From Ferrimonas balearica DSM 9799 (GTDB lineage Bacteria; Pseudomonadota; Gammaproteobacteria; Enterobacterales; Shewanellaceae), in NCBI RefSeq assembly GCF_000148645.1, contig NC_014541.1:3495139-3559138 (forward strand): a stretch of DNA of 64,000 nt, read 5' to 3'. Within the stretch, counting starts at the first letter, position 1. Each line of letters opens with the position of its first letter. A program made the position numbers and the translations under genes. Positions 1 through 64,000 of this stretch are shown here, piece after piece. Under the pieces are notes generated by a model. The model saw nothing but the letters and a program-made list of their open reading frames with translations. It was not told the origin of the DNA and did no database searches.

Positions 1-1
1 C

Positions 2-928
2 GCCCTGTTGCAGGTCACCCAACGGGCCAGCACCCTCAATCTTGCCACCCGCTTCGGCATCGCCGGCCTGGCGACGGCGGTGATTGCGGTACTGGTGCCC
101 GGCGCCATGGGCAGTGAACACGGCGCCGTGTCCCTGGCCCACTCCGCTGACGCCACCATCCTTGGCCTGCTGGTGCTGCTCAGCGCGAAAATCCTGGCCA
201 CCATCGCCGCCATCGGCTTCGGCATTCCCGGCGGCCTGATTGGTCCCCTGTATGGCATGGGCGCGTTGTTGGGGGCCATGGTGGCGCTGATCCTCAGTCC
301 CATGCTGCCGCAGCTGCAGGAGTACCAGGGGATCTACGCCGCCATCGGCATGACGGCAATGATGGGCGTCTGCCTCAATGCCCCCATGGCCTCATTGCTG
401 GCGCTGGTGGAGCTGACCAACGACGCCTCGCTGATTCTGCCCTACCTGCTGGTCACCCTGCCCGGCTTCCTGCTGGCCCACGAGGGCCTCGGGGCCCGCG
501 CCATCTTCCTGCGCCAGCTCGACATCATGGGATTGGAATACCGGGTGCCGCCACTGGAGCAGGCCCTGCAGAAAACCGGTGTTCTGGCCCTGATGGACCG
601 CGATATTGTGCTGGCCCGCCCTGGCCTCGCCGATGATGAACTGCTGGCCCTGCTGAAAAGCGTCGAGCATCACCGCCTGCTGCGGGGCACGGAAGAGGGG
701 CAGGAGCTGATCACCCTGCACGCCGACTTCACCGATGACAGCAACAGCGCCCTGAAACGGGAGGCACTGCCCGGTCTGCCGGAGCGGGCCACCCTGGCCG
801 AGGTGTACCAACTGCTGGAGCCCAAGCGGGGCGGCGCGGTATACATCTATATGGACAACCCCAACACCCCGGTGGGCCTGATCACCTGGTCGATGCTGTA
901 CCGCTTCTTCCGCGGTGGCGAGATCTGA
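2..928 (+). CDS. ClC-family chloride channel/transporter, C-terminal part (5' end outside window)
   Basis: The reading frame is already open at the window edge, so this is the 3' part of a longer gene; the TTG at position 8 is not a credible start. The visible protein has several hydrophobic helices and the ClC-typical GFGIPGG-LIGPLYGMGA stretch, which resembles the GxFxP selectivity-filter region. A further helical pair with MGVCLNAPMAS follows. The last 110 residues or so are soluble and look like a degenerate CBS-type regulatory region. ClC proteins are inner-membrane chloride channels or proton/chloride antiporters. Family membership is fairly sure; channel versus exchanger cannot be decided because the gating-glutamate segment is not clearly visible. 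Confidence 0.8.
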   Translation, partial: ALLQVTQRASTLNLATRFGIAGLATAVIAVLVPGAMGSEHGAVSLAHSADATILGLLVLLSAKILATIAAIGFGIPGGLIGPLYGMGALLGAMVALILSPMLPQLQEYQGIYAAIGMTAMMGVCLNAPMASLLALVELTNDASLILPYLLVTLPGFLLAHEGLGARAIFLRQLDIMGLEYRVPPLEQALQKTGVLALMDRDIVLARPGLADDELLALLKSVEHHRLLRGTEEGQELITLHADFTDDSNSALKREALPGLPERATLAEVYQLLEPKRGGAVYIYMDNPNTPVGLITWSMLYRFFRGGEI

Positions 929-994
929 GCCCGGCTGTCCGACTAAGGTGTAGATGGGGGGCAATTGACCTCTGAGGCAGGCAACGGTTAAATG

Positions 995-1010
995 GTTACA
1001 ACTTCGTAAC
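995..1010. promoter_or_regulatory. Dyad GTTAC-N6-GTAAC upstream of the wHTH gene
   Basis: A perfect 5-bp inverted repeat with a 6-base spacer sits 22 bp before the ATG of the membrane regulator. Its position would suit an operator, possibly autoregulatory, but the arms are short and this could be chance. Confidence 0.25.
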
Positions 1011-1031
1011 ATCTGCCGTTGTTGATGCCTG

Positions 1032-1964
1032 ATGGAATACCGGTTCGAACGCTTTACCCTTGACCTGACCCACCAGCGCCTGACTTGCGAAGGAGCGCTG
1101 CTCAGCAGTGATCCCCGCCTCCTGCGCCTCCTCACCCTGCTGATTGAAAACGCCCCTGAACCGATCGACAGCGACACCCTGCTGGCGGCATTGTGGCCCG
1201 ATACCCATGTCAGCCACTGGTCCATCTCCCGGCTGGTGTCCGACGCCCGAAAACTGTTTAAACAGGCCGGTGCCGAGTTCCCGGTGATTCAAACCCTGCA
1301 TGGCCGCGGTTACCGCCTGGCCAGCCAGGTACAGGATCAACTCCAGCGCATTGAGGTGGCCGAACCCACCCCACTCCCTCCGGCGGCAGAGGCTGAGCCA
1401 ACGCCTGGCCCGGCCCACGTTATCCACACTGTTTCACCCAGCCATTCCCTGTCCTGGCCCATCCGGTTGCTACTGCTGAGTCAGGCGGTGCTGATCGCCA
1501 TCCTGGCCTGGCAGCTTTGGCGCACCCCGGACGACCCTCTGCGCCTTGGGGAGCCCCGCAATCCAGCGGCCCGGGTACTGTGGGTAGATGATCATCCGGA
1601 CAACAACCTGTCCGAGCGCCGCGCCCTGCTCAATCAGCGCATTGCGGTCTACACCACCACCTCCAGCCACGAAGCCCTGATGCTGCTGGAGCTGTACGAC
1701 TACGATTTGGTGATCTCTGATATGGGCCGCAGTGGGGATGCCCTGGCCGGACTGAAACTGGTCAAAGCCCTGCGTGAACGTCAGGACGACACCCCCTACC
1801 TGCTCTACACCATCCTGCCGTCAGAAGCCCTGCAACGGCAGATTCTGGCCCATGGCGCCCAAGGGATTGCGGTGGATAAACCCGCTCTATATCAGCAACT
1901 TGCAGAGTACATACCGCTGGATGCCAAGCTGGCAATCAAACACGGCGACTCCATAACCTACTGA
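1032..1964 (+). CDS. Membrane-anchored winged-helix regulator with C-terminal receiver-like domain
   Basis: The 310-residue protein has three parts. Residues 1-100 form an OmpR/PhoB-type winged helix of the ToxR/CadC kind, ending in the typical LHGRGYRL wing. Residues 105-140 are a Pro/Glu-rich linker and 143-163 one hydrophobic transmembrane helix. Residues 180-290 resemble a CheY-like receiver, with an acidic pair D186-D187, a candidate phospho-acceptor D230, T260 and K283. ToxR-like proteins keep the DNA-binding domain in the cytoplasm and place the C-terminal domain in the periplasm, so a receiver there would be topologically strange. The start is the ATG at 1032; no strong ribosome-binding site precedes it. 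A hairpin terminator lies about 140 bp after the stop. The target genes are unknown. Confidence 0.75.
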   Translation: MEYRFERFTLDLTHQRLTCEGALLSSDPRLLRLLTLLIENAPEPIDSDTLLAALWPDTHVSHWSISRLVSDARKLFKQAGAEFPVIQTLHGRGYRLASQVQDQLQRIEVAEPTPLPPAAEAEPTPGPAHVIHTVSPSHSLSWPIRLLLLSQAVLIAILAWQLWRTPDDPLRLGEPRNPAARVLWVDDHPDNNLSERRALLNQRIAVYTTTSSHEALMLLELYDYDLVISDMGRSGDALAGLKLVKALRERQDDTPYLLYTILPSEALQRQILAHGAQGIAVDKPALYQQLAEYIPLDAKLAIKHGDSITY

Positions 1965-2240
1965 TTTATAAAGAATTCAAAACGTTTCCAAACAATTCAA
2001 AGACATAGGCAAGATAAAGTCGCTATAACTGCCCTGCCTGACGCGAACACCGCGCCGGGCAATCTAGCGCAACCAGCGCCCCTGTGGGGCTCGCTCTCGC
2101 CGACAGTAGCCTCCTTCTGTCGGCATTTTTTTGCCCTGGAGTTTGCTGAGCCATCCTTCCCATCTGCCATTGAAATTCAATTGATTAGCCCCGTGCCATT
2201 CTGCGATAAGCGCCACGTCCGTCGCCTTGCACGCCTCAGG
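1965..2240 (+). other. Intergenic region with a possible small RNA
   Basis: No convincing protein gene is seen between the regulator and the pyr leader. A TATAAC hexamer at 2024-2029 could be a -10 element. It is followed by a GC-rich stretch with a small hairpin near 2076-2093 and then a clear intrinsic terminator at 2100-2132. Transcription from the -10 would give an RNA of about 95 nt. The -35 match is poor, so an unlinked terminator of the upstream gene is equally possible. Confidence 0.25.
2100..2132 (+). terminator. Intrinsic terminator
   Basis: CCGACAG at 2100-2106 pairs with CTGTCGG at 2117-2123 and is followed by a run of seven T. It ends either the upstream regulator transcript or a short non-coding RNA. 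Confidence 0.7.
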
Positions 2241-2254
2241 AATGGGGGTATAAT
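2227..2254 (+). promoter_or_regulatory. Probable sigma-70 promoter of the pyrL-pyrBI operon
   Basis: A consensus TATAAT -10 at 2249-2254 has TTGCAC as a partial -35 at 2227-2232, with a 16-bp spacer. It lies about 33 bp before the leader peptide start, as expected for an attenuated pyrBI promoter. Confidence 0.7.
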
Positions 2255-2286
2255 CCTCCGGAAAAATCGCCAACGCAGGACAAAAA

Positions 2287-2385
2287 ATGAGCCACACCGC
2301 TGAGTACCGCTCTCAGACTGTACGCCGCACGCCGGCAGGCTCCCCGTTTTTCCTCGTTGGCCACGAAAAAAGCCTCCTTTTTTAA
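2287..2385 (+). CDS. pyrL: pyrBI leader peptide (PyrL-like), 32 residues
   Basis: A short reading frame begins with ATG at 2287, behind an AGGA ribosome-binding site at 2276-2279. It encodes 32 residues and stops at TAA 2383-2385, inside the loop and 3' arm of the attenuator hairpin. That arrangement matches the UTP-sensitive pyrL attenuator of enterobacteria: when UTP is scarce, RNA polymerase pauses in the T-rich leader, the ribosome catches up and blocks the terminator, and pyrBI is expressed. The sequence is not similar to E. coli PyrL beyond being Arg- and Phe-containing. The call rests on position, ribosome-binding site and hairpin overlap. Confidence 0.7.
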   Translation: MSHTAEYRSQTVRRTPAGSPFFLVGHEKSLLF

Positions 2386-2398
2386 GGAGGCTTTTTTT
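2366..2398 (+). terminator. pyrBI transcription attenuator
   Basis: GCCTCCTT at 2372-2379 pairs with AAGGAGGC at 2384-2391. A run of A before it and seven T after it extend the stem. It lies between the leader peptide start and pyrB, 45 bp before the pyrB ATG, so it must be read through for pyrBI expression. Confidence 0.85.
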
Positions 2399-2442
2399 GA
2401 GCATAACAATCAGACCCTACAGGCCAACCGGGAGCACATCTT

Positions 2443-3372
2443 ATGGCGAGTTCGCTGTATAAGAAGCACATCATCTCCATTCCCGAGCTCAGTCGCGATG
2501 AGCTGGAACTTATTGTCGAAACCGCCGGGACACTGAAAGCCAATCCCAACCCCACCCTGTTGCAAAACAAGGTGGTGGCCAGTTGCTTCTTCGAGCCCTC
2601 CACCCGCACCCGACTGTCATTTGAAACCGCCATCCAGCGCCTGGGCGGCAGCGTGATTGGCTTCGACAGCGGCGGCAACACCTCGCTGGCCAACAAAGGC
2701 GAGACCCTGGGCGACTCGGTGCGCGTTATCAGCTCCTACGTGGACGCCTTTGTGATGCGCCACCCGCAGGAGGGCGCCGCCCGGCTGGCCTCGGAGTTCT
2801 CCGGCGGCGTGCCGGTGATCAACGGCGGTGATGGCGCCAACCAGCACCCCTCCCAAACCCTGCTGGACCTGTTCTCCATCTACGAGACCCAGGGCCGCAT
2901 CGACGGCCTGAACGTGGCCTTTGTCGGCGACCTGAAATATGGCCGCACCGTGCACTCCCTGACCCAGGCCCTGGCCAAGTTCGACAACGTCACCTTCTAC
3001 TTTATCGCGCCGGAAGCGCTGGCCATGCCGGACTACCTGTGTGAAGAGCTGGACGAAGCGGGCCTGACCTACCACGTGCTGACCAGCATGGATGAGGTGA
3101 TTCCGGAACTCGACATCCTCTACATGACCCGAGTCCAGAAAGAGCGCTTCGACGAATCCGAATACGCCCACGTGAAGTCCGCCTACGTGCTCAGCGCCGC
3201 CACCCTGGAAGGGGCCCGCAGCAACCTTAAGGTGCTGCACCCGCTGCCACGGGTCGATGAGATCACCATCGACGTCGACGCCACCCCGCACGCCTACTAC
3301 TTCCAGCAGGCGGAAAACGGCATCTACGCCCGCCAGGCCCTGCTGGCCCTGGTGCTGAACGACACGCTGTAA
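2443..3372 (+). CDS. pyrB: Aspartate carbamoyltransferase catalytic subunit
   Basis: PyrB joins carbamoyl phosphate and L-aspartate to N-carbamoyl-aspartate, the first committed step of pyrimidine synthesis, in the cytoplasm. The 309 residues match the family length. The carbamoyl-phosphate motif STRTRLSFE is near residues 53-61 and the HPSQTLLDL motif near 135-143. The gene lies 11 bp upstream of pyrI, so the enzyme is probably the class B type c6r6 holoenzyme that is allosterically inhibited by CTP and activated by ATP. Expression should depend on the leader-attenuator just upstream. Confidence 0.98.
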
Positions 3373-3383
3373 CGGAGCTGACC

Positions 3384-3848
3384 ATGACCAAAGACAACCA
3401 ACTCCAGGTAGAAGCCATCAAGAACGGCTCCGTTATCGACCATATCCCGGCCCATACCGGCATCAAGGTGTTGCGCCTGTTCCAGCTGCACAAGTCGGAA
3501 AACCGCATCACCATCGGTCTGAACCTGCCCTCCTCCGCGCTGGGCCACAAAGACCTGATCAAGATCGAGAACCTGTTTATCGACGAAGAGCTGGCCAACC
3601 AGCTGGCTCTGCTGGCGCCCAACTGCACCGTCAACCAGATCGAGAACTACGAAGTGGTGCGTAAGCTGCAACTGTCTCTGCCGGAGCAGGTCATCGGCGT
3701 GTTCCAGTGCCCCAACAGCAACTGCATCAGCCACCGCGAACCGGTACCGAGCCGCTTTAAGGTGAGCAGCAAAGACACCCTGATCAAGCTGAAGTGTCAC
3801 TACTGCGAAAAAGCGTTCAACCGCGAGAGCATGAGCGAGCGCCGCTGA
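3384..3848 (+). CDS. pyrI: Aspartate carbamoyltransferase regulatory subunit
   Basis: This 154-residue protein is the nucleotide-binding regulatory chain of aspartate carbamoyltransferase. The N-terminal allosteric domain carries the usual [10 protein letters not shown] sequence. The C-terminal domain has the four-cysteine zinc site in the pattern CPNSNC and CHYC, which contacts the catalytic chains. It is translationally close to pyrB, and a strong terminator follows 20 bp after the stop, so pyrL-pyrB-pyrI is a complete unit. Confidence 0.98.
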
Positions 3849-3868
3849 ACCCACTGAGCAGGACAAAG

Positions 3869-3892
3869 CGCCACCTTTCGGTGGCGTTTTTT
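3869..3892 (+). terminator. Terminator of pyrBI
   Basis: CGCCACC at 3869-3875 and GGTGGCG at 3880-3886 form a 7-bp stem with a TTTC loop, followed by six T. Confidence 0.9.
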
Positions 3893-4121
3893 ATCGGCTG
3901 ACGGCGAGGGTTGAACGGGATTTTCCCGCTTCTCTCCTGCATTTCGGCCGCCCTGTGATCACGCCGCTTGATCATCTGCGCCAAAAAGTGACACTCTCAC
4001 CACCACAGGAAGGCAACCTGAAGCCGTGTAGAGCCGCTGGCAGTGCCGGTTTCCGCCCACAATTTCAGTCATTGATGAGCCAGCCCCAGAGTTGGCCGGA
4101 AAGGATCCAGTAAGGAGCAAC

Positions 4122-5411
4122 ATGAACCGCAGCGAATCCCTGTTTGAACAGGCCCAGAAAACCATCCCCGGTGGCGTTAACTCCCCGGTTCGTGCCTTTA
4201 AAGGCGTAGGCGGCACCCCGGTCTTTATCGACCACGCCGATGGCGCTTACCTGTACGACGTGGATGGCAAACGCTACATCGACTACGTTGGCTCCTGGGG
4301 CCCGATGATTCTGGGTCACAACCATCCTGAGATCCGCGCTGCGGTACTGGCTGCGGTAGAGAAGGGCCTCTCCTACGGTGCCCCGACCGCTTCCGAAGTG
4401 GAGATGGCTGAACTGGTGTGCGAAATCCTGCCCAGCGTTGACCAGATCCGCATGGTGAACTCCGGCACCGAAGCCACCATGAGCGCCCTGCGTCTGGCCC
4501 GTGGTTTCACCCAGCGTGACAAGTTCATCAAGTTCGAAGGCTGCTACCACGGCCACGCGGACTGCCTGCTGGTTAAAGCCGGCTCCGGCATGCTGACCTT
4601 CGGTGAGCCCACCAGCCCGGGCGTACCGGCGGACTTCGCTAAGCACACCCTGACTGCCGACTACAACAAGCTGGATTCCGTTAAGGCCCTGTTTGAAGCC
4701 AACCCGGACGACATTGCTGCCGTGATCCTGGAGCCGGTTGCCGGCAACATGAACTGCATCCCGCCGGTACCGGGCTTCCTGGAAGGCCTGCGTGCCCTGT
4801 GTGACCAGTACGGCGCCCTGCTGATCATCGACGAAGTGATGACCGGCTTCCGCGTTGCACTGGACTGCGCCCATGGCCACTACGGCGTTAAGCCGGACCT
4901 GGTGTGCCTGGGTAAAGTGATTGGCGGTGGTATGCCGGTAGGTGCCTTTGGTGGCCGTGCCGACGTGATGGCTCACCTGGCTCCGAACGGCCCGGTCTAC
5001 CAGGCCGGTACCCTGTCCGGTAACCCGGTGGCGATGGCCGCGGGTAAAGCCCAGCTGAAACTGCTGCAGCGCCCTGGCCTGCACGACGAGCTGGCCGCCA
5101 AGACTGAAACCCTGATCAAGGGCTTCAAAGCCGCCGCCGACAAGCACGGCGTGCCGATGGCGATCAACTACGTGGGCGGTATGTTCGGCTTCTTCTTTAC
5201 CGACGAAGCGGAAGTGACCACCTTTGAGCAGGTGTCCAAGTGCAACATGGACCACTTCAAAGCGTTCTTCCACGGCATGCTGGATGAGGGTGTCAATCTG
5301 GCCCCGTCTGCCTTCGAAGCGGGTTTCCTGTCCATGGCCCACTCTGACGAAGACATCGCCGCCACCATCGACGCCGCTGACCGCGTGCTGGCCAAGATCG
5401 CTGCCGCCTGA
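4122..5411 (+). CDS. hemL: Glutamate-1-semialdehyde 2,1-aminomutase
   Basis: HemL converts glutamate-1-semialdehyde to 5-aminolevulinate, the precursor of haem, sirohaem and cobalamin, using pyridoxal or pyridoxamine phosphate. With the ATG at 4122, behind TAAGGAGCAAC, the protein has 429 residues, close to the usual length. An in-frame TTG at 4092 is not needed. Class III aminotransferase features include the start NSPVRAF, the cofactor aspartate region [10 protein letters not shown] and the PLP lysine in [11 protein letters not shown]. Codon use is strongly biased, as in well-expressed genes. It stands alone between two terminators. High haem demand fits the many cytochromes nearby. Confidence 0.97.
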
Positions 5412-5430
5412 GGCTCGCATTGACAAGGAA

Positions 5431-5456
5431 AAGCCGCCCATCAGGGCGGCTTTTTT
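5431..5456. terminator. Bidirectional terminator between hemL and the first M60 gene
   Basis: GCCGCCC at 5433-5439 pairs with GGGCGGC at 5444-5450. T-rich sequence follows on the plus strand and A-rich sequence precedes it, so it can also serve the convergent M60 gene. Confidence 0.85.
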
Positions 5457-5487
5457 GTTTTCGCATCGGCAGTCAAATCCCGCGAGT

Positions 5488-8400
5488 TCAGGGATTGCCG
5501 CATTGCGCCGGAGAACTGTTGTCCCTCGGCCATACCGTTGTACTGTCTTCCATAGACAAAGGAAGAAAATCCAGCCCCTCGGTCATATTGGCCGGAGGCA
5601 GGTCGGTGTCCAGTACATACATGCCCATTCGCAGCGCACCAGCGGTGGCATTGGCTTGTACCTGCTGACTGGCAAGAGTGGTGTAACGGAGCCCCAACAG
5701 GTCAAAGTGACTGCGCCAGTCCAACCCGGTCAGATGACTGAGCGATACCAGCATAAAATCGTTGCCGGGAATGTCTTTGATCTTCCTCCCGCCATACACC
5801 TCATGGCCCTGATAGGGAAACAGACTGAAGCCAAGCTGGTTGCGGTTCGCCTCCCACACCTGCTGATTCGCTGCATAGCGACCGAATATCCGACTGTGCA
5901 GATAGAGCAAGGTATAAATGCCGAAGCCATTATTCAGCTTGGTGCCGCTGGCCATCGTCAAACCATGGGCTCGCAGGGCCATCTGCAGGTAAAACGTCAT
6001 CCGATAGCCGTTGTGAATCGCATATGTATTGCTCTCCCAAGGGGCCTGGTATCGATCACCCGTGCCAAAGGTGCTGCAGGAGTCGTTCTTGAAAACCACC
6101 CGCTCCCCCTCGCCGTTGCGACGCTGCAACACATCGGACATAAAGGCGAAAAACAGCTCCTTTTGATTGGAGTGGGTGTCGCGACGTATCGAGGTGTTCC
6201 CCTCCTGAATGTAGTGATGATGCCAGTACACGTAGTAGGGAAAAATGTTGTTGGAGTTCTCTCCCGCCCGGCTGGAGTAACCGCCCCAACGATTGGCATC
6301 TTCGGCGGGCGCATAGTGCACATTCAGGCGGGGCACCTGCAGGTTATGCCCCAGTTCATGATTGTCTCCCCAGCCCAGGGGATTAATGCTCCAGGAGGCG
6401 TCCCAGGGGTTGCCACTGCACCCGCTGCCACACAAAGAGTACTGATCGTAATTGGCGTGCTGAATGATGCGACGGACATGCAGGGTATTGTCGATGCAAT
6501 CCTCTCCCAGCAGATCAAGACACACCGATTTAACGTCTGTCGGCAAAGAGTCGGCCAGGGTCATCCCCGGGATCTTAAAGCCCGCAAGCGAATAGACCGA
6601 ATTGATGTGATCCCGGCGGATGCTGGTCAGCAGCGCACCGACGTCCTCGAATCGAGAACCGATGGATGAGGTAAACTTATCTCGTCGCATATGATGTTCG
6701 GCGACCTCAGAGCGCAGATCCAGATGGGGGATCTGGGTGCTCTCCATCGCTTGCTGAAACGCCGCAATCTGTTCTGAATCGTTAAAGTCCCGAATCGACG
6801 GATGATGAACTATCCCACTGGCGGTGACATCCGTAGTCAACGTCGTCCCGCTGCCACTGAGATGCAGATAGATGGGGCCACCATAGGGGCTGGACAGGGT
6901 CACCGATGACTGCTTAGCCAGAGTGAGGCGCTGCGTTGTCAGTTCAAGTGGTCGGTTATAGATCCCATTTTTGTGAGCTTTATGAGTATCACCCCGGTGA
7001 TAATTCAGTCTCACTTTGACCACCGCATCACTGTCATCGTGGCGGGTTAAGGTCACCGTCTGGCCCGGCAGAGCATACCACCCCGTTGTGGTCCATTGAT
7101 TGGGATAGGGCACCGATATCTGACGTCGGGATTGAGTGACTTCCGGGTACTCATAATGGGCATTCTCCTGCTTCCGAACCTGCCGTTTATCGATGACATA
7201 CTCGCCCAGATCCGGTTGTGCCTGATTATTGGGCCTGGCGTAATTCACCGCCCAATCGGCGAATAGGGCCTGTAACCAAGCTTCCCCTTCCGATCGGGTG
7301 ATGGGGTAATCAATGTTACTGCGATACTTGTCCGCCAGGAGTACACCCGCCTGAACGATGTCCGCTGACGACAACCCAAAGAGATTGATTCCCCCAGCAT
7401 CCAGCGCAGTGACGGAACGCCGGAAATGGTCGGCACCAAAACGAAACGCGGCGCGAAAGCCAGAACTATTACAGGACAGGAAATTCCGGGTACAGCCAGC
7501 GATCGCTTCGGTATCAAACTTCCCCTCTTCCAATAACCGGACAATGTCACTCATCGCTTTGACGGCGGTTTCATCGGTGAGAAGCAACGCTTCCACGTTC
7601 AGGTCCAAAGCCCGATGTTTCGACCAATAGTTATTGGCAGAAGTCAGCCCCATCTCTTGATAAAGGGGAGACAAAATAGGTCCTGCCGAACGGAAGTAAT
7701 TGGTAGTGAGTATGGGAATGCTCAGGGCTTTTGCCTTCTCGATGGCTTCAGCCATCACTGCCGCGTCGGCGTTACCGAACCCGCCCAAAACAATGAGGTC
7801 TGGTTCGCTTTCATCAATACAGCCACTGAATGCCGCGCCATCGCATTCACGGGCACCATTAACCTGATAGGCATCCGGATAGTGGGCGTTCAACCAACTG
7901 ACCATCCCTTCGTAATGGGGGAACCAATAATCGTCTGCCCGCCTTGGCACATGTGCGGCGACAATCCGGAATCCCTCTTTCGCATCCTCGCCCCGGGTCA
8001 GCCAGCCTAACAACCGCTTAAGCAGGGTGTCCGTCCCCTCGTTGCGGCCAACAGAAAACAGGCTGGATGCCATCGCCGCCCAGCGCTGTTGCGCCTTTTC
8101 GTGGACCATCACCAGCCCGACGTTTGACGCGCTATTGTATTGGGTTGTATTGCTTCTAAGCAGGGGCCATGTGGTGTCCGGCAGATAGCTGGTGAAGTGC
8201 ACGGCATCATGACTGGGGAACCAGGAGATCGTTTCCAACCCGCTAAACAGCGCTCGAACTGTCGCTTTTCGTTTCTGTTCCCGCTGTGCGATCGCGGCTT
8301 GGAGATGGTCAATGAGCTCCTGCTCACTGGCAAGACGATGATCGGCGTGTTTGATGGCATTCTGCGCGTTGGTCAGAAAGCTCACGCTCACGGTGCAGTC

Positions 8401-10059
8401 GGCAAGTACTTCATCGGTCTGGTAACGTCCCTCTGTCAGAGTACCGCCACAACCACTGATCGCATCGACGGCGTAGCCGGATTGAGGAGACAGAGTGAAC
8501 ACGCCCCGTTGACCGGAATCCACCTGCAGCTGGGCCGGGCTGATACTGCCCCCCTCTCCGACCTCGGTGGAAACCTGGTATTGAACCGGCGAAAAGCGAA
8601 CGTCAATGCTGCAGCTTTCACTGATCGGGCCGGTGGTATACACCCCGTTCAGCAGTGAACCCTCACAGCCAGATACCGACGCCACCTGATACTCAGGTTC
8701 AGCACTCACCACAAACGCGCCCGTATCACCGTGACTCAGGGTCATCTGGGTTGGCTGGATGCTGCCCCCCTCACCCACCGCGGTGGCGATCTGGTATTGA
8801 ACCGGCGAGAAGCGCACATCGATTGTGCAGCTTTGATTGATCGCGCCGACGGTATACACCCCGTTCAGCAGTGAACCCTCGCAGCCAGTTACCGACGCCA
8901 CTTGGTAGCCCGCTTCGGCACTCACCACAAACTCGCCCGTATCACCGTGACTCAGGGTCATCTGGGTTGGCTGGATGCTGCCCCCCTCACCCACTGCGGT
9001 GGCGATCTGGTATTGAACCGGCGAGAAGCGCACATCGATTGTGCAGCTCTCATTGATCGCGCCGACGGTGTATACCCCGTTCAGCAGTGAACCCGCACAC
9101 CCCGATACCGACGCAACCTGAAAGCCAGGGTTGGCACTCACCACAAACTCGCCGACATCACCGTGATTCAGGGTCATGTGGGTCGGCCGGATACTCCCAC
9201 CGGTATTCAGGTCGGTAACGATGCGATATTGATTCCGGGCAAAGGAGGCCGTCACTGTGCAGTTTTGGTTGACCGGCGCAGTGATAAAACCATCCACTTC
9301 CAGTGTGCCATTACAGCCCTCAATGGCTGTCATGTGATGTCCCGCTTCTGGGATGGGTTGGATGATGGCTTGTTGACCCGACTCTATCTCCTGCTGTTGC
9401 GGGTAGAGCGTGCCGCCACCCACGCTCTGGGTGCTGATGAGATAGAGAGGAGTCTGACTGCTTCCCGGCCCCGGAGGGGCTGGCGGATCAATGATGTTAC
9501 CTGTCTTTACCGCAAAGGAGGCCACAACGGTGCAATCATCGGTTGCCGGGCCCGTCTCATAAAACGCCCCTTGCAGGCTGCCGCCACAACCGGAAATCTC
9601 AGCCAGCTCATAACCGATATCGGGCATCGGTTCGAAGCGGCCGGTCTCCCCACGTTTCAGAGACCGGGATTGCGGAGAGAGCACTCCCCCTTCGCTGGTT
9701 TCCGTCTGGATTTGAATCGGCCGCTCGGCAAAATGCGCCCTGACCGTACAGTCACCCTGAATCCCCTCGACAACGAAGCCTTCATCGGTCATCGCGCCAC
9801 CACAGCCCGAAACCGACAACAGCTGGTATCCCGACTCAACAGTGAGCGCGAACACGCCCTTCCCGCCTTCAGGGAGCAACAGCGACTGCGGCTGCAATGC
9901 CCCTCCCTCGTTGCTCGCCGTTTTGATCTGGTAATAGGTGCCGTGTATCAAACCCTGATCCGTCGTCCCGCCATCGACAGCCTCAGCCTTCTCCTCGGCT
10001 TCCTTGCTGCACCCAAAAATCAACGGCGCCACAAGCAATAACATTCCCACTCGATGCAT
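5488..10059 (-). CDS. AcfD/SslE-like M60 metallopeptidase lipoprotein with seven InlB-like repeats
   Basis: The 1523-residue protein begins with a lipoprotein signal ending in LIFGC. Seven tandem repeats of about 70 residues follow (roughly residues 40-570). Each has the pattern GG-x-hydrophobic-P near its start, GY near the middle, SGCxGSL, and a second Cys before a VxF end; the paired cysteines could form disulfides. The long C-terminal part is M60/enhancin-like and carries the gluzincin motif HELGH at 1234-1238 followed by AGENSNNIF, a candidate third ligand region. Length and architecture match AcfD of Vibrio cholerae and SslE/YghJ of E. coli, surface lipoproteins exported by type II secretion that cleave mucin-like glycoproteins. 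The host substrate here is unknown. A paralogue lies directly upstream. Confidence 0.88.
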   Translation of the reverse strand: MHRVGMLLLVAPLIFGCSKEAEEKAEAVDGGTTDQGLIHGTYYQIKTASNEGGALQPQSLLLPEGGKGVFALTVESGYQLLSVSGCGGAMTDEGFVVEGIQGDCTVRAHFAERPIQIQTETSEGGVLSPQSRSLKRGETGRFEPMPDIGYELAEISGCGGSLQGAFYETGPATDDCTVVASFAVKTGNIIDPPAPPGPGSSQTPLYLISTQSVGGGTLYPQQQEIESGQQAIIQPIPEAGHHMTAIEGCNGTLEVDGFITAPVNQNCTVTASFARNQYRIVTDLNTGGSIRPTHMTLNHGDVGEFVVSANPGFQVASVSGCAGSLLNGVYTVGAINESCTIDVRFSPVQYQIATAVGEGGSIQPTQMTLSHGDTGEFVVSAEAGYQVASVTGCEGSLLNGVYTVGAINQSCTIDVRFSPVQYQIATAVGEGGSIQPTQMTLSHGDTGAFVVSAEPEYQVASVSGCEGSLLNGVYTTGPISESCSIDVRFSPVQYQVSTEVGEGGSISPAQLQVDSGQRGVFTLSPQSGYAVDAISGCGGTLTEGRYQTDEVLADCTVSVSFLTNAQNAIKHADHRLASEQELIDHLQAAIAQREQKRKATVRALFSGLETISWFPSHDAVHFTSYLPDTTWPLLRSNTTQYNSASNVGLVMVHEKAQQRWAAMASSLFSVGRNEGTDTLLKRLLGWLTRGEDAKEGFRIVAAHVPRRADDYWFPHYEGMVSWLNAHYPDAYQVNGARECDGAAFSGCIDESEPDLIVLGGFGNADAAVMAEAIEKAKALSIPILTTNYFRSAGPILSPLYQEMGLTSANNYWSKHRALDLNVEALLLTDETAVKAMSDIVRLLEEGKFDTEAIAGCTRNFLSCNSSGFRAAFRFGADHFRRSVTALDAGGINLFGLSSADIVQAGVLLADKYRSNIDYPITRSEGEAWLQALFADWAVNYARPNNQAQPDLGEYVIDKRQVRKQENAHYEYPEVTQSRRQISVPYPNQWTTTGWYALPGQTVTLTRHDDSDAVVKVRLNYHRGDTHKAHKNGIYNRPLELTTQRLTLAKQSSVTLSSPYGGPIYLHLSGSGTTLTTDVTASGIVHHPSIRDFNDSEQIAAFQQAMESTQIPHLDLRSEVAEHHMRRDKFTSSIGSRFEDVGALLTSIRRDHINSVYSLAGFKIPGMTLADSLPTDVKSVCLDLLGEDCIDNTLHVRRIIQHANYDQYSLCGSGCSGNPWDASWSINPLGWGDNHELGHNLQVPRLNVHYAPAEDANRWGGYSSRAGENSNNIFPYYVYWHHHYIQEGNTSIRRDTHSNQKELFFAFMSDVLQRRNGEGERVVFKNDSCSTFGTGDRYQAPWESNTYAIHNGYRMTFYLQMALRAHGLTMASGTKLNNGFGIYTLLYLHSRIFGRYAANQQVWEANRNQLGFSLFPYQGHEVYGGRKIKDIPGNDFMLVSLSHLTGLDWRSHFDLLGLRYTTLASQQVQANATAGALRMGMYVLDTDLPPANMTEGLDFLPLSMEDSTTVWPRDNSSPAQCGNP
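8655..9236 (-). repeat. Near-identical tandem 216-bp coding repeats in the M60 gene
   Basis: Three consecutive 72-codon units encode repeats 4-6 of the lipoprotein. The units around 8655-8870 and 8871-9086 are nearly identical at the DNA level and the third (9087 onward) is more diverged. The period is exactly 216 bp, which keeps the frame and would allow copy-number change by slippage or recombination. Confidence 0.85.
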
Positions 10060-10251
10060 AAGTCACAACCCATCTGGTGTTTGATGACACTGCGGCTTCG
10101 AATGGCCTGACATGCCTAAGCAAACAGTGCAACAACACGCCTTAGTTAAAAACGAATGCGCATCATGTTATCGGTGCGATGGGAGGGGGGCTGTATGGTG
10201 CTTGTATGGGGAGGCGGCATGGCGCACTCATCAGAGCTCAGGCCAGAATAA

Positions 10252-10275
10252 AAAGCCGCCTAACCGGGCGGCTTT
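10252..10275 (-). terminator. Terminator of the second M60 gene
   Basis: On the minus strand a GC-rich stem (GCCGCC pairing with GGCGGC) is followed by TTTTTATT, about 20 bp after the stop at 10295. The 10060-10251 stretch between the two M60 genes holds no recognisable gene and presumably carries the promoter of the downstream copy. Confidence 0.8.
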
Positions 10276-10294
10276 GTTGTGCCGGTGGCCCGAT

Positions 10295-13200
10295 TCAGGG
10301 CCGTGGGCAATCCACCGGAGTGCTGCTGTCCCGGGGCCAGCGGGTTGTGGCATCGGACAATGACAATGGCAGAAAGGTTAGCCCCTCGCTCATGTTGGCC
10401 GGGGGCAGATCGGTTTCCAAAACGAACATCCCCATGGGCAGTGTCCCCTTGCTGGCATTGGCCGAGGCTTGCGCCGCTGCCAGAGAGGAGTAGCGCAGAC
10501 CCAGCAAGTCAAAGTGGCTGCGCCAATCCAGTCCGGTGAGGTGGCTGAGGGACACCAGCATAAAGTCGTTGCCGGGGATGCCACTGACGTTGCGCCCGCC
10601 ATAAACCGCATTTCCCTCATAGGGAAACAGGCTAAACCCCAGTCGCTCTCGATGGGCCAGCCATTCACTGCTGTTGCTGGCATAGCGACCAAACACCCGG
10701 TGATGCTGGTACAGCAGGGTGAAGATATTGAAGCCGTTGCTCAACACCGTGCCATCCGCCAGCGTCCGGCCATGGGCCCGCAACGCCATCTGGATATAAA
10801 ACGCCATGCGATAGCCGTTGTGGACGGCGTAGTCGTTACTCGCCCAGGGCGCCTGATACCGATCGGTACCACTGTCCAGAATCTGGCAATTTTCCCTTAG
10901 TACCACCCGCTCACCGGCCTGATCCTGCACTCCGGCGGCATCGGACATAAAGGCGTAAAACAGAGACTTGTGGTTCATATGAGTGTCCAACAGCGGCTGG
11001 GTATGGCCATCGCGCAGGTAGTGTGCCCGCCACTTAACGTAGTAGGGAAAAATGTTGTTGGAGTTCTCCCCGGCCCGACTGCTGTAGCGGGTCCAGTCAT
11101 CGGCCGTGTCTGAATAATGGACGTTGAGCCGTCCCACCTGCAGGTTATGGCCCAACTCATGGTTATCGCCCCACCCGATGGGGTTTATTGAGGCTCCTGA
11201 ATCCCAGGGGTTGCCTGAGCACATGAAACCACAATGCGCATTCTGGTCGTAGTTGCTGTGCTGGATGATCGTGCGCACATGCAAACGATCATCGAGGCAA
11301 TCCTGCCCCAACAAAGCCACACATGCCGTGGCCACCGCTTCCGGTAAGGACTGCGCCAGGCTCTGACCCGCCAGCTTAAATCCCGCCAGGGTATAGACCG
11401 GGTTGATATGGTCATTCACCACACTGTTCAGCAGCGCACTGACGTCCGGCGTTACACCACCGAGCGCACCGCTGAACCGATCCCGGCGCAGGTGTTGTTC
11501 CGCAGCAGGTGAGCGCAGGTCGATATGGGGCAGTTCCGTGTCGGCGTAACGCTGATTGAACGTCCGGATCTGCTCAGGCTGGGAGAAATCAAGAATGGCG
11601 GGATGATGAACAATGCCGCTGGCATGGATGTCGGTGGATAAGGCCCCATCAGCACCCTCGATATGGAGGTATATCGGACCACCATAGGGACTGGAGAAGC
11701 GCACGCTCTGCCCCGGTGCCACCGGCAATCGCTGGGTGGCCAGCTCCAGCGGCGCAGCCAGAATCTTACGACTGAAAGCCCGGTTGGTGTTCGTCCGGTG
11801 GTAGTTCAGCTTCACCGTAACCTGCGCATCGCTGGTGTCATGGCGGGTCAGGGTGATGGTCTGGCCCGGCAGGGCATACCAGCCGGTGCTGGTCCACTGA
11901 TTCCGGTAAGGCACGCTGATGGTCTGTCGCTGCGATGTGGTGTCCGGGTAGGCATAATGAGCGACTTCACCCTTAAGTACCTGGCTGCGATCCTTCACAA
12001 ACTCCCCCAGGTCCGGCTGGGCCGGATTACCGGCGCGAGCATAGTTGACCAGCCAGTCCGCAAACATCGCCTGCTGCCATTCGGTCTGGGCCTGCCAATC
12101 AATGGGGTAATCGATTCCTGCACGATACTTGTCTGCCAGCAACAGAGCGGCCTTCAGGATATCCATCTGCTCAAGCCCAAAGGCACTGAGCCCCTGCTCA
12201 TCCAGAGCCCTGGCCGCACCATGGAACCAGTCCGCCCCGCCCTTAAAAGCCGAGACAAATGTGGCGTCATTGCAATGCAGGAGGTTGCTCTCACAAGGTG
12301 CCAGTACCGCGGTATCAAACTGGCCGCTGCGCAGACTCAGTAACAGCGTATCCACCTGTTGGTTGATCGGGTCCGAAGCCTGCAGAGCGGCAATCTCCAG
12401 GTCATTGGCATTCAGTTTCGACCAGTAGTTGCCGGATACCGCCAGCCCCATCTGCTGATACAGCGGACTCAGCATCGGGCTGGCTTCACGCCAATAGTTG
12501 GAGAGCAGTACCGGGATGCCGGCCTCGCGGGCTTGTGCCAGAGCTGGGGCAATCCCCTGATGGCCCAACCCGTCGCGGTCGATGTCGCTGAGCACAATCA
12601 GGTCGGGCTGCTGGCTGTCGATACAGGTTGCCAGCGCAGCGTAGTCGCACTGGTTGGCGCCGTTAATCCGGTGATTGTCCGGGTAGTACTCGTTCAACCA
12701 CTGACGTATCCCCTCGTTATGGGGAAAATAGTGGCTGTCAGCGTGACCGGGCATCTGAGCGGTGATAATCGACAGACCGTCACTCTGGTCGGCACCGTCG
12801 GTGAGCCAGTGAATCAACTGACGCAACAAACGATCGCTCTGTTCGGAACGGGAAACCGAGAACAGGTTGGCCGCCATCGCCGCCATCCGCTGCTGCGGTT
12901 GCTGTGACGCCATCACCAGACCACCAACGGCCGGGTTACCGTTGCCATCCTCATTGGCGGGCAACAGGGTCCAGGTTGTCTGGGTCTGATAGGTGGTAAA
13001 GCTGACCGAATCGTGGGAGGGGTGCCAACTGATGCGCTCAATGCCTGCCAGCAGGCTGTCGACCAACGCCAGTCTCGCCGCTTCACTGTTGGAGAGATGC
13101 TGGCGGGCATGGTCGATTAGCTCCAGGTCACTGGCGAGACGGTGATCCTCCCGGCGGATGGCATTTTCCGCGTTGCTGACAAAGTTCGCCTGCACCTGGC

Positions 13201-13957
13201 AGGGGCCTGCGACCGGGCCGGTCAGGTAGCGCCCACCCAGCAACTCGCCATCGCAACCGTCGACAGACCACAGAACATGGCCCGACTCGGGCACCACCTC
13301 AAACTCTGCACGCTGGCCCTGATTAACCTGCTGCTGCGGCGGCAGCAACTGACCAGCCCCTTCGCTGTGGGTCGTCACCGTATGCTGGATCGGTTCAAAC
13401 TGCACCGATACGGTACAGTCGCCTGTCGCCGGTGCGGTGACAAAAAGGTCCCCTTGCAGGCTGCCCCCGCATCCGGAGGCGGAAACCAGCTGGTGGTGCT
13501 CGGCGGCGGTCAGCTCAAACCGCCCCTGCTCACCGTAACTGAGCATCCACTCCCCCGGCGTTGCCGAGCCCTGTCCCTGCACCTCAACCCGCAGTTGGTA
13601 CTGCTTTAACTCAAACTGGGCGGTCACCAGACAATCCGCCGCCATGACGCCGGTGGTGTAAGTCAGTGCATCCAAACTGCCGTCGCAGCCGCTGATGCTG
13701 CCAAGCTGATGTCCCTCATCAATGCTGAGGGTGAAGGTGCCCCGCTGACCTTCGGCCAGCGTCAGACTTTGCGGACTCAGCCGCCCTCCTGCGTTGTGGT
13801 GGGTATTCGCTTCGTACCACACCGTGGGGTTGCCATCGTCGCCCCCCTGGCTGCCACTGTTGCCGCCATCAGCGCCGGGGCTGTCCGGTTCAACGCCCCC
13901 ACCACTGCATCCCGCCGCCAGCAAGAGTGTTGCCAGCACCAATCCATTGCGTGTCAT
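10295..13957 (-). CDS. AcfD/SslE-like M60 metallopeptidase lipoprotein with three InlB-like repeats
   Basis: I take the ATG at 13957, preceded by GGAAGGAAACCGGGA, because it places a lipoprotein signal (ending LLAAGC) at the N-terminus; an upstream in-frame start at 14014 would bury it. The protein has 1220 residues. After a Gly/Asp-rich linker come three repeats of the same kind as in the downstream paralogue, with paired cysteines. A long conserved region follows with the zinc motif HELGH at 933-937 and the AGENSNNIF segment. Its C-terminal half is very similar to that of the neighbouring gene, so the pair arose by tandem duplication followed by gain or loss of repeats. Expected to be a surface-exposed glycoprotein- or mucin-cleaving protease. 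Confidence 0.87.
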   Translation of the reverse strand: MTRNGLVLATLLLAAGCSGGGVEPDSPGADGGNSGSQGGDDGNPTVWYEANTHHNAGGRLSPQSLTLAEGQRGTFTLSIDEGHQLGSISGCDGSLDALTYTTGVMAADCLVTAQFELKQYQLRVEVQGQGSATPGEWMLSYGEQGRFELTAAEHHQLVSASGCGGSLQGDLFVTAPATGDCTVSVQFEPIQHTVTTHSEGAGQLLPPQQQVNQGQRAEFEVVPESGHVLWSVDGCDGELLGGRYLTGPVAGPCQVQANFVSNAENAIRREDHRLASDLELIDHARQHLSNSEAARLALVDSLLAGIERISWHPSHDSVSFTTYQTQTTWTLLPANEDGNGNPAVGGLVMASQQPQQRMAAMAANLFSVSRSEQSDRLLRQLIHWLTDGADQSDGLSIITAQMPGHADSHYFPHNEGIRQWLNEYYPDNHRINGANQCDYAALATCIDSQQPDLIVLSDIDRDGLGHQGIAPALAQAREAGIPVLLSNYWREASPMLSPLYQQMGLAVSGNYWSKLNANDLEIAALQASDPINQQVDTLLLSLRSGQFDTAVLAPCESNLLHCNDATFVSAFKGGADWFHGAARALDEQGLSAFGLEQMDILKAALLLADKYRAGIDYPIDWQAQTEWQQAMFADWLVNYARAGNPAQPDLGEFVKDRSQVLKGEVAHYAYPDTTSQRQTISVPYRNQWTSTGWYALPGQTITLTRHDTSDAQVTVKLNYHRTNTNRAFSRKILAAPLELATQRLPVAPGQSVRFSSPYGGPIYLHIEGADGALSTDIHASGIVHHPAILDFSQPEQIRTFNQRYADTELPHIDLRSPAAEQHLRRDRFSGALGGVTPDVSALLNSVVNDHINPVYTLAGFKLAGQSLAQSLPEAVATACVALLGQDCLDDRLHVRTIIQHSNYDQNAHCGFMCSGNPWDSGASINPIGWGDNHELGHNLQVGRLNVHYSDTADDWTRYSSRAGENSNNIFPYYVKWRAHYLRDGHTQPLLDTHMNHKSLFYAFMSDAAGVQDQAGERVVLRENCQILDSGTDRYQAPWASNDYAVHNGYRMAFYIQMALRAHGRTLADGTVLSNGFNIFTLLYQHHRVFGRYASNSSEWLAHRERLGFSLFPYEGNAVYGGRNVSGIPGNDFMLVSLSHLTGLDWRSHFDLLGLRYSSLAAAQASANASKGTLPMGMFVLETDLPPANMSEGLTFLPLSLSDATTRWPRDSSTPVDCPRP

Positions 13958-14158
13958 TCCCGGTTTCCTTCCCTGACCCTCTGCCGCTGGACATCCGTGG
14001 GTCGATATCACCAACCCAGGTAACCCATCCGACCCGAGAGGGTATCAACTGCAGTCAAAAAAAGCGGCCAAAAGGCGATCATCCTGTACCAACTCGCGAG
14101 GACTTTGCCCTAGTTGCGGCGATCGACCGAGGGCAAACATCACATCCTTACAAAGCAG

Positions 14159-14184
14159 AAAAGACCGCCCAAAGGCGGTCTTTT
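14159..14184 (-). terminator. Terminator of the ATP-grasp gene
   Basis: GACCGCC and GGCGGTC form a 7-bp stem flanked by AAAA and TTTT, so it can work on both strands. It follows the stop at 14195 on the minus strand. Confidence 0.8.
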
Positions 14185-14194
14185 CTGTCACGGT

Positions 14195-15010
14195 TTATAC
14201 CGCTTCCGGCAGCGGCTGCTCGGGGTTCGGCGAGTCATCGTCGCTGCCCCATTGGCGATTCAGGTAATCCCGGATCTGGTTGTCGATCTGCTCCTGTGCA
14301 CCCACCAGCCCCTGGTTGCCAAACAGGCGGTTGAACTCGAACACAAAGGGGTGACTGCCCACCATGGCAATATCAAAGCCGCCATGATCGATGCCCAGAC
14401 TGGTGGCCAGGTGCTCCACCAGATTGCGGGCTTCCAGCGGCACCAGACCGCGCTCAATGGTGCCGCCCTTGGAGACGTTGTTGTAAAACCCCTGCGGGGC
14501 TTGGTTTCGCCAGTAGCCACCGATGATCTGGTCGCCCACCCAGATGATGCGCAGGTCGCGGTCGATCGGCAGATATTCTTGGGCGTAGATCACCGGACTC
14601 TGGTCCAGGTAGTCCTGAAACTGGTCATAGGTTTCAATCAGGAATACGCCCTGCCCCATGCTGCTGCGCGGGATCTTCACCACAAACGGCAGATCCATGC
14701 TGTCCCACACCTCCTGAGCGTTGCTCGGGGTATTGGCGCGGATCAGGGTCACCGGCACATGAGCTGGCGCCACCATCTCAAAGCAACGGGTCATCTCCAC
14801 CTTGTCGTGGCCGATCATGTAGCTCGCCACGCTCGGGAAGATTTTGGCGCCCAGGCCATAGACCAGCGAGTTCACCTGCCAGTATTCCGGGAACAGCACG
14901 CCGTCGGCGGCCTGGATGTCGTCGATATGGTCGCGCATCCGCTCCGGCTTGATGTAGCGCAGACCGCTCATGCGGTAGGAGCGTAATGCGTCAAAAGTAA
15001 TGAGATTCAT
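14195..15010 (-). CDS. RimK-like ATP-grasp ligase
   Basis: With the ATG at 15010 the protein has 271 residues; a longer frame upstream runs into sequence without homology-like features. The fold is ATP-grasp. It contains a KIPRSSMGQGVFLI glycine-rich loop, the adenine-binding AQEYLPIDRDLRIIWVG segment, and the metal-binding FEFNRLFGNQG end. The closest type is RimK, the family that adds glutamate to proteins, peptides or cofactors. The N-terminal domain is short compared with RimK, and the substrate cannot be predicted. It is oriented with, and 107 bp downstream of, a ToxR-like regulator. Confidence 0.75.
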   Translation of the reverse strand: MNLITFDALRSYRMSGLRYIKPERMRDHIDDIQAADGVLFPEYWQVNSLVYGLGAKIFPSVASYMIGHDKVEMTRCFEMVAPAHVPVTLIRANTPSNAQEVWDSMDLPFVVKIPRSSMGQGVFLIETYDQFQDYLDQSPVIYAQEYLPIDRDLRIIWVGDQIIGGYWRNQAPQGFYNNVSKGGTIERGLVPLEARNLVEHLATSLGIDHGGFDIAMVGSHPFVFEFNRLFGNQGLVGAQEQIDNQIRDYLNRQWGSDDDSPNPEQPLPEAV

Positions 15011-15117
15011 AGCGGGTCGCAGGGCAAAAAAACGGCGACATTGTAGAAATGTCGCCGAATCTGACAAAACGGGATTTTTTAGCGCCTGGGACAAACAATA
15101 TTTGTCATTCGAATCCA

Positions 15118-16356
15118 CTACAGGTGGAGGGTTCGGCGTTGCGTCCAGACCATGGAGTGATCGGCAAAGGGCAGCATCCAGATGGCGGTGCGGTCATCCA
15201 GATAGAGGCGGTAGAACACCAGCTCCTCGCGGCCCAGTTCACTTTTTCGGAACTCGAGATAGAGGCGTTTTGCCATATCCGATAACCGATTGGGTGAGGA
15301 AAGCTCCACCGAGGTCGGGGTCACGGTATAGCGGGTCACACGCCGCTCACCCCAACGCTCTTCAGTTTCAATGTAGCGGCCACGGACCCGGTACTTCACT
15401 GGCGTGGTATGACAATCCTCATCGGTCACACAAGCGGCGAAATAAAACAGCCCACTGTGCGCTTCGATAGGCACCGCAGAGATGCGCAGGTCGGCCCTGG
15501 CCAGACGGTCATCCTGATCCAGCTTAAAGTAAGCGTCACCGAAGTAGAGCTGCTCCACCATGCCGCCGGTGTTGTCACCCAGCTCTTCGAACCGCAGGGC
15601 GTTGTAGGTCTTCTCCTCCATCCGGATCTTGGTGGAGAGAAACTCCGACAAGCGCTGTTGACCACCGTTATCCGCGGCGCCAAAGATACTGATCAGGCTC
15701 TGTCCGGGGCACTGCCCGTCGGCGTAACCGGGGCAGATCACAAGACTGTCGCCCTGTTCGGTCAGCAGAGCCATGCCCTGAAAGCGTTCAAAGGGTGGTT
15801 TCCAACCGGGCTCAGGCACCAGTTGATTGGCAATTCGGTCTGACAGAACGCTGGCGTCAACCGGGGCGGTTTTCGGCTCTGTCAGGACCCACACCGGGCC
15901 GGCCACTCCACTGACCCGTCCAGGCAGAGCCTGCTCGTTATAACGGGCGCGGGGTGAGGTATCCAACCACATCAGGACGCCAACCAGCAGCGCCAGTATC
16001 AGCAACACCAGCGCGGCCAGCAGCGACTTAAGTGGCAGCCGTTTGGCCTGGTTCTGGGATTCAGGAAGGTGCAGGATGTAGCCGCGCCGGGGCACGGTTT
16101 TCAATTCAATGTCCGGGTAAGGGGCCAGTTTCTTCCGCAGGGTACTCAACGCATTTTGCAGCGAAGAGTCGCCCACCACCCGGCCGGGCCAGCCCGCTTC
16201 CATCAACGCACTCTTGCTCACCACCTGGCCGGAACCGGCTTGCAGCGCCTCCAGAATGCGGGCCTCGGCAAAGGTCAGTTCGATGGCGAGATCGCTGGCG
16301 GTGTCCACCAGAATCAGCTTATCGGGGTCAAATCGGAGTTGAGGGGAGAGTCGCAC
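15118..16356 (-). CDS. ToxR/CadC-like membrane transcription regulator
   Basis: The GTG at 16356 is chosen because CCGGAGG lies six bases before it, and because the longer frame to 16422 would start inside the terminator of the upstream cytochrome gene. The 412-residue protein has an N-terminal winged helix ending in KTVPRRGYILHLP, then a strongly hydrophobic helix (about residues 126-147, LLAALVLLILALLVGVLMW). A periplasmic domain of about 260 residues with a few cysteines (CPGYADGQC, CVTDEDC) follows. ToxR-like proteins sense periplasmic or membrane signals and bind DNA directly. The neighbouring surface cytochrome or the ATP-grasp gene could be targets, but no operator is evident. Confidence 0.82.
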   Translation of the reverse strand: MRLSPQLRFDPDKLILVDTASDLAIELTFAEARILEALQAGSGQVVSKSALMEAGWPGRVVGDSSLQNALSTLRKKLAPYPDIELKTVPRRGYILHLPESQNQAKRLPLKSLLAALVLLILALLVGVLMWLDTSPRARYNEQALPGRVSGVAGPVWVLTEPKTAPVDASVLSDRIANQLVPEPGWKPPFERFQGMALLTEQGDSLVICPGYADGQCPGQSLISIFGAADNGGQQRLSEFLSTKIRMEEKTYNALRFEELGDNTGGMVEQLYFGDAYFKLDQDDRLARADLRISAVPIEAHSGLFYFAACVTDEDCHTTPVKYRVRGRYIETEERWGERRVTRYTVTPTSVELSSPNRLSDMAKRLYLEFRKSELGREELVFYRLYLDDRTAIWMLPFADHSMVWTQRRTLHL

Positions 16357-16390
16357 AGACAGCCTCCGGGGTATGTGCCGAAGAATGGTA

Positions 16391-16422
16391 AAAAAATGCC
16401 CCACCCAAAGGGGGTGAGGCAT
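16391..16422 (-). terminator. Terminator of the multihaem cytochrome gene
   Basis: On the minus strand ATGCCTCACCC pairs with GGGTGGGGCAT across a four-base loop, followed by at least six T. It lies just beyond the stop at 16453. Confidence 0.88.
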
Positions 16423-16452
16423 CCTAACATCGGTATTTGCAGGGGGGTAGGC

Positions 16453-18744
16453 TTACAGCTTGTGGGCCTGTTTCAGATTGTCGACAGAGTGACAAACCGC
16501 ACAGGATTCCACTTCAAGCTGCGCCAGCGGCACACCAAAGCGACCGCCATGCTGCTCCATATGGGCACGCACCGCCGGGACGATCTCCAGCTGGCCTTGT
16601 GCATTGGGCTTCTTGGCGTGACAGGCGTAGCAGGTGGCAGACACCGGCGACACGTAAGCATCCACGCTGATGTCGGTGGCCGGGTGCGCCTGGGAGTCCG
16701 GGTTGTAGTCCAGATCCAGCGCCAGCGGTCGACCCACCTGGCTCAAGCGGTCAACACCGAAACTGTCGCCTTCGTGGCAGCGGCTGCAGTTGGCCAGATC
16801 CGCCGGGTACTCCACGTTACGAACACCGTTTTCCATCGCCTGGGTCGCACGCTGGTTGGCGTGAAGCGAGTGCATCCACACCTTGTGATCCGGGTGGGTC
16901 ACGGTCAGCTCTTCGACAAAGTACTTGTCGCCGGCCTGAGTGTGCAGTTCACGGATCGCCTGGGTCGGCGGGGTGTTGGGGTTGTGGCAGGCCAGGCAAG
17001 GGTCTACCGCATCGGCGGTAGAGCTGACAAAGCCAGACTGGCTGCGAACCGCCATCGCACGCTCCATACGGGGCAGCAGGTGTTCACCCAGCTCATCGTC
17101 ATCGTGGCCGGAGAAGCAGGTGGTGTCCGCCAGCGCCTTGTTCATCTCGGTCTTGCGGCTGTGGCAGTTACGGCAGCTCAGTTCGGTGTTGTCACTGGCC
17201 TCGTCGTAGCCGTGGCAGCTGCCGCACTTGGCGTTGCTGACGATCACCGGACGGGCGTGAGCGTCCGCGTCAGTCAGGCCATCCTTGGTGAAGTACCAGC
17301 GCGCATTGTAGGCGGCGTTCTTGGCGTGGCCGGCGGTGTCACAGTCCACCAGGTTCTGTTCCGGGTCAAAGCAGTAGATCAGGCGGTTGGTGATAAAACC
17401 GCTGTCGTTCAGCAGGTCACCGGAGATCGCATCCTCCGTCACGATGGGGCCCAGCTTGTAGACGTAAACGCCGGCCTGCTGTTCGCCGCCCAGGTAGGGC
17501 TTGGTGCGGGGACGCTCACCGTCCGGGGTGTACCCGCCGTCGATGGACTCACCGTGTTTCTTGTTGCTCTTAACGAAGATGCTGTAACCGCGGGAGTTGG
17601 TGAAATCCACCGACGCGCCCCAGTTAACGTACATCTGGAGGTTTTTGATCCAGCTGGCGTTGCCCGGGTTAGCCGCATCCAGAATCAGGCGCTCACCGGC
17701 ACGGTCACGCAGGGAGAGGCTGATCATCGCGTAGTGTTCACCGGCGGCCTCACCCACCTCAGCACCGTCCACCAGCTTGGCGGATTCCACATCCACGGTC
17801 ACGATGCCACGCTGGTCCTCGGCCTGAGCCTTCTGGTAGCCACCAAGGTGCGCGTCGTTGATGGATTCGGCACTGTGGCACTCAACGCAGTTTTCATTGG
17901 TCGGCTGACCGGCGTGGTCGTAGATGGGGTTGCTGGCCAGATCGTGGCAGCTTTCACAGGTTTCCCGGGTCGGTACCGTCTGCCAGTTCAGTGCCTGGGC
18001 CAGATCGGTCCGGGCTTCGGTTTCGTGGCAGCTAGAGCAGTTGCCCACCGGGCGTGAGCTCAGGCCGATGTGCACCTGGTGAGCCAGCACCGGCCACACC
18101 TTATCGGCGTCACTCATCTTGTTGCCAGTGTGACAGCTGGCACAGCTGGCGGTCTCGTCACCGCCATGCACGATGGCGTCGATGGACTCGTGGCAGTTCA
18201 GGCAACGGGCATCGTCGATGATATCGCGGGTTTGTGTCGGCTCAGCACCATCCGCCATGGCATCCAGCCTGGCGGTCGCTTCCGGGTAACGACTGGTGGC
18301 GGGTACGGTCAGCAGAACCCGCTGGGGGAATTCGCTGTTGTAGAGGCCATCCAGCGCACCGGCAAAGGTGTAACGGTATTGGCCGTCACCCAACTCTTCC
18401 AGGCTGCCGGCACAGTTGCCGGGCAGACACTTGTCATAGCCCAGTACCTGCCACTGCGAGCGCTCCCCTTCGGCATAGGGCTGCAGCTGCACCGCCTGCA
18501 CCTTCAGGCCGTCGATCTTAATCACCGGAAGGTCCAGCTCGTTGCGGGCGTCAAACTCGATCGCCAGGCGCCCTTCCACCACCTGGGTGCCGGTGATGGC
18601 AACGGTCAGCGCCTCGGCAACCGGAGACACCACACCACCATCCTCGCCCGGGGCGCCATCTTTGCCGTCCTGACAACCGGTCAGGCCCAGCAGCATGGCC
18701 GTTGCCAGCGTCGCTGACCATCGGTTCACTGCGTACTTCATCAT
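16453..18744 (-). CDS. OmcA/MtrC-family multihaem c-type cytochrome lipoprotein
   Basis: The 763-residue protein starts with a lipoprotein signal (GLTGC) and carries eleven canonical CXXCH haem sites. Five are in the first half (about residues 180-290) and six in the second (from about 505 to the C-terminus). A twelfth candidate, CFSGH at 543-547, lacks the second cysteine. The two haem clusters separated by beta-rich domains match the four-domain outer-surface OmcA/MtrC/UndA family, which passes electrons to iron and manganese oxides or flavins; the 5+6 layout is most like undecahaem UndA. No porin-cytochrome partner (MtrA/MtrB) is next to it, so it would need a conduit encoded elsewhere. 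AGAGGAT precedes the tandem ATGs at the start. Confidence 0.92.
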   Translation of the reverse strand: MMKYAVNRWSATLATAMLLGLTGCQDGKDGAPGEDGGVVSPVAEALTVAITGTQVVEGRLAIEFDARNELDLPVIKIDGLKVQAVQLQPYAEGERSQWQVLGYDKCLPGNCAGSLEELGDGQYRYTFAGALDGLYNSEFPQRVLLTVPATSRYPEATARLDAMADGAEPTQTRDIIDDARCLNCHESIDAIVHGGDETASCASCHTGNKMSDADKVWPVLAHQVHIGLSSRPVGNCSSCHETEARTDLAQALNWQTVPTRETCESCHDLASNPIYDHAGQPTNENCVECHSAESINDAHLGGYQKAQAEDQRGIVTVDVESAKLVDGAEVGEAAGEHYAMISLSLRDRAGERLILDAANPGNASWIKNLQMYVNWGASVDFTNSRGYSIFVKSNKKHGESIDGGYTPDGERPRTKPYLGGEQQAGVYVYKLGPIVTEDAISGDLLNDSGFITNRLIYCFDPEQNLVDCDTAGHAKNAAYNARWYFTKDGLTDADAHARPVIVSNAKCGSCHGYDEASDNTELSCRNCHSRKTEMNKALADTTCFSGHDDDELGEHLLPRMERAMAVRSQSGFVSSTADAVDPCLACHNPNTPPTQAIRELHTQAGDKYFVEELTVTHPDHKVWMHSLHANQRATQAMENGVRNVEYPADLANCSRCHEGDSFGVDRLSQVGRPLALDLDYNPDSQAHPATDISVDAYVSPVSATCYACHAKKPNAQGQLEIVPAVRAHMEQHGGRFGVPLAQLEVESCAVCHSVDNLKQAHKL

Positions 18745-18922
18745 TCATCCTCTGCATTATCTGGGCGCCTCGCCGGGCGCGGAATGAAGAATGACGAAGG
18801 GCAAGAGCCGGTTCTGTGAATAAACGACAATTTGGTAACAAACTGGGGGTTAAACAGGGTTTTTAAGCAGCTTTAAGGGGTTTTAAGGACGGATTTTGAG
18901 AACTTTTTAGGGTTGGGACACA

Positions 18923-18955
18923 AAAAACGCGCACATTGCTGTGCGCGTTTTGTTA
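18923..18955 (-). terminator. Terminator of the small outer-membrane protein gene
   Basis: ACGCGCACA and TGTGCGCGT pair across a TTGC loop with A and T runs on either side. The adjacent 18745-18920 stretch holds only the upstream region of the cytochrome gene; I see no strong known operator in it. Confidence 0.8.
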
Positions 18956-18978
18956 ATGGCTTAACGGCCAGAAGCCGT

Positions 18979-19383
18979 TCAGAAGGTGTAGCGGATGCCG
19001 ATGGCACCATCGACACCAAACTTATCCTTGCCGTCAAAATCCAGCTCAGGGGCCACCTGAACGTAGGCGTTCCAGCGCTGGGTCATGTGCAGTTCCAGAC
19101 CAAAGGGCACACGCACCCCATAGCCGTCATCCCAGCCCACAAAGGCACCGCCACCGACGTACCAGTTAAGGGGCATGTTCTCCACCTGAGTCGCGTTACC
19201 GCGGGCAAACAGGTAGTCCACCGTCATGCCATCGTTACCAACAAAACCGTTGATCTGGTCATTCAGCTGGAGCATCACCCCCAAGCCCTGATCGTAACCA
19301 AAGCCCACTTCAATCTTGGCGTGCGCCACACTGCTTGAGGTGGCCACGGCCATCGCCACTGCGGCCAGCATCGTACGGTTCAT
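18979..19383 (-). CDS. Small outer-membrane beta-barrel protein
   Basis: This 134-residue protein has a signal peptide (cleavage after VAHA), then alternating polar/hydrophobic strands rich in Gly, Tyr and Phe. It ends in GIRYTF, with a terminal phenylalanine typical of outer-membrane barrels. It would make about eight strands. I do not recognise a specific family and the ligand is unknown. It has its own terminator and probably its own promoter. Confidence 0.65.
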   Translation of the reverse strand: MNRTMLAAVAMAVATSSSVAHAKIEVGFGYDQGLGVMLQLNDQINGFVGNDGMTVDYLFARGNATQVENMPLNWYVGGGAFVGWDDGYGVRVPFGLELHMTQRWNAYVQVAPELDFDGKDKFGVDGAIGIRYTF

Positions 19384-19485
19384 TCTCTCTTCCCCTTGTA
19401 CAAATGCTGGTCAAGATCGCATGGCGACCTATGGGATGCAAGCCGCAGCAGAAATGGGCGCGAACCCCGTTCAGTCCCGGGCCAG

Positions 19486-19977
19486 TTAATCGCGTTTCAG
19501 GGCGGTGATGGTGAAGCCAGACGCAGCCGGGCTGGCCGGTGCCAGCGGTTTCGCCGCAGGCTTATGATCATGGCCACCGCAGCCACAGCCTCCGCCGCTG
19601 CCACAACCACCACCGCAGCCCCCTTTCTTTGCATGCTGGCGGGAGGGGTTCACCGCCTCTGCCGCCATGGCCTTCAGGGCGCCCTCTTGCCACAGCGCCA
19701 CCACCGCCTCCGGCGCACTGCCGCGGGGGGCCTGCAGCACCTCAATGCCAGCGGCCTTGAGCTTGCCAAACAGGCGCTCGCCAATCTGGTCCACCACCAC
19801 CGCGGTGGCGCCCTGGTTTTTGATCAGGTTCAGCATCGCTTTCTTGGCTGCGCAACCGCCCTCCAGGGCCGGATTGGCCAGCTGGGATACCGCGCCACTG
19901 GCATCAACAAAAGCCAGCTGCTGGCAACGGGTAAAGTGGGGGGCCAGACGCTCTCGGCCTACGGGAATGGCAATCAT
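19486..19977 (-). CDS. NifX/NifB-like dinitrogenase iron-molybdenum cofactor family protein
   Basis: The first 105 residues or so match the small NifX/NafY/MTH1175 fold (starting MIAIPVGRERLAPHF, with VVDQIGERLFGKLKAAGIEV). Proteins of this fold bind iron-sulfur or iron-molybdenum cluster precursors. The tail is unusual: a Cys/Gly-rich metal-binding segment with GGCGGGCGSGGGCGCGG and HDH, then a Pro/Ala-rich end. No nitrogenase genes are in the window, so a general metal-cluster or metal-storage role is more likely than nitrogen fixation. The gene lies 3 bp downstream of the DUF134 gene, a pairing common in anaerobes, and is probably co-transcribed with it. Confidence 0.82.
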   Translation of the reverse strand: MIAIPVGRERLAPHFTRCQQLAFVDASGAVSQLANPALEGGCAAKKAMLNLIKNQGATAVVVDQIGERLFGKLKAAGIEVLQAPRGSAPEAVVALWQEGALKAMAAEAVNPSRQHAKKGGCGGGCGSGGGCGCGGHDHKPAAKPLAPASPAASGFTITALKRD

Positions 19978-19980
19978 CAG

Positions 19981-20271
19981 TTACGCTCCTTCGACTTCAG
20001 ACGGCAGTTCAATGGCGTGTCCCTGGGTGATCGCCTCAGCAATCTTACGCCGCGCCCGGCCCAGGGCATTGCCCAGGGTTTGCCGGGATACGCCCATGCG
20101 CTCTGCCGCCTGCAACTGGTTCAGCCCCTCGGCATCAACCAGGCTCAGGGCTTCAAACTCCTCCGCAGTCAGACGCTGACGCGGCAAATCCCGGGCGGGA
20201 ATGCCATTAGGCTTAAACAGGCTACAGGGCGCATTGGCGCACAGACAGCGGGGCTTACGGGGACGAACCAT
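19981..20271 (-). CDS. DUF134 family HTH protein
   Basis: DUF134 proteins usually start with a PRPRKPR-like sequence, which here follows the ATG at 20271 (GGAG six bases before). The longer frame to 20310 starts inside the palindrome. The 96 residues contain a cysteine pair (CLCANAPC) and a helix-turn-helix resembling sigma-70 region 4 (LTAEEFEALSLVDAEGLNQ, then MGVSRQTLGNALGRARRKI). The cysteines suggest metal or redox sensing. It is probably the regulator of its own two-gene operon with the NifX-like gene, acting through the adjacent palindrome; this is inference. Confidence 0.85.
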   Translation of the reverse strand: MVRPRKPRCLCANAPCSLFKPNGIPARDLPRQRLTAEEFEALSLVDAEGLNQLQAAERMGVSRQTLGNALGRARRKIAEAITQGHAIELPSEVEGA

Positions 20272-20292
20272 CACCACTCCGTCACTCAATGA

Positions 20293-20314
20293 GTTATTGG
20301 CATATGCCAATAAC
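20293..20314. promoter_or_regulatory. Perfect 22-bp palindrome, putative operator of the DUF134-NifX operon
   Basis: The inner 20 bases read TTATTGGCATATGCCAATAA and one more G/C pair extends each end. The centre lies between 20303 and 20304, about 32 bp before the DUF134 start. The length, symmetry and position fit a dimeric repressor site that would overlap the promoter. Confidence 0.7.
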
Positions 20315-20445
20315 CATCTTGACCGGGAACGCGACCCGGTGCTGTGAAATCGATCGCAAACTCACCGCAGACTCATCGCAGACAGCGAACGCAAAGTGAG
20401 TGTCTACACTGATGTTGCCACGATATCTGCCCAAGGACCCTCTGC

Positions 20446-22158
20446 ATGAAACCCCTCTGGCTGCTGTTACTGCTCACTTTTTTCCCGCCTGCGATGCTGG
20501 CCGCCGACGACCAGACCCTCTACTTTGGCGGGCCGATCATCACCATGGAACCGGCGCAGCCCAGCGCGGAAGCGGTGGTCACCCAAGGCACCAGGATTCA
20601 GTTTGTCGGCACGCTGGCCGAAGCGCGCCAACGCCATCCGGACGCCAGCCCCCATAACTTAAAGGGGCAAACCCTGATGCCGGGCTTTATCGAGCAGCAC
20701 CTGCATCCGATTCTGGGCGCATTGGCGCTGTCGGTGCCGGTGATCGCTCCAGAAGCCTGGGAGTTACCGGACCGCACCTGGCCTGCGGTCACCGCCCAGT
20801 TTGACTATCTGGCCGCCCTGAAAACGGCGGAAACCGAGATGACCGACCCGGATGCCACGCTGTGGACCTGGGGCTACCACCACCTCTACCACGGCCGTCT
20901 CAACCGCACCATGCTGGATGGGATCAGCCGCACCCGTCCCATTGGGGTATGGCACCGCTCAGCGCATGAGTTTTACGCCAATACCGCCCTGCTGGAGAAG
21001 TACGGACTGACGGAGCAAGCGCTGGCCGCCGCTCCCGCTGACGCCCGGGCCCAGACCGACCTGGATAAGGGGCATTTCTATGAGAACGGGGCGCTGGTGT
21101 TCTTTCTGCCCCGGGTGATTGAGGATCTCGCTTCGGAGGCGCGCTTCCGGGCCGGGCTGAATGCGATGATCACCATGCTGCATCGCAATGGGGTGACCGC
21201 CTACAACGAACCCGGTGCCCTGGTGGTGCCGGCCATCGCTGACCTCTATACCGAGATCCTCGCTGCCGACAGCACGCCGATGTACTCCTTCTTTACCGCC
21301 GAATCCAAGTCCCCCTACCTCAAGCATGGGGCCGGGCCGGAGTTGGTGGCGGCGGTGGAGGCGCAAACCCGCCTGCTGCCTCAGACCGGCAAGGTGCGTT
21401 ACTTCGATAAGCAGGTGAAGATCCTGTTTGATGGCGCCATCATCTCTCAGTTGATGCAGATGAAGGACGGCTACCTGGATGGGCATAAGGGGGAGTGGAT
21501 TCAAGACCCGGAACAGACCCGCGCCATCATCGAAACCTTCTGGGATCAGGACTATCAGATCCTGGTCCACACCAATGGCGATCTGGGGCTGGAAACGCTG
21601 CTCTCCATACTCGAGGCGCAGCAGAAGCGGCGCCCCCGCAAAGACCATCGGCTGACGGTGGTGCACTTTGCCAACGCCACCCCGGAGCAGGTAAAGCGGA
21701 TTGCGGCACTGGGGGCGATCGTCAGTGCCAACCCCTACTACCTCACCGGCTTCGGCAATAAGTACGCGGAGGTGGGGCTGGGTCCGGAGCGGGCCCACGC
21801 CATGGTGCGGCTGGCGGAGGTGGTGGAGGCTGGCATCCCGCTCTCTCTGCACTCCGACCTGCCGATGGCGCCGGCGGATCCGCTGTTTCTGGTCTGGTGT
21901 GCCGTCAACCGGCAAACCAACGAGGGCAACGTATTGCGTCCAGACCTGGCCATCAGCCTGGATGACGCCCTGCGTGGCATCACCATCGACGCTGCGCACT
22001 CGTGGCGGATGGAGCAGCAGCTGGGCAGCATCAAGGCGGGCAAGGTGGCAAACTTCACCCTGCTGGATCAGAACCCCTACGAGGTGCCTGCCAGACAGCT
22101 TAACCGCATCGACGTCACCGGAACCGTGTTTGAGGGGCGCTGGTTCCCGGTTCAATAG
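20446..22158 (+). CDS. Secreted or periplasmic amidohydrolase (YtcJ/amidohydrolase-3 type)
   Basis: The 570-residue protein starts with a signal peptide (cleavage near LAAD) behind AAGGA. It shows the amidohydrolase pattern: a small beta domain, then MPGFIEQHLHP carrying the first two metal-binding histidines. The internal lysine region and the VHTNGD histidine follow, and the late SLHSDLPMAPADP motif supplies the catalytic aspartate. The C-terminal AGKVANFTLLDQNPYEV segment closes the beta domain. YtcJ-like enzymes hydrolyse amides or N-acyl compounds; the substrate is not predictable. It is a single-gene unit ending at a terminator shared with the convergent peptidase gene. Confidence 0.85.
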   Translation: MKPLWLLLLLTFFPPAMLAADDQTLYFGGPIITMEPAQPSAEAVVTQGTRIQFVGTLAEARQRHPDASPHNLKGQTLMPGFIEQHLHPILGALALSVPVIAPEAWELPDRTWPAVTAQFDYLAALKTAETEMTDPDATLWTWGYHHLYHGRLNRTMLDGISRTRPIGVWHRSAHEFYANTALLEKYGLTEQALAAAPADARAQTDLDKGHFYENGALVFFLPRVIEDLASEARFRAGLNAMITMLHRNGVTAYNEPGALVVPAIADLYTEILAADSTPMYSFFTAESKSPYLKHGAGPELVAAVEAQTRLLPQTGKVRYFDKQVKILFDGAIISQLMQMKDGYLDGHKGEWIQDPEQTRAIIETFWDQDYQILVHTNGDLGLETLLSILEAQQKRRPRKDHRLTVVHFANATPEQVKRIAALGAIVSANPYYLTGFGNKYAEVGLGPERAHAMVRLAEVVEAGIPLSLHSDLPMAPADPLFLVWCAVNRQTNEGNVLRPDLAISLDDALRGITIDAAHSWRMEQQLGSIKAGKVANFTLLDQNPYEVPARQLNRIDVTGTVFEGRWFPVQ

Positions 22159-22162
22159 GCCA

Positions 22163-22193
22163 CAAAAAAGCCCGCCATATGGCGGGCTTCTCT

Positions 22194-22196
<3 letters not shown>
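22163..22196. terminator. Bidirectional terminator between amidohydrolase and peptidase genes
   Basis: AAGCCCGCC at 22168-22176 and GGCGGGCTT at 22181-22189 enclose an ATAT loop. The run of A on the plus strand gives a U-tract to the minus-strand peptidase transcript. Confidence 0.85.
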
Positions 22197-24425
<2,229 letters not shown>

Positions 24426-24650
24426 GTTAAACAGGGGCTTATCCATGCCTTTTGTCCATAAAGTGGCCGCCAGTGTAACAGGGGCATACCCTGATCGACA
24501 GGGGCGCCCGGCCATTGAGGCGGCCCGGACTGGCTCGCTGTCGTGACAGGGAGAGTGGCGTGATCCGGGCCAAAGAGTGGAGCCGGATGGATTCCCAGTT
24601 TCCCCTGCTGTAGCGCATACTCAGGCCATCACCCTTACAACGAGAACACC

Positions 24651-25388
24651 ATGGGCTGGGGAACACTGCTGGGCAAAATGCTGCGGGACGGCGTACTGGA
24701 ACAGGGCCTGATTGAGACGGTTAAGCCTCAGGTGCAACCGGCGCTGGATGAGATCCGAAGCGCTTCCGGGCAGCTGCTGACGGAGAGCGGCATCAAAGGG
24801 GCGCCTGACCCGCAAACCCACCCCAAGGAGGCGTTGCAGTATCAGCTCAGCGAACTCGTTGCCTGCCTGCTGCAAACCCCGCGCAGTCAAGCCTACTACC
24901 TGATGGATGAGATGGTGGGACTGGTACCTTCAGTGCTGGCAGCCCACCCCAAGCTGGGCGGTTTGCTGGGTCTGGCACAAGCCATGGGCGTGCAGCTGGG
25001 CCGTCCCGGTTCCGGCCAGGGACAGGCCGCGGTGGGCCTCTCCAGCATGCTCGGCGGTGGCCGTATGGCCCAGACGCTGGCCCGCAGCGGCCAGGCGATG
25101 CTGGATGGCCAGCAAGCCTACGAGGTGCACGCCAGCCAGGCCCGGGACTGGGACAGCCTGACGCCGCTGCAACAACAGGTGGTGGAACAATGCAGCCTGT
25201 TGGCTGCCCTGCTGGAGACCCCGCCGGAGCAGGATGACGCCGCACATCGGCGCGCCATCAACGACGCCATTGAGGTGTTGGAAGCGGTACTGAACCGCCA
25301 GGATGATGCCCTGTTTGAGGGGCTCAGCCACGATTACCGTGAGCGCTTAGCGGCCCTGGTGGGCCAGCCGATGACCCGCAACGGTTGA
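24651..25388 (+). CDS. Conserved-looking hypothetical protein
   Basis: The 245-residue cytoplasmic protein has no signal peptide or transmembrane helix. It is helical, rich in Gln, Leu and Ala, with a glycine-rich central stretch. The codon pattern matches neighbouring genes, so it is probably real. I do not recognise the family. It lies between the divergent DPP-IV gene and a terminator followed by an intergenic repeat element. Confidence 0.6.
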   Translation: MGWGTLLGKMLRDGVLEQGLIETVKPQVQPALDEIRSASGQLLTESGIKGAPDPQTHPKEALQYQLSELVACLLQTPRSQAYYLMDEMVGLVPSVLAAHPKLGGLLGLAQAMGVQLGRPGSGQGQAAVGLSSMLGGGRMAQTLARSGQAMLDGQQAYEVHASQARDWDSLTPLQQQVVEQCSLLAALLETPPEQDDAAHRRAINDAIEVLEAVLNRQDDALFEGLSHDYRERLAALVGQPMTRNG

Positions 25389-25426
25389 GGTAAAAATCCA
25401 CCTGCATAGCTGATGGCTTTGACACT

Positions 25427-25448
25427 GCCCCCTCTAAGGGGGGCTTTT
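25427..25448 (+). terminator. Terminator after the hypothetical gene
   Basis: GCCCCC at 25427-25432 pairs with GGGGGGC at 25438-25444, followed by TTTT. The dispersed repeat begins a short way downstream. Confidence 0.7.
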
Positions 25449-25489
25449 GCTTTCCCGGGATGCCACAGGCATGTGACGTTCCCAATGCC

Positions 25490-25735
25490 ATTAAACGCCT
25501 TTGCCGGGACGGCCCGGCGGCCGCCAGAAGGGCTTTGCCCCTCTGGACTCCCCTATGCCTCCAACGCGACGAAAGCCCCTCGCTCCCACTCCTTCCCGTT
25601 CAGCACTGCCCAGACTCGCATCCCTGCTCGGCTGGCCACTCGGGCCATCCATGGCCCTCGGCTTCTCTTCCAGTCGCTCCTGCTCGGCGCCGCGAGTCGG
25701 CTCAGGTGGATGGCTGCCGCCATGCCAGCCCTTAC
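25490..25735 (+). repeat. Dispersed convergent-intergenic repeat, copy 1 (partial)
   Basis: This copy shares about 230 bp with two other copies (36607-37012 and 40693-41092 reversed). The shared part contains CCAGAAGGGC, CTCTGGACTCCCCT, CTCGCTCCCACTCCTTCCCG and CGGCGCCGCGAGTCGG. Its ends have diverged and the frames differ among copies, so it does not look protein-coding. It occupies most of the gap between two convergent genes. The remainder to 25850 holds no gene that I can recognise. Confidence 0.85.
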
Positions 25736-25854
25736 TCCCAATTCATACCAGCATGTATTTCCATGTCTTAGGTGGGAATTACAGTCCTTAGCTTTTCGGG
25801 CAAAGCCCCAAACGAACGATCACCACCTCCATAGGAGATCGTTTAAGACTCACA

Positions 25855-25885
25855 ACAAAAACGCCACCTTGCGGTGGCGTTTTTG
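25855..25885. terminator. Bidirectional terminator
   Basis: ACGCCACC and GGTGGCGT form an 8-bp stem with a TTGC loop, flanked by A and T runs. It sits directly at the end of the minus-strand lipoprotein gene. Confidence 0.85.
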
Positions 25886-25886
25886 A

Positions 25887-27065
25887 TTAACTGGCTCTTA
25901 CCGCCATCCGTTTGCCCAGCCAGACCCCCAGCCCCAGTGGGGCAAAGAAGATCACCAGCACAAACAGCACAAAGTAGAGGATCAGGCTTTTCAGGGTCAC
26001 ACCGATCTGCTCAAACACCTTCTCCACCGCCTGCTGGGCGATGGCGTCCAGATCGGCAGCCGCGGCCATGCGCTCGCGGGTCACCATCTCCTCCAGCGCC
26101 TGGCGTTCAGACCGCACCATCAGCACCAGTGCCTGACGCTCCGCAGAGAGCTGAGCCAGCTTGTCATCGGTCACTTCCGACAGGCGCTCCAGCAGCGGGG
26201 CCAGCTCCTGGTTCATGTCCACCGCCAGAGTGCGCATCATCTCCGGTGACTGCGCCATCAACTGCTGGAACTGGCGGGAGGTCTCGCTGATGTCCGCCAG
26301 GGTGCGCTGCACCTCATCCGCATTCAGGTTGGCGTGCAGGGCATACAGCTGGGCTTTCCACCCGAGGATTTTCGGGGTTTGCTCGCTCATCATCGCCATC
26401 CGGTCGGAGATGTCACTCATCACTTCCGGCACGGTGCCGAAGGTGGTCACCGCTTCCAATTCACTGATGCCGCGGAAATCCAGCCACCCCTGGAACGCAC
26501 TCAGGCGGGCAAAGGTCAGGTCCGCAATCGGATTGGCAACCACGTAGCCCTGGATAAACGCCTGGTGTGACTGGTAATCGGCACGGCTCAGAAACCCCTT
26601 GGCGGTGGCTTCAAACTCCTCCGCCAGGGCCTGGCTGGTTTGCACCGCGATGGCCTGGTAGGGGCCAAACAGCTCGGCACCGGCACCGTGGTCGAAGAAG
26701 GCCGCCATCTGCGCGGTCAGTGCCCAGGTGTCCACCATCGACGCGATGGGTGAGGCCTGAAAGATGCTGCGCTGCAGGGCCTGCTCAGCACCGATTTTCC
26801 ACATCAAGGCGCGGCTTTCGATCATGATATCGACCGGGCGACTGGCCTGCGCCGCGGCATCACGCTCCAGCGCCACGATGCGGTCTGCGGCGTTTTCCAC
26901 ACCACTATAGAACACGTTGGAGAAGTCGCGGCTGAAGACCCGCATATTCAGCTGTTCCTGGGGCAGCGGTTCAATGCCGCTCTCCAGCTTGATTTGGAGC
27001 AGGGAGCAGCCGGCGCTCGCCAGCACCAGTACTCCCACCGTTAGGATTCGCCACAGGGTGTGCAT
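25887..27065 (-). CDS. Lipoprotein-like protein with long helical region and C-terminal membrane helix
   Basis: The protein (392 residues from the ATG at 27065; an ATG four codons upstream is also possible) starts with a lipoprotein-like signal ending ASAGC. It continues as a mostly helical, coiled-coil-prone domain with regular Ala/Gln/Glu heptads between about residues 200 and 345. It ends with one hydrophobic helix (LILYFVLFVLVIFFAPLGLG) and a basic tail. A protein anchored by both an N-terminal lipid and a C-terminal helix would stay in the inner membrane or bridge membranes. I do not recognise the family. Confidence 0.6.
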   Translation of the reverse strand: MHTLWRILTVGVLVLASAGCSLLQIKLESGIEPLPQEQLNMRVFSRDFSNVFYSGVENAADRIVALERDAAAQASRPVDIMIESRALMWKIGAEQALQRSIFQASPIASMVDTWALTAQMAAFFDHGAGAELFGPYQAIAVQTSQALAEEFEATAKGFLSRADYQSHQAFIQGYVVANPIADLTFARLSAFQGWLDFRGISELEAVTTFGTVPEVMSDISDRMAMMSEQTPKILGWKAQLYALHANLNADEVQRTLADISETSRQFQQLMAQSPEMMRTLAVDMNQELAPLLERLSEVTDDKLAQLSAERQALVLMVRSERQALEEMVTRERMAAAADLDAIAQQAVEKVFEQIGVTLKSLILYFVLFVLVIFFAPLGLGVWLGKRMAVRAS

Positions 27066-27278
27066 CGGATTTCCCATTACTGCTTAGGGGATTAACAGGC
27101 CCGCGGAGTCGCGAGGCCGAACAGCCGGCTATTGTCGGGCCTGGAGCGGATTACGCCAAGGGGCTGGATCGCAGCTTTGCAATTTGTCGTTGAGACGGTC
27201 GTGGAACCGAACCATAAGCGCTTCTATTCACAGACAAAAATCTTCGCGCCCCGGTGAGCAAGCTGGTAGGGTAAACTG

Positions 27279-28271
27279 ATGAAGAAGTATCCAATGATTG
27301 CAAGGACAGCAGCATTTACCGGCCTGCTTGTCATCAGCGCCCCGGCACTCGCCACCTCCACCCTCTCGCTCACCATCGACAACGACGGCGCAGTGGGCAG
27401 CGACCGGGACTACTCCAGTGGCCTGTTGCTGGGCTACCACTCACCCCATTGGCGCCCTGATGACGCCCCGGGCTGGCTGGCCAGCCTGGCCAATGTACTG
27501 CCCGGCAGCGACCGGCAATCCATCAGCGGTTCGCTGCGACTGGGCCAGATGATGTGGACCCCGGAGGACATTGAGCAACCCCTGCCTCCCGAGGGAGAGC
27601 GGCCCTACGCGGGTCTGCTGTTTCTGGAGGGGGGGCTGAGCCGCTTTGCCGAGGACCGCGCTGACCGCTACCAACTGGTGCTGGGGACGGTCGGGCCCAA
27701 CGCCATGGCCGAAGAGGGGCAGCGCTTTATCCATTTCCTGATTGGCTCCGAGGAACCGATGGGCTGGGATTCACAGATTGAAAACCAGCTGATTGCGAAT
27801 CTGGACTATCGGGGCGACCGCCGTCTGGCGCAGACGCCGGGGGACTGGGGGCGCACCCCTGAGATCAGCGCCGTGGCAAGGGCCCGGGCGGGTAACTTCC
27901 AGAGTGAACTGGCGTTGGGGGCGATGTTCCGTTGGGGTGAGCAGTTGGGGGGCAGCTTTGCCAGCGCCGGATTCCAGCCGGGTCAGTTGGTGGACCCCGG
28001 CGCCCTCGCCGGTAGCCCACGGGGCCAGTTCCTGTTTACCGGGGTGGAGGGGCGCTATCGCTTTAACGACATCACCATTGAAGGCGACCGGCCGGATGAC
28101 GTCCCGGACACCCGCATCGAACACTGGCAAGCCAGTGTGGTGCTGGGTTACCTCTACTACCAGCCCCGCTGGGGCGCCAGCATCACCTTTGAAGCCCACA
28201 GCCGGGCCTATCAGGAGGCGGACCACAGCGTCGATGGCTATGGCTCCGTCAGCCTGTTCTGGCGCTGGTAA
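27279..28271 (+). CDS. LpxR-like outer-membrane lipid A deacylase (DUF2219 family)
   Basis: The 330-residue protein has a signal peptide and then family features: TIDNDGAVGSDRDYSSG near the mature N-terminus, GERPYAGLLF, and VGPNAMAEEGQRFIH with PMGWDSQIENQ. In Salmonella LpxR the early Asn-Asp pair and a mid-protein histidine form the active site; both have counterparts here. LpxR removes the 3'-acyloxyacyl chain of lipid A in the outer leaflet and uses calcium. The protein ends in FWRW, as a barrel should. It is convergent with and 9 bp from a DUF3943 outer-membrane protein gene. Confidence 0.82.
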   Translation: MKKYPMIARTAAFTGLLVISAPALATSTLSLTIDNDGAVGSDRDYSSGLLLGYHSPHWRPDDAPGWLASLANVLPGSDRQSISGSLRLGQMMWTPEDIEQPLPPEGERPYAGLLFLEGGLSRFAEDRADRYQLVLGTVGPNAMAEEGQRFIHFLIGSEEPMGWDSQIENQLIANLDYRGDRRLAQTPGDWGRTPEISAVARARAGNFQSELALGAMFRWGEQLGGSFASAGFQPGQLVDPGALAGSPRGQFLFTGVEGRYRFNDITIEGDRPDDVPDTRIEHWQASVVLGYLYYQPRWGASITFEAHSRAYQEADHSVDGYGSVSLFWRW

Positions 28272-28280
28272 ACCGCCCGC

Positions 28281-29624
28281 TCAGAGCAGGCGCTCCCCCC
28301 GGCCGAAACGGTAAACCAGCTGGCCGCTGATCAGGTCATCATGGCTGTGAAAGTGGCCGCTGTAGAAGTGCCGCCAATCCAGCTGCACCGCCCAGTTCGG
28401 GCTGAGGCGGTAGTGTAGCCCGGCCCCGCCATTAAACAGGAATGTCTTGCGGTCGTTGTCCTGGTCACGCAACGCCTCGCCGATCCCGGCGGTCAGGTAG
28501 GGGCGCAGGTCGGACTGGCCATTAAAGTAGTACTGGCCATCAACGCTGTAGTTTTCGTAGGTGAGGGTTTCGCCGGTGCGCTTATCCTGCAGTTCGGAGC
28601 GGGCGTAACTGAGGCGGGCGGAGAACTGGCGGGTGAAATAGAGGCCGAGGCTGATCACCGGCGTCCACTCATCAGTGGCCTGCCAGGATTTGTCGAGCGC
28701 CAGATAGCCGCCGCCCACGCTGATGCCGACAATGCCGTAGTCCACCGGATCTTCGGCGTGGCTGACACCACTATCCCTGCTCAGACGGCTGACGCCGGGG
28801 CCGGCTTCACCCGCGCCAATGGCGTAGCGCAGGTTCAACTGCACCTGGGTGTCGTACTGGCCATTACCAAGTGGCACCTCCTGCACGCCCAGATAGCCGG
28901 TGCCCGCCTTAATCAGGTCCCGCCCGACCAGCCGGTTCACGCCGCGGCCGATGCTGTCGACCGGGTCAAGAAAGAACAGTGCGGTGCTGCCCAGGGTTTC
29001 TGAGCCCCACACGGTGCCGCCCTGCTCGATGATCTCCCGCTCCTGATGAAAGGCCCACTCGCCGTATACCCAACCGAGTACCGGCGTCACCACCAGATCC
29101 TGCAGCGAGGGCACTTCAGCAAAGGCTTCGATGCCATACTCCCAGTAGAAGGTGGACATCAGGAAGGAGTACATAAAGGCGTCCCACTGGCGGTAGCCGG
29201 ACTTGCGCGCCACCTGGTAGTACACGCCGCCAAAATAGGGGTGGCCGATGTAGTTGATGTACCAGACGTCGCGGTCCCAGACCGGGCCTTCCCGGACGTT
29301 GTCCCACCACTTCTTCAGCAGCCGGTCATCGCTGCCGTCCCAGTTGGTAAAGTCACTGGGCAACAGTGCCAGAAAGCCTGCAACCCCCACCCCGTACCAG
29401 GCCACGGACTTGGTTTGTGACCACACCCGTTCGGCGTCTTCGCCATGGGGCGCACTGAACAGAGAGATGGCGTAGGGGTCATCGTAGACGCTGGCTTCAA
29501 TCGCCTTATCTTCCCAACTGGTGTTGGTGATGCCTGGGCGATAGATGTCGGATTCCTCAGCCAGTGCCGGACCCGCAGCCAGCAGCATGGCCAAGCCTAA
29601 GGGCTTGAAACCAGGGGTGCGCAT
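28281..29624 (-). CDS. DUF3943 domain outer-membrane protein with C-terminal barrel
   Basis: The ATG at 29624 follows AAAGGAGTTCATGCT and gives a 447-residue protein with a clear signal peptide (GPALAEE). The N-terminal half holds the DUF3943 signature region (NYIGHPYFGGVYYQVARKSGY, then FYWEYGIEAFAEVPSLQDLVVTPVLGW written here in parts). The C-terminal half is a beta-barrel resembling OmpA/OmpW-like surface proteins. The function is unknown; in other bacteria DUF3943 proteins are outer-membrane associated. The stretch 29625-29758 presumably holds divergent promoters. Confidence 0.75.
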   Translation of the reverse strand: MRTPGFKPLGLAMLLAAGPALAEESDIYRPGITNTSWEDKAIEASVYDDPYAISLFSAPHGEDAERVWSQTKSVAWYGVGVAGFLALLPSDFTNWDGSDDRLLKKWWDNVREGPVWDRDVWYINYIGHPYFGGVYYQVARKSGYRQWDAFMYSFLMSTFYWEYGIEAFAEVPSLQDLVVTPVLGWVYGEWAFHQEREIIEQGGTVWGSETLGSTALFFLDPVDSIGRGVNRLVGRDLIKAGTGYLGVQEVPLGNGQYDTQVQLNLRYAIGAGEAGPGVSRLSRDSGVSHAEDPVDYGIVGISVGGGYLALDKSWQATDEWTPVISLGLYFTRQFSARLSYARSELQDKRTGETLTYENYSVDGQYYFNGQSDLRPYLTAGIGEALRDQDNDRKTFLFNGGAGLHYRLSPNWAVQLDWRHFYSGHFHSHDDLISGQLVYRFGRGERLL

Positions 29625-29761
29625 AGCATGAACTCCTTTCTTCTCTGCGCGACAAAATTGGGACTGACGATGCCCCACCAATGCCTTATGGTTAACGCAT
29701 TAATAACAGCATCGACGGTCACTTACCACCGGCAGATTACTGAGTGTACTGAGGATTAATG

Positions 29762-30061
29762 ATGGATGAACGCGCCAGAAATGAGTATCTCGAATCCTGC
29801 CACCAACAACTGCGCGAGCTGTTTTCGACCGATAGTGGTAAGCGATCCGACCCCGCAGCCCTGCATCGGGTACAGGGTTTTATCCACGCGGGAAAGGTAC
29901 TGGGGGTACTGACTCGAGAACAGAGTCAAACGATGATGGAACAGGTGCACCTGGAGGTGCGGGGGGAGACGCTGGCCGAGCGGGCGCAGCGTAAGGCCAG
30001 ACTGGAAGCGGCGCGGCGTGGCGAATACGAGTGTTTCGACACGCCGCCCTCAGAACGTTAA
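29762..30061 (+). CDS. Small hypothetical protein
   Basis: A 99-residue, charged, helical protein. Of two adjacent ATGs I prefer 29762, seven bases after GAGG. It has no membrane segment. The C-terminal third is very basic (RAQRKARLEAARRG). It ends two bases before the end of the convergent deaminase gene. Family not recognised. Confidence 0.6.
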   Translation: MDERARNEYLESCHQQLRELFSTDSGKRSDPAALHRVQGFIHAGKVLGVLTREQSQTMMEQVHLEVRGETLAERAQRKARLEAARRGEYECFDTPPSER

Positions 30062-30062
30062 C

Positions 30063-31109
<1,047 letters not shown>

Positions 31110-31173
31110 TCATAGGAGTCTACGGTTCTGGCGGGACAGCACAAGAACAGAATCACTACTCCGAGCAGATTGC

Positions 31174-31207
31174 CTCCGGGCGGGCGCGGTGGCAGGCCCG
31201 CCCGGAG
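31174..31207. other. Perfect 12-bp GC-rich hairpin after gnd
   Basis: CTCCGGGCGGGC at 31174-31185 and its reverse complement at 31196-31207 form a stem with a 10-base loop, immediately after the gnd stop on the minus strand. No T-tract follows, so it may protect the mRNA 3' end or act as a Rho-assisted end rather than a classical terminator. Confidence 0.6.
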
Positions 31208-31213
31208 TCTCCC

Positions 31214-32734
31214 TCAGGCGGGGCGTACCGGGCGACCGGGCGCGCTCCAGTCGACGTGGAAACGGGCCCCCTCATCGCGGTCGGTACGGGCAAACCCGTG
31301 GGCGCCAAAGAAGTCCCGCTGTCCCTGCAGCAGGTTGGCGGGCAGTGTGCCAAGGCGGTAGGAGTCGAAGTAGGCCAATGAAGCACTGAGTGCGCCACAG
31401 GGGATGCCAAGCAGCGTGGCCTGGGCGATGGCACGGCGCCAGTTGCCCTGATAACGGTGCAGCTGTTCGGTGAAGAAGGGATCCACCAGCAGGTTGGCCA
31501 GGCTGTCATCCCGCTCGTAAGCCGCGGCAATGGATTGCAGGAACACCGCGCGAATAATGCAGCCCGCGCGCCAGATGCGGGCAATGGCGGCAAAATCCAG
31601 GGTCCAGCCCTGAACCTTGGCGGCACTGGCCATCAGCTGGAACCCCTGAGCGTAAGCGCAGATCTTGGCGCAGTAGAGGGCATCATGGAGCTGCTCAATC
31701 AGGGCCTCGCGCTCGGCGTCGGACAGCGCCACCGGTTCCGGACCGCGCAGCAATTCGGCAGCGGCAAGACGCTCCGCTCTCTGGCCGGACAGCGCCCGGG
31801 CGTACACCGCCTGGGCGATGGTCGGAGCCGGGCAGCCCAACTCCAGGCTGGATACCGCCGTCCACAGGCCGGTGCCCTTCTGCCCCGCTTTATCCAGAAT
31901 CACGTCCACCAGCGGGCCATCACTGGCCTCATCCCAGGTGTCCAGCACCTCAGCACTGATGGCCATCAGGTAGCTGTCGAGCACCCCGGCATTCCAACGG
32001 CGGAAGATCGCCGCAATCTCTGCCGGCGTTAGTCCCAGAGCCGTGCGCAGAATGTGGTACGCCTCGCAGATCAGCTGCATGTCGGCATACTCGATGCCGT
32101 TGTGCACCATCTTGACGTAGTGACCGGCGCCCGCCGGGCCGATGTAGGCGGCACAGGGCTCCCCTTCACGCACTGGATTGCCGGGTTCAAAACGTTCAAT
32201 CGGCTTACCGCTGTCCGGGTCTACCTTGGCCGCAATCGCCTGCCACAAGGGCGCCAGTCGCTGCCAGGCTCTGGCATCGCCGGAGGCCATCAGGGAGGGG
32301 CCAAAGCGAGCACCCACTTCTCCGCCAGACACCGCCGTGCTGAAAAAGTGGAACTGACCACGGTAGTGGGCTTCCCGTTTCACCGTGTCGGTCCACAGGC
32401 TGTTTCCGGTGTCCACCACCACATCATCCGGGCCGATGCCAGCGGCCAGCAGTTGCTCGCACACCGCATCCACCGCCGCCCCTGCGGGGATGGACAACAC
32501 CACCAGCCGGGGGGCGGTCAGCTGCGCCAGCAGAGTGGCAAGGTTGGGGCAACCCAGCACTCGCCGGGACTGGCTTTCGGCCTGGTCCTGCGCTTCAACC
32601 GCGGTGATCTTATCCGCATCCAGATCGAACGCGGCCACCCGATAGCCGTTATCCGCCAGGTTGAGCACCAGGCTTTTGCCCATTACGCCCAGCCCGACAA
32701 ACCCCACGTCATACGGCGCGCCATTCTGTTCCAT
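31214..32734 (-). CDS. gnd: 6-phosphogluconate dehydrogenase, decarboxylating
   Basis: Gnd oxidises and decarboxylates 6-phosphogluconate to ribulose 5-phosphate with NADP in the pentose phosphate pathway. The protein from the ATG at 32734 has 506 residues, longer than the 468 of E. coli. An insertion around GKPIERFEPGNPVREGEPCAAY precedes the catalytic GAGHYVKMVHNGIEY, which has the Lys and His of the active site. The nucleotide-binding GLGVMGKSLVLNLA and the substrate region KGTGLWTAVSSLELG are clear. The start was chosen because upstream residues do not resemble the family and AAGG precedes this ATG. Confidence 0.95.
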   Translation of the reverse strand: MEQNGAPYDVGFVGLGVMGKSLVLNLADNGYRVAAFDLDADKITAVEAQDQAESQSRRVLGCPNLATLLAQLTAPRLVVLSIPAGAAVDAVCEQLLAAGIGPDDVVVDTGNSLWTDTVKREAHYRGQFHFFSTAVSGGEVGARFGPSLMASGDARAWQRLAPLWQAIAAKVDPDSGKPIERFEPGNPVREGEPCAAYIGPAGAGHYVKMVHNGIEYADMQLICEAYHILRTALGLTPAEIAAIFRRWNAGVLDSYLMAISAEVLDTWDEASDGPLVDVILDKAGQKGTGLWTAVSSLELGCPAPTIAQAVYARALSGQRAERLAAAELLRGPEPVALSDAEREALIEQLHDALYCAKICAYAQGFQLMASAAKVQGWTLDFAAIARIWRAGCIIRAVFLQSIAAAYERDDSLANLLVDPFFTEQLHRYQGNWRRAIAQATLLGIPCGALSASLAYFDSYRLGTLPANLLQGQRDFFGAHGFARTDRDEGARFHVDWSAPGRPVRPA

Positions 32735-32935
32735 TGACCTTAACTCCCTAGCCACGGCGAAAAATTCCGCCGCGGATTATACTCAAGTGGCTTTAAAAGT
32801 GAGAGCTGGATCACCAAAGTCGCCATTCCGTGCTGCCAAGGTGAATCCGCTCAGCAAGAAACACCACAGACCCCGGGTTACAAAGTGAACCCCCTTCGTC
32901 TGCGCCAAAGCCAGACGTGACAAGGAGCCGATAGG

Positions 32936-33487
32936 ATGAAAAGCATCACTCTCTGGGCCGCGGCCCTGACTCTGTTGACCGCCACTGCCGTACAGGCGGA
33001 CAGCGTTAGTGACACCATCAGTAAATTCAAGGAAGCGGAAGCCACCCAGCCCTTCTTTGCCAATGCTTATGGCTACGCGGTGTTCCCCACCATTGGCAAG
33101 GGCGGCGTCGGCATCGGCGGGGCGTACGGTGAAGGTCAGGTGTTCAAGGGGGGCGTTCATACCGGCAACAGTAAGATGGCCCAGGTGACCTTTGGCCTGC
33201 AGCTGGGTGGCCAGGCCTACAGTCAGATCATCTTCTTCCAGAACGCCGACGCCTATGAGGAGTTCACCAGCGGTGACTTCGAGTTTGGCGCCCAGGCCAG
33301 TGCGGTGGCGCTGACCGCTGGCGCATCAGCCGGGGCCAACACCAAGGGCACCACCGCGGGAGCCGGCACCGCCCAGGCGGAGAATAAGTACAGCGGTGGC
33401 ATGGCGATCTTTACCATGGCCAAAGGTGGCCTGATGTATGAAGCCAGCCTCGGTGGCCAGGCGTTCAGCTTCGACCCGGTCAACTGA
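32936..33487 (+). CDS. Exported SYLF-domain (Ysc84/DUF500) lipid-binding protein
   Basis: A 183-residue protein with a signal peptide (AVQADS) and the SYLF pattern: AYGYAVFPTIGKGGVGIGGAYG, a hydrophobic GLQLGGQAYSQIIFF strand and a C-terminal GLMYEASLGGQAF. SYLF proteins bind phosphoinositide-like lipids in eukaryotes; bacterial members are periplasmic and of unclear function. AAGGAG lies about nine bases before the ATG. A 10-bp hairpin follows the gene. Confidence 0.85.
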   Translation: MKSITLWAAALTLLTATAVQADSVSDTISKFKEAEATQPFFANAYGYAVFPTIGKGGVGIGGAYGEGQVFKGGVHTGNSKMAQVTFGLQLGGQAYSQIIFFQNADAYEEFTSGDFEFGAQASAVALTAGASAGANTKGTTAGAGTAQAENKYSGGMAIFTMAKGGLMYEASLGGQAFSFDPVN

Positions 33488-33792
33488 AGCTGACGATGGC
33501 AGCGTCCAGCCAACGGTGGGCGCTGCCATCCTGGCCCAGGTTACCCCCAGCCCGACACAACGCCCCGCCTCAGCAACCAGACCGCCGAGTCACCCTGCCT
33601 GCCAGCCCTGCCACCAGAACGCCACCCTGTCCTCATTTGTGCAGCAAAGTTGGGAAGCCCAGCCTCTTTTACGCAACTCTGGGAGCCACTTAACAACTTA
33701 GAAACGGGATTCGGCCTAACGTTGAACCTGAACCCATCCTGACACTCTATTGGAGTGAACACCCTGGATATTGCCTGGCCGAAGGAGACCGA
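33488..33792. other. Gene-free stretch with a strong hairpin
   Basis: GATGGCAGCG at 33495-33504 pairs perfectly with CGCTGCCATC at 33521-33530, just after the SYLF gene; no T-tract follows. The remaining 250 bp contain no convincing gene and presumably carry the promoter of the thioredoxin-CcdA-like gene. Confidence 0.5.
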
Positions 33793-35184
33793 ATGGCCCG
33801 CCTTTTCACCCTGTTGCTGCTGTGCAGCCTTAGCCTGTTTGCCCGCGCCGATGCGCCCGTTACCTGGACCGCCAAAGACGCCCAGGGCCAACCGGAAATC
33901 ACTCTGTACTTTTTCTGGTCACAAACCTGCCCGCACTGCGCCGAGGCCCACCCCTTTGTTGACGCGCTGGCGGAACACTACCCCTGGATCAAACTGGAAG
34001 CCCACAAAGTCTCCGATGCCGACACCCTGCCGCTGTGGCGGAGTGTCGCGGCGGAAACCGGCGTGCCGGCCAACTCGGTGCCCTACCTGGCCTACTGCGG
34101 CCAGGCCACGGTGGGCTACAACGGCCATGGCGTCACCGGCCAGTTCCTGCTGAGCCAACTGAAAGCCTGTTACGAGCGCAACGGCGGCGTGCTGGACCCG
34201 AACGATCCCGGTTTGGGCGAGGAGTTTGCCAGCAGCGCACCGGCCGAGGGTGGGATGTTCTCCACCTGCAGCTCCGACAGCGGCGAAGGCACCTGTGGCC
34301 TGGACAGCAGCGAAGCCGCACCGGCCACCGCCATTCAACCGGTCAACCTGCCTTTTATCGGCATGGTGGCCCCGGAATCCCTCTCCCTGCCGGTGCTGAC
34401 CGTGGTCCTGGCGGGCGTTGACGCCTTCAACCCCTGCGCCTTCTTCGTGCTGCTGTTCCTGCTCTCCATCATGGTGAACGCTAAGAGCCGCACCCGCATG
34501 CTGATCGTCGGCGGCATCTTCGTGTTCTTCTCCGGCTTCATCTACTTCCTGTTTATGAGCGCCTGGCTGAACATCTTCGCCCTGCTGGGTGGCAGTGATG
34601 GTGGCTGGATCATGATGGCCGCGGGCTTCCTGGCGCTGACGGCGGGCTTTATCAACCTGCGCGAGTACGTCACCCAGAAAGGCGATGTCTCCCTGTCGAT
34701 GTCCGCCGAAAACCGCGGCGCGCTGATTAAGCGGATGGGCCAGCTCACCAAAGCCAGCAGCCTGCCGACCATGATTGCCGGTACGGTGGTGCTGTCGATT
34801 CTGGCCAACACCTACGAGTTGCTCTGCACCGCAGGCTTCCCGATGATCTACACCAGCGTCCTGACCCTGCACGACCTGCCCAGCAGCGAGCGCTACTTCT
34901 ACCTGGTGATGTACAACCTGGTGTATGTGATCCCGCTGGCGCTGATTGTGCTGGTGTTCTCCCTCACCATGGGTAAGCGCAAGCTGACCGAGAAAGAGGG
35001 CCAGACCCTCAAGCTGATGTCCGGCATCATGATGATGGGCATGGGCGCCATGCTGGTGATCGACCCGATGCTGCTGCAGAACGCGGTCCTCGCCATCGGC
35101 CTGATCGTCGCTTCCATTATCGTCACTCTGGTGGTCGCAACGGCCCGGAAGACACTGGAAAAGCGCCGCGCAAGCCAAGGCTAA
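33793..35184 (+). CDS. Thioredoxin-like/CcdA-like membrane thiol-disulfide protein
   Basis: The 463-residue protein has a signal peptide, then a periplasmic thioredoxin-fold domain with a CPHC active site at about residues 45-48. A Ser/Glu-rich linker with two extra cysteines follows (CSSDSGEGTC). The membrane domain has about six helices and carries DAFNPCAFF early and LLCTAGFP later. The Pro-Cys pair in two helices is the mark of CcdA/DsbD/ScsB-type electron carriers, which move electrons from cytoplasmic thioredoxin to periplasmic thiols. The fusion therefore looks self-contained, with donor and acceptor in one chain. A role in cytochrome c maturation is plausible but not shown. AAGGAG precedes the ATG. 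Confidence 0.82.
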   Translation: MARLFTLLLLCSLSLFARADAPVTWTAKDAQGQPEITLYFFWSQTCPHCAEAHPFVDALAEHYPWIKLEAHKVSDADTLPLWRSVAAETGVPANSVPYLAYCGQATVGYNGHGVTGQFLLSQLKACYERNGGVLDPNDPGLGEEFASSAPAEGGMFSTCSSDSGEGTCGLDSSEAAPATAIQPVNLPFIGMVAPESLSLPVLTVVLAGVDAFNPCAFFVLLFLLSIMVNAKSRTRMLIVGGIFVFFSGFIYFLFMSAWLNIFALLGGSDGGWIMMAAGFLALTAGFINLREYVTQKGDVSLSMSAENRGALIKRMGQLTKASSLPTMIAGTVVLSILANTYELLCTAGFPMIYTSVLTLHDLPSSERYFYLVMYNLVYVIPLALIVLVFSLTMGKRKLTEKEGQTLKLMSGIMMMGMGAMLVIDPMLLQNAVLAIGLIVASIIVTLVVATARKTLEKRRASQG

Positions 35185-35202
35185 GTCGCCGTCAAATCGC
35201 GT

Positions 35203-35231
35203 AAAAATGGCCCCGCACGGGGCCATTTTTT
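35203..35231 (+). terminator. Terminator of the thioredoxin-CcdA-like gene
   Basis: TGGCCCC and GGGGCCA pair across GCAC, extended by five A before and six T after. Confidence 0.9.
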
Positions 35232-35325
35232 GTGCGCAGAAGGGCAACAGATTTTTTTGTTATCAGCCGCAAAATCCCTCGCTTTACCTGGCCAACTTTT
35301 GGTCGCATAGTGCCGCCAAAAACCC

Positions 35326-35344
35326 CCTGACGGTCCTCGTCAGG
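35326..35344 (+). promoter_or_regulatory. Hairpin in the leader of the MFS gene
   Basis: CCTGACG and CGTCAGG pair perfectly around a 5-base loop, 38 bp before the GTG start. It could be an operator dyad or an mRNA structure. The evidence is the symmetry only. Confidence 0.3.
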
Positions 35345-35382
35345 AACCCCCATAACTGACCCTTTTTTGGCTGGAGCGCGCG

Positions 35383-36564
35383 GTGTCTGACGTCACTGTA
35401 ATCCGTTCCGGCAACAGCCTGTTTGTGCCTGTTGCTGGTCTGTCTCTGTTTGCGGTGGCTTCCGGCTTCTTGATGAGCCTGTTGCCCCTGTCCCTGCCCT
35501 ATTTCGGCCTGGACAAAAGCCTGGCGGCCTATCTCGCCAGTGCCTTCTACGCCGGCATGCTCAGTGGCGCGCTGGTGAGTGCCCGTATCGTGTCGCAGCT
35601 GGGTCACCGTCATGCTTTTGTGGTGTTCCTGCTGGCCCTGCTGACTTCGGTCATCGGCCTGCTGGCGATCCCCAATGAGATCGCCTGGCTGACCCTGCGC
35701 GTGGTGGCGGGCCTGGCCAGTGCCGGTATCTACGTGGTGGTGGAGTCCTGGCTGCTGCTGGTGGACGACGATCGCCAGCGTGCCAAGCGCCTTGGCCTGT
35801 ATATGACCGCCCTGTACGGTGGCTCCGCTTTGGGCCAGCTTGGCATCGGCCAGCTCGGCACCACCGGCTTCCTGCCCTACGGTGCGATCCTGGCCCTGCT
35901 GGCGCTGGCGGTGCTGCCGCCGTTGCTGGTCAAGCGTGGTGCGCCGATTCTGGAAGTGCACGACCCGGTGCCGCTCAAGGCACTGCGTCGCCTGAGCCGC
36001 CCCGCGGTGATCGGCTGCCTGGTGTCTGGCCTGGTGCTGGGCCCGCTGTATGGCCTGATGCCGCTCTACATCCACAACCAACCGTGGCTGAGCGAGCACA
36101 CCGGTGCGCTGATGGCGATGGTGATCCTGGGCGGCATGGTGGTGCAGCCGATCACCGGCTACCTGTCACCGCGCATGAGTAAGTCTCTGCTGATGTCACT
36201 GCTGTGTGGTGTTGGCACCCTGGCGGTGGCGGGCATGCTGTCCGCCGATGACCTGCTGATGACCAGTGCCTGCTACCTGGTGTTGGGCGCCTGTGCCTTT
36301 GCGCTCTATCCGGTGGCCATCACCCAGGCCTGCCAGGGTGAAGACAGCGCCCGCATCGTCTCCATCACCGAGCTGATGCTGCTGTGCTACGGCGTGGGCT
36401 CCGTGGTCGGCCCGCTGGTGGCGGGTCAGATGACCCCGCTGCGTGATGGCCTGCCGTTGTACCTCGGCACCTGTCTGGCGGCCACCTGCATCTACATGCT
36501 GATCATGGCGGCGCGGGCCACCAAGCCGGTCTCCATCAATATGGATCCGCCCTCCGGCGAGTAA
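35383..36564 (+). CDS. MFS transporter (YcaD-like)
   Basis: A 393-residue protein with about 12 hydrophobic helices, starting with GTG behind TGGAG. The gene resembles the YcaD group of the major facilitator superfamily: short loops, an RxxSQLGHRHAF-like segment after helix 2 and VVESWLLLVDDDRQRAKRLGLYM in the middle. The transported substrate is unknown. Codon use is more biased than in the neighbours. A terminator follows at once. Confidence 0.88.
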   Translation: MSDVTVIRSGNSLFVPVAGLSLFAVASGFLMSLLPLSLPYFGLDKSLAAYLASAFYAGMLSGALVSARIVSQLGHRHAFVVFLLALLTSVIGLLAIPNEIAWLTLRVVAGLASAGIYVVVESWLLLVDDDRQRAKRLGLYMTALYGGSALGQLGIGQLGTTGFLPYGAILALLALAVLPPLLVKRGAPILEVHDPVPLKALRRLSRPAVIGCLVSGLVLGPLYGLMPLYIHNQPWLSEHTGALMAMVILGGMVVQPITGYLSPRMSKSLLMSLLCGVGTLAVAGMLSADDLLMTSACYLVLGACAFALYPVAITQACQGEDSARIVSITELMLLCYGVGSVVGPLVAGQMTPLRDGLPLYLGTCLAATCIYMLIMAARATKPVSINMDPPSGE

Positions 36565-36575
36565 GCCGTCAAACC

Positions 36576-36603
36576 AAAAAAACCGCCCAAGGGCGGTTTT
36601 TTT
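36576..36603 (+). terminator. Terminator of the MFS gene
   Basis: A run of seven A, ACCGCC, a CAAG loop, GGCGGT and seven T. The dispersed repeat starts right at its T-tract. Confidence 0.88.
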
Positions 36604-36606
36604 ATG

Positions 36607-37012
36607 GTTTATCGCATCTTTCCTTGGGAACTCTGGCTATGAGCCCGTTGCCACCTGCCGAGCCATTGCCGGGATGCCCCGGCGGGCACCAGAAGGGCGT
36701 TGCCCCTCTGGACTCCCCTATGCCTCCAACGCGGCGAAAGCCCCTCGCTCCCACTCCTTCCCGTTCAGCACTGGCCAGACTCGCATCCCTGCTCGACTGG
36801 CACTCGGGCCATCCCTGGCCCTCGGCTTCACTCCCAGTCGCTCCCGCTCGGCGCCGCGAGTCGGCCTCTGGTGGACGGCTACGCCGTGATAGCTGGGTGC
36901 TCATTCTTATTCGGAAACAGCATAAATCCCTCTAGACGAGCAGAGGCCATGAAAAGGTATTCTCTAGGAGAGGTCGCTTCTGTCTTTTTTCCCCGCTAAT
37001 CCGCGAAGAACC
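36607..37012 (+). repeat. Dispersed convergent-intergenic repeat, copy 2 (full)
   Basis: This ~405-bp copy begins at the T-tract of the MFS terminator (ATCGCAT near 36611) and ends with CGCTAATCCGCGAAGAACC. It is highly similar over its full length to copy 3 on the opposite strand. Internal hairpins include GCCGGG-ATGC-CCCGGC, CCAGAAGGGC/GCCCCTCTGG and ACGGC-TAC-GCCGT. Reading frames across it are not conserved between copies. It fills the gap between two convergent genes. Confidence 0.9.
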
Positions 37013-37039
37013 TTTTTCATGAGACCGAAACGGGGCCGC

Positions 37040-37720
37040 TCAGCGTTGCTGGCTGGCCGCCGGCGTTCGCAGGTCCAGGGTTGCCCCGCTGTCGGCAGCC
37101 ACCTTCTGAAAATCTGCCAGGGTCCAGCGGGCAAACCGCTGTTCCTGCCAAGCCGGTTCATCCTTGGGACAGGCGATCTCCGACAGGTAGGGCTCAATCT
37201 CCGTGCCGCCCAGGCCAAAGCGACTCACAATCGATTCGCAGCATTCGTAGAGCTCAGGATGGCGCTCCGGGTCAGCCTGCAGGGTCCAGACAAACTCCGA
37301 CACGCTGCCCTGGCCCAGCTCCGCAGGCAGGCTGAGCGCCTGCTGCTGCACCAGGCGTTCAAACTCACGGGCACAGGCGTCACCAAACACCTGATACAGG
37401 CCATCGTCGCTGTCCTGGGTGGTTTTGCCACTGAGGGGGCAGTGGCTGGCAGCCTTTTCCGCGTTGCAGGCCCCCACAAAATCTTTGTAGGTGGCGGGCT
37501 GGGTCGGATGCGGATGCAGCTTGCCTTGATAGCGGGAGCAGGGGAAGGACGCGTTTTCGACTCGGCCTTCAAACAGATCACGATAGGACCATTGCTGAAT
37601 CACCCAGAGGGCAAAATCCCGAATAAAACCATCAGCATTGTCCGGGTCAACAAAGCGGCCGAGCGCCCCCTCCATCTGGGTTAGCGCGCGGGTAAATTGC
37701 TCAAGCTCCACTTTTGGCAC
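37040..37720 (-). CDS. Hypothetical cytoplasmic protein
   Basis: A 226-residue protein with a GTG start at 37720, behind AGGAGAATGG. It is acidic, with eight cysteines not arranged as a known motif, and has no signal peptide or membrane helix. The codon pattern supports a real gene. I do not recognise the family. Confidence 0.6.
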   Translation of the reverse strand: MPKVELEQFTRALTQMEGALGRFVDPDNADGFIRDFALWVIQQWSYRDLFEGRVENASFPCSRYQGKLHPHPTQPATYKDFVGACNAEKAASHCPLSGKTTQDSDDGLYQVFGDACAREFERLVQQQALSLPAELGQGSVSEFVWTLQADPERHPELYECCESIVSRFGLGGTEIEPYLSEIACPKDEPAWQEQRFARWTLADFQKVAADSGATLDLRTPAASQQR

Positions 37721-38015
37721 CCCATTCTCCTGTTCGCAGAGGGCGACTCCCTGCCTTTTCTCCGCTGAATGTACTGTTTGGACAGGACAAACACAAGCGC
37801 AAGATCATGAATATGAATCGGAAAATTCCACATAAAAATCAGGTGATTAGAAATTCATGATAAAAGTTACCCTGCCTGTTCTATGCGTCTGTCCGCCACT
37901 GATACCGCGCTAACCAGGCCAGTTCACTCCCCCGTTCACACACAAATTTTAGTGTCCGAACACCGGAACCCACTGACCCCAACTTGCCCGGCCACCCCAA
38001 CGCCAGTATTATTGT
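37721..38015. other. AT-richer intergenic region upstream of nnrS
   Basis: About 295 bp with lower GC content than the surroundings. No gene is seen. It should contain promoter elements for the minus-strand hypothetical gene and, at its right end, for nnrS. Confidence 0.5.
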
Positions 38016-38030
38016 TGCATTATTTATGCA
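38016..38030. promoter_or_regulatory. NsrR-like operator upstream of nnrS
   Basis: TGCAT-N5-ATGCA with an AT-only spacer, 24 bp before the nnrS ATG. NsrR is the nitric-oxide-sensing iron-sulfur repressor of gammaproteobacteria. Its known site is a near-palindrome of two ATGCAT-like arms with the same spacing, and nnrS and nitrite/NO genes are typical members of its regulon. Confidence 0.65.
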
Positions 38031-38054
38031 CCTTTAAATCGGCGAGAGGCTGCC

Positions 38055-39260
38055 ATGATCAACATTGACGATCCCAGCAAGGTAGAAACCACCTGGCCAC
38101 TCTGGCGTCTGGGCTTCCGCCCCTTCTTTCTCGCGGGCGCCGCTCTGGCAGTTTTGTTGATCCCCTATTGGCTGACGCTGTGGTACTACCCTGAGCTGAT
38201 CAATCGGCCCTTCTGGAGCCCGGTGATCCCACTGTGGTGGCACCCGCACGAGATGCTGTTTGGCTTTGCCATGGCCATCGTAGCGGGCTTTACCCTGACC
38301 GCCGTGCAAACCTGGACCGGCCAACCCGGTCTCAAGGGCTGGCCTCTGGCGGGCCTGTTTAGCTTATGGCTGGGCGCCCGGCTGGTATTGATGCTGCCCT
38401 ATGCCATCCCGTTGTGGCTGCCAGCCCTGCTGGACACCAGCTTTCTGCTGCTGACCGCAGCCCGGCTGGGGTGGAGCATCTGGCGTGTGCGTCAGTGGCG
38501 CAATGCCGCTTTCCCGCTGCTGCTGACCCTGGCCGCACTGCTGAACCTGCTGAGCTACTGGGCCCTCTATCAGCGCGATATGGTGCTGGCCAGTACCCTG
38601 TGGCAAGGGATGATCTGGTGGATGGCCCTGCTGATCACCTTTGTCGGTGGCCGGGTTATCCCCTTCTTCACTGCGGTGCGGCTGAAGCTGCCAAAGGCTG
38701 ACCCCATCCGCGCTCTGGACTGGGTCCTGTTTTCGGCGTTGGCGGTACTGGCGCTGGATGCCCTGTTCAGCGTGCTGCCTGAACCGCTCTGGCGCGCTAC
38801 GCTGCTTCTGGCCGGCGGCCTGCAGCTGGTGCGTCAGTCGCGCTGGCATGGCCACAAAACCCGGGGCGAACCCCTGTTGTGGTCGCTGCACCTGAGTTAC
38901 CTCTGCATCACCGTGACCCTGCTGGCCCTGGCCATCACCGGCAGTGATGAAGTGGCCCAGCGCCAACTGCTGCACCTGCTGGCGCTGGGCGCCATTGGCG
39001 GCATGTGCCTGGCCATGATCGCCCGGGTCTCGCTTGGGCACACCGGCCATAATCTCTATGAGGGACCGTGGATGGCTCCGGCCTTTGCCATGGTGCTGAG
39101 CGCCGCTCTGGTGCGCAGCCTGCTGCCTCTGTGGCTGCCTGTTCACACCGAGTTGTGGCACTGGCTGGCGGGCACCCTATGGTGCGGCGCCTTTGCCCTG
39201 TTCCTGTGGCACTACAGCGGCCTGCTGAGCCGCCCCCGACTTGATGGCCGCCCGGGCTGA
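38055..39260 (+). CDS. nnrS: NnrS family membrane protein
   Basis: A 401-residue polytopic protein with about 12 helices. It shows family features such as LWRLGFRPFFLAG near the N-terminus, LWWHPHEMLFGFAMAIVAGF, and a late ALGAIGGMCLAMIARVSLGHTG. NnrS contains haem and copper and protects against nitrosative stress, apparently by limiting iron-nitrosyl complexes in the cytoplasm. GAGAGG precedes the ATG. The gene is 37 bp upstream of nrfA and under the NsrR-like site, so both probably respond to nitric oxide. Confidence 0.9.
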   Translation: MINIDDPSKVETTWPLWRLGFRPFFLAGAALAVLLIPYWLTLWYYPELINRPFWSPVIPLWWHPHEMLFGFAMAIVAGFTLTAVQTWTGQPGLKGWPLAGLFSLWLGARLVLMLPYAIPLWLPALLDTSFLLLTAARLGWSIWRVRQWRNAAFPLLLTLAALLNLLSYWALYQRDMVLASTLWQGMIWWMALLITFVGGRVIPFFTAVRLKLPKADPIRALDWVLFSALAVLALDALFSVLPEPLWRATLLLAGGLQLVRQSRWHGHKTRGEPLLWSLHLSYLCITVTLLALAITGSDEVAQRQLLHLLALGAIGGMCLAMIARVSLGHTGHNLYEGPWMAPAFAMVLSAALVRSLLPLWLPVHTELWHWLAGTLWCGAFALFLWHYSGLLSRPRLDGRPG

Positions 39261-39297
39261 TAGACTGAGATTGATTTAAAGAGAATAAAGGATGCCG

Positions 39298-40659
39298 ATG
39301 TACCGTTCCCTTGCCCTGTTTCTGAGCGCCGGACTGCTGGGCTGTTCGCCTGCGCCCGACAGCGTAGACAATGCCGACTGGCAAGCCCCTTATCCGGCGC
39401 AGTACGACAGCTGGCTCAGTACCGAAACGGACACTGAACAGCAGGATGAACTGGCCCGTCGACCGGCCATGGTGGTGCTGTGGGCCGGGTCCAGTTTTGC
39501 CAAGAGTTACAACACGCCCCGTGGGCATCGTTTTGCGGTGGCGGACGTCACCCACACGCTGCGTACCGGCGTGCCGCCCAGCGGCCCCGATGACAAGGGC
39601 TACTCCGCCAGCTGCTGGACCTGCAAAACCCCAGATGCGCCCCGCCTGATGGCCGAGATGGGCGAGCAGGCGTTTGCCGCCAGCCAGTTCACCAGCCTGG
39701 GCATGGAGATGAGCAACACCGTCGGCTGCGCCGACTGTCATAAACCGGGCAGTGAAGCGCTGCAACTGGCCCGTCCCCACGCCAGGCACGCCATGGAGAA
39801 GATCCACCTGCCATTTGATCAGCAGGATGGGGCGATGCAGGGGGCCCAAACCTGCGGCCAGTGCCATGTGACTTACTACTTCCAGCCGGAGGCCAATAAC
39901 AAGGTCAATATCCCCTGGATCTTCGGCAGCACCGCCGACGAGATCGAGCGCTACTACGACACCCGTCGTTTCTATGAGTGGCTGCATCCTATCTCCCGCA
40001 CCCCCATGCTCAAAGCGCGCCACCCCGACTTTGAAACCTGGAGCCGCAGCCCCCATGCAAAAGCCGGGGCGACCTGCATCGATTGCCATATGCCGCAGCG
40101 CGAGGATGGCAACGGCCACGCCTACACCGACCACAACGTCGGCCAAGCTCTGGACAACTTTGAGCTGACCTGCGCTGGCTGCCACGACAGCAAAGGGGCC
40201 CTGAGTGCCACCCTGGCCCAGAATAAAGCCCGTATTGAGGCGGCGCGGGATTCCGTGGAAACGCTGTTGGTGCAGGCCCACTACGACGCCAAAGCGGCCT
40301 GGGATGCCGGGGCTGAATGGGCACAGATGGACAGTCCGTTGATGGACATTCGTCATGCCCAGTGGCGCTGGGACTTTGCCGTGGCCTCTCACGGCATCCA
40401 TGCCCACAATCCGGAAGAGGGGCTGGCACTGCTGGCCGTGGCCCAACGCCAGGCCACGATGGCCCGGGCTAAACTGGCGTTGCTGCATCAGCAGCTTGGG
40501 GTGACGGAAGTGACCTACCCGGACCTCAGCTCCAAGGCCGCCGCACAGGAAGCGGTGGGGATGGATATGGCCCGCTTTGAGACGGAAAAGGCGGCGTTTA
40601 TCCGCGATGTGGTGGCACCCAAATGGCCTGCCGCCGCCATGCGGGGTGCGCCGCACTAG
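39298..40659 (+). CDS. nrfA: Cytochrome c nitrite reductase NrfA, lipoprotein-type with altered calcium site
   Basis: NrfA reduces nitrite to ammonium in the periplasm with five haems. I use the second ATG (39298), six bases after AAAGG, giving 453 residues. The catalytic haem site CWTCK is at 106-110 and four CXXCH sites follow at about 144, 186, 260 and 292. The N-terminus ends in LLGC, a lipobox, so the mature protein is probably lipid-anchored rather than soluble. The residues that bind calcium in E. coli NrfA (Glu-Tyr, and Lys-x-Gln) appear here as Thr192-Tyr193 and Lys239-x-Arg241. An Arg in this place marks the calcium-independent NrfA subclass described from Geobacter lovleyi. No NrfH or NrfB is adjacent. 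Confidence 0.92.
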   Translation: MYRSLALFLSAGLLGCSPAPDSVDNADWQAPYPAQYDSWLSTETDTEQQDELARRPAMVVLWAGSSFAKSYNTPRGHRFAVADVTHTLRTGVPPSGPDDKGYSASCWTCKTPDAPRLMAEMGEQAFAASQFTSLGMEMSNTVGCADCHKPGSEALQLARPHARHAMEKIHLPFDQQDGAMQGAQTCGQCHVTYYFQPEANNKVNIPWIFGSTADEIERYYDTRRFYEWLHPISRTPMLKARHPDFETWSRSPHAKAGATCIDCHMPQREDGNGHAYTDHNVGQALDNFELTCAGCHDSKGALSATLAQNKARIEAARDSVETLLVQAHYDAKAAWDAGAEWAQMDSPLMDIRHAQWRWDFAVASHGIHAHNPEEGLALLAVAQRQATMARAKLALLHQQLGVTEVTYPDLSSKAAAQEAVGMDMARFETEKAAFIRDVVAPKWPAAAMRGAPH

Positions 40660-40692
40660 GCGCTTCCTCAAACTTCAGGCAAAAAACGGTTC

Positions 40693-41092
40693 TTCGCGGA
40701 TTAGCGGGTAAAAAAGACAGAAACGACTTCTGCAAAAATACCTCTTGATGACCTTTGCTCGTCTTTAAGGACTGATGCTGTTTCTGAATCGGAATGAACA
40801 CCCAACCATCACGGCGCAGCCGTCCACCAGAGGCCGACTCGCGGCGCTGAGCGGGAGCGACTGGGAGTGAAGCCGAAGGCCAAGGATGGCCTGAGTGCCA
40901 GTCGAGCAGGGATGCGAGTCTGGCCAGTGCTGAACGGGAAGGAGTGGGAGCGAGGGGGCCTTCGCCGCGCCGGAGGCAAAGGGGAGTCCAGAGGGGCAAC
41001 GCCCTTCTGGTGCCCGCCGGGGCATCCCGGCAATGGCTCGGTAGGTGGCAACGGACTCGGAGCCAAGGTTCCCACGGAATTATGCGATGAAC
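40693..41092 (-). repeat. Dispersed convergent-intergenic repeat, copy 3 (full)
   Basis: This is the reverse-orientation counterpart of copy 2. It starts on the minus strand at the T-tract of the porin terminator and ends near 40693 with CGCTAATCCGCGAAGAACC. It lies between convergent nrfA and the porin gene. Copy 2 has TAC and copy 3 TGC in the loop of the ACGGC/GCCGT hairpin, while the stem is kept. Confidence 0.9.
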
Positions 41093-41093
41093 C

Positions 41094-41124
41094 CAAAAAA
41101 AATCGCCGCACAAAGGCGGCGATT
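41094..41124 (-). terminator. Terminator of the porin gene
   Basis: AATCGCCGC and GCGGCGATT pair across a short loop. On the minus strand eight T follow. Confidence 0.88.
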
Positions 41125-41196
41125 CGGGTTCCCAGTTCACCCTAAGCGGTCCGGGGTTAGGCGGTCCGGACCACTTCGGGGACGGGAAGCAAACGC

Positions 41197-42297
41197 TTAC
41201 AGGAAGAAGCGGAAGCCAACAGCGTACTGGTTGTCGCCGTCACGGTCGTCACCAGTGCTGATGTTGTACTCAGCAAACAGCAGGGTGTTGCTGGTCAGGT
41301 TCTGGTGCACACCGAAGGACACGAAGGATTCGTTCCACTCGCCGTCGCCGTTGTCAGCAAAGCCAGGACGTTCGTCGTCGGTGTAGGCCATTTCCACTTT
41401 GCCGTCGCTCTCCAGCTGACGGTAGGAAACGAACGCGGTGGTGTTGGTTTCGAAGCCGTAAGCGGCCAGGAATTCCATACCGATGGAGTCACCGGTAAAG
41501 CGCATGCCCGCTTCGGTGTTGGTACCTTGCTGGTAGGAAGCCGCCAGGTACAGGTCTTTGCCCCACTGACCGTAAGCGGCGCTCACCTGCCAGGAGGTCA
41601 GCTCAGCGTCGTGCTTGGTGGAGTCCACCACGGTGTTGCCGTAGATCTTGTACTCACCGTTGATGTCACCACCGACGTAGGAGGTGCCCAGCTTGAACTC
41701 GCCGATTTGGTAGATCAGGCTACCACCGATGCGCTGGTCCAGAGCACCGTTCTCGCCCTGCCACTGCAGACCCAGGTTCAGGTTACCGAAGTCACCCAGG
41801 CTGAAGCCTTTGCGGTACTGGATGGCTTTGTCAGCACGGCCCATACCGGAATCGCCACCGTCAGTGTCGCCGGTGTAGATGCCCAGTTGGTCAGAGCTGA
41901 ATACCACCGGCATATCAGTCCACCAGGCGGCGTCGTAGTAGGTGGACCACTCTTTACCGAAGGACAGACGACCGTAGTCTTCGTGGCTCACACCCATGTA
42001 ACCCAGACGGGTGGAGAAGGAGTTGCCGGAGGTCATCATGTTGTAGCCGGTTTCGATCTTGGCATCCAGCGCGTAGCCGTTGCCCAGGTCGCGGTTGAAA
42101 CCGAAGTTGATGCGCGGAGAGTTCGGGCGCAGCTGGGTATCAACGTCCACACCCTGGTACCAGTCAACGTTGCTCAGCTGAGCGGTCAGGTGACCACCCA
42201 GAGTGATCTGGTTTACGCCGTCGTTGTACAGTTCAACAGCTTGGGCAGGCATGGCCATGGCGGCCGCGACAGACAGAAACAGAATGGACTTTTTCAC
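41197..42297 (-). CDS. General porin (OmpC/PhoE-like)
   Basis: The GTG at 42297, seven bases after AAGGA, gives a 366-residue protein with a signal peptide (AMPAQA) and a 16-strand-type porin sequence. The start is VELYNDGVNQITLGGHL, many aromatic girdle residues follow, and the end is AVGFRFFL. A longer frame exists upstream but has no ribosome-binding site. The gene is strongly codon-biased. It is preceded by a -24/-12 promoter and a CACGA-N4-TCGTG dyad like those of the lyase and flavocytochrome genes, so it probably admits the substrate of that pathway. Porin function is clear; specificity is inferred. Confidence 0.9.
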   Translation of the reverse strand: MKKSILFLSVAAAMAMPAQAVELYNDGVNQITLGGHLTAQLSNVDWYQGVDVDTQLRPNSPRINFGFNRDLGNGYALDAKIETGYNMMTSGNSFSTRLGYMGVSHEDYGRLSFGKEWSTYYDAAWWTDMPVVFSSDQLGIYTGDTDGGDSGMGRADKAIQYRKGFSLGDFGNLNLGLQWQGENGALDQRIGGSLIYQIGEFKLGTSYVGGDINGEYKIYGNTVVDSTKHDAELTSWQVSAAYGQWGKDLYLAASYQQGTNTEAGMRFTGDSIGMEFLAAYGFETNTTAFVSYRQLESDGKVEMAYTDDERPGFADNGDGEWNESFVSFGVHQNLTSNTLLFAEYNISTGDDRDGDNQYAVGFRFFL

Positions 42298-42339
42298 GCT
42301 TTGATCCTTTGTGGATTCATCAGAATTACCGTTCAAAGA

Positions 42340-42354
42340 GCGAAAGGTGTGCCA
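42340..42354 (-). promoter_or_regulatory. Sigma-54 promoter of the porin gene
   Basis: On the minus strand TGGCACACCTTTCGC has the GG and GC elements exactly 10 bases apart, as sigma-54 requires; the -12 reads TCGC instead of TTGC. It lies 43 bp before the GTG. Confidence 0.65.
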
Positions 42355-42429
42355 GCGTCTCTTTTGGGGGCCGAACCAGCCAATTCTTTGAGTTGCGAGG
42401 CGAAACAACGAAATGACGTGAAACCGCGT

Positions 42430-42443
42430 CACGAGATATCGTG
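42430..42443. promoter_or_regulatory. Activator site CACGA-GATA-TCGTG (porin)
   Basis: A perfect 5-bp dyad about 75 bp upstream of the sigma-54 promoter, with the same arms as the sites at the lyase and reductase promoters. Confidence 0.65.
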
Positions 42444-42470
42444 CCGATAACGAAATTGAACAAGCTGGAA

Positions 42471-42499
42471 ACGCGTCCCATCACATTGGCAGGACGCGT
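42471..42499 (-). terminator. Hairpin after the outer-membrane protein gene
   Basis: ACGCGTCC and GGACGCGT pair around a 13-base loop just after the stop at 42506. Only a short T stretch follows, so it is a weak terminator candidate. Confidence 0.5.
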
Positions 42500-42505
42500 T
42501 CACAT

Positions 42506-43276
42506 TTACAGCGACAGGCCAAAGGCGAGGCCGTATTCGAGATCACCCTGTGGCGTGGCGCCGATGCTGTCGAGGTGGCTCAGGTAGACCTTGGCGTAGA
42601 CCCGCTCGGACAGACTGGTCTTCAGGGTGTTCACCCACTGATGACCATAATCGTCGTAACGGAACACCTCCTGATGCCCTTCAGCCCGGTCAAACTGACC
42701 GTTGTAGGCGATGCTGAAGGCACTGTCCCGGCCCAGGGCACGGAAGGGGTAGCTGAGGTTCAGCGTGGCAAAGTAGCCACTGGGGCCGCTGTAACTGAGC
42801 CCTTTAGCGGCAAAACTGCCGAAGGCGTAGTGCAGGCCGGCGCCCACGGTGAGGGTGGCGGCGCCCAGATCCAGATCCCGGCTGGCCCCCAGGTAGAAGT
42901 TGTCTTCCACGGTGCTGGTGCTGGCACTGATAAAGTTCTGCAGCAGGGCATTCAGTCGCCCCTCCCACATCACCGGTTCCACCACATTCAGTGACTTAAA
43001 GGTGGTGCGACCGGACTGGCCCTGTTGATCACGGCTGACCTGCCCTGGGTTCTCCAGTTTGGTGGAGCTGAACAGGCGTCCCCAATCGTCCAGGTTGCGG
43101 TAGTCCAGCTGCAGGTAAGGCTGGTCGAACGCGCCGGGGTTGCGCGCCAGAGTGCCGGGGCTGTGCGCCTTGTAACCCACCTCAACGCTGGCGGCACTGA
43201 CGCTGGCCAGAGCGGTGGCCGGAGTCAGGCTGAACAGGGGCGCCAGCAGCAGGGCACAGTAGGCTGGTCGGAACAT
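42506..43276 (-). CDS. Outer-membrane beta-barrel protein (possibly Tsx/OmpK-like)
   Basis: The ATG at 43276, behind AAAGGAGAGGAT, gives 256 residues with a signal peptide. The mature part is a barrel with many aromatic strands and ends LAFGLSL. Strands such as PYLQLDYRNLDDWGRLFSS resemble Tsx/OmpK nucleoside-channel relatives, but I am not certain. The gene starts 30 bp after the terminator of the flavocytochrome operon, too close for a separate regulated promoter. It is therefore probably expressed by read-through with that operon and may help substrate uptake or product release. Confidence 0.6.
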   Translation of the reverse strand: MFRPAYCALLLAPLFSLTPATALASVSAASVEVGYKAHSPGTLARNPGAFDQPYLQLDYRNLDDWGRLFSSTKLENPGQVSRDQQGQSGRTTFKSLNVVEPVMWEGRLNALLQNFISASTSTVEDNFYLGASRDLDLGAATLTVGAGLHYAFGSFAAKGLSYSGPSGYFATLNLSYPFRALGRDSAFSIAYNGQFDRAEGHQEVFRYDDYGHQWVNTLKTSLSERVYAKVYLSHLDSIGATPQGDLEYGLAFGLSL

Positions 43277-43305
43277 ATCCTCTCCTTTGGTTAGCAACAT
43301 CACAG

Positions 43306-43334
43306 TGAAAAAAAGGGCCCCGAAGGGCCCTTTA
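43306..43334 (-). terminator. Terminator after the tetrahaem cytochrome gene
   Basis: AAAGGGCCC and GGGCCCTTT pair across CGAA, with a T run on the minus strand. It lies between the cytochrome gene and the outer-membrane protein gene. Confidence 0.85.
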
Positions 43335-43348
43335 ACATCGGCGGAGTG

Positions 43349-43744
43349 TTACTTCCGCTTCATTTCCGGATATTTGAACTCGTGGCACTGGTTGCAGTAC
43401 ACCTGAGGCTTCTTGTGCTCTGCGTGGCAGTAAGCACAGTTCAGATCCGTTCCATAGTGCAGGGAATCGTGCGGGTTCGGCTCAAACTCGGCACCGTGGC
43501 CAGGACGCTTGGTGGAATCCACCAGGTCTTCCATCGGGCCGTGACAACCCAGGCAGGTTTCGGTGGCCGGGGCGCTGAACGGCTTCTGGTCGCCGTGACA
43601 GGCCTGGCAGTCCACGCTGCCATCGGCAGAGGTGAACATCTCCTGGTGGTAGGATTTCATCGGCATCTTGGCGGCCATAGCACCGTGGTTGATGCCCAGG
43701 GCCAGGAACAGACCGGCCAGCAGAGTCAGGTTACGTTTCATCAT
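43349..43744 (-). CDS. Periplasmic tetrahaem cytochrome c, electron donor to the flavoprotein reductase
   Basis: A 131-residue protein with a signal peptide (GAMAAK) and four CXXCH sites (CQACH, CLGCH, CAYCH, CNQCH). This matches the tetrahaem domain of Shewanella flavocytochrome c3 and its split relatives. Here the haem domain is a separate gene, 18 bp after the flavoprotein gene in the same operon. Electrons would come from a membrane quinol dehydrogenase of the CymA type, which is not in this window. GAGGAT precedes the ATG. Confidence 0.9.
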   Translation of the reverse strand: MMKRNLTLLAGLFLALGINHGAMAAKMPMKSYHQEMFTSADGSVDCQACHGDQKPFSAPATETCLGCHGPMEDLVDSTKRPGHGAEFEPNPHDSLHYGTDLNCAYCHAEHKKPQVYCNQCHEFKYPEMKRK

Positions 43745-43761
43745 CTTATCCTCGGGTCCTA

Positions 43762-45321
43762 TCAGGCCAGTTGCAGTTCTACGGTGTTGCTGGCGAACGC
43801 GTGCTTGGCCGCGTTACGACCGGTTACCACACCTTCGGCTACCGCACAGGCACCCAGACGGGAGGCTCCGTGGATACCACCGGTGGCTTCACCGGCAGCG
43901 TACAGGCCGGTGATCGGCTTGTTGGTCACCAGGTGCAGCACTTCGGAGTGGGTGTTCACACGGACACCGCCCATGCAGTAGTGCACTTTCGGCCACATGC
44001 GCACGCCGTACCACGGACCCTCTTTCAGTTCGAACGCCTGCATCAGCGGACGGCCAAACTCTTTGTCTTCACCGGTGCGAACCGCTTCGTTCCAGCGCTC
44101 AACCTGAGCCACCAGCTTGTCAGCCGGCATGCCGTAGATCTCGGCCAGCTCTTCCAGGGTGTCGGCTTTCTTGATCACGTCGTACTTCAGACCCCAGGCC
44201 AGGGTTTGTGCCTGAGCGGCGCCCTTGGCGTTGGTGAAGCCAACCGGGTAAACCGGCTTACCTTCGTCGTCACGACGGGTCATGATGGCGTCGGCACGGG
44301 CCTTACGGTCAGCCAGTTCGTTGAAGAAGCGCTCGCCGGTGCGAACGTCAACCACCAGGCCGTTCTGGTAAGTGGCGATGGTGTTGAACTGAGAAGCGGT
44401 ACCGAAACCTTTCTCGTCCGGAGAGGACCACGGGCCCAGCTGGATCTGGTCCAGGTGAACCGGGTTGGCGCCTTCCAGCATCATCAGCTTCAGAGCGTCG
44501 GCGGTGGCACCAGCGTGGTTGGTGGAGTCCAGCTCGTCGGTCAGGGACGGCTGCTGGATCTGACGGAAGTCGATGTCGCGACCAAAGCCACCGGTGGCCA
44601 TGATCACACCCTTGCGGGCACCGTACATCTTCGGAGAACCAGAGCGTTTCTTCGGCCAGAAGTAGTCAGACTGAACCTGAACACCAACGATGCGGCCGTC
44701 TTCGTTCTTCACGAAGCCGCGCAGTTCGGTCTGGGTGTACATGGTCACGCCTTTCTTGTTCGCCACTTTGATCAGCGGACGAATGATGCCGGCACCGGAG
44801 CTTTCGCGGGTTTGCAGAATGCGCGGTACGGAGTGGCCACCGAAGTGCTGTACGAACGGCTTCCAGACGGTGCCGCGCTCTTCCAGCCACTTGGCGGATT
44901 CCGCGGTGCCATCACACACCAGTTCCAGCATCTTCTTGTCGTTCATGCCACGGCCTGCGGCCAGCATGTCTTCCACCATCAGAGCGACGCTGTCTTTTAC
45001 GCCCTCTTTCTCCTGCAGGTGGGAACCGGCTACCGCCATGGCGCCACCGTTGATGGTGGAGTTACCGCCAAATACCGGCATCTTGTCGATAACCAGTACC
45101 TTGGCACCGTCTTCAGCGGCCTGTACGGCCGCTGCCATGCCGGCAAAACCGGAACCCACTACGATGATGTCGTAGATCTCATCGAACTTCGGGGTTACCG
45201 GCTTGCACTCGCTCGCGCGGCTCGGGCCAGCCACCATCAGGGTGGCACCACCCGCGGCCAGGGCCGCGGTCTTCTTCAGCATCGCGCGACGCGACGCCAG
45301 CATGGGCTTGTCGTTTGACAT
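43762..45321 (-). CDS. Tat-exported flavoprotein reductase (fumarate/urocanate-reductase family), substrate unknown
   Basis: The ATG at 45321, eight bases after GGAG, gives 519 residues. The N-terminus is a twin-arginine signal (SRRAMLKK, then a hydrophobic stretch ending SRA). The FAD motif VVGSGFAGMAAAVQA and the family ends HYCMGG and GEATGGIHGASRLG identify the fumarate-reductase flavoprotein family. Compared with Shewanella Fcc3, the proton-donor Arg (R339) and the substrate-carboxylate Arg (R488) are kept. The HPT histidine is replaced in QLGPWSS, the Thr-Glu pair is absent, and the second His of HHTMGG is Tyr448. It is therefore unlikely to reduce fumarate. Its neighbour lyase suggests an unsaturated aromatic or imidazole-type acid. 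Confidence 0.88.
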   Translation of the reverse strand: MSNDKPMLASRRAMLKKTAALAAGGATLMVAGPSRASECKPVTPKFDEIYDIIVVGSGFAGMAAAVQAAEDGAKVLVIDKMPVFGGNSTINGGAMAVAGSHLQEKEGVKDSVALMVEDMLAAGRGMNDKKMLELVCDGTAESAKWLEERGTVWKPFVQHFGGHSVPRILQTRESSGAGIIRPLIKVANKKGVTMYTQTELRGFVKNEDGRIVGVQVQSDYFWPKKRSGSPKMYGARKGVIMATGGFGRDIDFRQIQQPSLTDELDSTNHAGATADALKLMMLEGANPVHLDQIQLGPWSSPDEKGFGTASQFNTIATYQNGLVVDVRTGERFFNELADRKARADAIMTRRDDEGKPVYPVGFTNAKGAAQAQTLAWGLKYDVIKKADTLEELAEIYGMPADKLVAQVERWNEAVRTGEDKEFGRPLMQAFELKEGPWYGVRMWPKVHYCMGGVRVNTHSEVLHLVTNKPITGLYAAGEATGGIHGASRLGACAVAEGVVTGRNAAKHAFASNTVELQLA

Positions 45322-45365
45322 GGATTGCTCCAAATAGGTCTTCTGCGTGTTATGCCAATTCAATT

Positions 45366-45380
45366 GCAGGGGGCGTGCCA
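45366..45380 (-). promoter_or_regulatory. Sigma-54 promoter of the flavoprotein-cytochrome operon
   Basis: On the minus strand TGGCACGCCCCCTGC matches the consensus -24 completely and has CTGC at -12, with GG and GC 10 bases apart. It lies 45 bp before the ATG. Confidence 0.8.
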
Positions 45381-45433
45381 GCAGGCCAAACCGGGGTGAA
45401 AAGGGGCAAATATATGATCCACCCCCAGCAGTA

Positions 45434-45561
45434 ACGAGATCTCGTCAGAACCCGGCACGATATTTCGCACCGCATCGCCAGATCCCGTGTTTTTCCCGAC
45501 ACTTGCGGGATCCTGATCCCACTTACATGAGAGTTCGAACCCGGTTTTACGAGATGTCGTG
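45434..45561. promoter_or_regulatory. Cluster of activator dyads upstream of the flavoprotein promoter
   Basis: Three sites: ACGA-GATC-TCGT at 45434-45445 (perfect), CACGA-TATT-TCGCA at 45456-45469 and TACGA-GATG-TCGTG at 45548-45561. They lie about 55 to 180 bp upstream of the -24/-12 promoter, the usual range for sigma-54 activators. The rest of the 45382-45683 gap shows no gene. Confidence 0.7.
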
Positions 45562-45683
45562 CTTTTGGCGACTTTTTCAGCGCTTGAAAGCCCCGGATAG
45601 GGCAGACTTAACGGCCGGTAACAGGCCGTCATGACGCCAGTCAGCGGGGAGATTGGCGTATCTGGGTGTGCCCGTTCGGCGGC

Positions 45684-45715
45684 ATAAAAAAACCGGTGCC
45701 GAAGCACCGGTTTTT
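45684..45715 (-). terminator. Terminator of the lyase gene
   Basis: AACCGGTGC and GCACCGGTT pair across CGAA with A and T runs at both ends. Confidence 0.88.
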
Positions 45716-45748
45716 CATCGCATTACAGGGCGTGATGAAAAGGTTGAG

Positions 45749-47395
45749 TTAGAACTGCTCAACCACCAGTTTGCCCGCGGCGATGTCCGGGGTGTACGGA
45801 CGGTCAACCTTCACGAAAGACACTTTCTCGCGGTAGGCGTCGTACAGCTTCTCGGTGGCTTTGCCCAGTTTCAGGTCCGGGTTTTCCATGCGACGCAGGT
45901 CGATGGCCTGAGTGCTGTGCAGCAGCTCAACACCGAACATGGTGTACAGGTTGTCGGTGATGCCGATCAGGTTGTCGGAAGCCAGCTTCATGTTGGTGAA
46001 GGTGTCTTCGATGTTACCGGCGATGGCGATGCCTTCGAAGGTCACCGGCTGAGCCAGGTGCTTGTTGCGGGTGTGCAGGTCAGCAAAGGTCTTCTGCACG
46101 GCACCGAACGCGTGGCCCATGTTGCCCGGCGCAGTCAGGAAGCGCGGCAGACCAGTGAAGTGGTCGTCGGACAGACGCAGGGTACGCATGGCGGTGTTGT
46201 GAGACACCTGAGCCAGGGCGATGTTCAGCTGTTGAACCGCCATGGCCACCGGCAGCGGGTTGAAGTTGGCAGTCGGGAATACGCCGCCTTTGCCATCCAC
46301 CAGGTACTGCTGCAGCTGGGATTCCTTCAGGTGCTCTTTGGACGGGTTCAGCACAACGGCCGGGTTGTCGTCAGAGGCGTTCACCTGGATCAGCAGCATC
46401 TTCTCCAGCTCGTCGGTGGCTTTCTGAGCCATGGCCAGGGTGTAGCCAGTGGTACGGAAAGAGAGCGGGTCTTGCAGCGGACGCTTGGCGTTGGCATCCC
46501 ACAGGTAGGAACCGTCCAGTTGCTCCAGGATGGTCTTGGACATCGCCTGTACGGACGGGAACGGACGCACCTCGTTGGTTTGCGGCAAGTAAGGCGCCAC
46601 GTTACCGTTCAGCGCTTCCAGAGACAGGGCGAAGGTGGTCGGAGCCACTTCCATCACCTGCTCAGCCTGCTTCAGGCCTTTCATCGCGTAAGCGGTGGCG
46701 AAGGCGTTGTTGGACAGGATGGACAGAGCGTCTTTACCGATCGGAGACAGCGGCTCAATGCCAGCGTCTTTCATCGCTTCGGCGGAGCTTACGCGCTCGC
46801 CTTTGTAGAACACTTCCCATTCACCGATCATCGCCAGGCCCACGTGAGAGGCCAGCAGGATGTCCGCTTCGCCCACGGTACCGCGGGACGGGATCACAGG
46901 AATGATGTCGTGGTTAAGGTACTCAACGTACAGGTCAGCCACTTCCGGCTGAACACCGGTTTGACCGTGCAGCAGGGTGTTCAGACGAACCGCCATGCCC
47001 AGGCGCACCATTTCGGCGTCCATCGGCTCACCCACACCGGCGCTGTGAGAGCGCAGAGCGTTGTACTGGAACTCGCGGGAGGCTTTCAGGGCTTCCGGAG
47101 TCATCTCACCGCTGGCATCGAACAGCTTGTGGTCTTTGTTCAGACCCACGCCGACGGTCAGACCGTAAACCGGCTTGCCGGTACGAGCGGCGGTCATCAG
47201 GGTGTCGTAGGCTTTTTCCAGACGCTTCTCGGCCTTACGGTCGATCTTCACCTCGGCGTCGCCTTCGGCGATCTCCCAAGCTTGGTCCAGGGTCATATCA
47301 AAGCCGTTCAGAACGACGGTATCTTTCGCGTAAGCACTGGTGGCGCCCAGGGTCATCAGGACAGCCAGGGCAATCTTGCTGGTTACGGTGTTCAC
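45749..47395 (-). CDS. Secreted aromatic-amino-acid-lyase homologue lacking the MIO triad (ergothionase-like candidate)
   Basis: The GTG at 47395, seven bases after GGAG, gives 548 residues with a clear Sec signal (ATSAYA), unlike cytoplasmic HutH. The fold is HAL/PAL: VYGLTVGVG with the conserved Tyr, SILSNNAFATAYAM, and NASDDNPAVV. The region that in true ammonia-lyases reads GSVGASGDLAPLAH is GTVGEADILLASH here (Glu176-Ala177-Asp178) and one residue shorter. The Ala-Ser-Gly that cyclises to the MIO cofactor is therefore absent. Ergothionase, which eliminates trimethylamine from ergothioneine, is a known HAL relative; my recollection is that it works without MIO. A MIO-free member exported next to a periplasmic reductase fits such a reaction, but the substrate is inference. 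Confidence 0.85.
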   Translation of the reverse strand: MNTVTSKIALAVLMTLGATSAYAKDTVVLNGFDMTLDQAWEIAEGDAEVKIDRKAEKRLEKAYDTLMTAARTGKPVYGLTVGVGLNKDHKLFDASGEMTPEALKASREFQYNALRSHSAGVGEPMDAEMVRLGMAVRLNTLLHGQTGVQPEVADLYVEYLNHDIIPVIPSRGTVGEADILLASHVGLAMIGEWEVFYKGERVSSAEAMKDAGIEPLSPIGKDALSILSNNAFATAYAMKGLKQAEQVMEVAPTTFALSLEALNGNVAPYLPQTNEVRPFPSVQAMSKTILEQLDGSYLWDANAKRPLQDPLSFRTTGYTLAMAQKATDELEKMLLIQVNASDDNPAVVLNPSKEHLKESQLQQYLVDGKGGVFPTANFNPLPVAMAVQQLNIALAQVSHNTAMRTLRLSDDHFTGLPRFLTAPGNMGHAFGAVQKTFADLHTRNKHLAQPVTFEGIAIAGNIEDTFTNMKLASDNLIGITDNLYTMFGVELLHSTQAIDLRRMENPDLKLGKATEKLYDAYREKVSFVKVDRPYTPDIAAGKLVVEQF

Positions 47396-47463
47396 TGCAC
47401 ACTCCGTTGGTCTTTCAATATTCATCGGTCACTGGCTTATGCCGGTGTCTGACAGATGAGTAG

Positions 47464-47478
47464 GCAGTTTATGTGCCA
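47464..47478 (-). promoter_or_regulatory. Sigma-54 promoter of the lyase gene
   Basis: On the minus strand TGGCACATAAACTGC has the -24 GG and -12 GC 10 bases apart. It lies about 69 bp before the GTG. Confidence 0.78.
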
Positions 47479-47530
47479 GCGGTTTTTCCGGCGCGCCAAA
47501 TGGTTCGAATCGGGATCGAGCGCAACCAGC

Positions 47531-47660
47531 TCCGAAATGTCGTGGGTCTTTAACACGATATGTCGTATCGGATAACGAGATGCGGCAACCCAATCCCGAA
47601 TCCCGGGATCCAGTCCGCGACGAAAATACCAACAATTCACTCGAATCACGAAGTATCGTG
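47531..47660. promoter_or_regulatory. Cluster of activator dyads upstream of the lyase promoter
   Basis: Sites are TCCGA-AATG-TCGTG at 47531-47544, CACGA-TATG-TCGTA at 47554-47567 and CACGA-AGTA-TCGTG at 47647-47660 (perfect). A half-site ACGAGATG lies near 47574. They sit 55 to 190 bp upstream of the lyase promoter and also directly before the divergent activator gene, so they may serve both. Confidence 0.72.
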
Positions 47661-47782
47661 ATCTTGTCAACAAAACATGAATTTTATCGCTGCGATGATG
47701 ACCCAGATATGACGTTCACCTCGGAAGTGTTGCTAAGTGTGTCGCACACTCCCTTGTCGCCAATGCGCAAAGGAGGTTGAAA

Positions 47783-49321
47783 ATGTCGTTGGAATTGTCG
47801 CTGTATCGGGAAGTCACTCAGACCCTCTCCAGCAGTTTGCAAATCGAAACCGCGCTGAAGGCGTGCTTCGCCGAGTTGCAGCCCCACTTTCCGGCCGATG
47901 GCATCTACATCAACTTGTTCCTGCCCGCCAGCCAGGAGATCCAAAGTGTCGCCGTGGCCGATGCCAACGGCGCCAAACAGCTGGATCGTCGCATCGCCCT
48001 GACCGAGGAGATGTGTCAGCTGCTGCAGGACCCGGACCGCCCGCTGGTGCGGATCCTGACCGATGTCCACCAGGACCCGGTGACCTACCACGTATTAAGC
48101 CAGGTGCTGCCCCAGGCCCGCTCCGTGGTGCAGCTGCGCCTGAAGATCGACGACACCCACCTGGGGGTTGCCGCGCTCTATGCCACCAAGGAGGGCGCGT
48201 TCAACAACCGCCACGCAGAACTGTTCCGCCAGTTCAAAGCGCCATTCTCGCTGGTGACCGCCTTTAACCTGCAGAGCCGTAATATGTTGGCCGACAACGC
48301 CCACCTGGCGTCCGAGAATCGCGCCCTGCGCCGTTCCATTGCCGGTCAGGATGAGGTGGTGGGCGCCCGCAATGGCCTGAAAACCGTAATGGAGCAGGTC
48401 GAGGCGATTGCACCGCTGGAAAGCACCGTGCTGATCACCGGCCAGACCGGGGTCGGTAAAGAGGTGATCGCCAACGCCATCCACCAGCGTTCTTCCCGCA
48501 CCGGCAAACCCTTTATTAAGGTGAACTGTGGCGCCATCCCCGACAGCCTGATCGACTCGGAGCTGTTTGGCTACGAGAAGGGCGCTTTTACCGGCGCGGA
48601 GAAACGCAAGCAGGGCTACTTTGAGCAGGCCAACGGCGGCACCATCTTCCTCGACGAACTGGGCGAACTGCCGCTGTCCGCGCAGGTGCGCCTGTTACGG
48701 GTATTGCAGAACCGCACCATTGTCCGGGTGGGCGGGGTAGAGCCGGTGGAGCTGGACATCCGGGTGGTGGCGGCAACCCACCGGGATCTGGCCCAGATGG
48801 TGCAAACCGGCGACTTCCGGGAAGACCTCTGGTACCGCCTGAACGTCTTCCCCATCGACATTCCGGGCCTGAATCAGCGACGCCAGGATATCCCCCTGCT
48901 GGTGCACCACTTTATGGAGCAGCTGGCCCCGCGCCTGGGCTTTAAACAGCTGCCGGCCATCAGCGGTGAAGATATGATGCGACTGCAGAACCACGCCTGG
49001 CCCGGCAACGTGCGGGAACTGGTGAACGCGGTCGAGCGCGCCATGATCCAATCCCGCGGTGGCCCACTGGATTTCCGCTTCCTCAGCTGCCCGGTGGCCG
49101 GACACGCCATTCCCGAAAGCGATGGCGAGCGTCCGGTGATCATCGACCCCAGCCACGCCACCGACATGCTGGTGCCGCTGGACGTGATGACCGCCAAGTA
49201 TATGGAGCACGCCCTGCGCTTAACCGGCGGAAAAATCCATGGCCCCGGCGGTGCGGCAGAGCGCCTGAAGATCCATCCCAATACTCTGCGCAGCCGGATG
49301 AAGAAGCTCGGCCTGCTGTAA
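47783..49321 (+). CDS. Sigma-54-dependent activator (GAF-AAA+-Fis)
   Basis: The ATG at 47783 follows AAAGGAGG by six bases and gives 512 residues. Residues 1-170 or so form a GAF-like sensory domain. The AAA+ domain has Walker A GQTGVGKE, the GAFTGA loop that contacts sigma-54 and Walker B GGTIFLDE. A Fis-type helix-turn-helix (AAERLKIHPNTLRSRMKK) ends the protein. It lies divergent from the lyase gene, and its upstream region and the island promoters share the CACGA-N4-TCGTG dyad, so it is the natural candidate activator. The GAF ligand could be the lyase substrate. A role in control of the downstream hydrogenase is less likely because that operon has an FNR site and no visible -24/-12 element. 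Confidence 0.9.
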   Translation: MSLELSLYREVTQTLSSSLQIETALKACFAELQPHFPADGIYINLFLPASQEIQSVAVADANGAKQLDRRIALTEEMCQLLQDPDRPLVRILTDVHQDPVTYHVLSQVLPQARSVVQLRLKIDDTHLGVAALYATKEGAFNNRHAELFRQFKAPFSLVTAFNLQSRNMLADNAHLASENRALRRSIAGQDEVVGARNGLKTVMEQVEAIAPLESTVLITGQTGVGKEVIANAIHQRSSRTGKPFIKVNCGAIPDSLIDSELFGYEKGAFTGAEKRKQGYFEQANGGTIFLDELGELPLSAQVRLLRVLQNRTIVRVGGVEPVELDIRVVAATHRDLAQMVQTGDFREDLWYRLNVFPIDIPGLNQRRQDIPLLVHHFMEQLAPRLGFKQLPAISGEDMMRLQNHAWPGNVRELVNAVERAMIQSRGGPLDFRFLSCPVAGHAIPESDGERPVIIDPSHATDMLVPLDVMTAKYMEHALRLTGGKIHGPGGAAERLKIHPNTLRSRMKKLGLL

Positions 49322-49335
49322 CCGCAGCCAGAACG

Positions 49336-49362
49336 AAAACGCCCCTTAATGGGGCGTTTTTT
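49336..49362 (+). terminator. Terminator of the sigma-54 activator gene
   Basis: AACGCCCC and GGGGCGTT pair across TTAAT, followed by a T run. Confidence 0.88.
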
Positions 49363-49535
49363 GTGCATTAACAGGCTGTTACCACGAATCTTCTTCAGCA
49401 ACCCCGTGACCACAGTCACTGGACAAACCACTGCGACCCTCATTCGAATTTAGCTTAAGCAATTGATTTATAAACAATAAAAATTGTTAAATAACCGTAT
49501 CAACGAAAGATTGGTGTCATCTATCCACGATTTTA

Positions 49536-49549
49536 TTGATGTTGATCAA
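49536..49549. promoter_or_regulatory. Consensus FNR site upstream of the hydrogenase operon
   Basis: TTGAT-GTTG-ATCAA matches the FNR consensus in all ten defining positions. It lies about 120 bp before hypE in an AT-rich region that otherwise contains no gene (49363-49667). Anaerobic activation of the whole operon is expected. Confidence 0.82.
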
Positions 49550-49667
49550 CCTCCCCCCTGACCAACATTTGATCTGGCGCATGCCGTGATCAGCCGCCCT
49601 CCCCTACATTCCGGTTACACGTTGTCATTCAAGGAAGGAGCGGGTCGTCCCGCTCGGGGAGAGACCC

Positions 49668-50687
49668 ATGACCGAACGCATCACGCTGGCCCACGGCAGT
49701 GGTGGCCAGGCTATGCAACGGCTGATCAAAGAGCGCTTTCTGGCCCAGTTCGATAATGCCGAACTGGCACGGATGGAGGACCAGGCCCAACTGGCCCTCG
49801 CCCCGATGATGGCGGCCGGCGATCGGCTGGCGTTCGCGACCGACTCCTTCGTGGTCGATCCCATTGAGTTTCCCGGCGGCGACATCGGCAAACTGGCGGT
49901 GTGTGGCACCGTCAATGACCTCGCTGTCGGCGGCGCCCTGCCCCACAGCCTCAGCGTCGGACTGATTCTGGAAGAGGGGCTGGAGATGGCGGTACTGGAC
50001 CGCCTGATCACCTCCCTCGCCGCCACCGCCCGCGCTGCCGGTGTGCAGGTGGTGACCGGTGACACCAAGGTGGTGCACCGTGGCAGCTGCGACAAGATTT
50101 TCATTAACACCAGTGGCATTGGTGTCATCCCCTCTCACCGTCAGTTGGGCGCCCATCGGGTCCAGCCTGGTGACCTTATCCTGGTAAACGGCACCCTGGG
50201 CGACCACGGTGCCGCCATTTTGCAAGCCCGTGGCGAACTGGCCCTGAGCGGCACCCTCGAAAGCGACTGTCAGCCCCTCAACGGGCTGGTGGAAGCGATG
50301 CTGGCTGCCGGCCCGGTTCATGCCATGCGCGACGCCACCCGAGGCGGCGTTGCCGCCGTCTGCAACGAGATTGCTGAGGTGGCCGGGCTGCGCCTCACCC
50401 TGAAAGAGTCGGCATTGCCGATCCACCCGCAGGTGCGTGGCATCAGCGAAATCCTCGGCCTCGACCCGCTGTTGATGGCCAACGAGGGCAAGCTGGTCGC
50501 CTTTGTCGCCGCCGAGCACGCCGAGGCCGTTCTGGCCGCCATGCGGGCGCATCCATCCGGCCGTGAGGCGGCCATCATCGGTGCTGTGGAACCCGCAGCA
50601 TCCCACCAGGTTTTGGTTGAGGGGCTCTATGGCACCTGTCGGCAACTGTTGATGCCGGTCGGTGAGCAACTGCCCCGCATTTGCTAG
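49668..50687 (+). CDS. hypE: Hydrogenase maturation protein HypE
   Basis: HypE carries and dehydrates the thiocarboxamide on its C-terminal cysteine to make the cyanide ligands of the [NiFe] site. The 339 residues end in RIC, the expected terminal Cys. LAHGSGG at the start, the FATDSFVVDP segment and the RDATRGGVAAVCNEIA motif are family hallmarks. A perfect 7-bp hairpin (GAGCGGG/CCCGCTC) lies just before its ribosome-binding site. Its place as first gene, ahead of the structural subunits, is unusual compared with enteric hyp operons. Confidence 0.96.
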   Translation: MTERITLAHGSGGQAMQRLIKERFLAQFDNAELARMEDQAQLALAPMMAAGDRLAFATDSFVVDPIEFPGGDIGKLAVCGTVNDLAVGGALPHSLSVGLILEEGLEMAVLDRLITSLAATARAAGVQVVTGDTKVVHRGSCDKIFINTSGIGVIPSHRQLGAHRVQPGDLILVNGTLGDHGAAILQARGELALSGTLESDCQPLNGLVEAMLAAGPVHAMRDATRGGVAAVCNEIAEVAGLRLTLKESALPIHPQVRGISEILGLDPLLMANEGKLVAFVAAEHAEAVLAAMRAHPSGREAAIIGAVEPAASHQVLVEGLYGTCRQLLMPVGEQLPRIC

Positions 50688-50709
50688 ATCGACATCTAAG
50701 GAGAGAACA

Positions 50710-50874
50710 ATGAAAAAACGCATCGCAATGCTAACGGCGCTAGCCCCGTCGCTGGCTTACGCCCACCCCGGCCATGGCGGCCTGGGGCTGTTTCATCACG
50801 CCTGGGACGTGGTGTTGATGGTTGTGGTGGCCGCCGCCCTGTACGCCGGCTGGCACCTCTACAAGAGGCGTTGA
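50710..50874 (+). CDS. Small single-pass membrane protein in the hydrogenase operon
   Basis: A 54-residue protein with AAGGAGAG before its ATG. It has an N-terminal signal-like segment, a His/Gly-rich stretch (HPGHGGLGLFHH), one transmembrane helix (VVLMVVVAAALYAGW) and a short basic tail. It is embedded between hypE and the small-subunit gene with short spacing, so it is co-transcribed. I do not know a named family; roles in nickel handling or anchoring of the complex are possible. Confidence 0.75.
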   Translation: MKKRIAMLTALAPSLAYAHPGHGGLGLFHHAWDVVLMVVVAAALYAGWHLYKRR

Positions 50875-50910
50875 GGTTCAGCCTCAACCCAACACAAGGA
50901 GGAAGCCAAC

Positions 50911-52056
50911 GTGTCTGACTATCAAGCCCTGATGGCGCGCTGCGAAGCCCGCCTGGAAAAACTGGCGGCGCAGGCGCCAGTGAAAACCGACTCGCTGCAA
51001 ACCCGGCTCGACGCCGCGGGGATCAGCCGCCGTGATTTTATGAAGTGGTCCGCCGTGACCACCACTGCCCTGGCCCTGCCGATGCAGTTTGCCCCGATGG
51101 TGGCCAAGGCCGCCGAAGTGGCTGACCGGGTACCGCTGATCTGGCTCCACATGGCCGAATGTACCGGCTGTTCCGAGTCCCTCATCCGCTGCGACACCCC
51201 CACCATCGACACCGTTCTGTTTGACCACATCTCGCTTGAGTATCACGAAACCCTGATGGCCGCTGCCGGCTGGCAGGCGGAAGAGAACCTCGAGCACGCT
51301 CTGCACGCCTATAAGGGTCAATACCTGCTGGCCGTGGAAGGCGCCATCCCCACCGCCAATGGCGGCCACTTCCTGACCGTGGGCTGTAAAGGCCACACCG
51401 GCATGGAGATCATCCACGAAACCGCCGCCAACGCCGCTGCCATTATCTCCGTGGGTACCTGTGCGGCCTTTGGTGGGGTTCAGGCGGCTGCGCCCAACCC
51501 GACCGAAGCCCGTCCGGTGGACAAAGTGATTCACCAGCCGGTGGTCAATCTGGGGGGTTGCCCGCCCAGTGAAAAGAACATCGTTGGCACCCTGATGTAC
51601 TTCATCATGTTCGGCAAACTGCCACCGCTGGACATGTTTAACCGACCCAAGTGGGCCTACGGCGCCCGGGTACACGACAACTGCGAACGCCGCGGTCGCT
51701 TCGACGCCGGTGAGTTTGTCGAAACCTTTGGTGACCATGGCGCCAAAGAGGGTTACTGCCTCTACAAGGTGGGCTGCAAAGGCCCCTACACCTACAACAA
51801 CTGCCCGACGGAACGCTTTAACCACCACACCAGCTGGCCGGTATTGGCTGGCCACGGCTGCATTGGCTGCTCCGAACCGAACTTCTGGGACACCATGGCG
51901 GACTTTGAAAAACCGCTGGGACGGCGCGAACTGCACAGCCTGGATAAGACCGCGGACTTTATCGGCGGCGCCATTCTGGGCCTGACCGTTGCCGGCATCG
52001 GCGCCCACGCCGTCGCCAGTGTGTTCGCCAAGGAAAATAAGGAGGAGGAACAATGA
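50911..52056 (+). CDS. hyaA: [NiFe] hydrogenase small subunit
   Basis: The GTG start lies seven bases after AAGGAGGA. The 381 residues begin with a Tat signal (SRRDFMKW at about 39-46), then ECTGCSESLIRC at the proximal 4Fe-4S cluster and further cysteines for the medial and distal clusters. A C-terminal membrane helix (FIGGAILGLTVAGIGAH) ends the protein. The proximal-cluster motif is CTGC, not the CTCC of oxygen-tolerant hydrogenases, so a standard oxygen-sensitive enzyme is expected. The complex is Tat-exported, faces the periplasm and passes electrons to cytochrome b. The stop overlaps the next start. Confidence 0.97.
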   Translation: MSDYQALMARCEARLEKLAAQAPVKTDSLQTRLDAAGISRRDFMKWSAVTTTALALPMQFAPMVAKAAEVADRVPLIWLHMAECTGCSESLIRCDTPTIDTVLFDHISLEYHETLMAAAGWQAEENLEHALHAYKGQYLLAVEGAIPTANGGHFLTVGCKGHTGMEIIHETAANAAAIISVGTCAAFGGVQAAAPNPTEARPVDKVIHQPVVNLGGCPPSEKNIVGTLMYFIMFGKLPPLDMFNRPKWAYGARVHDNCERRGRFDAGEFVETFGDHGAKEGYCLYKVGCKGPYTYNNCPTERFNHHTSWPVLAGHGCIGCSEPNFWDTMADFEKPLGRRELHSLDKTADFIGGAILGLTVAGIGAHAVASVFAKENKEEEQ

Positions 52057-53756
52057 GCAAACGTGTCGTGGTTGACCCCATTACCCGCATCGAAGGTCAC
52101 CTGCGGGTGGAAGTGGAAGTCGACGAAAACAACGTCATCACCAAAGCCTGGTCCTCCTCCACCCTGTGGCGGGGCATCGAAGTGATCATGAAGGGACGCA
52201 CCCCGATGGACGCTGGCCTGCTGGTTCAGCGCATCTGCGGTGTGTGCACCTACTCCCACTATCGCTGCGGTACCGAAGCGGTGGAGAACGCTCTGGGGCT
52301 GAAGATCCCGGCCAACGCCGAGTACCTGCGCAGCCTGATGCAGTCCTCCCTCTACATGCACGACCACCTGGTGCATTTCTACCATCTGCACGCGCTGGAC
52401 TGGGTCGACGTGGTATCGGCCCTGTCTGCCGATCCGGCCGCGGCCGCTCAGGAAGCGCTGCGCTGGACCGACAAACCGGTTTACGCTGGTGAAGGTGAAC
52501 TGCGCGCCGTGCAGGAGCGGGTGGGCAAGCTGGTGGCCACCGGCAAGCTGGGGCCCTTTGCCAACGCGTACTGGGGCAATGGCACCTACAAACTGACCCC
52601 GGAACAGAACCTGATCGCGGTCGCCCATTACCTGAAGGCGCTGGAAGTGCAGCGGGTGGCAGCAGAGATGCTGGCCATCTTCGGCGGCAAGCAGCCCCAT
52701 CCCCAATCCCTGGTGGTGGGCGGTGTGACCTCCGTGCGCGACATGCTCAGCCCGGCCCGCCTGCAGGAGTGGAAAACCAAGCACGCCCAGGTGCACGACT
52801 TTATCGTTCGTGCTTACCTGCCGGATGTGCTGATGGCCGCGGCCGCATACAAAGCCGAGCCTTCCGTGCTGGGTGGCGTGGGCGTGACCAACTTCCTGGC
52901 CTGCCAGGACTTCGCACTGGGCAATGGCCGTTACCTGTTCCAGGGCGGCGTCATCATGAACGGCGACCTGGCCAATGTCAGCGACATTGACCCGCAGCTG
53001 ATCAAGGAAGACGTGACCCACGCCTGGTATCAGGATGGTCCGGCGTTGCACCCCTATGACGGGGTGACTGAGCCCAACTACACCGGCTTTACCAAGCGTG
53101 ACACCGTTTATGGCGAACTGCCGACGGTGGACGGCGACGGCAAGTACACCTGGGTGAAATCCCCCCGCTACAACGGCGAACCGGTGGAAGTGGGCCCGCT
53201 GGCCTGTCTGCTGGTCAACTACGGCCGGGGCAACCCGAAAGTGGTGGCTGCCGTCGATGGCCTGCTGGAGATGACCGGCCTGCCGGTGGAAGCGCTGTTC
53301 ACCACCCTCGGCCGGACTGCGGCCCGCCTGGTGCAGACCCTGCTGGTGTGCGACGCCGCGCTGGAGACCTTCGACGCGCTGGTGCAGAACATCCAGGTGG
53401 ACGAGAGCACCTTCCGCGAGCCGGTGATGGATCCGAACCAGGAGTACGTCGGTCACGCCATGATCGAAGCCCCCCGCGGCATGCTCAGCCACTGGGTGCG
53501 GATCAAGGGCGGCAAGGTGGAGAACTACCAGGCGGTGGTGCCCACCACCTGGAACTCCGGCCCGAAGGACGCCGAAGGCAAGATCGGTCCCTACGAGTCC
53601 GCCTTGATCGGCATGAAACTGGAAGACCCCAGCAAGCCGCTGGAGATCATCCGGGTGATCCACTCCTTCGATCCCTGCATGGCCTGTGCCGTGCACGTGA
53701 TGGATTACAAGGGGCAGGATCTGGGCCAATTCCAGGTTGGGCCGAACGCGGCCTGA
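52053..53756 (+). CDS. hyaB: [NiFe] hydrogenase large subunit
   Basis: The 567-residue subunit holds the nickel-iron site. The N-terminal ligand motif is RICGVC followed by TYSH, and the C-terminal one is DPCMACAVH, after which the protease should remove a tail of about 15 residues. ATGA overlap with the small-subunit gene implies translational coupling. The TYSH form is more like Wolinella-type HydB than E. coli HyaB, in agreement with the HydE-like protein downstream. Confidence 0.97.
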   Translation: MSKRVVVDPITRIEGHLRVEVEVDENNVITKAWSSSTLWRGIEVIMKGRTPMDAGLLVQRICGVCTYSHYRCGTEAVENALGLKIPANAEYLRSLMQSSLYMHDHLVHFYHLHALDWVDVVSALSADPAAAAQEALRWTDKPVYAGEGELRAVQERVGKLVATGKLGPFANAYWGNGTYKLTPEQNLIAVAHYLKALEVQRVAAEMLAIFGGKQPHPQSLVVGGVTSVRDMLSPARLQEWKTKHAQVHDFIVRAYLPDVLMAAAAYKAEPSVLGGVGVTNFLACQDFALGNGRYLFQGGVIMNGDLANVSDIDPQLIKEDVTHAWYQDGPALHPYDGVTEPNYTGFTKRDTVYGELPTVDGDGKYTWVKSPRYNGEPVEVGPLACLLVNYGRGNPKVVAAVDGLLEMTGLPVEALFTTLGRTAARLVQTLLVCDAALETFDALVQNIQVDESTFREPVMDPNQEYVGHAMIEAPRGMLSHWVRIKGGKVENYQAVVPTTWNSGPKDAEGKIGPYESALIGMKLEDPSKPLEIIRVIHSFDPCMACAVHVMDYKGQDLGQFQVGPNAA

Positions 53757-53766
53757 GGAGGACGGT

Positions 53767-54432
53767 ATGACAACGGAAACGCTGTACACCCGTGATTATG
53801 TGTTCAGTCCGGCCATCCGGATCATGCACTGGCTTCGGGCCCTGTCCATCGTGCTTCTGGTGATCACCGGGTTCTACATTGCCTGGCCGTTCCTGACCCC
53901 CTACGGGGGCACCGATAACCTGCAACAGGGATGGGTTCGCCTGGTTCACCTGGTGGCCGGCTTCGTGCTGGTGGCCATCACACTGGCCCGCGCCTACCTG
54001 TACTTCTTCAGTCGCAGCGATATCGAGCGCCGCTCGTTTCGGGATGTGATGAGCCCAACCAGCTGGATTGTTCAGCTCAAGTCCTACATCTGGATGGGCA
54101 AACTGCATAAAGCCGGGGTCTATGGCCCGCTGCAGTACGTCACCTACCTGGCCGTCACATTGGTGATCGTGTTTATGTGCGTCTCGGGCCTGGCCCTGCA
54201 CGCCAACGTTTACCACGATGGCCTGGGCGGCGCCCTCTATCCCTTCGCCGAGTGGTTTATCGGCGTGATGGGCGGTCTGGCGCCGGTTCGGGAGTGGCAC
54301 CACATCATGACCTGGGTGTTCATCATCTTTACCGTGATTCACGTCTACATGGCGGTTTGGAGTGGTATCCGCTTCAAGCAGAACTCGGTCGATGCCATCG
54401 TCTCGGGCTACGACGTACACAAGAAGCACTAA
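53767..54432 (+). CDS. hyaC: Hydrogenase b-type cytochrome subunit
   Basis: The 221-residue membrane protein has four hydrophobic helices with histidines suited to bind two haem b groups (in IRIMHW, WVRLVHL, near AEWFIG and the WHHIMTWVFIIFTVIHVYMA region). It anchors the hydrogenase dimer and passes electrons to the quinone pool. GAGGAGGAC precedes the ATG; an upstream TTG in frame is not the start. A strong terminator follows it. Confidence 0.94.
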   Translation: MTTETLYTRDYVFSPAIRIMHWLRALSIVLLVITGFYIAWPFLTPYGGTDNLQQGWVRLVHLVAGFVLVAITLARAYLYFFSRSDIERRSFRDVMSPTSWIVQLKSYIWMGKLHKAGVYGPLQYVTYLAVTLVIVFMCVSGLALHANVYHDGLGGALYPFAEWFIGVMGGLAPVREWHHIMTWVFIIFTVIHVYMAVWSGIRFKQNSVDAIVSGYDVHKKH

Positions 54433-54435
54433 GCC

Positions 54436-54473
54436 ACAGGGCCTGCTCCTTCGGGGGCAGGCCCTGTTTTTTT
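54436..54473 (+). terminator. Intra-operon terminator between hyaC and hyaD
   Basis: ACAGGGCCTGC and GCAGGCCCTGT form an 11-bp stem with seven T after it, 4 bp from the hyaC stop. The hyaD ribosome-binding site (TAGGAGAAGCC) starts in its T-tract. It probably reduces expression of the maturation genes relative to the structural ones. Confidence 0.88.
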
Positions 54474-54483
54474 AGGAGAAGCC

Positions 54484-55044
54484 ATGAGTCAACACATTCT
54501 GGTACTGGGCATCGGCAATGTCCTGTTCGCCGACGAAGGCATCGGTGTTCACCTGCTCCACTACATCAAGCAGAAGTACCGTTTTGACGGGCCCCACCGG
54601 CTCGACTTTATTGATGGCGGCACCCTGGCCCACGCCCTGATCCCGCTGATTACCCAATACGACCAGCTGGTGGTGATCGACACCGTTCACTCCACCGAAG
54701 GGCAGGTCGGAAACGTCTATTTCTTCGATTTCGATAAGGTGCCCCACCATATCGATTTCCAGGGCAGCGCCCACGAAGTGGAGATGCTGCAGACCCTCAA
54801 TATGATGGAGATGGTGGGCGACCGGCCTCCCACCCACATTCTCGGGGTGATCCCCGAAGTGCTCGAAGCGATGAGCTTCGAACTGTCCGCCTCCGTCCTG
54901 GCCGCCGTGCCGCTGATGGAGCGCGCCCTGCTGGACCACCTGGCCAGCATCGGCATGACCGCCACCCGGGTCAGCTGTCCCGACATCCGCGCCGTTGCCC
55001 AACGCTCCTGCGCTCAGGAGGCCTGCGATGAAGTTGCGCTTTGA
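54484..55044 (+). CDS. hyaD: Hydrogenase maturation protease
   Basis: This 186-residue endopeptidase cleaves the C-terminal tail of the large subunit once nickel is inserted. The start LVLGIGNVLFADEGIGVHLL and the nickel-binding residues (Glu in ADEGIG, Asp in IDGGTLAH, His in GSAHEVEML) are all present. The stop overlaps the start of the next gene. Confidence 0.95.
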   Translation: MSQHILVLGIGNVLFADEGIGVHLLHYIKQKYRFDGPHRLDFIDGGTLAHALIPLITQYDQLVVIDTVHSTEGQVGNVYFFDFDKVPHHIDFQGSAHEVEMLQTLNMMEMVGDRPPTHILGVIPEVLEAMSFELSASVLAAVPLMERALLDHLASIGMTATRVSCPDIRAVAQRSCAQEACDEVAL

Positions 55045-56710
55045 GTTCGATACCGACCGGTCAGTGCCGCTGTACGGTCGTCTCTGTAACCAGTTTCTGC
55101 GCCACCCGCAGGTGCACGCCATTGAGCGCACCGCGCAGGGCTATGCCCTGGAAGCCGAGGGCGATGAAGCGCAACTCAGTGCCCTGGCGGAGCTGATTGG
55201 CCGCACCTTTCCCCTCTCCTGCTGGCTGACCGACTCCCGCCTGAGTCCCATCGAACAGTTCCGTGGCGACGCCGTTGATCTGGCCGACCCGGCGCCGCAG
55301 CTGCCCTTCTGCCAGCACTGCATGGAAACCCCCAAGTCGCTCTGTCCCCACTGTGGCGCCCTCCCGGCACTGCAGGACCGGCCGCTGGAGCCGCTGCTGA
55401 CCGAACTGGTACAGCGCCTCGAACAGGGTGGAGAGATCAACTATCTGGCCGGGCATAACCGCATCAGCCTGCGCCGCACCGAACATATGACCAGCAGCGA
55501 TGATGCGCTGCTGTTCTGCCGCCCGGAAGCCCTGAACGACGCGCTGCACATCAGCAGCACCGGCATTCAGCAATTGGGCAGCATTGAGAAGCCCAGCCTG
55601 CGGCTGGTGCCCCGGGCCGAGTTTGCTCAGGCCCACCGGCTCAGCCGGGCCCGCTACCGGGTTCAGCAAGCCGCAGACCGCCTCACCCTGGCCCTGTGCA
55701 ACCGCCTGGCTGCCGACGGCATCGACGTGGTTGGCATCCGCCAGACCCAGCCACCCATGCTGCTGACCCCTTACGGCGACAGCCTGGTGGCGCTGGAAGA
55801 CCATCGTCCCCCGGCGCCGTTGTCGACCCATGAACCGGCTCGCCACCAGGTGGACCTGCTGGGCTTTGCCGCCCAATGGCGCGATGGCCGGGTCAGCCTG
55901 CGTCACAGCGACCACCACCTGAGCCCCGACCCGGACTGGGCCGCCGCGTGCGCCCTGGAAGGGGTCCGCCAGCAGGACCGCGTGCCCAAGCGCAGCGCGG
56001 TGCTTTACCTCAGTCGCCAGCATCGCTCCGGCCTGCTGTACCAGACCGAGGAGGGCGAATACCAATGGCTGGTGCGACTGCCGGAAGCCAGCGAAGCACC
56101 GCTGACCGTGCCCGCCCTGCTTGAGGCGATCCGCCAGGGTGGCGATACCGGGCAGCGCCTGCTGGCGCGGTATCAGGAGGTCGACCCCGGCCACCTCGAC
56201 ACCCTCAACCGCCTCGCTGCGGTGCCGCTTTCCGCCAGCTTCCACCACCTGCTGGCATTGGCCGCCTGGTTTACCGGCCTCTCCGACGATCCGGACCCGG
56301 ACCGCGCCGGCGAAGCGTTCCTCTGCCTTGCCAGCCGCTACCAGGGCCAGACCGCGCCCCGTATCGACTACGCCGTGGAACGGGTGGACGGCACCCTGCT
56401 GGTGCAGTGGCGTCGCGCCCTGCAAGCCTGCCTCTCTTACCGCCTGGCCGACCCGGAGCAACAAGCCGGCGTGGCCTTTGGCGTGATCGACTCGTTCTGC
56501 GATTTTGTCTGCAACTGGGTCGAACAGCTGGATATGAACATCGGACTGGAGGAGGTGATCCTCGCCGGTGATGAGTTTGATAACCCGGTGCTGCTGGAGC
56601 GGTTGCGGCTGCGCCTGGGTAAGAATATGGCACTGCGTCTGCCGGCCGATTTCGGCCCCACCACGCTGGCCATTGGTGCCCTGTTTGTGCCTCAGGCACA
56701 GCACGGGTAA
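55028..56710 (+). CDS. HypF-related hydrogenase accessory protein (HydE-like)
   Basis: The ATG at 55028, behind AGGAGG, gives 560 residues. The N-terminal 75 residues look like a degenerate acylphosphatase domain. One zinc-finger-like pair follows (CQHCMETPKSLCPHCG). The long C-terminal part resembles the Kae1-like domain of HypF, ending FGPTTLAIGALFV where HypF has PANDGGLALGQA. The HypF carbamoyl-phosphate and second zinc-finger motifs are missing, and a true HypF is encoded two genes later. Wolinella and related bacteria have a similar HydE protein, needed for their membrane hydrogenase. The biochemical role is unknown. Confidence 0.78.
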   Translation: MKLRFEFDTDRSVPLYGRLCNQFLRHPQVHAIERTAQGYALEAEGDEAQLSALAELIGRTFPLSCWLTDSRLSPIEQFRGDAVDLADPAPQLPFCQHCMETPKSLCPHCGALPALQDRPLEPLLTELVQRLEQGGEINYLAGHNRISLRRTEHMTSSDDALLFCRPEALNDALHISSTGIQQLGSIEKPSLRLVPRAEFAQAHRLSRARYRVQQAADRLTLALCNRLAADGIDVVGIRQTQPPMLLTPYGDSLVALEDHRPPAPLSTHEPARHQVDLLGFAAQWRDGRVSLRHSDHHLSPDPDWAAACALEGVRQQDRVPKRSAVLYLSRQHRSGLLYQTEEGEYQWLVRLPEASEAPLTVPALLEAIRQGGDTGQRLLARYQEVDPGHLDTLNRLAAVPLSASFHHLLALAAWFTGLSDDPDPDRAGEAFLCLASRYQGQTAPRIDYAVERVDGTLLVQWRRALQACLSYRLADPEQQAGVAFGVIDSFCDFVCNWVEQLDMNIGLEEVILAGDEFDNPVLLERLRLRLGKNMALRLPADFGPTTLAIGALFVPQAQHG

Positions 56711-56721
56711 GGAGACCGCCC

Positions 56722-56964
56722 ATGTGTTTTGCCATTCCGTCCCGCATCATCGCGTACGACGCCGATAACCAAATGGCCCGTATCGATACCCTGGGCCGCC
56801 AGCGGGAGGTCAGTACCCACCTGATCCTCGATGCTCTGGCGGTGGGGGATTACCTGCTGATCCAGTCCGGCTTTGCGATGGAGAAGATCAGCCGCGAGCG
56901 GGCGCTGGACAGTCTGGAACTGTACCAGCAGCTGATTCAGGAGATGGAAGCTGGGGAGGCCTGA
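56722..56964 (+). CDS. hypC: HypC/HupF-type hydrogenase chaperone (first copy)
   Basis: An 80-residue protein starting MCFAIP; the Cys2 that binds the iron-cyanide precursor is exposed after Met removal. It carries the HypC core (ARIDTLGRQREVSTHLI, VGDYLLIQSGFAMEKI). A second HypC is encoded at 61663. Two copies may be specialised, one working with HypD and one with the large subunit, as HybG and HypC do in E. coli. Confidence 0.93.
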   Translation: MCFAIPSRIIAYDADNQMARIDTLGRQREVSTHLILDALAVGDYLLIQSGFAMEKISRERALDSLELYQQLIQEMEAGEA

Positions 56965-56965
56965 T

Positions 56966-59281
56966 ATGAGCAGTTGCAACGGCATTGCCATCCGGGTTCG
57001 GGGCCAGGTTCAGGGGGTCGGATTCCGCCCCTTTATCTGGCAGCTGGCGCGGGAATCCCACCTGCGCGGCGATGTTTTTAACGACAGTGAAGGGGTGCTG
57101 ATCCGGCTCTGTCAGCCGGTGGATGGCGACGCCTTTATCCGCACCATGCGTGAACGCCTGCCGCCACTGGCCCGGGTTGACGCGGTGGAATCCAGCCCCT
57201 GCCAGTTTGATGAAGCCCCCACCGATTTTGCCATCAGCCGCTCCGTGGCGGGGGTGGTCAATACCCGCATTGCGCCGGACACCGCCACCTGCCCCGCCTG
57301 CCTGGCCGACATCGTCCGGGACGGAGATCGCCGCCAGCACTACCCCTTTACCAACTGCACCCATTGCGGGCCCCGGTTCAGCATCATCCGCCAGGTGCCC
57401 TATGACCGCCCCTTCACCTCGATGGCCGACTTTCCGCTCTGCCCGGCGTGTCAGCAAGAGTACGATAACCCGGCAGACCGCCGTTTCCACGCCCAACCCA
57501 ACGCCTGCCCCGAGTGCGGCCCAAGCCTGACTCTGTATGACAACGCGGGCCACCCGCTGGCTCAGCGGGAGCAGGCCCTGACCGAGGCGGTGGATGCCCT
57601 GCGTGCCGGCCAGATCGTCGCCATCAAAGCCCTGGGGGGTTACCACCTCGCGGTGGACGCCAGCAACGACCAAGCCGTCTCCACGCTGCGCCAGCGCAAG
57701 CACCGCCCCAGCAAACCCTTTGCCCTGATGGTGGCGGACCTGGCCATGGCCCATACCCTGGTTCAGCTCAACGACGCCGAAGCGGCCGCGTTGACCAGCC
57801 CCGCCGCCCCCATTGTGCTGTTACGGCCCCGTACCGATGCGCCTCTGGCGGCCTCCGTCGCCCCGGGAATGGCCCAGCTGGGCGTGATGCTGGCCAGCAA
57901 CCCGCTGCAACACCTGTTGATGAAACGGATGGGCCGGGCACTGGTGATGACCTCCGGCAACGCCAGCGGCCGCCCCCCCTGCATTGATGACGGCCACGCC
58001 CTGGCCGAACTGGGCCCGATTGCCGACCGGCTGCTGGCCCACAACCGCGCCATCGTCAACCGGGTCGATGACAGCATCGTGATGGTGGAGGGGGGCCAGC
58101 GCCAGTTGCTGCGCCGGGCCCGGGGCTTTGTGCCTTCACCGCTGCCGCTGCCCGGCGGCTTTGAACAGGCCGACGGCGTGCTGGCCTACGGCGCCGACCT
58201 GAAGAACACCTTCTGCGTGTTGCGCCAGGGCCAGGCCCTGCTGTCCGCCCACCTGGGCGACCTGTCCGACCCGCAGCTGTTCGCCAGTTACCAGCACAAC
58301 CTGACCCGGTTCCCGGCGCTGTTCGACTTCCAGCTCAGACAGCGCGCCTGCGACAGCCATCCGGGTTACCTGAGCAGCCAACTGGCCCGCCAGCACAGCC
58401 AGGATGGTCTGCCCTGCCACGACATCGACCACCACCACGCCCACCTCGCCGCCTGCCTGGCGGACAATGGCCAACCTCTGGATACCGCACCGGTACTGGG
58501 GCTGGTTCTGGATGGCCTGGGCTGGGGTGGCAGCGACACCGAGCATCAGCTCTGGGGCGGCGAGATCCTGTTGGCGGACTACCGTCAGTGCCGCTACCTC
58601 GAAGGGCTGCCGCCGGTGGCGTTGCCCGGTGGTGATCTGGCCGCCCGGGCACCGTGGCGCAATCTGGTTGCCCACCTGGATGAGGCCTGCCATGACTGGG
58701 AAGAGTGGTCCCTGCCGGAGCTGGAGCGTCTGCAGCAGAAGCCGCTCGGGTTACTGCGCCAGGGCATCGCTTCCGGCCTGAACTGCCCCGAAGCGTCCAG
58801 CGCCGGCAGGCTGTTTGATGCCGCAGCCGCCCTGCTGACCCCGGTGTTCGAACAGCAGCACTTTGAGGGCGAAGCCGCCATGGTGCTGGAGGGTCTGGCG
58901 TGGCAAGCGGTTAAAGGCGAACTGACCCCACTGCCGGAACCGGACGAGATTGACCTCAGCGCACTCTGGTATGGTTTACTGCAGGGGCTGGCCAGCGAAC
59001 GGCCACGGCCCGAACTGGCTCTGCAGTTTCATCAACAGCTGGCTGCCGCCCTAGCAGGAAGGGTGCTCTACCAGGCCCGCCATCACCAGGTGGACCGCGT
59101 TGTGCTGTCCGGCGGCGTGATGCAAAACCGACTGCTGCAGCGCCTGCTGGTGCAAAGCCTCAATGGCCACGGCCTGATCGTGCTGCGCCACCACCATGTG
59201 CCTGCCAATGATGGCGGGCTGGCTCTGGGTCAGGCCTTGATTGCCTGGGCCCGCCAAACGGACCGAAAGGAGCAAGCGTGA
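56966..59281 (+). CDS. hypF: Carbamoyltransferase HypF
   Basis: HypF transfers carbamoyl from carbamoyl phosphate to HypE. The 771 residues contain an acylphosphatase domain (RVRGQVQGVGFRPFIW), two zinc-finger pairs (CPACLAD, CTHCG, CPACQQ, CPECG), the YrdC-like domain and the Kae1-like domain with HDIDHHHAHLAAC. The end is PANDGGLALGQAL. It starts one base after the hypC stop. Confidence 0.97.
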   Translation: MSSCNGIAIRVRGQVQGVGFRPFIWQLARESHLRGDVFNDSEGVLIRLCQPVDGDAFIRTMRERLPPLARVDAVESSPCQFDEAPTDFAISRSVAGVVNTRIAPDTATCPACLADIVRDGDRRQHYPFTNCTHCGPRFSIIRQVPYDRPFTSMADFPLCPACQQEYDNPADRRFHAQPNACPECGPSLTLYDNAGHPLAQREQALTEAVDALRAGQIVAIKALGGYHLAVDASNDQAVSTLRQRKHRPSKPFALMVADLAMAHTLVQLNDAEAAALTSPAAPIVLLRPRTDAPLAASVAPGMAQLGVMLASNPLQHLLMKRMGRALVMTSGNASGRPPCIDDGHALAELGPIADRLLAHNRAIVNRVDDSIVMVEGGQRQLLRRARGFVPSPLPLPGGFEQADGVLAYGADLKNTFCVLRQGQALLSAHLGDLSDPQLFASYQHNLTRFPALFDFQLRQRACDSHPGYLSSQLARQHSQDGLPCHDIDHHHAHLAACLADNGQPLDTAPVLGLVLDGLGWGGSDTEHQLWGGEILLADYRQCRYLEGLPPVALPGGDLAARAPWRNLVAHLDEACHDWEEWSLPELERLQQKPLGLLRQGIASGLNCPEASSAGRLFDAAAALLTPVFEQQHFEGEAAMVLEGLAWQAVKGELTPLPEPDEIDLSALWYGLLQGLASERPRPELALQFHQQLAAALAGRVLYQARHHQVDRVVLSGGVMQNRLLQRLLVQSLNGHGLIVLRHHHVPANDGGLALGQALIAWARQTDRKEQA

Positions 59282-60228
59282 TGATTCCCGCTCTGGCCAC
59301 CCTTCACCTGGCACAACAAGACGGCCGCTTGCAGGCCCGAACCGAACTGACCCTGCCACCAGTAGGCAAACACCTTGAGGGCCTCAATGGCGAAGCGGTA
59401 CTGGCCCGGTTAAGCCTGATCTACCGCCAGTGCAGCGAAGCCCAGCGCTGGGCCGCCATCAGCCTGATTGAAGAGGCCCGCGATGTACGCCCCAATGCGG
59501 TCACCGTGGCCGCCCGCGACCAGGCCCTGGCGCTGGAGTGGGTCACCGAACACAGCTGGCAGTTGTGGCGCATCGCCCACGAAGTCCTGCCCACCTGCCC
59601 GAAACGACTGCAACTGCTGACCCGCTGGCGCCAGACTCTGGCGGAGCACCGTGATGCCCTGTGCGCCATGCGTCACGTGCCCGGCAGCGCCGTATCCCCG
59701 GTGGCCCTCACCTCCCTGCGCAGCTGGATTGCAGAGTGGGAAGCGTTGGTCTGGACCCCGCTGCAACAGGCGTTGGACCTACACAGCTGGGACCGCCTGT
59801 TTGTGACCCCCAGTGCCATTCAGCAGGCGTTGGAAAGCGGCCCGGCCAGCCGGGTGGCCTGCACCAATCCCGGTCTGATGGCGCGCCTGTCCGCCCTCTG
59901 GCATGAACTGTGGCTGGCGGTGGACGCCGTCAGCAAACCCGGCAGCCTGACCGGCCCGGAAGGCATTGTGCCCCCGGTGATTCCGGGCCAGGTCGCCGCC
60001 GCCCGCGGCACCCTGCAGCACCGCTGCCAGTGGCAGAAGGACCGGGTCACCGACTATCAGATCACCATCCCCAGCAGCGGCACCCTGACCGCCATTGCCG
60101 CCAGCCTCGATGGCGTGGCGGTGCCAGAATCGGATGAGTGGCGCCAGGCCCTCGGGGTTTGGATCCTCTCCCATGCCCCCTGCATGGAGGTGGCCATCGT
60201 CGACGTCACGGAGAGTGAATATGCATGA
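59281..60228 (+). CDS. HupK-like hydrogenase assembly protein
   Basis: A 315-residue protein whose start overlaps the hypF stop (GTG at 59278 is also possible). The C-terminal SHAPCMEVAIVDV resembles the DPCxxC end of hydrogenase large subunits with one cysteine left. That is the mark of HupK-type proteins, which probably act as scaffolds for the Fe(CN)2CO group. The rest is weakly conserved. It overlaps hypA. Confidence 0.7.
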   Translation: MIPALATLHLAQQDGRLQARTELTLPPVGKHLEGLNGEAVLARLSLIYRQCSEAQRWAAISLIEEARDVRPNAVTVAARDQALALEWVTEHSWQLWRIAHEVLPTCPKRLQLLTRWRQTLAEHRDALCAMRHVPGSAVSPVALTSLRSWIAEWEALVWTPLQQALDLHSWDRLFVTPSAIQQALESGPASRVACTNPGLMARLSALWHELWLAVDAVSKPGSLTGPEGIVPPVIPGQVAAARGTLQHRCQWQKDRVTDYQITIPSSGTLTAIAASLDGVAVPESDEWRQALGVWILSHAPCMEVAIVDVTESEYA

Positions 60229-60556
60229 GATGTCACTGGCGGAAGGGATTCTGCAGATTGTTCAGGACCAGGCTGGCAACAGCCCCCGGGTGCACAGCGT
60301 CACCCTGAGTGTGGGGGAGTTGGCGGGCGTGGAGCTGGATGCGCTGCGTTTCTGTTTCGATGTGGTGACCCGCGACAGTGCCGCGCAGGACGCGATACTG
60401 GAGATTGAAACCGTACCGGGCAGCGCCTTCTGCTTTGACTGCCTGGCCCAAGTCCCACTGGCTCGCCGTGGTAACCCCTGTCCCCGCTGTGAAGGCCATA
60501 GCCTGACGGTGGTGGGTGGCGACCAGATGAAAGTGAAATACCTGGAGATCGACTGA
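60221..60556 (+). CDS. hypA: Hydrogenase nickel incorporation protein HypA
   Basis: A 111-residue protein starting MHEMSLAEG, whose His2 binds nickel. Two CXXC pairs (CFDC, CPRC) form the structural zinc site. The ATG at 60221 lies inside the end of the HupK-like gene, so a longer upstream frame is false. It works with HypB in nickel insertion. Confidence 0.96.
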   Translation: MHEMSLAEGILQIVQDQAGNSPRVHSVTLSVGELAGVELDALRFCFDVVTRDSAAQDAILEIETVPGSAFCFDCLAQVPLARRGNPCPRCEGHSLTVVGGDQMKVKYLEID

Positions 60557-61672
60557 ATGTGTACCGTATGCGGCTGCGCCGAAGGCAATACCCGGATCGA
60601 GGGTGAGCACGCTCACTCCCATAAGCATCACCACGCGCACGACCACAGCCACGACCATGACCATGGCCATGAGCACGGCCATCACCATCATGACCCGGCG
60701 CCGGTGACCGTGGTGCATCACCACTACCACTTCAAGAACAAGGGTGACGTCCACATTCACTACCATGTGGCGGGGGGCGAGCCGGCCTCTCACGGCCATC
60801 ACCACCATCACGAGTCTCATGAGCATGGCCACGACCACGCTCATGACCATTCGCATGATCACCCTCATGACCCTGCCCACGAACACGACCATCCGCACCA
60901 TGAGGGCGAGCAAAACGACCTGTTTGCTCCGCAACAGCAGGGGCTCGACCTCCATTACGGTGAAGGCCCGGCCCACGCGCACGCCCCCGGCCTGAGCCAG
61001 CACAAGATGGTGCAGATCGAGCAGGACATCCTCGGCAAAAACAACGCCATCGCTGCCCATAACCGCAGCCACTTTCAGGCGGACCAGCAGCTGGTACTGA
61101 ACCTGGTGTCCAGCCCCGGCTCCGGCAAAACCACCCTGCTGACCGAAACGGTCAAACACCTGGCCGGCCAGCTGCCGGTGGCGGTGATCGAGGGTGACCA
61201 GCAAACCGCCAACGACGCCGACCGCATCCGTGCCACCGGTGTCGCCGCCATTCAGGTCAACACCGGTAAAGGCTGCCACCTCGACGCCACCATGGTGGAC
61301 ACCGCCTATCACCGCCTGGAGATGGAACAGGGCGGCGTGCTGTTTATCGAAAACGTCGGCAACCTGGTGTGCCCCGCCAGTTTCGACCTGGGCGAGAGCC
61401 ACAAAGTGGCGATCCTGTCGGTGACCGAAGGTGAGGATAAGCCGCTGAAATACCCGGATATGTTCGCCGCCGCCGACCTGGTGCTGATCAACAAAACCGA
61501 CCTGCTGCCCCATCTCAACTTTGACCTGCCCCGCTGCATCGAGTCGGCGCGCCAGGTGAACCCCAACATCGAAGTGATCTGCCTCTCCGCCACCACCGGC
61601 GAGGGGATGGATCGCTGGCTGGATTGGATCGGCGAGCGGGTGACCCCGCGGGAGGTCAGCGCATGTGTTTAG
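60557..61672 (+). CDS. hypB: Hydrogenase nickel incorporation GTPase HypB with very long His-rich region
   Basis: The 371-residue protein starts with MCTVCGC, the high-affinity nickel motif. The next 135 residues or so contain nearly fifty histidines in two blocks (about residues 18-47 and 76-118) separated by a less biased stretch. The GTPase domain follows, with [21 protein letters not shown] and NKTD. HypB delivers nickel to the large subunit with GTP hydrolysis; His-rich forms also store nickel, as in Bradyrhizobium. The region is real coding sequence in frame with both ends. Confidence 0.96.
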
Positions 61673-61941
61673 GGGTACCGGCGCGCATTGACGCCATTGT
61701 TGATGAGCCCAGCCAACGGGTCAGTGTCTCCCTCAACGGGGTGCTGCGCGAGGTGAATGCCAGCTGCGTCTGGACCGAGCCTGCCGAGACCCTGATTGGC
61801 CAGTGGGCGCTGATCCACGTCGGCTTCGCCATGGCGCTGCTGTCCGAGGAGGAGGCGCAACAAACTCTCGATGCCCTGGCTGCGATGGGCGCCGATGAGC
61901 ATGAGATGGCCGATTTCTCCGGCCTGGGAGCCGCCCGATGA
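61663..61941 (+). CDS. hypC: HypC-type hydrogenase chaperone (second copy)
   Basis: A 92-residue protein starting [10 protein letters not shown], the classical HypC N-terminus, with the [13 protein letters not shown] core. GGGAGGTCAGCGC precedes the ATG, which lies inside the end of hypB. It is followed by hypD with an ATGA overlap, the usual hypC-hypD arrangement, so this copy is the better HypD partner. Confidence 0.95.
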
Positions 61942-63038
61942 AGTTTGTTGATGAGTTTCGCGACCCGGCGGCGGTACAGCGCCTGATTAAACAGATTGGC
62001 CACACCCTTGAGCGGGTCGACCCGGCCCGCCAGCCCCTGCAGATCATGGAGGTGTGCGGCGGTCATACCCACGCCATCTTCCGTTTTGGTCTGGATAAGC
62101 TGCTGCCCGAGGGGATCGAGTTTGTCCACGGCCCCGGTTGCCCGGTTTGCGTGCTGCCCCGGGGCCGCATCGACGACGCCATTACCCTGGCCCGCCAGCC
62201 CGGCACCATCCTGTGCAGCTATGGTGATGCGGTTCGGGTGCCCGGCGATCAGGGTTCGCTGCTGGACGCCAAAGCCGCGGGGGCGGACGTCCGCATCGTC
62301 TACTCGCCGCTGGATGCCCTGGCGCTGGCACAGCAGCAGCCGGACAAGCAGGTGATCTTCTTTGCCATCGGTTTCGAAACCACCGCACCGGCCACCGCCA
62401 TCACCCTGAAACAGGCCGCACAGCAATCGGTCGAAAATTTTTCGGTGCTCTGTCATCACATCACCATCGGCCCGCCGCTCAAGGCGATTCTGGACGACCC
62501 GGGGGTTCGGCTCGATGGCCTGGTGGCGCCGGGCCACGTCTCAATGGTGGTGGGCCAGTCGCCCTACCAGTTTATCGTTGAGGACTATGGCAAGCCGGTG
62601 GTGATCGCCGGATTTGAGCCCATCGACTTCCTGACCGCTCTGCTGGGCGTGGTGCAGCAGCTGGCCGAAGGCCGCGCCGAGGTGGAGAACGCTTACGCCC
62701 GCGCCGTCCAAAGCGCCGGCAATGCGGTGGCACAACGGGCGATGGCCGAGGTGTTCACCCTCGCCCCCAACAGTGACTGGCGGGGGCTGGGCGCCATTGC
62801 CGAGTCCGGCCTGATGTTGTCAGAGCAGTACGCCCGCTTTGATGCGGAGCGTCGCTTCGGCCTGAAACCCACTCAGGTTGAGGAGCCGGAAGGGTGCGGT
62901 TGCGCCCAGGTGCTGCGGGGCCAGATCAAACCGGCGGATTGCCCGCTGTTTGGCCAGCGCTGTACCCCACAAACGCCGGTTGGCGCATTAATGGTGTCCA
63001 GCGAAGGGGCCTGTGCCGCCTATTTCCAATATCGTTGA
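61938..63038 (+). CDS. hypD: Hydrogenase maturation protein HypD
   Basis: HypD is the iron-sulfur scaffold on which, with HypC, the Fe(CN)2CO unit is built. The 366 residues contain EVCGGHTHAIFRFG, HGPGCPVCVLP and the C-terminal cysteine set (GCGCAQVL, ADCPLFGQRC). It is the last gene of the operon and is followed by an 11-bp hairpin terminator. Confidence 0.97.
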   Translation: MKFVDEFRDPAAVQRLIKQIGHTLERVDPARQPLQIMEVCGGHTHAIFRFGLDKLLPEGIEFVHGPGCPVCVLPRGRIDDAITLARQPGTILCSYGDAVRVPGDQGSLLDAKAAGADVRIVYSPLDALALAQQQPDKQVIFFAIGFETTAPATAITLKQAAQQSVENFSVLCHHITIGPPLKAILDDPGVRLDGLVAPGHVSMVVGQSPYQFIVEDYGKPVVIAGFEPIDFLTALLGVVQQLAEGRAEVENAYARAVQSAGNAVAQRAMAEVFTLAPNSDWRGLGAIAESGLMLSEQYARFDAERRFGLKPTQVEEPEGCGCAQVLRGQIKPADCPLFGQRCTPQTPVGALMVSSEGACAAYFQYR

Positions 63039-63065
63039 ACTCTGGAAAATATAAAAACAGGTGAA

Positions 63066-63099
63066 ACGTCCGGAATGATATTCCGGACGTTTTTTATTT
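63066..63099 (+). terminator. Terminator of the hydrogenase-hyp operon
   Basis: ACGTCCGGAAT at 63066-63076 and ATTCCGGACGT at 63080-63090 form a perfect 11-bp stem with a 3-base loop and a long T-rich tail. Confidence 0.93.
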
Positions 63100-63450
63100 T
63101 ATCAGTAGAGTCATTGTTATAACGAACAAAAAGACACCCTCACCTGCCACGGCAAAATCACAATTTCAACAGCAGAAATAACGAAAATAAGATCATCCGC
63201 AAAAATCGAGCCGGGCTGGATAAATCCATCTTTGGAAAGATGAAATTTATGGCCGTGTTATCGCGCCATCCGGCTCCGTCCTTCGGGCCCAGAAAAGGTG
63301 ACACTCGCCGGTGCCCTCTCTACCATAGCGATTCAAGCATCGACCGCCGGTATCCATACCCAATATCCAATATCCATACCGACTGTCCGTGCCAACCAAC
63401 CCTACCAAGCGCTATGCCAAGGGCTATGCCAAGCGCTATGCCGAGGTGAT
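63100..63450. other. Intergenic region with a 3 x 12-bp tandem repeat
   Basis: AT-rich at its left end and then GC-neutral, with no convincing gene. At 63405-63440 the 12-mer CCAAGCGCTATG occurs three times in tandem (one base differs in the middle copy), ending just before the ribosome-binding site GAGGTG of the next gene. Short ATATCC repeats lie near 63362-63376. Confidence 0.6.
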
Positions 63451-64000
63451 ATGAACCAGCCCCGCCCCACCCTGCTGTCCTGGAGCAGCGGCAAAGACAG
63501 CGCCTGGGCGCTGCACCAGCTCCGTCAGGACCCCAGCATTGCCCTCAAAGGGATCTTCACCACGGTCAACGCCGAGGCGGAACGGGTGGCCATCCACGGG
63601 GTGCGCCAGTCCCTGTTGCGGGACCAGGCCGAGGCGCTGGGTCTGCCCCTGTACACCATCAACCTGCCCTATCCCTGCAGCAACGACGACTACCAGGCTG
63701 CAATGTCAGCCTTTCATCAGTGGGCCAGCGAGCAGGGCATCGAGTGCATCGCCTTTGGTGACCTGTTTCTTGAAGACGTCCGCGATTACCGCATTCAGAC
63801 GCTGGAAGGCACCGGCCTGACCCCCCTGTTTCCCCTGTGGGGCAGTGACACCACCGTGCTGTCACACACCATGATAGAAGCGGGACTGAAAGCCCGGATC
63901 AGCTGCATTCAGAACGACAAACTGCCACGCCACTGGCTCGGCCAATCGTTTGACTTCACACTTTTGGACAATTTGCCGGCCGCAATAGACCCCTGTGGAG
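63451..64000 (+). CDS. PP-loop ATP-binding protein (Dph6/DUF71-type), truncated by window end
   Basis: The frame is open to the window edge; 183 residues are visible. The start LLSWSSGKDSAWALHQL contains the SGKDS pyrophosphatase loop of adenine-nucleotide alpha hydrolases, and GDLFLEDVRDYR is typical of the diphthine-ammonia-ligase-like group. Bacterial members do not make diphthamide and their role is unclear; amide-bond formation on a small molecule is possible. GAGGTG precedes the ATG. Confidence 0.85.
   Translation, partial: MNQPRPTLLSWSSGKDSAWALHQLRQDPSIALKGIFTTVNAEAERVAIHGVRQSLLRDQAEALGLPLYTINLPYPCSNDDYQAAMSAFHQWASEQGIECIAFGDLFLEDVRDYRIQTLEGTGLTPLFPLWGSDTTVLSHTMIEAGLKARISCIQNDKLPRHWLGQSFDFTLLDNLPAAIDPCG

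Follow-up and report, generated by a model that had tools for sequence, protein, structure and literature searches.

A predicted periplasmic ergothionase with its own flavoprotein reductase and four-haem cytochrome in Ferrimonas balearica: a candidate module for ergothioneine respiration

Ferrimonas balearica is a marine iron reducer. In the 64,000-nucleotide stretch of strain DSM 9799 analysed here (NC_014541.1, positions 3,495,139 to 3,559,138; referred to as the window, whose numbering is used throughout), a secreted homologue of the ammonia-lyases that lacks the MIO cofactor triad is encoded beside an exported flavoprotein reductase and a cytochrome c, which raises the question of what the lyase makes outside the cytoplasm and whether the reductase respires it. 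We consider it likely that the genes form a self-contained periplasmic module, in which ergothioneine is converted to thiourocanate and trimethylamine and the thiourocanate is then reduced in respiration. In the scheme that we infer, which extends to the substrate, the two reactions, the route of the electrons, the regulation and a role in respiration, ergothioneine would enter through outer-membrane channels, a secreted ergothionase-type lyase, which would need no MIO group, would eliminate trimethylamine to give thiourocanate, and a Tat-exported flavoprotein would reduce the C=C bond of thiourocanate to give the propionate. The electrons would pass from menaquinol via a quinol dehydrogenase of the NapC/CymA type and the four-haem cytochrome to the flavoprotein, and a sigma-54 activator would switch on both transcripts and the porin. 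Such a system would be a respiration of the urocanate type in which the organism itself produces the acceptor from a betaine.

The gene set and its control region

The lyase, reductase and cytochrome genes all lie on the minus strand where a sequence-only reading of the window had placed them, and its central description, a MIO-less lyase of the Sec type adjoining a Tat-type flavoprotein reductase and a four-haem cytochrome, was confirmed. The predicted periplasmic ergothionase, a MIO-less secreted lyase of 548 aa from the Pfam family Lyase_aromatic, is encoded at 45749-47395 and starts at 47395 with a GTG after GGAG. The mechanical ORF begins 10 codons further upstream at 47425 (558 aa), and the length of 548 aa recurs in the relatives L033, L034, L044 and L047. 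The flavoprotein enoate reductase, a predicted thiourocanate reductase of 519 aa, is encoded at 43762-45321, and 17 nt downstream of its gene lies that of the four-haem cytochrome c (43349-43744; 131 aa; Cytochrom_c3_2, 58.5 bits), the predicted donor of electrons to the reductase. The same strand carries a Tsx-type outer-membrane channel (42506-43276; Channel_Tsx, 67 bits), a possible entry port, and a porin (41197-42297; Porin_1), which is probably a member of the same regulon. Divergently, on the plus strand, a sigma-54-dependent activator of 514 aa is encoded at 47777-49321 (Sigma54_activat, 239 bits); it is the predicted regulator of the cluster and scores below the cut-off of every listed NCBIfam model.

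Sigma-54-type -24/-12 sites were found on the minus strand upstream of the lyase (TGGCACATAAACTGCC, 47463-47478, 9/12 matches) and of the reductase (TGGCACGCCCCCTGCA, 45365-45380, 11/12 matches), and a similar site was recognised by eye upstream of the porin (42339-42354). A palindrome, ACGANATNTCGT, recurs with at most one mismatch three times between lyase and regulator (47532-47659; at 47532, 47555 and 47648), where the copies are predicted activator sites, three times upstream of the reductase (45434-45560; at 45434, 45457 and 45549) and twice upstream of the porin (42408-42442; at 42408 and 42431). Sigma-54 sites are present in 46 of 49 upstream regions, and an activator homologue of at least 40% identity is found at the locus for 38 of the 52 lyases with a reductase. 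The predicted activator, its putative promoters and the local palindrome bind the cluster into one unit. A sigma-70 scan of the region gave no site. Behind the lyase gene lies a terminator-like hairpin (45688-45715, minus strand; a perfect 12-bp inverted repeat around a loop of 4, with a run of T in the arm), so that the lyase and the reductase-cytochrome pair are probably separate transcripts; a terminator scan gave 7 sites, about as many as expected by chance, and the hairpin is not one of them.

A lyase related to ergothionase

The Sec signal attributed to the lyase is visible by eye, and its relatives are Sec-like too in a simple hydrophobicity scan. In the triad region, the lyase reads GTVGEA-DILLASH versus GSVGASGDLAPLSH in the normal HAL encoded elsewhere in the same genome; therefore, the lyase lacks Ala-Ser-Gly and is one residue shorter here, with GEA-D where MIO lyases have GASGD, as had been claimed. 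The Glu-Ala-Asp occupies positions 176-178 in the 548-aa form and 186-188 in the 558-aa ORF, to which the residue numbers Glu186, Lys445 and Lys97 refer.

The ergothionase of Treponema denticola (PDB 6s7j, 6s7q) was reportedly described by Maurer et al. in 2019 (cited in PMC13405746). Its entry 6s7j is both the top PDB sequence match of the lyase (295 bits; runner-up 197 bits) and the top match in the fold search, in which the target-normalised TM-score is 0.91 for HAL 7tqr and ergothionase alike, so that the two are separated only by E-value and identity (27% and 36%, respectively). Furthermore, 31 alignment columns are common to the lyase and Treponema ergothionase and rare in 23 MIO lyases, and in a quick tree the two group together with an SH-aLRT of 100 against HAL, the Treponema branch being long. 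The grouping with MIO enzymes that the sequence-only reading had named as counting against it was thus found in neither the tree nor the fold search, both of which gave ergothionase. The enzymes share the fold, the absence of the triad, the one-residue deletion, the NKD motif, which contains Lys97, and the Glu/Lys pair at 186 and 445; the roles of these three residues in ergothionase are presumed. The F. balearica lyase, which is 36% identical to the Treponema enzyme in the fold alignment, has a predicted signal peptide and is partnered with a reductase and a cytochrome.

These results bear on the reading of the locus as an ammonia-lyase respiration of the MIO type, in which histidine, tyrosine or phenylalanine would be deaminated and urocanate or cinnamate reduced. 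The shared Pfam family and a urocanate reductase as the closest solved reductase speak for it, but with the triad missing and one residue deleted, a score of 291 bits against the hutH cut-off of 539 bits (NCBIfam), the placement with ergothionase and a normal HAL elsewhere in the genome, we regard it as very improbable. Membership in the MIO-dependent ammonia-lyases was rejected on the missing triad and the hutH score, and the three amino acids are disfavoured as substrates because the triad is missing. The lyase is instead predicted to cut trimethylamine off ergothioneine in the periplasm.

Residues 186 and 445, the reductase and the choice of substrate

Glu186 and Lys445 are both present in Treponema ergothionase and the F. 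balearica lyase, in all 14 lyases with desulfurase and thiourocanate-hydratase homologues nearby, and in 50 of the 52 lyases paired with this reductase type, the other two being second copies whose loci also hold a typical lyase. None of the eight lyases adjoining the urocanate reductase UrdA has the pair, the E. coli hut-operon lyase has neither residue, and three Enterococcus lyases in a different gene setting combine Glu186 with Val445. The relatives were found with patterns containing VGVG.NKD and GEW, so that conservation of these motifs follows from the search itself; residues 186 and 445 lie outside the patterns. Family names assigned by eye were then checked. In the quick tree, most hydratase-linked lyases form a single clade and those paired with UrdA belong to two lineages, and the substrate mark therefore reflects few independent switches. 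The earlier choice of ergothioneine as leading substrate is supported by the Glu186/Lys445 lyases near homologues of thiourocanate hydratase and thiohydantoin desulfurase; in these degradation sets (NCBIfam NF058530, NF058529), which share a homologous lyase with both residues, thiourocanate would be hydrated and desulfurised, not reduced as proposed here. The two-residue rule makes the substrate prediction testable.

The reductase has an FAD_binding_2 domain and reaches 479 bits with NCBIfam flavo_cyto_c (TIGR01813; cut-off 285), and no FMN_bind or haem domain is listed for it in Pfam. Its twin-arginine motif (SRRAMLKK near the N-terminus) and the separate cytochrome gene bear out the reported Tat export and separate haem partner. 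A loose twin-arginine pattern matched 49 of 49 reductases. The cytochrome has CxxCH at residues 46, 64, 103 and 117, and four such motifs occur in 51 of 51 cytochrome matches. The closest solved structures are UrdA (6t85) and Fcc3. Equivalents of the UrdA catalytic residues Arg411, His520 and Arg560 are kept, Tyr373 is replaced by Gly and Glu177 by Ala, and there is a 5-residue insertion at Asp388; the catalytic residues are kept, and Tyr373 and Glu177 are not, in 51 of 51 aligned members of the class. Identity with UrdA was rejected because of the replaced Tyr373, the insertion and the missing N-terminal FMN domain. An Fcc3 fumarate reductase did not fit either, with Gly at the place of the hinge histidine, which we take to be residue 365, and a separate, not fused, cytochrome.

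UrdA of Shewanella oneidensis (PDB 6t85-6t88; PMC7921117) shares the fold of FAD and clamp domains, the catalytic Arg/His/Arg and enoate reduction outside the cytoplasm, whereas the F. balearica set has no FMN domain, a separate cytochrome and an acceptor-making lyase of its own. The architecture of a Tat flavoprotein with an adjacent exported four-haem cytochrome (signals by motif and by eye) resembles Mrd/Mcc of Geobacter sulfurreducens AM-1, where the cytochrome is a Sec protein and both form one transcription unit; its substrate is methacrylate or acrylate, and the portion of that paper available names no lyase (PMC4427408). The F. balearica genome holds five NapC/NirT matches, and a NapC/NirT gene lies inside the Campylobacter cluster described below.

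As the remaining alternative for the substrate, the same architecture could serve another betaine: hercynine (histidine betaine) or a further N-trimethylated imidazole, S-methyl-ergothioneine, or an N-trimethylated aromatic amino acid of another kind, with the reductase taking the matching acrylate. Lyases of the same build adjoin UrdA (8), occur near an S-methyl-thiourocanate hydratase homologue in Paracoccus onchidii and lie in an E. coli hut operon, which makes further substrates within the family probable; five diverged lyases (36-39% identity) with a reductase and cytochrome of their own point the same way. However, these relatives have L/N, D/D, A/I or Q/V at 186/445, whereas the F. balearica pair is that of the hydratase neighbours and Treponema ergothionase, and its reductase differs from UrdA at the three sites given above, so we hold another betaine to be unlikely at this locus, though worth keeping in view. 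In six named genomes, one lyase adjoins this reductase and another adjoins UrdA, which argues for two different products. For the whole class, the chances seem to us evenly balanced that exported MIO-less lyases strip trimethylamine from N-trimethylated amino acids and cognate flavoprotein-cytochrome pairs reduce the enoates, the pairs being matched to ergothioneine (Glu186/Lys445 lyases), hercynine (UrdA partners) or other betaines (diverged cassettes).

Distribution, purpose and known context

Absence of the reductase from the side of the lyase in relatives had been named as speaking against the pathway; the opposite was seen, as all 53 close lyases in 152 genomes of the host's family lie within 2.4 kb of a reductase, and chance grouping is therefore not at issue. 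G030, a genome of the genus, carries the reductase with cytochrome, channel and activator and has no lyase, so a lyase partner is not indispensable to the reductase; the Tsx-channel homologue there is 37% identical, adjoins reductase and cytochrome and has no Pfam match. A Tsx channel also adjoins UrdA in L037. G030 would fit use or disposal rather than respiration, with the lyase taking nitrogen from ergothioneine or depleting an antioxidant outside the cell, and the reductase clearing an inhibitory enoate or acting on a different substrate, as would the homologous lyase in an apparent degradative route in Serratia, Paracoccus and others. We consider this improbable, since a four-haem cytochrome is near 52 of 52 reductase-paired lyases, export is of the Tat type, the relatives of the reductase (UrdA, Fcc3, Mrd/Mcc) are respiratory and a private cytochrome would hardly be needed for disposal.

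Returning to ergothioneine respiration, the same pairing occurs in enterobacteria, Sutterellaceae and one Campylobacter assembly, and the gene set is present in the gut residents Sutterella, Parasutterella, Turicimonas, Citrobacter and Hafnia. F. balearica and many relatives, including some gut bacteria, may use ergothioneine for respiration when oxygen is absent. Selenoneine, the selenium analogue found in sea animals, might be a further substrate in marine species. In a class-wide sample, the reductase was matched at E <=1e-140 only in F. balearica's own genome among 369. Spread by plasmids was rejected, as the 31 plasmid records with a lyase (E <=1e-90), 26 of them from Sinorhizobium, are all below 60% identity. 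The cassette of Escherichia sp. L086 had no megablast match in the E. coli collection, and of the records from a looser search there, a single one was inspected, in which the only lyase type was that of the hut operon.

A search of full-text literature, with most subscription journals outside its coverage, returned no single-organism ergothioneine respiration and no such lyase-reductase set, and the flavinylation literature examined contains no lyase terms. The published acceptors of F. balearica, in the source parts available, do not include ergothioneine and give no sign of its trial. Gut bacteria are reported to cross-feed thiourocanate (Zhou et al., 2025, via PMC13405746), which reportedly supports both growth and the synthesis of ATP in Bacteroides xylanisolvens (PMC13405746); there, too, ergothioneine is converted to thiourocanate, which enters anaerobic energy metabolism, but between organisms, whereas in F. 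balearica a single organism holds the whole gene set. The 2026 paper that cites this work used BLASTP with one ergothionase, inferred a restriction of the enzyme to few genera, took the matches as ammonia-lyases and conceded that more divergent homologues might escape notice (PMC13405746). Our results suggest that some genes named ammonia-lyases without MIO may encode trimethylamine lyases, which would bear on the sources of trimethylamine. If the proposal is true, single bacteria would be able to respire a dietary antioxidant and would release trimethylamine in the process.

The five diverged cassettes occur in Ferrimonas and Shewanella, two of them back to back in F. senticii. Distances between lyases and between reductases correlate with r 0.84 (21 hand-chosen pairs; 0 of 2000 permutations as high), a value given little weight because it partly reflects species relatedness. 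In F. senticii, the lyase P1 has its nearest relatives among lyases paired with UrdA (48 and 52%), yet its reductase belongs to the other class; therefore, at least one exchange of partners between lyases and reductases has taken place.

Lyase of the window cluster

The cluster in the window comprises, all on the minus strand, the genes for a porin (41197-42297), a Tsx-type channel (42506-43276), a four-haem cytochrome (43349-43744), a flavoprotein reductase (43762-45321) and a lyase (45749-47395), with the gene for a sigma-54 activator (47777-49321) divergent from the lyase. The account of this cluster in the sequence-only reading was correct in all details checked. In the alignment, the lyase lacks the Ala-Ser-Gly triad, the source of the MIO cofactor of HAL-type ammonia-lyases, and has one residue fewer at that place. 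The genome, a single contig of 4,279,159 bases, also carries a normal HAL with ASG. Also in the window, at 38055-40659, a gene for an NnrS-family membrane protein is followed by one for a cytochrome c552 of the nitrite reductase family.

Among solved structures, the Treponema ergothionase is the top sequence match of the lyase with 295 bits, followed by a HAL with 197 bits, and on the hutH model the lyase scores 291 bits, below the cut-off of 539. A fold search with the AlphaFold model of the lyase (mean pLDDT 88) returned the ergothionase first (E 5e-35, 36% identity) and HAL 7tqr second (E 9e-30, 27% identity), with a target-length TM-score of 0.91 against both. The 83 relatives, including the window lyase, share with the Treponema enzyme 31 alignment columns that are rare in 23 MIO lyases; four of these (93, 96-98) fall within the pattern used to find most of the relatives, and 27 are independent of it. 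In a quick tree of 63 rows, the Treponema enzyme and all relatives stood apart from HAL with an SH-aLRT support of 100, the Treponema branch being long. The window lyase is very probably a trimethylamine lyase, and ergothioneine is its likely substrate.

Reductase, linkage and predicted path

UrdA, the urocanate reductase of Shewanella oneidensis, and the fumarate reductase Fcc3 are the nearest solved relatives of the window reductase. According to excerpts of PMC7921117, Arg411, His520 and Arg560 of UrdA keep the substrate in place and provide the proton. Their equivalents are present in 51/51 reductases of the window class and in 8/8 UrdA-like partners of other lyases; two distant flavoproteins (27-29% identity), which were also caught, miss some of them. 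Throughout the window class (51/51), Tyr373 of UrdA is replaced by Gly and Glu177 by Ala, and an insertion occupies the place of Asp388; the UrdA-like partners retain Tyr and Glu in 8/8 and, by eye, Asp388 as well. The genome holds a large set of flavoprotein reductases: a UrdA-like protein gave 14 match segments in it, and seven of these, the window reductase included, span the FAD domain.

Linkage was surveyed in 152 genomes of the family at identities of at least 67% for the reductase and at least 62% for the close lyase (one match being partial). The reductase was found in 54 genomes and the close lyase in 53, all of which also have the reductase on the same contig, with 42 to 2,388 bases between the two. 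The 54th genome (G030, of the same genus) has a set of reductase (67%), cytochrome (48%), Tsx-like protein (37%, Pfam silent) and sigma-54 activator (47%) at L128 5644-10025, with no lyase in the genome at the survey thresholds, and may use thiourocanate produced by others. Neither reductase nor close lyase occurs in the other 98 genomes, three of which have a more distant lyase (41-44%). The gene order is lyase-reductase-cytochrome in Ferrimonas and reductase-lyase-cytochrome in Shewanella, the set standing together in both. A loose twin-Arg pattern was present in 49/49 reductases examined and four CxxCH motifs in 51/51 cytochrome matches. A simple scan gave Sec-like N-termini in most Gram-negative lyases, some ORF starts being unsure, and none in three Enterococcus lyases. 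In a Campylobacter assembly (L111 10806-13480), a reductase in two ORFs, a four-haem cytochrome and a NapC/NirT-family protein adjoin the lyase.

In the proposed path, ergothioneine would enter through the porin or channel and, as the kinship and residues of the lyase suggest, would be cleaved to thiourocanate and trimethylamine. By analogy with UrdA, Fcc3 and Mrd/Mcc, the methacrylate reductase/cytochrome pair of Geobacter sulfurreducens AM-1, the reductase would then reduce the C=C bond with menaquinol electrons passed through a NapC/NirT protein, of which the genome encodes five, and then the four-haem cytochrome. Read from sequence, the whole path from ergothioneine entry to thiourocanate reduction appears fairly probable. 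The individual steps are already known, namely ergothionase, UrdA-type respiration, Mrd/Mcc and the use of thiourocanate by gut bacteria, the last as described in excerpts of a citing paper (PMC13405746). A full-text literature search with partial coverage found no report of the combined lyase-reductase set.

Lyase neighbourhoods and diverged relatives

A collection scan yielded 79 named loci, drawn from the top 80 of 152 that were confirmed. Loci from other genomes were then added, and the neighbourhoods of 82 lyase genes (L040-L119) were tabulated. The window-class reductase lies near 52 of the 82, on the same strand in all 52 and with the cytochrome in all 52. Eight have a UrdA-like protein nearby, 14 lie near homologues of thiohydantoin desulfurase and thiourocanate hydratase, and eight occur in other settings, L108 and L115 among them with a hydratase homologue and no desulfurase in view. 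The NCBIfam cut-offs were passed by 6/6 thiourocanate hydratases scored (L040, L099, L107, L110, L113, L117) and 3/3 desulfurases scored (L040, L099, L117); the remaining ones near the 14 lyases were assigned by similarity to the L040 proteins.

At lyase positions 186, which lies within the loop replacing the MIO triad, and 445 (numbering of the 558-residue ORF), the Treponema ergothionase and the window lyase both have Glu and Lys (E/K). The same pair occurs in 14/14 lyases near the desulfurase and thiourocanate-hydratase homologues and in 50/52 near the window-class reductase; the two exceptions, T/K in F. senticii and D/D in Sutterella seckii, are second copies whose locus also holds a typical one. 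UrdA-paired lyases have D/D (four) or L/N (four), and those in other settings E/V (three, Enterococcus), E/K (two), T/K, Q/K and Q/V, the Q/V lyase (L108) having a homologue of S-methyl-thiourocanate hydratase (912 bits against a cut-off of 880) at a distance of 4.7 kb. The neighbour genes suggest which substrate a lyase may use. The 186/445 mark reflects few independent switches, as on the tree the UrdA label must change at least three times and the thiourocanate-hydratase label at least twice, the UrdA-paired lyases forming two lineages, Shewanella and Sutterellaceae. Both lyase kinds, paired with the window-class reductase and with UrdA, are carried at separate loci by Parasutterella excrementihominis, Turicimonas muris, Shewanella schlegeliana, S. 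carassii, S. chilikensis and an uncultured Shewanella. It would be strange for one product to have two types of reductase; two products are the simpler explanation.

Six further stretches were examined. Four of them hold five lyases of 36-39% identity (two in F. senticii, the others in another Ferrimonas-genus genome and two Shewanella-group genomes), which have other active-site residues and are each accompanied by their own window-class reductase (37-46%) and four-haem cytochrome, suggesting that the module proliferated and its substrate changed; the remaining two hold a lone lyase and a UrdA pair. At the F. senticii locus (L144 5776-13855), two diverged reductase-cytochrome-lyase sets stand back to back, their lyases having active-site residues unlike those of ergothionase or of the UrdA partners.

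Relatives of the lyase were also seen in other settings. The Enterococcus locus L082 (3410-10548) encodes a lyase that has no signal peptide and, around it, a CoA-transferase (Pfam CoA_trans), an MFS transporter and a flavoprotein of the NMO family, the family of FabK. This locus also has a sigma-54 activator, 42% identical to that of the window over 233 residues, and L084 and L094 resemble it in lyase and activator; the set is perhaps a cytoplasmic CoA-dependent form of the same reduction. On the Sinorhizobium meliloti symbiosis plasmid pSymA (L143 6929-8569), a MIO-less lyase of the window lyase's family has Q186/A445, a type named histidine ammonia-lyase in some sister records. In E. coli CFSAN061771 (L142 768-8509), a MIO-less lyase with a signal-like N-terminus and A186/I445 is encoded inside a hut operon. 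The operon also has a cytosine permease gene, hutD, hutI, hutG and hutU, whose product scores 934 bits on the urocanate-hydratase model, and no hutH is annotated within the 15-kb stretch. DNA partly like the search query (38% of it) occurs in 142 of 5,426 E. coli genomes, one of which was inspected. The lyase perhaps converts hercynine to urocanate, and it may bear on an old report of an E. coli ergothionase mentioned in excerpts of PMC13405746.

Promoters and palindromes

Regions before the lyase and reductase were scanned in Ferrimonas and Paraferrimonas, and those before the reductase in Shewanella. Of these 49 regions, 46 contain a -24/-12 site that matches at 9 or more of the 12 positions, with 1.9 expected from single-base shuffles; the upstream region of the window activator, one of the 49, has fewer matches. 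With no more than one mismatch, the palindrome ACGANATNTCGT has 8 sites in the window versus 0.56 expected, all within 42408-47659: two in front of the porin gene, three in front of the reductase gene and three between lyase and activator. Six exact sites occur genome-wide (reversed control, 2), four of them in the window cluster, one within an ORF and one some 280 bases upstream of an iron-only-hydrogenase-like ORF (L150 about 5948, position 2300947 of the genome). When one mismatch is allowed, the genome-wide count is 47, below the 128 of the reversed control, so that it is the clustering that carries meaning and not the single site. A hairpin is present behind the lyase gene, which suggests two transcripts under one activator. 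In the loci of 37 relatives, the density of the palindrome is 1.58 per kb upstream of the lyase or reductase versus 0.085 per kb elsewhere, and 30 of the 37 have at least one site upstream of either gene.
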